The position numbers and the translations under genes were made by a program. A model generated the notes under the pieces. The model was not told where the DNA came from. It did no database searches and was given only the letters and a program-made list of their open reading frames with translations. Positions 1 through 27,578 of a DNA stretch of 27,578 nt are shown here, piece by piece. Positions within the stretch are counted from its first letter, which is position 1; every line of letters begins with the position of its first letter. The stretch comes from a virus, in the IMG/VR virus record IMGVR_UViG_3300025135_000018, positions 1 through 27,578 of that record. The stretch is one strand, 5' to 3'.

Positions 1-2
1 GA

Positions 3-16
3 TTGGTAATAACCAA
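3..16. promoter_or_regulatory. Small dyad ahead of the RHH gene
   Basis: A perfect inverted repeat TTGGT-AATA-ACCAA with a 4-nt spacer lies 25 nt upstream of the RHH start codon. RHH proteins commonly repress their own promoter through short inverted repeats, so this is a candidate autoregulatory operator. Five-base arms can arise by chance in AT-rich DNA, so the support is weak. Confidence 0.3.
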
Positions 17-41
17 ACAATAAAAAATAAAAGAAAAAAAA

Positions 42-182
42 ATGGAAAAGTTAAAAAAGAAAGCAATTTGGATCAGGGAAGATGAACATCTCCGATTAAA
101 AAAGATGGCTGTGTTTGCCGAATGTACAATGGAGCAACTCGTTCTAACCGCTGTTAAGAAAATGCCAAAGGTGGAGGAATAA
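42..182 (+). CDS. Small ribbon-helix-helix DNA-binding regulator (46 aa)
   Basis: This 46-residue ORF starts at an ATG behind a pure A-rich leader and ends at TAA. Residues about 7-12 (KAIWIR) fit the DNA-contacting beta strand of an Arc/CopG/ParD-type RHH protein. Residues about 13-27 (EDEHLRLKKMAVFAE) fit helix 1, and TMEQLVLTAVKK fits helix 2. RHH proteins bind short inverted repeats as dimers of dimers and usually repress. It is the first of three + strand genes and lies directly before the dyad promoter at 190-235, which makes it a candidate regulator of that element family. Its first 15 codons are duplicated at 19050-19121. The fold is a motif reading; the target is inference. Confidence 0.75.
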   Translation: MEKLKKKAIWIREDEHLRLKKMAVFAECTMEQLVLTAVKKMPKVEE

Positions 183-189
183 TCCACCT

Positions 190-235
190 TTGTCTTCCAC
201 ACGACACTACAATAAGAAAAGGTTCAGTACCTTTG
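190..235 (+). promoter_or_regulatory. Dyad plus -7 promoter of the early + strand genes
   Basis: The dyad TTGTCTT-CCAC-ACGACA (190-206) is followed by exactly 21 nt and then TACCTTTG (228-235), a perfect Bacteroidota -7 element TAnnTTTG. The same dyad, 21-nt gap and TACCTTTG occur before the Cas12a-repeat-like hairpins at 1173, 19168 and 25204. Here the downstream sequence is TCACATAC instead of the hairpin, so this copy drives a normal mRNA for 264-1017. No TTTG stands at -33; the right dyad arm occupies that place. Confidence 0.6.
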
Positions 236-263
236 TCACATACAAAAAAATAAACACAAAAAA

Positions 264-653
264 ATGGAAACAAAAACAAGAATAACAGAAAGTAAAACAA
301 TTATGGGGTTCAGATTCACCAAGACAGGTTGGTATGATGAATATACCGGGGAGGCTGCCATACAATATAATAAAGGAGTTGCGGCAAAAATAGTGGAGTA
401 TATAGGTTATTTTCCTGACAAATGGTCATTGTTACATTTCTTTGATATGGTCAATGACTCCAATTTTGTAGAACGTAATTTTGGTGGTGACCCTTACGAA
501 AGTAATATGTATATCAAGTTCTACAATAAGAGTGGTGAACTGGTAACTATTAACGCACCAAGACAGGGAATAAAAGGTGACCGCAATTGGTATTTACACA
601 ATGAAAATACACGCAAAAGTGTCACTATTATGGTTGAATATTTAAAAAAATAA
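264..653 (+). CDS. Hypothetical early protein (129 aa)
   Basis: I do not recognise this family. It is a soluble protein of mixed charge with many aromatic residues (GWYDEY, VEYIGYF, NWYLHN) and no membrane segment or signal peptide. The start follows the A-rich leader CACAAAAAA, about 28 nt after the TACCTTTG element. It is followed by a second orphan after 10 nt, and both begin with a similar polar stretch (METKTRITES and MKTQEKTTEL). Its place in a small + strand operon behind an RHH regulator, opposite to the structural genes, suits an early or accessory protein such as an anti-defence factor, but nothing in the sequence proves that. Confidence 0.75.
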   Translation: METKTRITESKTIMGFRFTKTGWYDEYTGEAAIQYNKGVAAKIVEYIGYFPDKWSLLHFFDMVNDSNFVERNFGGDPYESNMYIKFYNKSGELVTINAPRQGIKGDRNWYLHNENTRKSVTIMVEYLKK

Positions 654-663
654 ACAAAAAACA

Positions 664-1017
664 ATGAAAACACAAGAAAAAACAACAGAACTGTTCGGAC
701 TCGAATTAAAATTCGATTTTTACTTTCAGGATATAGATGGAAATAAAATAGGTAGATGGACCGGATACTTTGATAATACACGGCAACTGATACAGTGGTA
801 CGACCGGGTACGTTATGCAGAGGAAGTGGTAGAAAGTACCAATGTGGATGGCTCATTCGAATGGATGAGCCACCTCGACATAGTTCAGGATTCGCGAGGC
901 GGTATCTCTTATATCTATATGATACCGAGTATAAAAACACTAAATGGTGATAAAAGTGTATATGAAAATGGTGTTGATATAAAATCAATAATCAATATAA
1001 ATCTTCGGCTGATATAA
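664..1017 (+). CDS. Hypothetical early protein (117 aa)
   Basis: I do not recognise this family. The protein has a beta-rich looking centre (LELKFDFYFQDIDGNKIGRWTGYFDN) and no membrane segment. The start is chosen at ATG after AAACAAAAAACA, the same A-rich leader style as its neighbour, 10 nt after the previous stop. It ends the + strand operon and is convergent with the tape-measure gene. With 264-653 it forms a pair of small orphan genes under the dyad promoter that also precedes the repeat-like hairpins, so a shared role with those RNAs is possible but unproven. A 155-aa frame on the opposite strand is a shadow. Confidence 0.7.
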   Translation: MKTQEKTTELFGLELKFDFYFQDIDGNKIGRWTGYFDNTRQLIQWYDRVRYAEEVVESTNVDGSFEWMSHLDIVQDSRGGISYIYMIPSIKTLNGDKSVYENGVDIKSIININLRLI

Positions 1018-1030
1018 TTAATTACTTTTA

Positions 1031-1070
1031 CTCACCAAACTTTGATATAAAAAATATAAATTCTGGTGAA
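1031..1070 (+). terminator. Inverted repeat after the + strand operon
   Basis: CTCACCA (1031-1037) and TGGTGAA (1064-1070) form hairpin arms around an AT-rich inner inverted repeat (ATATAAAAAATATA). It begins 13 nt after the last + strand stop codon, where a terminator is expected. There is no T run after it, only GGTGGGGGGG, so it is at best a weak or factor-dependent terminator. The rest of 1071-1172 shows nothing I can assign. Confidence 0.3.
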
Positions 1071-1172
1071 GGTGGGGGGGTAACCTATATTTTTCATTAT
1101 TCTGGGGTTTAATAAAACTTCATTTAACAAATTAGGAATATGAAGAAGTATGAAAAGTATTATCGTATGTTT

Positions 1173-1218
1173 TGGTCGTCAGGGAGACATTATGATTGGG
1201 AAAAGTAATGTACCTTTG
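1173..1218 (+). promoter_or_regulatory. Dyad plus -7 promoter of repeat module 1
   Basis: The dyad TGGTCGT-CAGG-GAGACA (1173-1189) is followed by 21 nt and TACCTTTG (1211-1218). The left arm is intact and the right arm has two changes from ACGACA. The 21-nt interval is almost identical to those at 19185 and 25221 (TTATG-TTGGGAAAAGTAATG core), so this is the same module. It fires away from the early operon toward the 3' end of the tape-measure gene. Confidence 0.6.
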
Positions 1219-1223
1219 TTAAA

Positions 1224-1242
1224 AATTTCTACTATAGTAGAT
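1224..1242 (+). CRISPR. Solitary Cas12a (type V-A) repeat-like unit, copy 1
   Basis: AATTTCTACTATAGTAGAT matches the type V-A consensus AATTTCTAC-N4-GTAGAT, with stem TCTAC/GTAGA and a TATA loop. It lies 5 nt after TACCTTTG, so transcription should start at or just before the 5' A of a mature Cas12a handle. It is not an array: no second intact repeat follows, and the next 20 nt run into the 3' end of the tape-measure gene in antisense. The next bases (CTATCCAGGATTT) may be a decayed second half-repeat. A phage crRNA mimic is the favoured reading. Confidence 0.7.
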
Positions 1243-3681
1243 CTATCCAGGATTTCCTAAGAGCGACCCGGTTTCGTAAACATTCACCAATTGTTGAGTT
1301 TGATTAATCTCACTGACAGAGATAGACCCCGTAAATTGTACGGATTGTGGGCTTCCTCCACCCGCAGTCTGTACATTCATTCCACTACCCGCCTGGGCAA
1401 ACTGCACGTTGGGGCTAAACTGGCTGACGTTGGCCATTGACTGTGACCCCTGTGCGTTCGGGGTGAACGAGCTACCACTTGGTGACTGTGGATTAAATTC
1501 CTGTGATGCAATTATACCCACCTGGACCGCACCAAGCGCCCCCACAACACCTGACATTATACCAGCAGCGACAGGGTTGGGCGTATTGCCCCAAATGTTC
1601 ATTATTGCTTGGGCAGTATTAATTATTGTCGATACTATACCGAATGCTTTATTCGCCTCGAATTGTTCTTTGAGGATCTCATTGATACGTTCCTGGTTAT
1701 CACCAGCCAACTGCATTTCATACATATACCGGTCATTGATAATACCCTGTATCTGGAAAGTGGCGTTTTGAAACGCAGCGACAGACTGATTGGCAAGTTG
1801 CTGCCTTTCTTGTCTTTCCCGGTTGATCCGGTCAAGTTCTTTATTTAAAGCAGTATCTCGGAGTTTATTCAACTCTTCCATATATTCCCGTTCAATCGCA
1901 AACAGTTCAGCCTTTTGTAGATTCAATTCCATTTGGGTCGCCAGCCCAAACTCTTCCATATTTTCAAGCTCAACTCCATACATTTCCATACTCTGGCGAT
2001 TCAACTCCATTTGAGCCATTTGAGCCGCACGTGCATACTCTTCCATTATTTGCAGTCTTTTCGCTGCTGCATCACGGTCAATCAACAGGCGATCAAGAGT
2101 ATCTGTTTTTATTAATTTACTCAATTTTGCCTGTTGATCAAGCATGGTCATTTCATCAGCGAATGCCTTCTTCTTTATCTCGGAAGCCTCTTGTTGCAGC
2201 GATAACAACTCTTGGACAAATCTTTCATCATCAGCAAAGGCTTTTTCTTCAAGTTTTCTTTGCTCCTCTTGAATTCTTTTTTCTTCTGATAGTCTAAGTT
2301 CGCGTATTCTTATTGTTTCGGCAAACAACCCCTGTTCCGCTGCCTTAAAATCATTTACCCAAGCCTGATGTGCGGTAAGTCTATTATTAGAATATCTCAA
2401 CTGTATGTTTAAAAGTTCCTTTTCATATTCTTCATTGGTCAACTGTCTCTCTTTCAGTGACATAATCTCGACAGTCTCCATTTCAGCCAGTTGTTCAAGT
2501 CTTATCTTGTAAAATTGGTCAACACGGAACAACTCCAATTCATTGAGTGTGGCATTGAACTGTTTTGTAAATTCCTCCGCTGCAAGTAACTGGTTAGTTA
2601 GTTTACCAAGTTCGACAGTGGATTTGGTGTATTCCTTGGCAAGTTTCTGCTGTATGGCAAGTTGAGCCTGATTACCCTCTCTTAGCAGCCTGCCTGCCTC
2701 ATTTCTTTTATTCGCAATAACATCTCTTTTCTCCTCTTCTTGTTTGATTAACTTTGTTGTTTCTTTGACTATTTCTTCCTGTTCTTTTGCAAGGATACGC
2801 CAGTACTGTATTTCACTTTCAAGAGATCTTTTTTGAAAATCTTCACGGTTCTGATCGAGTGCTTCACGACGTTTAATTGCTTTTTCATACAAATCTTCCT
2901 CAGCCTTATCAATTTCCCCGGCAGTATTTTTAGCCTCCTCTATCCTTTTGTTATTCCAAGTGTCAAAAGCATTCTCGGTCAATCCAAGTGCATCACTCAA
3001 TTTCAATACGTTCTCAGTCACCCCGGAAACAATATTGCCAATACCTTTCAAGATATTACCGAGTAGACCACCTGATTCTTTAAGAGTGTCAAAATTGGCA
3101 ATCAAAGTGGTTATACCTATGATTAACGCACCCACACCGGTACCGATGATTGCAGCCCTGAACACTTTTAGTCCATTTGCAGCAATTCCGGCACCTCTCT
3201 GTATGCCTAAAAATGATGTACCGAGTTGCCCGATACTTGTACCTATGTCCCCTAAAGAACGTCGAACACCATCAAAATTCAAACCTCTTATGTTCTGACC
3301 AAGACTTAAAAACGATCTATTCAAGTTTTGGAAAGGTGAACCCGATAAATTAGAGACACTGTTGCTAACGTCATCCAACTGGTTTTTAAGGGCACCCGCC
3401 TGTGCTGTCAACTCCTTGAATCTTTCAGATCCCTGTTCAGTATTCTGGATCTCGGTGATTAATTCCCGGTAAGCCTTTTTCAGCGATTGCACCGAGTTTA
3501 TATTCTCAGTCTGGTCTGTTCTGGTCTGCCCTAGTTCTTGCAGCTCTCGTTTCAGACCATTAATCTCCTTCTGTGAAGAATTGGCATCCTGTGAGAGGAT
3601 ATTGATCTGTTCCTCTACCCGTTTTATGCTGTTTACAGCATCCCCCGTATTAATTTCTACGCCATATGTAATTTTTTTCAT
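1243..3681 (-). CDS. Tail length tape-measure protein (812 aa)
   Basis: The N-terminal ~110 residues are heptad-like coiled coil. A hydrophobic segment follows near residues 165-195 (ANGLKVFRAAIIGTGVGALI and beyond), then a long charged helical region rich in E, K, Q and R to about residue 660. A second hydrophobic Gly/Ala stretch lies near 680-735, and the tail is low-complexity Ser/Gln/Gly. This is the classical tape-measure layout. The protein sets tail length and may help DNA entry; 812 residues suggest a tail of roughly 120 nm at 0.15 nm per residue. The start overlaps the previous stop by ATGA. Its TAG stop directly abuts the + strand hairpin at 1224-1242. It lies last in the structural operon, after the baseplate-type genes, which is unusual. 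Confidence 0.9.
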   Translation of the reverse strand: MKKITYGVEINTGDAVNSIKRVEEQINILSQDANSSQKEINGLKRELQELGQTRTDQTENINSVQSLKKAYRELITEIQNTEQGSERFKELTAQAGALKNQLDDVSNSVSNLSGSPFQNLNRSFLSLGQNIRGLNFDGVRRSLGDIGTSIGQLGTSFLGIQRGAGIAANGLKVFRAAIIGTGVGALIIGITTLIANFDTLKESGGLLGNILKGIGNIVSGVTENVLKLSDALGLTENAFDTWNNKRIEEAKNTAGEIDKAEEDLYEKAIKRREALDQNREDFQKRSLESEIQYWRILAKEQEEIVKETTKLIKQEEEKRDVIANKRNEAGRLLREGNQAQLAIQQKLAKEYTKSTVELGKLTNQLLAAEEFTKQFNATLNELELFRVDQFYKIRLEQLAEMETVEIMSLKERQLTNEEYEKELLNIQLRYSNNRLTAHQAWVNDFKAAEQGLFAETIRIRELRLSEEKRIQEEQRKLEEKAFADDERFVQELLSLQQEASEIKKKAFADEMTMLDQQAKLSKLIKTDTLDRLLIDRDAAAKRLQIMEEYARAAQMAQMELNRQSMEMYGVELENMEEFGLATQMELNLQKAELFAIEREYMEELNKLRDTALNKELDRINRERQERQQLANQSVAAFQNATFQIQGIINDRYMYEMQLAGDNQERINEILKEQFEANKAFGIVSTIINTAQAIMNIWGNTPNPVAAGIMSGVVGALGAVQVGIIASQEFNPQSPSGSSFTPNAQGSQSMANVSQFSPNVQFAQAGSGMNVQTAGGGSPQSVQFTGSISVSEINQTQQLVNVYETGSLLGNPG

Positions 3682-4355
3682 CTTATATCGTAAATTTTCA
3701 CGCTGAACAATTCTATATCATTGATATTTGTCCCCTCAGCAGTTATCTCTATGTCAATTGGACTGGACCACGAGTAAGTACCAGTTAGTCCCACACCGAC
3801 GTTAAAATCGGCGTTAGAGAAGGTGCCAAGGCTTATCTGAGATGAGCCAGCCACCGCAGCCACAGAAACTGATGCTGTCCCACTCCGTATAAAATCAAAA
3901 TCAACTAAATATCGACCATCATTTGGGTTATTTATGTCTGCGGTCGAAGTATAAATCACTTGTCCCCCTACCTTTAATGCGAACTCTTTCGGGTCGGCAT
4001 TTGTGGCTGTTCTTAAACCGGCTCGAATGTGAAATCCGGTCTGGTCATCAAAATATTCAGCAGGTATTGTCCTAGAAAATAAGACTTCCTCCGATCCTGT
4101 TATGGTATTGCCAGTGATGCCACCAAAAACGTCAATATATTCACTGAATCTGTTTGAGCCATCTGTTATTATTTCGTAAATTTCGGTGCCTATCCTTATC
4201 CATACAGATTGGTTCAACTCATTTACTCCTATTTCATTCCTAACAAGATCGGTCGGTGTCCAGGTACCATCGGTAAAGTTGTCCGATGTTGGCACTGTGA
4301 AGCTTGCAGTTGATGTTATTGAATGATGTTTTATTCTGGCTTTTGCGATATTCAT
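3678..4355 (-). CDS. Probable tail structural protein (225 aa)
   Basis: I do not recognise a named family. The sequence is rich in Thr, Ser, Gly and Ile with a regular beta pattern (SITSTASFTVPTSDNFTDGT; TASVSVAAVAGSSQISLGTF), as in tail-tip or fibre-associated beta-sandwich proteins. It lies between the large baseplate-type protein and the tape measure, and its stop overlaps the tape-measure start (ATGA), so the two are probably translated together. The start is supported by the leader motif AAAAAAATATAATTA placed 5 nt before ATG. Confidence 0.75.
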   Translation of the reverse strand: MNIAKARIKHHSITSTASFTVPTSDNFTDGTWTPTDLVRNEIGVNELNQSVWIRIGTEIYEIITDGSNRFSEYIDVFGGITGNTITGSEEVLFSRTIPAEYFDDQTGFHIRAGLRTATNADPKEFALKVGGQVIYTSTADINNPNDGRYLVDFDFIRSGTASVSVAAVAGSSQISLGTFSNADFNVGVGLTGTYSWSSPIDIEITAEGTNINDIELFSVKIYDIR

Positions 4356-4360
4356 ACTGA

Positions 4361-4375
4361 TAATTATATTTTTTT
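4361..4375 (-). promoter_or_regulatory. Conserved A-rich leader motif
   Basis: On the - strand this reads AAAAAAATATAATTA and ends 5 nt before the ATG at 4355. The same 15-mer, at the same distance, precedes the genes starting at 15444 and 20988. Near copies precede 11420 (one base different) and 23591 (4-nt gap). It replaces a Shine-Dalgarno site in position and is a candidate ribosome-recruitment element. Confidence 0.5.
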
Positions 4376-4377
4376 AT

Positions 4378-7368
4378 TTATTGGTTTTGTCCGCCATCGA
4401 TCAACTGAATAGAAGTTGCTGAGTCAAGTCCGATTATTTCATCTTTGCCAGCATCGACCAAAACAAAATTAACGTCATTGAAAGGACATAGTACTTCATA
4501 CTCACCAGCATCCACCAGATCAAAATCTTCTATGAGACCATTTATATATACTTTATTTTCACCTGTATATGTCTTGTTGAAGCCACCGAGCACTATTAGG
4601 CCACTCCCATCTACTATATTTGAACTACCAATTATTAATCCGTTTTTGTTTCTGACATAATTGAAATCACCAACAACCACTGAATTGACATTGTCATCTA
4701 TTTTATTTGATCTGCCGTATACCTCCGTAGTGTTTGTATTTTGATATTTATTACTTTTATTTGCAGATTTTCCCCATATATTTATTTCCTCGGACAACAA
4801 TCTTTTTTCAATGAATAAATTATGGTTGGCTATGAAGTCGCCTATTTGAGGATCGGCGGTAATCAGTTCAACATCGGTCAGTTTATTGGCATTGAGGTCA
4901 AAATCAATGATTTTATTCACGTGCCACCAAGCATTATTTATCCATATACGCTCGTTCATGTTAATCCGGGCAATATCATAATAATTCAATTTGAATTTTG
5001 CCTTCATCATATAACCTTTCTCAAATATGTCAAATTGCTTACGATAAAAACGGTTGAAAAGATTGTTGTTTGTTATAGTGGAATAATTATGTGTATAGAA
5101 ATCACAGACCCCAAAATTTATATCTTCTTTAGGCTCGAACGAATTTGGGTAAAAGTGTCCCACATGACGGTATAAGAATTGATCCTCGGTCGATAATACC
5201 AACCCAAAATTCGGATTGGTGATCCGGTACGTGAAATAGTTCTCATTCTGATATAACTGTCCGACAGACATTATTCTGACATTGTGCTGCCCCCTTGACG
5301 GTATAAGTGGAATGTTCTTTTTATACTTCCATTCCAACACTGCAGTCGAGAAATCAGGTTTCACCTCGCTTATATCGCGAATGAATTGATTGAAGAAAAC
5401 ATACTCTAATTCGCCATAATCGAATTTGGTGAAGTTCTTGTACGATTTAAGAATATCATCATCACTGTCCTCGGCATACAAGAAGTTTTTAATTTTTGTC
5501 TGTGTGTTCGAAAGTATTTCCAATTCGATACTATTTATGTCCACCTTTTCGTTCCAATTCAATTCGGGAGCACCTTCATAAAAATCATCCCGTGTTTTTA
5601 TTATAAGATGTTTGTAATTATTCTTGTCATTCTGTATATATAGGTTGTACATTTTGACCAAGGACAATAGGAATTCACTCTGCTTAAAATCGACCGGCAT
5701 CACATTATTCATGTTGATGAATGCTCCCTCGGACAGATTATTCGCAGCGGCATTTTTGAAATAACCGATAGGATTGGTCACAAAAGTGTCAAAACCGTAT
5801 TCGGCTGACAATAAAATAGACTCTGGTAAATTGACCGGGACACCCGCAAGAGTCTCACCCCTGCCATCCCACCTATATCCCCAGAATTCCGGTGAAGACG
5901 ACAAAAAGTCTGCCGTAACGACCACCTTTATTTTATGTGCGTTGGGATTTTGAAATCTCACAAATTCACCGCTTATATTTACTATATACTCGTTCGTGTA
6001 GTTTGGAAGATTCAGATACCTCCACTTTTGATTCAACGGAATGGAATACTCGTTTATACCCACTTCCTGTTGTGCGATAGGCGGAAATATAGGGTTATCA
6101 TTGACATCATAAGCAATGATGAATGCCTTTACGCGTTCCTTTATCTCGGTCGATTCTGTATTGTTCTTCCACCATAATCCACCCGTGGTATTCCAGGAGA
6201 AACCGTCAGGATAAGTAACATAACTTTGTGTGTCCAGCCGTATATTTCCCGGAAAATTGCCGGTAATGGGAGCCTCAGTGTCTATGACAGTCCCAGGTGC
6301 AAGACCTGAACCGGATGGAAAGGCAGTATTGAATGGTTTAATCCACGTCGAAATAATAAAAGTGCTTTCAAAATACATTGTATTTTCGTTCGGATTGAGC
6401 ACATATTCACCCACAACAGTCGAGTAAGCGTTCCCGTTGTCAAATAAATTCAACTCGCTGTTGTCGTCGTTATCAAAAACAACTGTCTGTGGTGTTTCTA
6501 TGGCACTACATGGTGCAAAATATTGTGGATTGCCACCAGATGCGGGTATTCTACCGGGCAAAATAGAAGTACCTGGCCACACCACATCTATGTTCGGGTA
6601 CTTGACCAATGCGTAATTATAATTATTGAAGTTGGTGATACCCGCCCTGAATAAATCACCTATTATACCCGGAATTATTCGCTCGCGGTTCGTAGTTATT
6701 ATAAGTTTATCAATATTGTACTCATATATTTTATCGAATTCATATGTAAACCCTGCCTCCTCTACTATACGGTCCAGGACGGTCTTGACATATATCGCAG
6801 GTCTGAAATCATCAGGTTCGTATATGTGCAGAATATTCCCACTGCCGTTCGGGTATTCTGTTAATGGTGTGTCAGCATTATAGTACTGATAACCTTCAAG
6901 TAAAGTACCTTCTTTTATAGAATTCATAATGACATCTTTTGTGTGATAATGATTATATGATGACATATCCAAATCGGTCAAGAATCTACCGTCGATCAGG
7001 GTATAAAAATCAGAGTTATTGGACTTTAAATAAACATCATATATGATGAAAGAATCCTCATTAGTATATCTTTTTGTAATTTTTCTAATCTGAAAAGTAC
7101 CATCCAATACAACTTCACCATCCCTTGATAAAACACACGGCTCTACTACTTGTGGATTGAAAGTTAAAAATTCGGTATTGACATCAAAAAGTGGGCCTAT
7201 TATATTATTATTATGGGCAGTTCCATATAATTTTATAGTTTTGGAATATTCACCACCACGGCTTGATATGTCCCGGATATCATTCAGGTTGAAGTTGAGT
7301 GGAATTGCTGTTTCTCCACCCAGGTCTAAATCACCCCAATTTGACAGCGTTAGTTTTATATTATTCAT
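4378..7368 (-). CDS. Large baseplate / tail-hub-type protein (996 aa)
   Basis: The N-terminus (LTLSNWGDLDLGGE, then IRDISSRGGEYSKTIKLYGT) is a signature I associate with large tail proteins of Bacteroidota phages, where a tail-tube-like domain begins a baseplate hub. The centre is long and aromatic-rich, typical of virion proteins. Near residues 880-940 short repeats such as NVNSVVVGDFNYV, GLIIGSSNIV and GLIVLGGFNKTY resemble a beta-roll with a regular Gly/Asn turn, as in trimeric adhesin heads. The C-terminus has repeated Val-Asp-Ala/Gly-Gly turns. The start overlaps the previous stop by ATGA. No catalytic motif is visible. Exact role (hub, tail-associated adhesin) is inference from size, composition and position. 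Confidence 0.8.
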   Translation of the reverse strand: MNNIKLTLSNWGDLDLGGETAIPLNFNLNDIRDISSRGGEYSKTIKLYGTAHNNNIIGPLFDVNTEFLTFNPQVVEPCVLSRDGEVVLDGTFQIRKITKRYTNEDSFIIYDVYLKSNNSDFYTLIDGRFLTDLDMSSYNHYHTKDVIMNSIKEGTLLEGYQYYNADTPLTEYPNGSGNILHIYEPDDFRPAIYVKTVLDRIVEEAGFTYEFDKIYEYNIDKLIITTNRERIIPGIIGDLFRAGITNFNNYNYALVKYPNIDVVWPGTSILPGRIPASGGNPQYFAPCSAIETPQTVVFDNDDNSELNLFDNGNAYSTVVGEYVLNPNENTMYFESTFIISTWIKPFNTAFPSGSGLAPGTVIDTEAPITGNFPGNIRLDTQSYVTYPDGFSWNTTGGLWWKNNTESTEIKERVKAFIIAYDVNDNPIFPPIAQQEVGINEYSIPLNQKWRYLNLPNYTNEYIVNISGEFVRFQNPNAHKIKVVVTADFLSSSPEFWGYRWDGRGETLAGVPVNLPESILLSAEYGFDTFVTNPIGYFKNAAANNLSEGAFINMNNVMPVDFKQSEFLLSLVKMYNLYIQNDKNNYKHLIIKTRDDFYEGAPELNWNEKVDINSIELEILSNTQTKIKNFLYAEDSDDDILKSYKNFTKFDYGELEYVFFNQFIRDISEVKPDFSTAVLEWKYKKNIPLIPSRGQHNVRIMSVGQLYQNENYFTYRITNPNFGLVLSTEDQFLYRHVGHFYPNSFEPKEDINFGVCDFYTHNYSTITNNNLFNRFYRKQFDIFEKGYMMKAKFKLNYYDIARINMNERIWINNAWWHVNKIIDFDLNANKLTDVELITADPQIGDFIANHNLFIEKRLLSEEINIWGKSANKSNKYQNTNTTEVYGRSNKIDDNVNSVVVGDFNYVRNKNGLIIGSSNIVDGSGLIVLGGFNKTYTGENKVYINGLIEDFDLVDAGEYEVLCPFNDVNFVLVDAGKDEIIGLDSATSIQLIDGGQNQ

Positions 7369-9899
7369 AGGGATGAGATTGGATTATTATTGGCAAATCT
7401 GATAAAGAGCTTGTGATAAATCATTTTTTCATTATTTTTTCTGACTCTTTCGTATTGATTGTCCTTTATATATATGGCGTAGTAGTTGCCGTCTATTTTT
7501 ATGGCTGCCCTGGGTGAAGTGACCAACTGCTCAAAAAATACACTTTCTTCCTCTGTCATTGCGTCCGCATTCAATTCCCATTCCTCCTCTAACAGGGTGG
7601 AGAATACCTGAGTGCCTGCCTCATTGAGAGAATATCTGTAGCCGCCTTTACCACAGGTGGTAACATTCCGACTGGAATAATCCCCCACAAATTTATTATA
7701 ATTCTCAGTTGTCTTGAAGATCTTCTGCCGATTGTTCAGGTCGAAATTAAACGTGATAAAAGAGCCCAGACGGTCTTTGAATATGATGGGGTAATTTGTA
7801 TATCTCCCCTCACATTCACAGTCAATCTCAAAATTATATGTCTCACTCGATGCGGTGAAACTGCCGTTGAGTGTCACTTGCACGTTATCTATTGTTGCAC
7901 CGTTGGTGAAAAATGGTTCAACACCACTCAAAACCATTACAAAGTTGGAGTTGGACGCGGTGAATGTCTGTGTGAAAGTGCCTGTCGAACCTGTCGTACC
8001 GAACGGGAATAAAGTGCCTGTCTGTCCCGCCTGGACCAACACGTTCTCATTGTTCGTTATATTGATTGTAATGGTATAATTCTGTCCGGGGGTATATACA
8101 CACTCCTGAGCGATTATACTTGCTCCAATGCCGCCAAATTCAACCAAATCAGTGTATTGGAGTATACCATTGTCAATGAACGAGAAACCATTGTTGAAAT
8201 TGAATATCTGCCAAGCCTGATCTACCTCCAACGGATAAATCTGTGGGTGTGGCACTTGTGCCTTGCTGTCCAGACGTATATCATACGAACACACATCACA
8301 GTCGAAAATGTCGCATACATCCCCCACAACTGTTATATAGTTGATGTCAACACCTTGGGTTACCCCACCATTGCTATTTATCTCTATATAAAAATCAGTA
8401 CCGGTCGCTGTGAATGTCAAAGTGAATGTCCCGTTCTGGTTGTCAAGTATGCTATATGTGTCATTTTCATCACCTACCCTGATCAATACAAAATTGTTAT
8501 TGTTAACATTGATGGTCACTACATATTCGGTGCCCGGTATCAGAGTATTTTCTTGGATTACAAGGGATGTACCATCTCCCACATCGGCATCAAGATAGTT
8601 GAGTACACCACCAGCGATAGAGGCAGTGCCGCCCAAGAAGTTTAATATGGTCCAAAAATCTTCCGAATCAAACTCCCCATTTTTAATTGCATCAACTGTC
8701 GGGCATATGGCATTTATATAAGAGGGTCCCACATTTATAGTTTGAACGACCGATGCGGTCGCTGGACCGTCATACGGAATAGTAAATTCGTTTATTACCG
8801 CACCATTGCAATCTTTAGTTGTCAGAACCAGATTGAGATAGTCGTAATCAAGCCCATTGTTCCAAAAATTAAGATAGAAATCGTTGTCTAATTTGGCAGT
8901 CCAATTGTTTGGTAAATAACTCAAAAAACGAAAATTCCCGGTTTGATTTATAGTGGAAAAATCTGCTGACTGATAGTCTAACCAATCTTTTCTGTCCATT
9001 CCTCCGTTGAAAATGGTCTTTACTTTCATTACCGAATTCGGAAACTCGCTCAATCTGCTGTCTATAAATCTTGTAGTGCCACTCTGTGTCGGCGAAATGC
9101 TCACTGTTGTGCCGAATATACTGGTTGTGGCACTCTTGTTTATTTCAACCGTATAATTGGGAAATGATCCACCAGATATAGTTACAATGGCAGGTCCATC
9201 CAAATTATCATTATAAACCAATTGTCCTGTCTGCGGCAGCACAGAACCACCCTGGTATTGTAAATCTATTACCAATTCCAAAGGGTTTGTTGCTACGATG
9301 ATTTCATAATAGCCGTTGTAAATAGGGTATGTGAATGGACTATTCTGCTGTATCAGTACAAAATCACCTGCCACCAAATTATGCGGTTGTGCCAAATTGA
9401 ATTTTGCCCTGTTGCCTGGTCCGGAAGTAATAGAATTATATGCAAAATATGTTGCCAGTCCTGTGATATTTATGACATCTCCCGTCTGATATAAAGGGTC
9501 TACTCCTCCTTCCAATGTTATATTTCCTAAAAAAGAAGCAGTTACACCAGTGAAATCCCAACTGTACTGATAAAGATCCGACACCCCAATAATAAGATTA
9601 ATACCACTCTTTTCACTATTCATGAATACGGATTGACCAGAACCGTTGAAGTTAATATCATCGGTCAGATCACCTAATTGTGATTGTACTATCTTATTGG
9701 CATTGTATTCAAGAAAATCATCACCATATCTCGGTCTGATCACCTGGGATGCCAAAAGGTTTATGTTGTTCTGTGATGAATCACTCGTGGCAACAAGCAC
9801 CTTGTACTTATATGATGGCTCGTTTATATTCGAGCTTGTTGCATAAATATATAAATTGTTGAATGCCGGACTTATTGTTTTTGGTTCTCCTATGATCAT
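7365..9899 (-). CDS. Large tail protein with duplicated beta-sandwich domains (844 aa)
   Basis: Two successive segments, about residues 405-530 and 555-685, share the pattern W-I-x-N-F, G-x-L-x-Y, PG-x-x-Y-x-(V/I)-TIN-(V/I), NN-x-x-(F/V)-(V/L)-x-x-(R/Q)-x-G. They look like tandem carbohydrate-binding-module-like beta sandwiches produced by internal duplication. The N-terminus (KTISPAFNNLYIYATSSNIN) and C-terminus (IKDNQYERVRKNNEKMIYHK) look like attachment domains. Such domains in tail proteins usually bind host glycans, so a receptor-binding or baseplate-upper role is likely. It starts 1 nt after the previous stop and ends with an ATGA overlap into the 996-aa gene. Two Cys-rich turns occur between the domains (CDIFDCDVCS) and after them (DCECEG). 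Confidence 0.8.
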   Translation of the reverse strand: MIIGEPKTISPAFNNLYIYATSSNINEPSYKYKVLVATSDSSQNNINLLASQVIRPRYGDDFLEYNANKIVQSQLGDLTDDINFNGSGQSVFMNSEKSGINLIIGVSDLYQYSWDFTGVTASFLGNITLEGGVDPLYQTGDVINITGLATYFAYNSITSGPGNRAKFNLAQPHNLVAGDFVLIQQNSPFTYPIYNGYYEIIVATNPLELVIDLQYQGGSVLPQTGQLVYNDNLDGPAIVTISGGSFPNYTVEINKSATTSIFGTTVSISPTQSGTTRFIDSRLSEFPNSVMKVKTIFNGGMDRKDWLDYQSADFSTINQTGNFRFLSYLPNNWTAKLDNDFYLNFWNNGLDYDYLNLVLTTKDCNGAVINEFTIPYDGPATASVVQTINVGPSYINAICPTVDAIKNGEFDSEDFWTILNFLGGTASIAGGVLNYLDADVGDGTSLVIQENTLIPGTEYVVTINVNNNNFVLIRVGDENDTYSILDNQNGTFTLTFTATGTDFYIEINSNGGVTQGVDINYITVVGDVCDIFDCDVCSYDIRLDSKAQVPHPQIYPLEVDQAWQIFNFNNGFSFIDNGILQYTDLVEFGGIGASIIAQECVYTPGQNYTITINITNNENVLVQAGQTGTLFPFGTTGSTGTFTQTFTASNSNFVMVLSGVEPFFTNGATIDNVQVTLNGSFTASSETYNFEIDCECEGRYTNYPIIFKDRLGSFITFNFDLNNRQKIFKTTENYNKFVGDYSSRNVTTCGKGGYRYSLNEAGTQVFSTLLEEEWELNADAMTEEESVFFEQLVTSPRAAIKIDGNYYAIYIKDNQYERVRKNNEKMIYHKLFIRFANNNPISSL

Positions 9900-9900
9900 T

Positions 9901-10239
9901 TTATTTCTTTAATTTTCCACTTTTTTCTAAAGCCTTGTCAATTGTAAATTCTATTTCGGCAAATAAATAATCTTCCAATTCATTCCCCATATCATCTATT
10001 ACCTTATTAAAAAAGTTTCTTGGTGGTCTGGGTCTTTTTTTAACGCGTGGATTAGGTCCATCAGTGAATTTACCATAATCCAACATAGAAAATCTTACAA
10101 AATTGCCACTCTGTATATAGCGGATACTTGCCAACAGGTCACCCGTATCAATCGTATCGGTCACTATGATCCTCTCCCTGATTTTCTCAGTGGTGACAAA
10201 AGCCCAGTTTCTTAAAGATTTGTTAAAATTTACTGCCAT
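9901..10239 (-). CDS. Neck / tail-completion protein, HK97 gp10-like (112 aa)
   Basis: This small basic protein has the pattern of HK97-gp10-type head-tail joining proteins: an N-terminal helix, a VDTGDL-like TIDTGDLLASIRY motif at about residues 30-42, a central beta segment with LDYGKFTDGPNP, and a C-terminal amphipathic helix. In that family the motif is usually written as (V/I)DTGxLRxSI followed by an (E/D)YG segment. It likely helps connect tail to head or terminates the tail. It lies between the fibre protein and the 844-aa tail protein. Assignment rests on motif resemblance and size only. Confidence 0.6.
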   Translation of the reverse strand: MAVNFNKSLRNWAFVTTEKIRERIIVTDTIDTGDLLASIRYIQSGNFVRFSMLDYGKFTDGPNPRVKKRPRPPRNFFNKVIDDMGNELEDYLFAEIEFTIDKALEKSGKLKK

Positions 10240-10251
10240 TTTTATATATTT

Positions 10252-10905
10252 TTATGGATTTACTGGACCCAGATCAGTTATGACCATTTTAATTCTATCT
10301 ATTGTCAACGGATCCGTATCGGTGAAATTGGCAATGGTTGCCACGATTTCCACATCATTTTCACCCGCAACAATAATCCATTCAGTGAATAGCTTGGCGA
10401 AGGTAGTGCCTACTCCAGTGGGTGCCCTGCACTCGCTCAAAAGTATATCAGTTGTATTCCAGGATGAAAATTCATCGGCACGGCCATACATTCTCAACCT
10501 CAGACCGAGTACTTTATTATTACCTGCTTGTATATCGGCTGCACACATAATCTTAAACGCTCTACCTATTCCATCACCACCAGTTGAGAGTTTACAACCA
10601 AAACCGTTGCTTGCGGTCATTCCGATTATGGATGTACCACCCGAACCTGCCCGATTAGACCCCTGTCCGCTGAATGGTAATGTAATGAAATGTGATTGTG
10701 TCACACCATACGGCCCCTGTGTTGTCTGAGTTCCGATTGCGGCCCAATCCAAAGTAACCGCGTTCATATTACCTGATGGACCCTGTGGACCAGTTGCACC
10801 CTGTGGACCGGGAACGCCGGGTTTATTATCTAGGTAAGTGAAATTATTATCTAATTCGTCATATGTCAGTGGTAAACCTTTTGTTGTTCTTAAAATTAAA
10901 CTCAT
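10252..10905 (-). CDS. Tail fibre protein with collagen-like segment (217 aa)
   Basis: I start this gene at the ATG at 10905 (MSLILRTTKG), behind TAAAAAAATATATAAAA, not at an upstream in-frame ATG that lies inside the preceding gene. The N-terminus LTYDELDNNFTYLDN is the virion-attachment signature of many phage fibres. Residues about 30-45 are collagen-like Gly-X-Y repeats (GVPGPQGATGPQGPSG), which make a trimeric stalk. The remaining ~170 residues look like a beta-rich tip with Gly-rich loops, and would contact the receptor. It follows the 164-aa structural gene in the same operon. Confidence 0.75.
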   Translation of the reverse strand: MSLILRTTKGLPLTYDELDNNFTYLDNKPGVPGPQGATGPQGPSGNMNAVTLDWAAIGTQTTQGPYGVTQSHFITLPFSGQGSNRAGSGGTSIIGMTASNGFGCKLSTGGDGIGRAFKIMCAADIQAGNNKVLGLRLRMYGRADEFSSWNTTDILLSECRAPTGVGTTFAKLFTEWIIVAGENDVEIVATIANFTDTDPLTIDRIKMVITDLGPVNP

Positions 10906-10925
10906 TTTTATATATTTTTTTATTT

Positions 10926-11420
10926 TTATATGTTTACATATGTCGGGTTGACAAAAGCTGGATTGGAATAACCTTCGAAAGGAATGGTGCAATCGGACAT
11001 TTCGGTTTCCACCTCCACGCTCACATCAATATAAACCCCTGCCGTATAATCGACAAATAAACTTTTAACAGGTGTTGCAGTGGGATCGTTAAGAAGATTC
11101 AGCAGCTCGGCACCGCCTACTTTATCATTTCTTAACCAATTTACAAAATCTCGGCTTATTTGCACTTGGTCTGATATTACCTCTCGTTGATTTATATCAT
11201 CATTCTTCAATATGTCTATAAAATAGCACCTCAATCTGAACTCTGAAACCGAATTTTGGAGATGCAGCACTTCATTTAAAACCACATACATACCACCTAT
11301 CTTCTCAGAATAAAAAGTGGTCGCCTCGTCAATAAATCCTTCGCCGAAAGATAGTATCTGCTGGTGTGGTCTCGCAAAATAAAACTCTATGTAATTTATC
11401 AGCCTATTATATGTATCCAT
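10926..11420 (-). CDS. Probable tail/neck structural protein (164 aa)
   Basis: No named family can be given with confidence. The pattern (INYIEFYFARPHQQILSFGE, YVVLNEVLHLQNSVSEFRLR, QREVISDQVQISRDFVNWLR, and a C-terminal DYTAGVYIDVSVEVE...CTIPFEGY) resembles a recurrent protein of Bacteroidota phage tail modules, possibly a tail terminator or joining protein. The start at 11420 is supported by the leader motif AAAAAATATAATTA 5 nt upstream. It lies between the chaperone pair and the fibre gene. Confidence 0.7.
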   Translation of the reverse strand: MDTYNRLINYIEFYFARPHQQILSFGEGFIDEATTFYSEKIGGMYVVLNEVLHLQNSVSEFRLRCYFIDILKNDDINQREVISDQVQISRDFVNWLRNDKVGGAELLNLLNDPTATPVKSLFVDYTAGVYIDVSVEVETEMSDCTIPFEGYSNPAFVNPTYVNI

Positions 11421-11425
11421 AATCT

Positions 11426-11440
11426 TAATTATATTTTTTA
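11426..11440 (-). promoter_or_regulatory. Conserved A-rich leader motif
   Basis: On the - strand this reads TAAAAAATATAATTA, one base different from the copies before 4355, 15444 and 20988. It ends 5 nt before the ATG at 11420, the same spacing as in those copies. Confidence 0.45.
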
Positions 11441-11451
11441 TCTATTTGATT

Positions 11452-12192
11452 TTATTCGAAATTGAGCTCGTACATAAGTGCCAACAGGTTGAAGGCTCTT
11501 GTAAGCGGTAATTCCATCGCCTGTCCTATTTGCAAAGGGTCATTGTTGGCAAGTTTCATCAACAGTAATTCGTAGCCCCATTTACCTATCCTCTTTTCTT
11601 TTTCTATCTCCTTCCTTTCCTCGGCAGTCATACGACTCTCGTCCACCTCATCCGTCTCTTCTTTTCGGGTAAACATGCCCTCGTATGTGGTGAATATCTT
11701 CTCCCGGAAATCAAGATATTTACTGATTGAACCCCACACATCAACAAACAGGATTGGTGCGAACAGAGACCGCCTAAATGTGCTATAATTGTGATATGGT
11801 TCTAAAATAGAAGCCACAAAATTGGTTTCTGCCTGTAATTGCCTTCTGAAAAGTACCTGGAGTATGTCCGGTAGCGATTTATTCAGATTTCCCTTTGACA
11901 GATAAAACTCTATGTCGATAAAAGCACCGAATTCCAATTTGTTGAAATCTATCAAAAACAGTGGTTGGTCTTTATCCACCACTATTTCACTTTTATATAT
12001 TTTGGGTATGGGTTTAAATAAAAAAGAAAGGTTTTCTTCTAATATAAGAACCTCGTCATATGGCATATCGTCAAGAGTGTCGAAATCAATATCATAAAGG
12101 ATACTTATGATCATCCGGGTGTCCCGGGTGTCTATATACTCACATATGTCACTCCACTTTTCAATTGTAATATCCAACCACGTCAAAGTCAT
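11452..12192 (-). CDS. Probable tail assembly chaperone, second gene of pair (246 aa)
   Basis: The centre LFLIDFNKLEFGAFIDIEFY followed by helices and ILQVLFRRQ resembles the tail-assembly-chaperone type seen in Bacteroidota siphophages (EDM.FGxFID.E pattern). It has a charged Glu/Arg segment (RMTAEERKEIEKEKR) and a C-terminal helical domain. It overlaps the preceding 158-aa gene by ATGA, and the pair sits in the tail module, where siphophages keep two overlapping chaperone genes, often linked by frameshift. Here the second gene has its own ATG. The products would coat the tape measure during tail assembly. Assignment is moderate. Confidence 0.55.
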   Translation of the reverse strand: MTLTWLDITIEKWSDICEYIDTRDTRMIISILYDIDFDTLDDMPYDEVLILEENLSFLFKPIPKIYKSEIVVDKDQPLFLIDFNKLEFGAFIDIEFYLSKGNLNKSLPDILQVLFRRQLQAETNFVASILEPYHNYSTFRRSLFAPILFVDVWGSISKYLDFREKIFTTYEGMFTRKEETDEVDESRMTAEERKEIEKEKRIGKWGYELLLMKLANNDPLQIGQAMELPLTRAFNLLALMYELNFE

Positions 12193-12665
12193 CTTAATAT
12201 TTTCTTTTCAATGACTTCCGGTAGTTTTGTTATGAAATAGGATGCCCACCTCATATGCATATTGTCATAAAAAAAGGCGGCACGCTCTTCAAAAGAGGTA
12301 TCATCGACATATATATCCGCCATCAATAAATGCACATACTCGAAGTTCTGACTGTAAACTGACTTTTCAAAGTTCTTGTATTGCCTGAAAGAAAACCGGA
12401 AATCCTCAACATTGCCCTTCAAGGTAAACTTCCTGTCACCGATTTCTATCTCAGGATGAATTGCCAATTCACTCTGATTCAATATGGCATCGATCATAAG
12501 GTCTACCTCCTCAAGCGGCTTGTCTATTATCTCATCCTCGGTCAACCCCGGATAAACCAACTTGAGCGTTTCAATTTCCTTATCATAACGGGGAATCTCG
12601 TCATTGTTATTTATACTTATTATAGCATAAAAATCCTTAATTAAAATGTCATCACTTGTTATCAT
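12189..12665 (-). CDS. Probable tail assembly chaperone, first gene of pair (158 aa)
   Basis: The protein is acidic and helical, with KFTLKGNVEDFRFSFRQYKN in the place where the next gene has its FLIDFNKLEFGAFIDIEF segment, so the two may be distant paralogues. It starts behind TAAATAAACAATATAAATCAT and ends with an ATGA overlap into the 246-aa gene, near the A-rich run AAAAGAAAATATTAAGATGA. That run is only loosely slippery, and reinitiation is the simpler link. It directly follows the holin gene. Function is inferred from pairing and position. Confidence 0.5.
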   Translation of the reverse strand: MITSDDILIKDFYAIISINNNDEIPRYDKEIETLKLVYPGLTEDEIIDKPLEEVDLMIDAILNQSELAIHPEIEIGDRKFTLKGNVEDFRFSFRQYKNFEKSVYSQNFEYVHLLMADIYVDDTSFEERAAFFYDNMHMRWASYFITKLPEVIEKKILR

Positions 12666-12696
12666 ATGATTTATATTGTTTATTTATATATTGTTT

Positions 12697-13119
12697 TCAG
12701 ATATCTTTTATTTGTTGTTTAACTTTTGCTGCTCTTGTAATCATCTCCTTAAAAGATTTGAATATGTTCTTGTTGGTTATACTTTCAATATTTTCATTCA
12801 GAGAGAGACTTTCAATGAAAATAAGGGTCATTGCTATCAATTTTGTAATTAACATATCAACGGAAAATACAAAATTGACAAACTCACCCAATAGCCAAAC
12901 GTCAAGCATATATCCAATTATTACAGATCCTTGATATAAGAGCATTTTAGGAACCATATTCCCTAATTTTCTACTGGTGATTTTTTCCCCTCTTTTATTG
13001 GCAGCCCAAACACCCAATATAGTATCACTTAAAATAAATAAACCAACCAAAAGCAAAAGTGGTATAATTGGCACAAAAAATGTTAAAATACTTACTGATA
13101 GTGCTTTAAGATAGTTCAT
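12697..13119 (-). CDS. Phage holin, PF05105-like (140 aa)
   Basis: Hydrophobic segments lie at about residues 8-35 (LTFFVPIIPLLLLVGLFILS), 60-87 (LLYQGSVIIGYMLDVWLLGE) and 90-105. The signatures SDTILGVWAANKRGEKITSR, then ESLSLNENIESITNKNI, then an amphipathic C-terminal helix fit the toxin-secretion/phage-lysis holin family, whose usual length is about 130-150 aa. It would permeabilise the inner membrane at lysis. No endolysin is seen beside it in this window. The gene is overlapped at its start by the end of the 53-aa ORF and is probably expressed from the promoter at 13323-13355. Confidence 0.75.
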   Translation of the reverse strand: MNYLKALSVSILTFFVPIIPLLLLVGLFILSDTILGVWAANKRGEKITSRKLGNMVPKMLLYQGSVIIGYMLDVWLLGEFVNFVFSVDMLITKLIAMTLIFIESLSLNENIESITNKNIFKSFKEMITRAAKVKQQIKDI

Positions 13120-13267
13120 TTTTCCACTTTTTATTTTTTTTATTATATTTCTTTTTACTTTTTTTAACTTTTTCTGTCATTTTAATCTGTATCTGCTGCA
13201 AGAACGCCCTATCAATAATTTTATTATTAGTATTATATATATCGTTATGTTGCACCTTTTTTGCCAT
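13106..13267 (-). CDS. Small very basic hypothetical protein (53 aa)
   Basis: An ATG at 13267 opens a 53-codon frame (MAKKVQHNDIYNTNN...). Its second half is almost pure Lys/Asn (KVKKSKKKYNKKNKKWKN), and it ends with TAA inside the first codons of the holin gene. The Lys-rich tail could be an effect of A-rich leader DNA, but the frame is open, follows the promoter at 13323-13355, and overlaps its neighbour in the style of this operon. A nucleic-acid-binding or lysis-accessory role is possible. I do not recognise it. Confidence 0.45.
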   Translation of the reverse strand: MAKKVQHNDIYNTNNKIIDRAFLQQIQIKMTEKVKKSKKKYNKKNKKWKNELS

Positions 13268-13280
13268 AATCAAAATTTGC

Positions 13281-13347
13281 CCTGTATCGCATTATTTTTC
13301 TTTCCCGAGTATCTTTCTCCACCAAAGGTATAATATTGCGATACAGG
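13281..13347. repeat. 11-bp inverted repeat around a promoter and micro-ORF
   Basis: CCTGTATCGCA (13281-13291) and TGCGATACAGG (13337-13347) are perfect inverted copies 45 nt apart. The match extends imperfectly inward (ATTAT / ATAAT with a 3-nt insertion). The - strand -7 element TACCTTTG lies inside the interval. The arms could be an operator pair, a DNA loop or an RNA stem in the leader of the 53-aa and holin genes. Confidence 0.45.
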
Positions 13348-13360
13348 AGCCCAAAATCAT
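13292..13360 (-). CDS. 22-aa hydrophobic micro-ORF
   Basis: The ATG at 13360 overlaps the stop of the 167-aa connector gene as TGATG, a classic coupling junction. The frame encodes MILGSCIAILYLWWRKILGK plus two residues, a short membrane-spanning stretch with a basic end, and stops at TAA. It lies before the holin, so a lysis accessory peptide is conceivable. The same bases hold a -7 promoter element and part of an inverted repeat, so the frame may be incidental. Confidence 0.3.
   Translation of the reverse strand: MILGSCIAILYLWWRKILGKEK
13323..13355 (-). promoter_or_regulatory. Consensus Bacteroidota promoter (-33/-7)
   Basis: On the - strand TTTG (13355-13352) is followed by 21 nt and TACCTTTG (13330-13323), matching the host housekeeping pattern TTTG-N19-21-TAnnTTTG. 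It would drive the 53-aa gene, the holin and downstream tail genes. It differs from the dyad modules in keeping the -33 TTTG. Confidence 0.5.
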
Positions 13361-13863
13361 CAATAGAAGGTTAATCCGCTGTCATAACGATTTGAATCTT
13401 TGGTTGGTCTCATATAATCGTTATTGTTCAATTTATATTCCGGGTATAGAGTGCCATTTTTACAAAGGTATTCTATAAGACGTTTCTCGTGAAACTGGGC
13501 AGACCCGGATAATTCCTCCCTTAAATATCTCAAAGTTTCCAGATCGACCGCATCAGAGTAATCACCTCTTTGTTGCGTAACTCCTTTGTTTTTGATCTGG
13601 TAGGCAATGAATGGCAGTGTTTTATCAGCAACCCGATATGCTAATGCGGGTTTGATATAATTCATCAGTATTATTTCGTCAGGGTTAAGAGCCTGAATGG
13701 CATATTGTGTTCGTAAATAAAAATAAAAATTACTCCCTAAAATATCTTGAATCCAGCTTTCCTGGACAATAAGTGCGGTAGGCTCTAACTCGGTCCATTG
13801 CACTAACTCTCCAATTGGTGTGTATTTTTTTAAGTAATTTTCTGATATAAATAAAGTGTCCAT
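13360..13863 (-). CDS. Head-tail connector-like protein, DUF6712-type (167 aa)
   Basis: The opening FISENYLKKYTPIGELVQWTE followed by IVQESWIQDILGSNFYFYL matches what I know of the DUF6712-type adaptor in Bacteroidota phages: an N-terminal 'sEeylK..t.i' helix and a 'Q..yI.p.LG..fy..l' helix. Central helices follow (IILMNYIKPALAYRVADKTL). Such proteins usually form the ring below the portal. It starts 1 nt after the portal stop, which supports that role. The stop overlaps the ATG of the 22-aa ORF. Confidence 0.65.
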   Translation of the reverse strand: MDTLFISENYLKKYTPIGELVQWTELEPTALIVQESWIQDILGSNFYFYLRTQYAIQALNPDEIILMNYIKPALAYRVADKTLPFIAYQIKNKGVTQQRGDYSDAVDLETLRYLREELSGSAQFHEKRLIEYLCKNGTLYPEYKLNNNDYMRPTKDSNRYDSGLTFY

Positions 13864-13864
13864 A

Positions 13865-15058
13865 TTAGTTTTCTATTAAATTTGTAAATAATTCAACATT
13901 ATTTAAGGTAAATTCGACATTCAACCCTTTCCATCTTATGATTTGATTTATAACGGTCTCAATATCACGCCTGGAAGGCTCGATCACATTTGTCTTGAAT
14001 ATCTCATATGCATTCAGGAGCTCTTTGGGGTTTCCCATGCTGCTGCCGTCCTTCAGACCGAGTATAAGCGGGTTGATCTTATGTGAATAACATATGTTTC
14101 TACTCGCTTCTTGGGCAGTTTCCTTGAATTGCTTATCAAGACTGTCAGGTTGGATAGTTTGAATTTCAGCGGCATTTTCTTTTCCATCAAAGAAAAATAC
14201 CATTGCCTTGCCCGTATTTTCCTCGCCTGAATAAGACCTTTCTATATTTTTGACAATTTCTCTTCGTGCCTCGTCATTAGCAGGCTTGGAATAGAAGAAA
14301 ATAGCCTTGGAAGGGTTCACGGAATTTTCTATATTTGACTTATGGAATACAGGTATCTTAGCATCAAGCTCCAACCAGTTGCTTGAGGCGGCATAAGAAG
14401 GTACGGTGTAGAATAAAGTTGCCGGTGATTTTTTAATGATCCGCCATATCTCACATTTATTTTTTGGGTTGCTTGATTTTGGCTCATATTCTTTAATTGG
14501 AAAACGACCGGTGTCTCTCCAATCGAACGAATAATAGTATTTTTCGATCTTTTCCGGGTGTCGCATGTCGATGCCCAGTCGAATCTTGCTCGGTTCAATC
14601 CGCTCACACTTGATTAAACGTGTCTTATCCTCGTTCCAGTGAAGTTTGATGTAGATGGTGGAGTGGATTATCATATCAAGTGTGATATTCTCTATAAAGT
14701 CCTGTAATGTGGTATCGTCCTCAATAAATCTTTTCAGTCCGGTAAGTTTGACCATATCGGCAGCGGACAGACCAGTATCGGTTATATCATACCCCTGTCC
14801 GCAGATCATAAGTTTTTTAAAATCAACGATTGCCGAGTGCAACGAAACACTTTCATAAAGTTCATTTAGCCTGTTAGGGAATAAATTATCCTGACCGAAC
14901 CAAATATATCGACCATAATAATACTCTTTCGGTAAGGATTTATTGTATTTGGTATTCCCAAAAACCACATCAAAACCCTGATAACTTTCTTTTTCGGGCT
15001 GAACTGGAATCATTTTAGTTAAACCTATACTGCTCTTAAATTTTTCAAATCTTGTCAT
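13865..15058 (-). CDS. Portal protein (397 aa)
   Basis: The length and pattern fit a siphophage portal. There is an N-terminal wing (WFGQDNLFPNRLNELYESVS, LHSAIVDFKKLMICGQGYDI), a stem region with TLDMIIHSTIYIKLHWNED, and a C-terminal segment (EASRNICYSHKINPLILGL, NPKELLNAYEIFKTNVIEPS) of the kind seen where portals interact with terminase and adaptor. The dodecameric portal forms the DNA channel of the capsid. The ATG overlaps the previous TAA as TAATG. It lies downstream of the capsid and tail-tube-like genes; in most siphophages the portal comes before the capsid. Confidence 0.8.
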   Translation of the reverse strand: MTRFEKFKSSIGLTKMIPVQPEKESYQGFDVVFGNTKYNKSLPKEYYYGRYIWFGQDNLFPNRLNELYESVSLHSAIVDFKKLMICGQGYDITDTGLSAADMVKLTGLKRFIEDDTTLQDFIENITLDMIIHSTIYIKLHWNEDKTRLIKCERIEPSKIRLGIDMRHPEKIEKYYYSFDWRDTGRFPIKEYEPKSSNPKNKCEIWRIIKKSPATLFYTVPSYAASSNWLELDAKIPVFHKSNIENSVNPSKAIFFYSKPANDEARREIVKNIERSYSGEENTGKAMVFFFDGKENAAEIQTIQPDSLDKQFKETAQEASRNICYSHKINPLILGLKDGSSMGNPKELLNAYEIFKTNVIEPSRRDIETVINQIIRWKGLNVEFTLNNVELFTNLIEN

Positions 15059-15444
15059 TATATGTATATATTATTTTGTGTCATTTGATTATATGCACCG
15101 TCCCATCCTTCCACATAGTATCTCCCGGATTCCAATACAATTCCGGATGTGGTCGCGGTAAGCACCGATTGTGTAAATGGTGTCTCATATACTTTGTAGT
15201 CGCCCCAGCCAAAACCCAAACTTACTATGCCGTTTTCCAGATCCTCACTTTGTGTACCTGCCTCGATTAAATTAAATCTGTCATAACGTCTTTCAAATGA
15301 CGAAGTATTTACCATGCTAAATGTTTTGCTTATTGCAGTGTCATCATCGGTAAAATTGAATATGTATGTCGGGGCAGACAAAACTGACTTTTCTCCTAAA
15401 GTAAATACAACTGAGTTGGTTGCCCCTTTGATTATTGATATCAT
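15058..15444 (-). CDS. Hypothetical structural protein (128 aa)
   Basis: I do not recognise this family. It is a beta-rich protein (VVFTLGEKSVLSAPTYIFNF, then ESGRYYVEGWDG) without membrane segments, between the tail-tube-like and portal genes, so a head or neck decoration role is likely. The start at 15444 is supported by AAAAAAATATAATTA 5 nt upstream. Its leader carries the only - strand copy of the repeat module (15479-15547), so its mRNA may begin with a diverged Cas12a-type hairpin. Confidence 0.65.
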   Translation of the reverse strand: MISIIKGATNSVVFTLGEKSVLSAPTYIFNFTDDDTAISKTFSMVNTSSFERRYDRFNLIEAGTQSEDLENGIVSLGFGWGDYKVYETPFTQSVLTATTSGIVLESGRYYVEGWDGAYNQMTQNNIYI

Positions 15445-15449
15445 AACTT

Positions 15450-15464
15450 TAATTATATTTTTTT
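15450..15464 (-). promoter_or_regulatory. Conserved A-rich leader motif
   Basis: On the - strand AAAAAAATATAATTA ends 5 nt before the ATG at 15444, identical in sequence and spacing to the copies before 4355 and 20988. Confidence 0.5.
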
Positions 15465-15478
15465 CAATTTTGTTAAAG

Positions 15479-15497
15479 ACCTACAATAGTAGAAATT
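15479..15497 (-). repeat. Diverged Cas12a repeat-like hairpin on the - strand
   Basis: The - strand reads AATTTCTACTATTGTAGGT. It differs from the consensus AATTTCTAC-N4-GTAGAT by one base in GTAGGT. The U-A pair at the base of the stem becomes a U-G wobble, so the fold is kept. The loop TATT equals that of many natural type V-A repeats. It follows the diverged promoter at 15502-15547 and leads in sense into the 128-aa gene. Confidence 0.6.
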
Positions 15498-15501
15498 TTT
15501 A

Positions 15502-15547
15502 AAAAAATATAGTAACTTTCCCGAACATAATGTCTTGGTTACGGCAA
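15502..15547 (-). promoter_or_regulatory. Diverged dyad plus -7 element of the - strand module
   Basis: On the - strand the dyad TTGCCGT-AACC-AAGACA (15547-15531) is followed by 21 nt and TATTTTTT (15509-15502), a degenerate TAnnTTTG. The interval keeps TTATGTT-GGGAAA, so it is homologous to the three + strand modules. The AACC spacer equals that at 19175. Activity is uncertain because the final G of the -7 element is lost. Confidence 0.45.
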
Positions 15548-15550
15548 TAC

Positions 15551-15580
15551 AAAAAAAAACCCCTATCAGGTAGGGGTTTT
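15551..15580 (-). terminator. Rho-independent terminator after the tail-tube-like gene
   Basis: The stem CCCCTA/TAGGGG (15560-15565 with 15571-15576), extended by AAAA/TTTT and with a 5-nt loop, is followed on the - strand by nine T. It ends the capsid and tail-tube transcription unit. The - strand repeat module re-initiates just downstream. On the + strand only four T follow, so it is mainly a - strand terminator. Confidence 0.8.
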
Positions 15581-15602
15581 CTATGGTAGATCTATAGTAG
15601 AT
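15581..15602 (+). repeat. Collapsed tandem repeat relic
   Basis: CTATGGTAGAT and CTATAGTAGAT stand back to back, followed by ATT. The intact tandem pair at 25255-25308 contains the same two half-units in the same order, with the same TATG and TATA loops and the same ATT afterwards. Removing 24 nt (25275-25298) from that pair gives this sequence exactly. Neither half keeps AATTTCTAC, so no Cas12a handle can form. Confidence 0.6.
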
Positions 15603-15603
15603 A

Positions 15604-16137
15604 TTATGCCAACAGAGCTGGTATAATAGCCGGGTCAATGACATACATCTGCTCAGGCTCTTCTGACATGAATGAAAGTGTATATTTTGAACCGTCAGCC
15701 TTTGCGACACCACTGCCGTCCCCTTGTGCGGTCAAGTTAGCACCATTTTCTTTTCCTTGAAGCCAATATATACCATTGTTATCAAGCAAAATTATTGCTA
15801 AATCCTGTTGCCCTGCGGCGACAAGTGCAAGCGCATTTCTCTTATCTACATCTCTACGTGGGATGACCAGGTTTGTCATAACAGTGTAAAATGTGCTACC
15901 ATTCACCAAGTCGATTGCTGCTTCTTCGGTATAAGAAGAAGAGTTTTTATTAAATTCATATGCTACGAAACCATCACAGGCAGTTCCAATAGTCATTGAA
16001 GTTACTAATCCATCACCAGCAGTTGCACCAATAGTTAGTACCTCATTAAATGGTAAGAAATAAGCTGCTTTCAAGCCTCCGATGTTATTATCACATCCTC
16101 TAAGTATTTCGTCTAAACAATTACAAGTTATACTCAT
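15604..16137 (-). CDS. Probable major tail (tube) protein (177 aa)
   Basis: I place the start at the ATG at 16137 (MSITCNCLDEILRGCDNNIG), behind AAATAAAAAAATAAATAAAA. The in-frame ATG at 16191 would put the capsid-side hairpin inside the coding sequence. The pattern GGLKAAYFLPFNEV, a central YEFNKNSSSYTEEAAIDLVN segment, then LAIILLDNNGIYWLQGKENG and a late SFMSEEPEQMYVID resembles tail-tube proteins of Bacteroidota siphophages. It follows the major capsid gene and precedes a strong terminator, as expected for an abundant protein. A capsid decoration protein is the main alternative. Confidence 0.55.
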   Translation of the reverse strand: MSITCNCLDEILRGCDNNIGGLKAAYFLPFNEVLTIGATAGDGLVTSMTIGTACDGFVAYEFNKNSSSYTEEAAIDLVNGSTFYTVMTNLVIPRRDVDKRNALALVAAGQQDLAIILLDNNGIYWLQGKENGANLTAQGDGSGVAKADGSKYTLSFMSEEPEQMYVIDPAIIPALLA

Positions 16138-16167
16138 TTTTTTATTTATTTTTTTATTTACTAAGGT

Positions 16168-16196
16168 GGGGAGTGAGCCATTGCAACTCACTCCCC
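16168..16196. terminator. Strong hairpin between capsid and tail-tube-like genes
   Basis: GGGGAGTGAG and CTCACTCCCC form a perfect 10-bp stem with a 9-nt loop, 13 nt after the capsid stop. On the - strand the stem is followed by ACCTTAGTAAAT and not by a T run, so it may be a partial terminator or an mRNA-stabilising 3' hairpin. Either would set capsid expression above that of downstream genes. Confidence 0.6.
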
Positions 16197-16209
16197 TTTA
16201 TTCCTTTAA

Positions 16210-17175
16210 TTATGGTTTGTGAAAATATACCTCATTGTATCTTACTACATCCCATGCTACTTTTGCATCTGTCCTGACACCTATTCTGCGGTTAAGCGTG
16301 GTCTTCATGAAGTCAACCACGTTGAATCCTTGTGTATCTGCCAAAAGGTCAGTTATATAAAGGAAGTTGCTTGTCTGTCCTGCTACTATCACATCGTCAG
16401 AAGCACCTTCTACTTTAACGATTGGAGTGCCCTGGAAGTTAAGTGGCTGATTCGACCCCAAAAAGTACTGACCGGAAGCCTGGTTATCACTGATTGCATC
16501 TTGGAATGCCTCCCACACATTCACACTTACCATGTATACAAAATCTGATTTACCCTTTACAGCCTTTGGCATTGCATTTCTCGCCTCGATCAGCTTATCA
16601 ACAACGTTTGTCATTGTAACAGGTGATGCTGCGGTCGGACCGAGTACGGTTGCCTCGTTGGCAAGTATTTTCTCAAGTCCATCGCAGGACTGCAGGTAAG
16701 ATGAAGTCAGACCGGTGTCACCCTGCCAAGTAAGCACCTCCAGCTCCTCGTCAACTACCTTTTGAAGTGTCTCATAGAAGTAATTCATAAAAGCACTGGG
16801 CTCTTTGAAATCTTTTGAACCTCTTCCGATCTGGTCGGACACAAATGATGTCTCCAGATCTTCAATACAAAAACTGGTACCGACCATTATAGGACAAGTT
16901 TCGAACGTTTTTTGTGCAATATCTGAGTCGGTCGGTGACCAATCACATGCACCGGGCTTAATTACATTAACAAAGTCGACTGTTCCGAGCTTTACTCTGT
17001 CTTTGATACCGTATATCTGCTTGAAAAGGGAACGTGAAGAGTTTTCTCCGATCATCGCCCTGCGATACATTTCAACTGCATTTGTCTCGTATAGTGCAGA
17101 CGGGTCAACATTCATATCGAACATTTGTTCTGTGAGTGCAAAACCCAATTTTTTAAGTTCTAAATTTTTACTCAT
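16210..17175 (-). CDS. Major capsid protein, HK97-like (321 aa)
   Basis: The length (321 aa), composition and order suit an HK97-fold capsid protein: it directly follows the protease-scaffold gene. It has an N-terminal helical arm (LELKKLGFALTEQMFDMNVD) and a long helix-like segment near residues 130-150 (FMNYFYETLQKVVDEELEVL) that fits the spine helix. A late beta-rich A-domain ends in IGVRTDAKVAWDVVRYNEVY. The start follows ATAAAACAAAAAATA. A 10-bp hairpin follows the stop. Assignment is from pattern and context. Confidence 0.8.
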   Translation of the reverse strand: MSKNLELKKLGFALTEQMFDMNVDPSALYETNAVEMYRRAMIGENSSRSLFKQIYGIKDRVKLGTVDFVNVIKPGACDWSPTDSDIAQKTFETCPIMVGTSFCIEDLETSFVSDQIGRGSKDFKEPSAFMNYFYETLQKVVDEELEVLTWQGDTGLTSSYLQSCDGLEKILANEATVLGPTAASPVTMTNVVDKLIEARNAMPKAVKGKSDFVYMVSVNVWEAFQDAISDNQASGQYFLGSNQPLNFQGTPIVKVEGASDDVIVAGQTSNFLYITDLLADTQGFNVVDFMKTTLNRRIGVRTDAKVAWDVVRYNEVYFHKP

Positions 17176-17221
17176 TATTTTTTGTTTTATTTTTTATATA
17201 ATTATGAAAATTATTTTTTTG

Positions 17222-18226
17222 TTAATTCAAGTTAACATTCGCCATTTGAAAATGTCTGAATCCAAGCAAAATAGAATCTACTTTTGACATTTTCTCTTTT
17301 TTATACATTTCCTCGTCTTCTTCTTTGACATCTTCTTTTTTGAGTTCAGCGATGAGTGCATAAAGTTCTTCGAACATAGGCTTGACCAGTTCTAATACCT
17401 TTTCCTCGGTGATCTTATCGGTATCAACAGCTTTTTCATCTGTTTCTTCCTCAGTGACCTCCTCAAGTTTTTCCTCAGTTTCTTCCTCGGCGATTCCCTC
17501 ATTCATCAATTCATTCACCTCTTCGGTTACTTCTTTGACAATTTCATCAATCACCTCTTCGGGTGCCTCTACAACACCCTCTACGGCTTCTTTTATCTTC
17601 GCAACTTCCTCTGGGGAAAGTTCGGCAAGTTTCGCCATAATCTGCTCTAAACTAATTTTTTGTTCCATTTTTATTACTTTATTTTTATCTATAAAATCTC
17701 CGGTCATTTCCAACTGGAATAGTCCTTCCACACTAAAACCAAATCGTCCTTCCTCCTTGACCATTTTATTCCAAAAGTCCGTGTTATTTACTTTTATTTC
17801 CATCATCCAGGTTCCGATCGGAAAATCAAAGCCGTACATCTTACTTTTGTCATATGTTTCGTCTTCTATAATCCATTCTGATTTAATGAATGCGTCTTTG
17901 ACGATACCGTTTTCTTCCGGAGATAAATGGTCGAAGTTGACCTTATAGTCTTTCACTCTTGATGAGAATTGCTCCTGAAAATATGCTATACTTTCTTTTG
18001 TGAATACAATTACATATTCACCAATCTCTTCGTCAACTCTTAAAATAGGGAAATCTGGCAGCATTGCCGGACCAACTATAACTTGCTTATCTTTTTGAAT
18101 TTCAAATTTTAATTTTTCCTGTTTAAAAGCCAATCCTTTTTCAATTATGGCAGGCTTGTCCACCAGGGAAACAAACTCTAATTGCCCAGCACCTACTACT
18201 GCTTTGAAGATTGGTAATTTACTCAT
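17222..18226 (-). CDS. Prohead protease fused to acidic scaffold, XkdF-like (334 aa)
   Basis: Residues about 10-175 match the XkdF-type putative serine protease: LEFVSLVDKPA, VIVGPAMLPDFPILR, then NFDH (His100) and RFGFSVEGLF (Ser165) as likely catalytic residues. Residues 188-320 are extremely acidic and helical (many Glu, Val, Lys), typical of scaffolding. Met187 is preceded at DNA level by ATAAAAATAAAGTAATAAAA, a good A-rich start leader, so a separate 147-aa scaffold could be made from the same gene at 17222-17668. The protease would process scaffold and capsid during head maturation. It lies just before the capsid gene, as expected. Confidence 0.75.
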   Translation of the reverse strand: MSKLPIFKAVVGAGQLEFVSLVDKPAIIEKGLAFKQEKLKFEIQKDKQVIVGPAMLPDFPILRVDEEIGEYVIVFTKESIAYFQEQFSSRVKDYKVNFDHLSPEENGIVKDAFIKSEWIIEDETYDKSKMYGFDFPIGTWMMEIKVNNTDFWNKMVKEEGRFGFSVEGLFQLEMTGDFIDKNKVIKMEQKISLEQIMAKLAELSPEEVAKIKEAVEGVVEAPEEVIDEIVKEVTEEVNELMNEGIAEEETEEKLEEVTEEETDEKAVDTDKITEEKVLELVKPMFEELYALIAELKKEDVKEEDEEMYKKEKMSKVDSILLGFRHFQMANVNLN

Positions 18227-18231
18227 CTTAT

Positions 18232-18345
18232 TTATTTATCATAAACCTCATTGATAGCCTCTTTCAAAGCCTCTTTCGGTTCTTTGTTTTCTTTTTTAAC
18301 TTTTTTGTCGGCTACTTTTAATACCTCTTTTAATTTATTGAACAT
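18232..18345 (-). CDS. Small helical protein (37 aa)
   Basis: An ATG at 18345, behind AATAAATAAATAGAT, opens a 37-codon frame (MFNKLKEVLKVADKKVKKEN, then KEPKEALKEAINEVYDK). It is a charged amphipathic helix ending 5 nt before the protease-scaffold start. The tight fit between two virion genes and the clean leader support a real gene. I do not recognise it. Confidence 0.55.
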   Translation of the reverse strand: MFNKLKEVLKVADKKVKKENKEPKEALKEAINEVYDK

Positions 18346-18362
18346 ATCTATTTATTTATTTT

Positions 18363-19025
18363 TTAGTTACTAATGAATGTAATTGAATATGTACCCGCTG
18401 GCTCTGCCCCTGCATTATTGACTGTAACATCCAGTCTAACCAAAGTAGTCGATTGCTCAAATAAAAATTTGGTCTCTATCGCAGTGGCATCTATGCCATT
18501 GAATGAGTAATTTATTTTGGTTTCCGTGTTCAAAGTGAATTCGCACAAGGTGCGCGGTGAGATATATGTATTGTCCTCAAAACCTAACTGCAAAAATGTA
18601 TTTGCCCCTGCAAAAGTAGGGGTTGTCGATTCCGTCTCTAAAACACCAAAATCCAAAACCCCGGAGTAGCCTATATTTCTCATTGGAATTGTACCGGAAT
18701 CCAGTACAAGATCGTAGTCATTTTGCTCGTATATACCTTTGTTGTAGAATGCCGCAGCGTCAACAAACGAGCCCAAATCAATCATACGCGGGCTTATGAA
18801 GTTACCGAAGACAGCGTCAGTGGCTGAAATGGGCTCGTTTTCCAGAATATATACAATATCATCAATAATACCTTCTGTATCAGGTATGTAAAGTTTTGCG
18901 GTGGATGGTATGACATCTCCACCGCCGCCACCACCCTCAATATCGGCTATGGCTTCTTCACCACCAAGTCTGAGTGCGGTGGCCTTTACGTATTGTGTGA
19001 GAAATTGTTTTATATCTGTTGCCAT
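18363..19025 (-). CDS. Probable virion protein with glycine linker (220 aa)
   Basis: The N-terminal ~30 residues are helical (IKQFLTQYVKATALRLGGEE), followed by a six-Gly linker and then a beta-rich domain of about 180 residues (TKINYSFNGIDATAIETKFL, TTLVRLDVTVNNAGAEPAGT). An N-terminal attachment helix with a Gly hinge before a beta domain is typical of fibre or decoration proteins. It follows the truncated RHH copy and precedes the 37-aa and protease genes. I do not recognise a named family. Confidence 0.65.
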   Translation of the reverse strand: MATDIKQFLTQYVKATALRLGGEEAIADIEGGGGGGDVIPSTAKLYIPDTEGIIDDIVYILENEPISATDAVFGNFISPRMIDLGSFVDAAAFYNKGIYEQNDYDLVLDSGTIPMRNIGYSGVLDFGVLETESTTPTFAGANTFLQLGFEDNTYISPRTLCEFTLNTETKINYSFNGIDATAIETKFLFEQSTTLVRLDVTVNNAGAEPAGTYSITFISN

Positions 19026-19049
19026 GTAAAATTGTTTATTTTCTTATAA

Positions 19050-19121
19050 TTATATTATTATTACTTTTGTTAATTCTTCATCTTCCCTGATCCAAATTGC
19101 TTTCTTTTTTATTTTTTCCAT
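19050..19121 (-). pseudogene. Truncated duplicate of the RHH gene (23 aa frame)
   Basis: The - strand reads ATGGAAAAAATAAAAAAG and continues as the RHH gene at 42. After two differences in codons 3-4, the 34 nt from AAAAAAGAAAGCAATTTGGA to the end of codon 15 are identical to the left-end gene, and the A-rich leader also matches. The copy keeps the DNA-contacting strand (KKAIWIREDE), then diverges and stops after 23 codons, so both RHH helices are missing. It lies 25 nt before the 220-aa gene and 47 nt from repeat module 3. It is either a relic of recombination or a short leader ORF. Confidence 0.8.
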
Positions 19122-19149
19122 TTTTTTTCTTTTGTTTTTTTATTATTTA

Positions 19150-19160
19150 CCGTAGTAGAT
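19150..19160 (+). repeat. Half-repeat relic CCGTAGTAGAT
   Basis: CCGTAGTAGATATT lies just upstream of module 3. The run GTAGATATT also occurs after the intact repeat at 25290, after the collapsed pair at 15597 and before the terminase stop at 21064, so this is probably the 3' end of an older repeat unit. It lacks the 5' handle. Confidence 0.4.
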
Positions 19161-19167
19161 ATTAGAA

Positions 19168-19213
19168 GTGTCGTAACCACGACATTATGTTTGGGAAAAG
19201 TAATGTACCTTTG
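19168..19213 (+). promoter_or_regulatory. Dyad plus -7 promoter of repeat module 3
   Basis: The dyad GTGTCGT-AACC-ACGACA (19168-19184) is followed by 21 nt and TACCTTTG (19206-19213). The arms GTCGT/ACGAC are perfect. The 4-nt centre AACC is the reverse complement of the GGTT centre at 25211, so the two 14-bp palindromes are exact inversions of each other. The interval matches module 1 at 20 of 21 positions. Confidence 0.65.
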
Positions 19214-19218
19214 TTAAA

Positions 19219-19249
19219 AATTTCTACTACGGTAGATACTATGGTAGAT
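19219..19249 (+). CRISPR. Solitary Cas12a repeat-like unit, copy 3, plus half-repeat
   Basis: AATTTCTACTACGGTAGAT (19219-19237) matches the type V-A consensus with a TACG loop. One base later comes ACTATGGTAGAT (to 19249), the 3' half of another unit. The handle lies 5 nt after TACCTTTG. Transcription would run toward the 3' end of the 55-aa gene in antisense. No spacer of normal length between full repeats is present, so this is a solitary unit and not an array. Confidence 0.7.
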
Positions 19250-19262
19250 AGATAAACTGCAA

Positions 19263-19430
19263 CTATTGTTTTTCCAACCATTCCAGGTACTCCAGTGGTG
19301 GTTCATCATACCACACCCATCCCTGTAATTCCAATCTATTCTCAGGCGAAAGATGCACACCGAGATCCGGTGCCGGGAGATGCACATTCAGACTGCAATA
19401 CCAATCATTGTTTATTTTATTATAGAACAT
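19263..19430 (-). CDS. Small acidic hypothetical protein (55 aa)
   Basis: An ATG at 19430, behind TGAAAGAAA, opens a 55-codon frame beginning MFYNKINNDWYCSLNVHL and ending LEYLEWLEKQ. It is acidic and Trp-rich (DWYCS, GWVWYDEP, EWLEK), and its codon use is not low-complexity, which argues for a real gene. It follows the PKD-type surface protein by 17 nt and could be a fibre chaperone, a role often held by small acidic proteins after fibre genes. The + strand transcript of module 3 would be antisense to its 3' end. I do not recognise it. Confidence 0.6.
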   Translation of the reverse strand: MFYNKINNDWYCSLNVHLPAPDLGVHLSPENRLELQGWVWYDEPPLEYLEWLEKQ

Positions 19431-19447
19431 TTTCTTTCATTTATTTT

Positions 19448-20674
19448 TTATACCAATACCGTATAACCTTTTGCAGTTGCAATCGTCGGGTCGCAGGTCG
19501 CAGAACCGGGATTATTACGGGCGTCGATAGTCTGAGTACCTGATGCAGTACCCACCAATGTGAACATTTCGTCAAGTGCCGCAGTACCCATATTAGTGAA
19601 TCTAATATTAAAACCTAATGTCAAACCTGGCATACGACAATAAGATAAAGATGACGGAGCTGTTCCAGCATTTGTACCAAACATTGAAGCATCGACCAAT
19701 GTCACATTAGAACAGTCGGTGAATTCTATACCAATGAGAGACTTTGCAGTTAAACACATTGTTCGCATATCGGTCAAAAGTGGCATATCTATGACTCCGA
19801 TTTCTTTCAGAGATATATTACCATTACATAAATGTTGAACAGTGGTACAAAGTGGCATAGTTATGTTACCACAATATTCAACCGAACCATTCAACATACG
19901 AATAGCATTAGTGGAATTGTTCATCGTTACATTCCCTATTCGAGTGGGACTGGGTATATGACCATTACCGATCATCCTCTGTGCTGACGTGAGATAATGA
20001 TTCGTGAAATCACCAACATTTATAATCTTTGTGTTAGTAAATATATCCGCACCAGTAAAATCTATCTTGCTATAATCCACCTCATATGCCTTTAATGCAT
20101 AACATAGCCCGTTCAACCCACCAAGCGTACCGACACTTACAAGGCAAGGAGACGGAATACTCACTACCTTTATCCGTTCCATAAATGGTTTTACACTACC
20201 CCTTGTTAGTATGCCGCCGTTTATAGTTTGATTCGCATCGGGTAGTGATATTTTTACATCCAATATATTCTGTGACGTACCAACGGTACTAAACCATAAT
20301 CTTAAACCTGACAGTGGAGTATCATAGTCTAAGTATATAATGACCTGCTTATAATTTATACCGTTATCAAATTGATATACGGTACCTGGCGTAACCGCAT
20401 AATCATAGTTATAATTTGCGGAGGTTAATTCATTGGTTTGAGTACCATCGCCCCAATCAACATCAACTACCTGATTACTCCCAAAACTAAAGTCTATAAA
20501 ATTTTCATTACCATCTATTACAGCGTATAAGAAATAAGCTTCATTTTTAAGTGGATCTGGTTCGGGTAGCGGAATCCAATCAGGATTTCTGACCCACTCT
20601 TGGGGGTAAGGTGGTGGTGGCGGCGGTGACGGCGTTGCACCAGAATGTACGTTTATATACGGGTAAGTGGTCAT
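19448..20674 (-). CDS. PKD-type surface/tail adhesin (408 aa)
   Basis: Residues about 13-25 are a Pro-rich linker (PSPPPPPPYP). A PKD-like signature VVDVDWGDGTQTNELT follows near residue 70. From about 175 onward, repeats of the type (I/V)xxIxMPLxTxxxxLCxxxxSL suggest a BspA-like leucine-rich or beta-helical solenoid (NITMPLCTTVQHLC, VIDMPLLTDMRTMC). The C-terminus (TQTIDARNNPGSATCDPTIA) is a motif I associate with Bacteroidota phage surface proteins. It probably binds a host receptor or glycan. The start overlaps the previous stop by ATGA. It lies between the terminase and head modules, where a decoration or fibre gene is less usual. Confidence 0.7.
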   Translation of the reverse strand: MTTYPYINVHSGATPSPPPPPPYPQEWVRNPDWIPLPEPDPLKNEAYFLYAVIDGNENFIDFSFGSNQVVDVDWGDGTQTNELTSANYNYDYAVTPGTVYQFDNGINYKQVIIYLDYDTPLSGLRLWFSTVGTSQNILDVKISLPDANQTINGGILTRGSVKPFMERIKVVSIPSPCLVSVGTLGGLNGLCYALKAYEVDYSKIDFTGADIFTNTKIINVGDFTNHYLTSAQRMIGNGHIPSPTRIGNVTMNNSTNAIRMLNGSVEYCGNITMPLCTTVQHLCNGNISLKEIGVIDMPLLTDMRTMCLTAKSLIGIEFTDCSNVTLVDASMFGTNAGTAPSSLSYCRMPGLTLGFNIRFTNMGTAALDEMFTLVGTASGTQTIDARNNPGSATCDPTIATAKGYTVLV

Positions 20675-20988
20675 ATTCTAAATCCTTTAGTTATTAACAA
20701 CCCTTCTATATCAGGTGTAATTGTAAGTGTATCGAACTTGGCGATGGGACTCCCTGTACTATACGTATTCCCGTTAAGATCGATGTGGACTGACATAGTG
20801 TTAGATATTTCGGTATCATTTATAGTGAATGCGTAGGGTGTAATAAAATTATAGGGGGACGTGGTGATAAAATTAAAATAAAACTCGCTGTCATATACAA
20901 CCTGCAATGGTTTAATATGTCTTGTCCTAGGCCTACCGCCAGCATTTCTTGGTGGGGTTGAAACTATATTTATTGTCTGTGGGAACAT
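20671..20988 (-). CDS. Hypothetical virion-associated protein (105 aa)
   Basis: The protein opens with a basic Pro/Gly segment (STPPRNAGGRPRTRHIKP) and continues as a beta-rich domain (SEFYFNFITTSPYNFITPYA, AKFDTLTITPDIEGLLITKG). It is coupled to the 408-aa adhesin by an ATGA overlap, so it may anchor or fold that protein. The start is supported by AAAAAAATATAATTA 5 nt upstream. I do not recognise it. Confidence 0.65.
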   Translation of the reverse strand: MFPQTINIVSTPPRNAGGRPRTRHIKPLQVVYDSEFYFNFITTSPYNFITPYAFTINDTEISNTMSVHIDLNGNTYSTGSPIAKFDTLTITPDIEGLLITKGFRI

Positions 20989-20993
20989 ATCTT

Positions 20994-21008
20994 TAATTAT
21001 ATTTTTTT
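20994..21008 (-). promoter_or_regulatory. Conserved A-rich leader motif
   Basis: On the - strand AAAAAAATATAATTA ends 5 nt before the ATG at 20988, identical in sequence and spacing to those before 4355 and 15444. Confidence 0.5.
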
Positions 21009-21028
21009 ATTATATGTTTTTATTGGAA

Positions 21029-21069
21029 TTGTCATGGGTCTGACAATATTATCCACAACTATCGTAGAT
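21029..21069 (+). repeat. Possible eroded repeat module near the terminase stop
   Basis: TTGTCA-TGGGTC-TGACAA (21029-21046) is a perfect 6-bp hairpin that resembles the module dyad. CTATCGTAGATATT follows, with GTAGAT at 21064-21069. The terminase stop codon lies in GTAGATATTA, just as the tail-tube-like stop lies in GTAGATATTA at 15597. The -7 element and AATTTCTAC are absent. I read it as a deleted module, but the match is short. Confidence 0.35.
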
Positions 21070-21070
21070 A

Positions 21071-22408
21071 TTAAAAATTAATAAAAACAAAATCGTCGGT
21101 TGTCATTGCACTATTCTTCAGATGAAATATCATCCCATACGCGAGGGCATCTGCAATATCCGGGGAATGCCCCAGTATATTTATCATATCAGACTTGGAT
21201 ATGAGCTCAATTTTATTGTCCATACTTTGTCTTGGTTTGTGCTTGATAACTGATAATTGGTCGTATATTTCACTTTTATATATTTCGTCTTTTATTTTCA
21301 AGTGTCCTGTTTTAGCAAACTCGCTCAGTTTAAAATATAATTCCGTTTTAAGGTTTTTATAACCCACATCTTTTAATGCTTTTCCGCCATTATGGATTTC
21401 TTTTCCACCCGGGAAATACTCCCTTAGATAAAGACCGACACCATCCGCGTCCCAGGACACCATGTCATACCTTATTTTGAAATCAGCGCATATTTTTTTA
21501 ATGGTGTCTACAATTGTTGTCCGGTCAAGTTTATCCTTTTTTATTATTTTTAGGACGGTTTTACCGGACCATACCACAAATACACATTCGTCGCTGGTAA
21601 ATGCTATATCACACGACAGTCGCATTTGGGTATCTTCTTCGTCCAATGAATTATACTGGAATAAGTAATTTATATCCGTATAGGTGAATAAAGTCTCACT
21701 ATCATCAAATACTTCCCAGTCGCCGTGAAGAAGTCTTCTTCTTTCATTTGGGCTCAGGGTGCGTTGTAAATTCTCTAAATACTCCGGTGAAACATGTGGG
21801 TTGTCTTTCGGCAGTGCTTGAATAAACTTCTGATATGGCTTAATTGTGCCCTCCTTGTCCGGTAAATAAAACTCTCTAAATAAGAAATTTTTAGCAGGGT
21901 TACAAGTCATAAGTAGGAATGGTTTAATACCAAGCTCGGCATTTCTCCACCTACCTAATCTTGTTTGAAAAATTTCTTTTCCTTTTTCGTTAATACCGGC
22001 TGCTTCGTCAATAGCCCCAAAAGTTAAAAGAAGACCACCAAGTCGGTTATAGTTTGGGTCGCTCGGATTGTAAGCCAACTCACATAAAATAATTTTACTG
22101 TCATTAAAAAAAGTAAGCTCGCCTGCTTGACTATTATACCGGTAATGTTTTTCGGAGTCAAGCCCCCAATCACCAAGTACCTCGAAGAGTGAAACGATAG
22201 TAGTCTTTTTGAGGTCTGTTAGGTGCTCTCTGGCGACACCAATCCTAATACCTGGGTGTTGCATACACTTCATTGCCATAAGAGAACACAGGACGTATGA
22301 TTTACCGGACGAAAGTGATCCTCCGTACAGTACCTCGGTTGTTATTGTGTCATTAAAATATTCAAAAATTAAATGTTGCTTTTCGGTCGGTTTAAAATCG
22401 ATTGTCAT
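21071..22408 (-). CDS. terL: Terminase large subunit (445 aa)
   Basis: The ATPase domain has Walker A GGSLSSGKS (residues 29-37), Walker B LLTFGAIDEAAG (Asp134, Glu135) and a coupling motif TCNP (168-171). The C-terminal RNase-H-like nuclease has candidate metal ligands Asp267 (LSCDIAF), Asp320/Asp322 (SWDADGVG) and Asp417/Asp420 (SPDIADALAYG). The length is normal for the family. The enzyme cuts concatemeric DNA and drives it into the prohead through the portal. The start overlaps the KTSC gene stop by ATGA. A small-terminase-like gene lies five genes upstream, separated by regulator and orphan genes. Confidence 0.95.
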   Translation of the reverse strand: MTIDFKPTEKQHLIFEYFNDTITTEVLYGGSLSSGKSYVLCSLMAMKCMQHPGIRIGVAREHLTDLKKTTIVSLFEVLGDWGLDSEKHYRYNSQAGELTFFNDSKIILCELAYNPSDPNYNRLGGLLLTFGAIDEAAGINEKGKEIFQTRLGRWRNAELGIKPFLLMTCNPAKNFLFREFYLPDKEGTIKPYQKFIQALPKDNPHVSPEYLENLQRTLSPNERRRLLHGDWEVFDDSETLFTYTDINYLFQYNSLDEEDTQMRLSCDIAFTSDECVFVVWSGKTVLKIIKKDKLDRTTIVDTIKKICADFKIRYDMVSWDADGVGLYLREYFPGGKEIHNGGKALKDVGYKNLKTELYFKLSEFAKTGHLKIKDEIYKSEIYDQLSVIKHKPRQSMDNKIELISKSDMINILGHSPDIADALAYGMIFHLKNSAMTTDDFVFINF

Positions 22409-23268
22409 ATTTTTTCATATTTTTTACCGGTCTTTATAAGAAATTTGTGCAGGGCGGCACCCACGGACGGCGTTTTCCCTATAAACCAGGACCCGTACTG
22501 TGTCTCACCCTCTGTGATACAAGCAGCCTTTCCCTTCCAAACTCTCTCAAAAGTGTCATAATCAATACCATAATATCGATACTGTTCACCCTCATGAAAA
22601 TATATTTCCAACTCTTCCTTCTCAGTGTCATATTGTAAACCGTCAACATTGCTACTGTCAACAAATAGTCTGAACACATAAAACTTCTCTACCCTTTCTT
22701 TATTGAGGTATCTTTCGGACCAGTTGAGTGCAGGTTGCCCACCCCACGCAAGCCACATAAGTTTACCACATCCATCACCTAATTCACGTTTATCAGCATC
22801 CTGCCCCTTATGTCGTGCAAGGAACGAATACATACGTTTAACAGTGTCTAAACTTATCGGTTCACCCTTTGCGAGCTGATGCGCCCGTGTTTTGCCGACC
22901 GGTGTTCCACAAGTACCCCACCCATTCTTTTCTGCCCAGTCAATTGCCTTTTGTGCCTCCGAGGAGATACCGGACGGGTAATCTTTAATGCTTTCAAATT
23001 TATATGGGTCAAGACTTTGATACTCAAAATTTAATGTAAATTTAATGTTATTCTGTATAATTGTCAAATCATTACCTTTTCGTATCATTTTTGTGTTTGG
23101 ATAAAACTTCCACCAGTTGGCAATTATTTTTTGTAATTGTGCTTCACCGTCCACTTTATTTAGTGCCAAGTCAATAAAGACTTTATCCTCATTGAACTTC
23201 AGTTTGAACGGACATTCAAACTGTGTGGCGACATAAAATGCATTAAATTGTAATTCGAGTGTTTTCAT
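22405..23268 (-). CDS. KTSC-domain phage protein (287 aa)
   Basis: Residues about 95-190 carry a motif string I have seen in phage proteins near terminase and portal: YPSGISSEAQKAIDWAEKNG, then TVKRMYSFLARH and LMWLAWGGQPALNWSERYL. Residues about 203-278 fit a KTSC domain: VDSSNVDGLQYD, LEIYFHEGEQYRYYGIDYDT, then the extended C-terminal GSWFIGKTPSVGAALHKFL. KTSC domains are small RNA/DNA-associated modules of uncertain role. The N-terminal ~90 residues are unassigned. The gene is coupled to both neighbours by ATGA overlaps, so it is made with the packaging ATPase. Confidence 0.65.
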   Translation of the reverse strand: MKTLELQFNAFYVATQFECPFKLKFNEDKVFIDLALNKVDGEAQLQKIIANWWKFYPNTKMIRKGNDLTIIQNNIKFTLNFEYQSLDPYKFESIKDYPSGISSEAQKAIDWAEKNGWGTCGTPVGKTRAHQLAKGEPISLDTVKRMYSFLARHKGQDADKRELGDGCGKLMWLAWGGQPALNWSERYLNKERVEKFYVFRLFVDSSNVDGLQYDTEKEELEIYFHEGEQYRYYGIDYDTFERVWKGKAACITEGETQYGSWFIGKTPSVGAALHKFLIKTGKKYEKI

Positions 23269-23591
23269 ATATTATATTTATCTTTTATTCTTCTGCACAT
23301 TCTGGACCGGCAACTTGCACACGAATAGCTTGTTTCTCTGTTTTCTGTTAAAATGTTATTTGCTGTCAATAAAAAAATCTTATCATTTTTTGTCATATGT
23401 CTGACATTCTTATTAACAATTTCTTTAAGAGTTGTAAACCATTTTTGTAAGTTTTCCAACACCTGGAGCCTACTTGCCTTGCTGTGCATATACCATTCCT
23501 TTTTCTCACACACCTTATTATGCAGTGAATAAATTTCTTCGAGAGTCTCCCCTTGCTCAATATCGGCTGACCATATTATTTCCAAATCCAT
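23265..23591 (-). CDS. Small protein with C-terminal Cys cluster (108 aa)
   Basis: The body is helical and charged, and the C-terminus SCASCRSRMCRRIKDKY holds three Cys (CxxCxxxxC) and several Arg, like a half zinc knuckle for nucleic-acid contact. The start at 23591 has the leader motif 4 nt upstream. It overlaps the KTSC gene by ATGA. Position before the KTSC and terminase genes suggests a packaging accessory role. I do not recognise a family. Confidence 0.65.
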   Translation of the reverse strand: MDLEIIWSADIEQGETLEEIYSLHNKVCEKKEWYMHSKASRLQVLENLQKWFTTLKEIVNKNVRHMTKNDKIFLLTANNILTENRETSYSCASCRSRMCRRIKDKYNI

Positions 23592-23595
23592 AATT

Positions 23596-23610
23596 TAATT
23601 ATATTTTTTT
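23596..23610 (-). promoter_or_regulatory. Conserved A-rich leader motif
   Basis: On the - strand AAAAAAATATAATTA, here preceded by further A, ends 4 nt before the ATG at 23591. The other exact copies keep 5 nt. Confidence 0.45.
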
Positions 23611-23621
23611 TTAATTTTGTT

Positions 23622-23876
23622 TTATATATTTTCATCAATTAAGAAACTTATTCCACTACTTATTACTCCTATCTTAAATCCATACAGAATAAATCCAATC
23701 CAAAATGAGAGACAAAAACAGCAGCTTATAAGTTCAATAAATAGCTGTTTAGGGCGGCTGTAATCGTCAAAGTCCTCTTCTTTGATACCTACATACCTTT
23801 TTAGTAAGATAATCGGTTTGGCGCGAGTTATGAGCGTTGTAAGACCGACTACGAACATTATATCAAACATATCCAT
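23622..23876 (-). CDS. Small membrane protein, DUF1360-like (84 aa)
   Basis: There are two to three hydrophobic segments: residues 4-20 (FDIMFVVGLTTLITRAK), 46-66 (FIELISCCFCLSFWIGFILY) and about 67-80. The CCFCLSFWIGF string resembles the C-x-x-C-x-(S/G)-F-W-x-G pattern of DUF1360-type phage and bacterial membrane proteins. The function of that family is unknown. It overlaps the preceding regulator gene by 14 nt. Confidence 0.6.
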   Translation of the reverse strand: MDMFDIMFVVGLTTLITRAKPIILLKRYVGIKEEDFDDYSRPKQLFIELISCCFCLSFWIGFILYGFKIGVISSGISFLIDENI

Positions 23877-24360
23877 CTCTTAAGTAAGTTTTCATATCTT
23901 TTATCATATAGTAACACGTGGTCCGGTTAAGATTGAGAAATTTTGCAAGTTTGCCACTATTGTTGTGAGGTCCGGTAATTGCCAGGTGATATAGTCTTTT
24001 GCCAACCATATCAAGGTCATTGTATTTTTGTGATAAGTGTGCCAGTTTTTCCTCGTAATCTTCTTCTTCTTCATCCTCGTCAATAATATAGTGGTTAGGC
24101 GACAATTCGTTGTTTTTAATGACCGTTTTCTTTTGAAATCCGGTGTTTTTCCATTTCACTTGTTTATTCATCCAGTTTATGACAACCGAATCGATAAAAT
24201 TGGGGCTACCGTTTATTTTCTTTTCGGTGATATAGAGATAGCACTCGGCTAAAAGTGCCGCAGCATCTCGCTTATCCCATTGCTGTGCCGAGAGTATGTT
24301 GGTCGCCACACCTAAATAAAAATCATATTTTTCTGTGAAAAGACTGTCAATTTTTGTCAT
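23863..24360 (-). CDS. Sigma-70-like phage transcription regulator (165 aa)
   Basis: Residues about 12-75 have the helical pattern of sigma region 2 (YDFYLGVATNILSAQQWDKR, DAAALLAECYLYITEKKIN, INWMNKQVKWKNTGFQKKT). A long acidic linker follows (DEDEEEEDYEE). The C-terminus has a region-4-like helix-turn-helix (GKLAKFLNLNRTTCYYMIKD). Short sigma-like proteins of this layout occur in Bacteroidota phages and are candidates for late gene control. This makes it one possible reader of the dyad promoters, in which a palindrome replaces the host -33 element. It overlaps both neighbours. The fold is a pattern call, the target is inference. Confidence 0.6.
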   Translation of the reverse strand: MTKIDSLFTEKYDFYLGVATNILSAQQWDKRDAAALLAECYLYITEKKINGSPNFIDSVVINWMNKQVKWKNTGFQKKTVIKNNELSPNHYIIDEDEEEEDYEEKLAHLSQKYNDLDMVGKRLYHLAITGPHNNSGKLAKFLNLNRTTCYYMIKDMKTYLRDGYV

Positions 24361-24701
24361 AAATGAAGTATATTTTTTATTTTGTTCAAATTTTCAGCAC
24401 TTTCGTAAAGCTCGTCGTCAATACAATCAGCTAAAATTTTGTCAACATAAACATTTAAATCGACAATAATTGTCATTGCAATCCGGTCCCCCAGTATTTT
24501 TCGGATGTGGAAGATGTTATCGTCAATCCTCTCTATGATCATATCTATTTGCTTGTTCGTTAAAATAAGATTAGAAAGTAATTGTAAAATCACTTGTTTG
24601 GTGTGGTGATATTCTCCCGCTATGAGCGAATATTCATAATCGCTCAAATACTTTGGGGGCTTGGACGATACCTCTTTAAACTTCTCCTTTATCTCCTGCA
24701 T
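24357..24701 (-). CDS. Hypothetical helical protein (114 aa)
   Basis: An almost entirely helical protein (QVILQLLSNLILTNKQIDMI, VDLNVYVDKILADCIDDELY) with no motif I recognise. Its start lies 26 nt inside the end of the small-terminase-like gene and its stop overlaps the sigma-like gene by 4 nt, so the three form one coupled unit. A role in packaging or regulation is guessed from position only. Confidence 0.6.
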   Translation of the reverse strand: MQEIKEKFKEVSSKPPKYLSDYEYSLIAGEYHHTKQVILQLLSNLILTNKQIDMIIERIDDNIFHIRKILGDRIAMTIIVDLNVYVDKILADCIDDELYESAENLNKIKNILHL

Positions 24702-25035
24702 TTGGTTGTATATATCGAATTTGAATCGGCTCGGTCGCCGTTATGTCAATCGTATTGGCATATCCCCTATTTCTCCCCTTATATCGCAAATAAAACATTA
24801 TTGCAGCAGGATTACCGGAGTCTATCAGATTGAACAACTGGTCTTCCACATGGTCACCCTGTGTCTCGTTTATCTCGTCAACCGCTTCTTTAAAAAGTGG
24901 GTCGGTGGTATAATATTTATAGTAAGTCTGTCGTGTGATACCCACTTCCTTGCAAGAGACCACGATCAATCCCCTATGCTTTTTTAGAGCCTTTAATAGA
25001 CGTTTTTTATGGACTTCCGGTTGCTTTCTGCTCAT
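24676..25035 (-). CDS. Terminase small subunit-like DNA-binding protein (119 aa)
   Basis: The N-terminal half has a helix-turn-helix at about residues 10-45 (RLLKALKKHRGLIVVSCKEV, then GITRQTYYKYYTTDPLFKE). The segment VEDQLFNLIDSGNPAAIMFY followed by LRYKGRNRGY is the pattern found in HTH proteins of the phBC6A51 and small-terminase type (xxLxxxIxxGNxxAxxFxLKxxGxxRGY). Small terminase recognises phage DNA and recruits the large subunit. It is the first gene after the intergenic repeat region and shares an operon with terminase. Intergenic DNA at 25036-25203 upstream shows a possible - strand -7 element (TATTTTTG, 25124-25117) but nothing else I can assign. Confidence 0.7.
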   Translation of the reverse strand: MSRKQPEVHKKRLLKALKKHRGLIVVSCKEVGITRQTYYKYYTTDPLFKEAVDEINETQGDHVEDQLFNLIDSGNPAAIMFYLRYKGRNRGYANTIDITATEPIQIRYIQPNAGDKGEV

Positions 25036-25203
25036 AATGTTAATTATGTAATATTTTTTTTTGTTTTGAAATAGTATTTTTTACTTTAATTTTCAATAAT
25101 TTTTGAAAAAAAGTTTCAAAAATAGTGTTTCTGAAAATAGTAGTGAGATGTGTGAGTGTTAAAATTGTTTTCATGGGTTTGTATTATTTCTTTTTTTCTC
25201 TTA

Positions 25204-25249
25204 TTGTCGTGGTTACGACATTATGATTGGGAAAAGTAATGTACCTTTG
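25204..25249 (+). promoter_or_regulatory. Dyad plus -7 promoter of the tandem repeat module
   Basis: The dyad TTGTCGT-GGTT-ACGACA (25204-25220) is followed by 21 nt and TACCTTTG (25242-25249). Arms GTCGT/ACGAC are perfect. No TTTG is present at -33, where the right dyad arm ends instead, so an activator or phage sigma is likely needed. It points toward the 3' end of the GIY-YIG gene. Confidence 0.65.
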
Positions 25250-25254
25250 TTAAA

Positions 25255-25308
25255 AATTTCTACTATGGTAGATCAGTATCTTTGTTAAAAATTTCTACTA
25301 TAGTAGAT
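25255..25308 (+). CRISPR. Tandem Cas12a repeat-like units (two promoter-repeat monomers)
   Basis: Two copies of AATTTCTAC-N4-GTAGAT stand at 25255-25273 (loop TATG) and 25290-25308 (loop TATA). Each is the 3' part of a 32-nt monomer beginning with a -7 element: TACCTTTG at 25242 and TATCTTTG at 25277. The two monomers are separated by only CAG and differ at two positions. If Cas12a cut before the second handle, the first RNA would carry a 16-nt guide, shorter than natural type V-A spacers. The second repeat reads on into the GIY-YIG gene in antisense. There is no leader or spacer set of a normal array, and no cas gene in the window. Confidence 0.75.
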
Positions 25309-25792
25309 ATTGGGAAAGATTGGCGGATCGTTGCGAAATTATTCGTTCAACTCTTTTTTTGTTGGTCCGGATACGAAACTCATCATCGTGGTGGTACCTG
25401 TGCTTTTTTTTGCAGAGTTCCGAGCACCAATATTTCTGTCTGCCAATAAGCGGGGCATGACACTGTCTACATTCTTTTATATTATCTACAATAGTAGATG
25501 TGTGAACGTAACTCATGTCGCCGATGATTCCATTATTTTTGTTGACGAGTGTGCCGGTACCCTGATCAAGCCTGCCATAATGAAGGATCAATTCTCTCTC
25601 TTTCTCAAGGGCAGCCTGTTTGTTATCTGTGGTGAAGACTACCGTTACAGTATAAGTTGTTGTTGACACAACTTCTTTCCAGTCCCGGTGACGGTCTCGA
25701 AGAGACCATGGTCTCCTGTTTTTACCCATTCCCACATAAAAAACATGGTTGTTGTCATCTCTGGTGTGCAAGTATACATTATATTTATCCAT
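25298..25792 (-). CDS. GIY-YIG endonuclease with C-terminal zinc-binding domain (164 aa)
   Basis: Residues about 4-75 fit a GIY-YIG nuclease: NVYLHTRDD and FYVGMG stand for the GIY and YIG strands, RRPWSLRDRHRDW holds the conserved Arg, and AALEKERELILHYG holds the metal-binding Glu (E63 or E66 by eye). Residues 108-132 (CRQCH...YWCSELCKKKH) form a CxxC...CxxxC zinc site, and a basic tail follows. This layout is that of phage homing or intron-free free-standing endonucleases. Its TAG stop lies inside the + strand repeat at 25290-25308, and its linker region encodes another repeat-core hairpin (25484-25499). It lies between replication and packaging genes. Confidence 0.8.
   Translation of the reverse strand: MDKYNVYLHTRDDNNHVFYVGMGKNRRPWSLRDRHRDWKEVVSTTTYTVTVVFTTDNKQAALEKERELILHYGRLDQGTGTLVNKNNGIIGDMSYVHTSTIVDNIKECRQCHAPLIGRQKYWCSELCKKKHRYHHDDEFRIRTNKKRVERIISQRSANLSQYLL
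25484..25499 (-). repeat. Cas12a repeat core inside the GIY-YIG coding strand
   Basis: On the coding (-) strand ATCTACTATTGTAGAT has the full type V-A stem-loop TCTAC-TATT-GTAGA and the terminal T, but is preceded by CAC instead of AAT. It codes for STIVD at residues 99-103, between the nuclease and zinc-binding domains. Eleven specified stem and flank bases make a chance hit in this window unlikely but not excluded. Confidence 0.45.
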
Positions 25793-25828
25793 ACACTATA
25801 TATCATACTTCTTCCCTCCCTTTTTTTC

Positions 25829-27199
25829 TTATTGTTGTTGGCTTGATTTGGGTGTATTCTTTTTCTTTCTCAAAAGACATTTGAATCCTATATCATCAAA
25901 AAGTTCGTTTATTCTTCTCTGAACCATATCAACTTCACTCTCCTTTACCCGGAAGGCATCGTGAATCGGGAATACCGTGTAACCCTCATTGATAAGTGTT
26001 GACATAACGTAATCGATCATTATACGTGATTCATTCTTCTGTAATAGGTTGGAGAATGACTTATACCCATTGAGATGTTTGAACTCGTCTACGAACGCCA
26101 TAGTGCGTGGGAAAACCTCTCGTACATCATCGAACTCACTACGTACCTTATCGAACGCCACCCTGAACATACGTTCTTTACTTACCATGGTATAGAGTGT
26201 TCCTTTTGATGCGTGTTCAGAGAATTGCGCATCAAGCCCATCCACTATGTAATTGAATATGGCGAACTGGCTATTTGCTATATCTATTTCTATGAGTTTT
26301 TCTCCATCTATCCTGATGAACTCCAATAGTTCAGACTTCATATTGGTAAGGTTATAGTCAAACCTGTCATTGGTGTCATTCCTCCCGGTATATAAGATAT
26401 TGTTTTGTATATCAAAGACATACCTCTTGTAAATTATACGAAGATCATTAGACTTCCGGTAAAGAAAATTATGAACATTGTCAAAATAACACTTACCACC
26501 ATATAGTATGACATCAAGGTTCTGTTGTCTTGCGAATTCTAGTGCAGTTGTCACAGAGTAACGGTAATCATTGTCATCAAAAACCACATTCAAGTATTCA
26601 TCCGTGATGTCATCATTGAGAATCACATCATCCATATTGACCTGAAAAATGTTCAAAAAATCATAAACTTCCGGTACAAACTCCATTTTCTCCATCCCAG
26701 TGGTGACAAGGGTTTCAAGATTAGGGTAACAATATGTGATAAGGCAACCTGGTGTAGAATAGTTGTAATTGTAGTTGTAGGTGGTTGGAAGTTGAAAAGT
26801 GACTTCTTTTGGTTGGTGTTGTTCTTTTGGTTGTACTTCTTGTTCAGGTTTAGGGTAACATAGGGTAACATTGTAATCACCATTTATAAGTTTTCTGTTG
26901 AAACGGTAGCCCTTTGCTTTACCTTCCTTATCACCTGTGCCCACCCGGTAAGAATTGTTACACTCAATTATACCTCCCTCTATAAGGGTATTCTTTATTT
27001 CATAAACATAGTTTTTAGTACGTATTACTCGGTCAAACCATTTATGAGAGAGTTGAATATAGAGATTGAAGTCGTGTGGAGAATATAAATACTTATCAAA
27101 AAGACTGATACATACCTGTAATGCCTTATCTCTCTTTGTTTTTGATGACCAGTTCAGCCCATCTATTGCTTCTTCAATGTTTTTTAAAATTGATTTCAT
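25829..27199 (-). CDS. Replication protein with winged helix and polymerase-like palm (456 aa)
   Basis: The N-terminal ~105 residues look like the winged-helix of plasmid/phage initiators (QLSHKWFDRVIRTKNYVYEI, LIEGGIIECNNSYRVG, GKAKGYRFNR). A low-complexity linker of ~50 residues follows. The C-terminal half has motifs like family-A polymerases and T7 RNA polymerase: motif A IEIDIANSQFAIF (304-314), a helix LLQKNESRIMIDYVMS (385-400) and motif C PIHDAF (411-416). The two Asp (D305 or D307, and D414) would bind metals. A primase/polymerase role at the phage origin is likely, although no exonuclease domain is present. Iteron-like repeats lie inside the linker-coding DNA. The exact family is not identified. 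Confidence 0.6.
   Translation of the reverse strand: MKSILKNIEEAIDGLNWSSKTKRDKALQVCISLFDKYLYSPHDFNLYIQLSHKWFDRVIRTKNYVYEIKNTLIEGGIIECNNSYRVGTGDKEGKAKGYRFNRKLINGDYNVTLCYPKPEQEVQPKEQHQPKEVTFQLPTTYNYNYNYSTPGCLITYCYPNLETLVTTGMEKMEFVPEVYDFLNIFQVNMDDVILNDDITDEYLNVVFDDNDYRYSVTTALEFARQQNLDVILYGGKCYFDNVHNFLYRKSNDLRIIYKRYVFDIQNNILYTGRNDTNDRFDYNLTNMKSELLEFIRIDGEKLIEIDIANSQFAIFNYIVDGLDAQFSEHASKGTLYTMVSKERMFRVAFDKVRSEFDDVREVFPRTMAFVDEFKHLNGYKSFSNLLQKNESRIMIDYVMSTLINEGYTVFPIHDAFRVKESEVDMVQRRINELFDDIGFKCLLRKKKNTPKSSQQQ
26722..26870. repeat. Iteron-like repeats inside the replication gene
   Basis: TAGGGTAACA occurs three times: 26722-26731, 26851-26860 and 26861-26870, the last two directly in tandem. Between them TTCTTTTGGTTG occurs twice (26804, 26822), and TTGTAATTGTAGTTGTAG is a short near-repeat (26763 onward). 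All fall in the DNA for the linker between the two domains (residues ~110-160). Direct repeats within an initiator gene are typical of phage origins such as lambda ori in O. Confidence 0.5.
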
Positions 27200-27202
27200 T
27201 AT

Positions 27203-27266
27203 GTCGTGAAGTGTCGTTTTCTTGTTTTTAGAGGGTGGGGGGTAGCTACTCCCCCCTGTTCACGAC
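27203..27266. repeat. Cruciform-type nested inverted repeat before the replication gene
   Basis: Outer arms GTCGTGAA (27203-27210) and TTCACGAC (27259-27266) are perfect. An inner hairpin GGGGGGTAGCTACTCCCCCC (with one bulged T) lies between 27237 and 27256. GTCGT is repeated at 27212 and its complement lies in ACGACAC at 27263, the same half-site as the module dyads. Following the gene at 27282 on the - strand it could be a terminator, but there is no T run; an operator, attenuator or origin structure fits as well. Confidence 0.5.
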
Positions 27267-27281
27267 ACAAACCTCATAATA

Positions 27282-27575
27282 CTATATATCATAGTTCTTT
27301 TGTCCCTTTTTATATTTTCTTACTTTTATTTTTTGGGGGTCAAAAGGTGGAAAAGGTTTAACAAGATATTTAAAATCCAACCTATTGACCTTTATCCATT
27401 TCAACCATTTTTCAATATGATTTTTATCATATTTATTTTTGTCAAAAAATATATAGCCGGCGTATTGCCACTGGTGGAACTCCTCCACGGTCACTTCTCT
27501 GAAGTGACTCGTTGTTTTATATATAAAATAATATTTGGTATAAGTCGCAGGTAGGAGGGTGTGATAGTCCTCCAC
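27282..27575 (-). CDS. Hypothetical protein, possibly cut by the window edge (97 aa seen)
   Basis: The frame is open to the right edge. A GTG at 27575 could start it, but no ATG lies in the visible 5' part, so the true start may be outside. The visible protein is aromatic and basic (YTKYYFIYKTTSHFREVTVE, EKWLKWIKVNRLDFKYLVKP) with a Lys-rich C-terminus (KIKVRKYKKGQKNYD). It precedes the replication gene with the cruciform between them. I do not recognise it. Confidence 0.55.
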   Translation of the reverse strand: MEDYHTLLPATYTKYYFIYKTTSHFREVTVEEFHQWQYAGYIFFDKNKYDKNHIEKWLKWIKVNRLDFKYLVKPFPPFDPQKIKVRKYKKGQKNYDI

Positions 27576-27578
27576 CCC

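Follow-up and report, generated by a model that had tools for sequence, protein, structure and literature searches.

Dispersed, promoter-abutting copies of the Cas12a crRNA handle in a Bacteroidota phage as candidate type V-A RNA anti-CRISPRs

The 19-nt Cas12a handle AATTTCTAC-N4-GTAGAT occurs in five copies at four genome places of the viral DNA analyzed here (the window, which is the whole 27,578-nt stretch of IMG/VR record IMGVR_UViG_3300025135_000018). Four of the copies are exact and stand directly behind a promoter, and the fifth has one mismatch. We consider it probable that these handles mark small non-coding RNA genes with which a Bacteroidota phage makes decoys for Cas12a, i.e., type V-A RNA anti-CRISPRs. 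The window encodes terminase, portal, and tape-measure genes, and its terminase is closest to those of Bacteroidota phages (Flavobacterium phage 11b, 37%; Bacteroides and Cellulophaga phages). No cas genes were seen among the open reading frames of the window, ten of which were scanned with PHROGs, and the window gave no Rfam match and no tRNA. A blastn search of the region against named phages returned no match. The handle copies and the sites related to them are as follows.

1174-1242, plus strand: cassette copy 1, with -7 element TACCTTTG at 1211-1218 and handle AATTTCTACTATAGTAGAT at 1224-1242; it ends at the stop of the tape-measure gene.
15479-15547, minus strand: diverged cassette copy 2, with a degenerate -7 box lacking TAnnTTTG and handle AATTTCTACTATTGTAGGT at 15479-15497, with one mismatch.
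15581-15603, plus strand: partial site consisting of two fused 3' half-handles, CTATGGTAGATCTATAGTAGATA.
19142-19163 and 21056-21069: further partial handle sites from a mismatch scan of the window.
19169-19237, plus strand: cassette copy 3, with dyad TGTCGTAACCACGACA, -7 element TACCTTTG at 19206-19213, and handle AATTTCTACTACGGTAGAT at 19219-19237.
19238-19249, plus strand: duplicated 3' half-handle (ACTATGGTAGAT) directly behind copy 3 (partial site 19236-19249).
25205-25273, plus strand: cassette copy 4a, with dyad TGTCGTGGTTACGACA, the conserved upstream stretch, -7 element TACCTTTG at 25242-25249, TTAAA, and handle AATTTCTACTATGGTAGAT at 25255-25273.
25242-25273, plus strand: the 32-mer of unit 4a, TACCTTTG-TTAAA-AATTTCTACTATGGTAGAT.
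25277-25308, plus strand: tandem unit 4b, with -7 element TATCTTTG, TTAAA, and handle AATTTCTACTATAGTAGAT at 25290-25308.
25309-25369, plus strand: tail of unit 4b, a possible weak hairpin and then a T-run at about 25363-25369; a candidate terminator (fold z-score -0.48) that is absent from the consensus-scan list.
25481-25499, plus strand: handle-like site ATTATCTACAATAGTAGAT with 2 mismatches (partial site 25484-25499), inside the minus-strand GIY-YIG-type gene and without a promoter; it may be a chance match.

Copies 1, 3, and 4a share a 69-nt cassette with 87-91% identity to the reference copy. The cassette runs from an upstream stretch, which forms the dyad TGTCGTnnnnACGACA in two copies, through TTATG-(A/T)TTGGGAAAAGTAATG, the -7 element TACCTTTG, and TTAAA to the handle. 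Units 4a and 4b are the product of a 35-bp tandem duplication and are separated by 3 nt (CAG), so that no more than 16 nt (CAGTATCTTTGTTAAA) lie between the two tandem handles; the stop codon of the minus-strand GIY-YIG-type gene falls within the loop of the unit 4b handle. The original prediction had described two tandem 32-mers, 3 nt apart, at 25242-25308, and re-reading the sequence reproduced them exactly. It was right to call the arrangement multi-copy, but the copies are not confined to that pair. Similarly, the limit of 16 nt that it set on the guide holds for the first tandem unit, whereas the other copies continue into unbroken sequence. Rightwards of the tape-measure gene, and including it, the annotated genes are encoded by the minus strand. 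The plus-strand cassettes are located close to gene 3' ends, towards which they read in antisense, and they therefore drive no evident gene. Copy 2 sits in the leader of a minus-strand gene (15058-15444).

The dyad TGTCGTnnnnACGACA is present in two cassettes (19169-19184 and 25205-25220), and TGTCGT/ACGACA half-sites occur in other intergenic stretches (27202-27217, 27262, and 201); together these could be where a phage regulator binds. The window also contains a 72-nt inverted repeat of 90% complementarity (15-86 on the plus strand and 19077-19148 on the minus strand), within which the start of a small gene (MEKLKKKAIWIREDE) recurs as a fragment beside cassette 3.

The original prediction held that the handle is identical to natural type V-A repeats at conserved positions, and a search of Bacteroidota for cas12a loci with the same repeat bore this out. 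The arrays at eight Bacteroidales cas12a loci have repeats that end in AATTTCTACTATTGTAGAT and differ in their upstream halves. The four exact window copies equal this natural handle at 15 of 15 non-loop positions, and copy 2 keeps 14 of the 15. The loops of the exact copies are TATA, TATG, or TACG, in contrast to TATT in the natural Bacteroidales repeats. TTAAA before the handle is also found in one natural repeat (L190), but the 5' part of the V-A repeat is mostly absent from the window copies, so that the window lacks the full 36-nt repeat. With 16 nt between the tandem handles and thousands of bases between the other copies, the window does not hold a V-A array, and each unit has a promoter of its own except the degenerate copy 2. 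We also considered that the copies descend from a captured V-A repeat array that was spread by recombination and is functionless at present. Such an origin would account for the match of copy 2 to 25 contiguous nt of the natural repeat L190 (50.1 bits) and for the partial handles and the duplicated gene start that are scattered over the window. It is nevertheless very unlikely, as there are no spacers of natural length and no cas genes, the promoter occupies the place of the upstream half-repeat, and the promoter-bearing copies differ only at free positions.

The number of handle-like sites in the window is far above what shuffled sequence gives. CTACN4GTAGAT within 1 mismatch occurs at 16 window sites (1.04 in shuffles), and the 19-mer within 3 mismatches occurs at 11 (1.65 in shuffles). 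A first-order Markov model gives an expectation of about 1e-4 per window for the exact 19-mer and 6e-8 when the -7 element at this spacing is included; the copies are homologous and therefore count as one origin. In a collection as large as IMG/VR, chance also produces the bare 19-mer, and 45 of 94 non-redundant sampled IMG/VR sites fall in an open frame. The present case differs from chance 19-mers in how the promoter is spaced and in which positions vary from copy to copy. Only 3 of the 32 columns vary among the four promoter-bearing 32-mers, and all of them are free positions of the motifs, falling either in the N4 loop or at the nn of TAnnTTTG (p 0.004).

TAnnTTTG lies 5 nt before these four handles, as had been predicted, although this is a consensus match only; there is no clear -33 box at the window handles. 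The placement is mirrored across IMG/VR. In a search that accepted TAnnTTTG at any distance of 0-30 nt ahead of the handle, 11 of 16 non-redundant sites had it at 3-7 nt, compared with 3 of 28 sites with a scrambled stem as the control (Fisher p 1.3e-4). Tightening the promoter-handle pattern to fit the window left no match in other viral contigs. Because the -7 element clusters at this distance, transcription is expected to begin close to the 5' end left by Cas12a processing; both the maturation cut of Cas12a crRNA and the -7 element of Bacteroidota are established. A consensus scan listed no terminator behind the window handles. In an RNA that reads through both tandem handles, a 14-bp duplex is predicted to form instead of the handles, and each tandem unit may therefore depend on its own start. 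A role of the hairpin as a minus-strand terminator was rejected, since its 5-bp A+T-rich stem is weak (-3.7 kcal/mol) and copy 2 is in a gene leader and not behind a gene. A sigma70-type -10 box 6 nt before the handle is visible by eye in contigs L036, L066, L068, L073, and L101; we do not rely on it because the count is weak (4 of 49 intergenic sites).

These data also bear on a reading in which the element acts as DNA, as a phage promoter whose start site is covered by a palindromic operator (TCTAC-N4-GTAGA), and the likeness to the Cas12a handle is coincidental. CTAC-N4-GTAG is indeed a near-perfect dyad at a position where repressors bind, the cassette has the upstream dyad in addition, and partial sites are scattered. 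However, the conserved part is asymmetric, with AATTT before the stem and AT after it, like a crRNA handle and unlike a symmetric operator, and it equals the handle at every one of the 15 positions. The scrambled-stem control has no peak of promoter spacing, and the promoters on the plus strand lack a gene that they could regulate. We regard this explanation as unlikely.

In the Cas12a decoy model that we favor, the -7 element would be placed so that the first A of AAUUUCUAC-N4-GUAGAU, or a position beside it, is where the RNA begins; this is the 5' end that Cas12a itself makes on a maturing crRNA. A decoy RNA of this kind would require neither an array nor an upstream half-repeat. The Cas12a of the host would bind the handle and its 3' tail, with no PAM-flanked target in the phage, and would thereby be titrated away from real crRNAs; multiplication of the cassette would raise the dose of decoy. 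There is precedent for both aspects of the model, in that laboratory work showed inhibition of the Moraxella bovoculi V-A system by RacrVA1-3 and a dependence of RacrIF1 inhibition on dose (PMC10651486).

The guides are informative about what the RNAs could do besides. For none of the five window guides does the phage contain a TTTV-flanked seed of at least 7 nt, which argues against short-guide regulation within the phage and against self-targeting, and we rejected self-targeting by the window guides on this ground. The same result leaves the suggestion in the original prediction that the module is a source of short, non-cutting guides without backing from the phage sequence. The tail of unit 4b (ATTGGGAAA) resembles the upstream stretch of the cassette over 9 nt, with no TTTV PAM, and we take this as chance or as a cassette remnant. 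When 58 spacers of V-A arrays were compared with the window, no convincing protospacer was found.

A related alternative is a CreR-like regulator, in which host Cas12a loaded with short or partial guides binds without cutting and represses a promoter in the phage or that of the host cas12a. CreRs are known for type V-A (cited in PMC13131331). Elements that fit such a role were found elsewhere. In a Paludibacteraceae genome (L140, around 354; L179, around 4074), a promoter and handle in the same layout form the leader of cas12a itself, and that promoter contains a match to a 12-nt seed of the guide, flanked by a TTTA PAM; this looks like a CreR-like autorepressor. In phage contig L127 (around 309), the promoter of the handle contains 11 nt of the guide beside a TTTA PAM, and the handle is possibly a self-repressing, CreR-like phage RNA. 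The 16 nt available to the first tandem unit would also suit a short guide. In the window, on the other hand, the phage seed search was negative for every guide, no guide has a seed of at least 8 nt in the cas12a loci examined, and the 3' tails differ in each copy and are simply the local flanks. A regulatory function of this type is thus quite unlikely for the window copies, and we return to the decoy model.

The decoy model also draws on the cellular genomes that carry such elements. The promoter-handle layout occurs in five cellular genomes, three of which encode Cas12a. One of the three is the Paludibacteraceae genome with the cas12a leader described above. In the other two, L139 and L143, the element lies near a phage-type integrase gene, outside the stretch examined around cas12a, and L141 (Bacteroidales) carries the element without Cas12a. 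The element of L142, a Woesebacteria bin, is the same as in viral contigs L131 and L138, and L142 was left out of the rate because it is not Bacteroidota. Cas12a was present in 2 of 3 Bacteroidales genomes with an element outside the cas locus, compared with 15 of 393 sampled (p 0.004), a difference that rests on small numbers and metagenome bins and describes genomes that carry related elements, not the host of the window phage itself.

A single-protein terminase search of IMG/VR and GTDB genomes gave no relatives of the phage, and a profile built from five terminases gave 80, the closest 47% identical. The exact motif AATTTCTACN4GTAGAT is absent from 858 kb of stretches around these 80 terminase relatives, and the whole record of the closest one, L205, has no handle within 1 mismatch. 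Among 20 further whole viral records, 19 have one to three handles and L205 has none, so the five of the window are the most; several of these siblings have a hairpin and a T-run behind the handle.

Some sibling loci combine the V-A handle with other repeat-like units. A unit with ..GTGGATTGAAACG, which we take to be a type I-C-like repeat, precedes the V-A handle in L056, L075, L126, L312, and L313 and follows it in L133, L135, and L136. These eight contigs have a promoter-like site, often a third hairpin, and then a terminator-like hairpin with a T-run, and they are apparent compound anti-CRISPR RNAs, each in one predicted transcript. Rfam assigned no CRISPR family to the sibling loci, and 295 Bacteroidales genomes contained no compound of I-C and V-A units. 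Behind the V-A handle, and in one predicted transcript with it, L130 and L141 have TTGTGATTTGCTTTTC, which presumably resembles the type II-C repeats of Bacteroidota; in the same place, L137, L139, L143, and L027 have TTGTGAATTG. A duplicated 3' half-handle directly after the handle is also found in L061, L131, and L134, and in L061 its register puts the handle's own TTTC PAM before the match. L101 has three V-A handles within ~450 nt in a context that is not of the Bacteroidota type, and at least two of these follow sigma70-like promoters whose -10 box lies 6 nt ahead of the handle.

The RNA anti-CRISPR reading of the original prediction thus holds up, but a type V-A member is not a new kind: RacrVA1-3 are likewise phage-borne, repeat-like RNAs that lack accompanying cas genes, lie downstream of a promoter, match a V-A repeat, and are proposed to occupy Cas proteins (PMC10651486). 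What is new is the dispersed multi-copy layout, including one tandem pair, and the handle-only, promoter-abutting design, which keeps no more of the repeat than its handle part of 19-24 nt. The type V-A CreR cited in PMC13131331 is also a single handle RNA with its own promoter that is used with Cas12a, in the layout of the L179 leader; in comparison, the window copies lie away from a cas locus and have guides for which no PAM-flanked seed was found. Our literature search, of incomplete coverage, turned up no description of V-A units that are multi-copy or fused to a start site.

The published search discards neighboring repeats. For a full match, SRUFinder uses 90% repeat coverage and a 41.1-bit cut, and it removes full matches within 100 bp of one another and candidates with similar flanks. 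By our own application of these rules, the window copies do not count as solitary units, with at most 24-25 of 36 nt covered and one tandem pair. Against seven Bacteroidales repeats, the promoter-bearing copies score no more than 40.1 bits, and copy 2 reaches 50.1 bits against one repeat with 25 of 36 nt covered. The published survey is therefore expected to have missed most such units; its criterion is a search filter and not a functional one.

Beyond the decoy function, we tentatively propose, as a possibility for which the case falls a little short of evenly balanced, that Bacteroidota phages harbor a distinct class of "born-mature" RNA anti-CRISPRs. Their promoter would be fused to a minimal handle, so that the RNA would start at the processed end with no need for pre-crRNA processing; they would be multi-copy for dose and mostly missed by full-repeat surveys. 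Whether a 19-nt handle at the transcription start suffices to disarm Cas12a would be testable, and such RNAs would be candidates for small, protein-free off-switches for Cas12a. If the proposal is true, the copy number would suggest that the dose of decoy is limiting, and full-repeat searches would understate both how common and how minimal RNA anti-CRISPRs are, whereas a search for a promoter together with a handle could find them.
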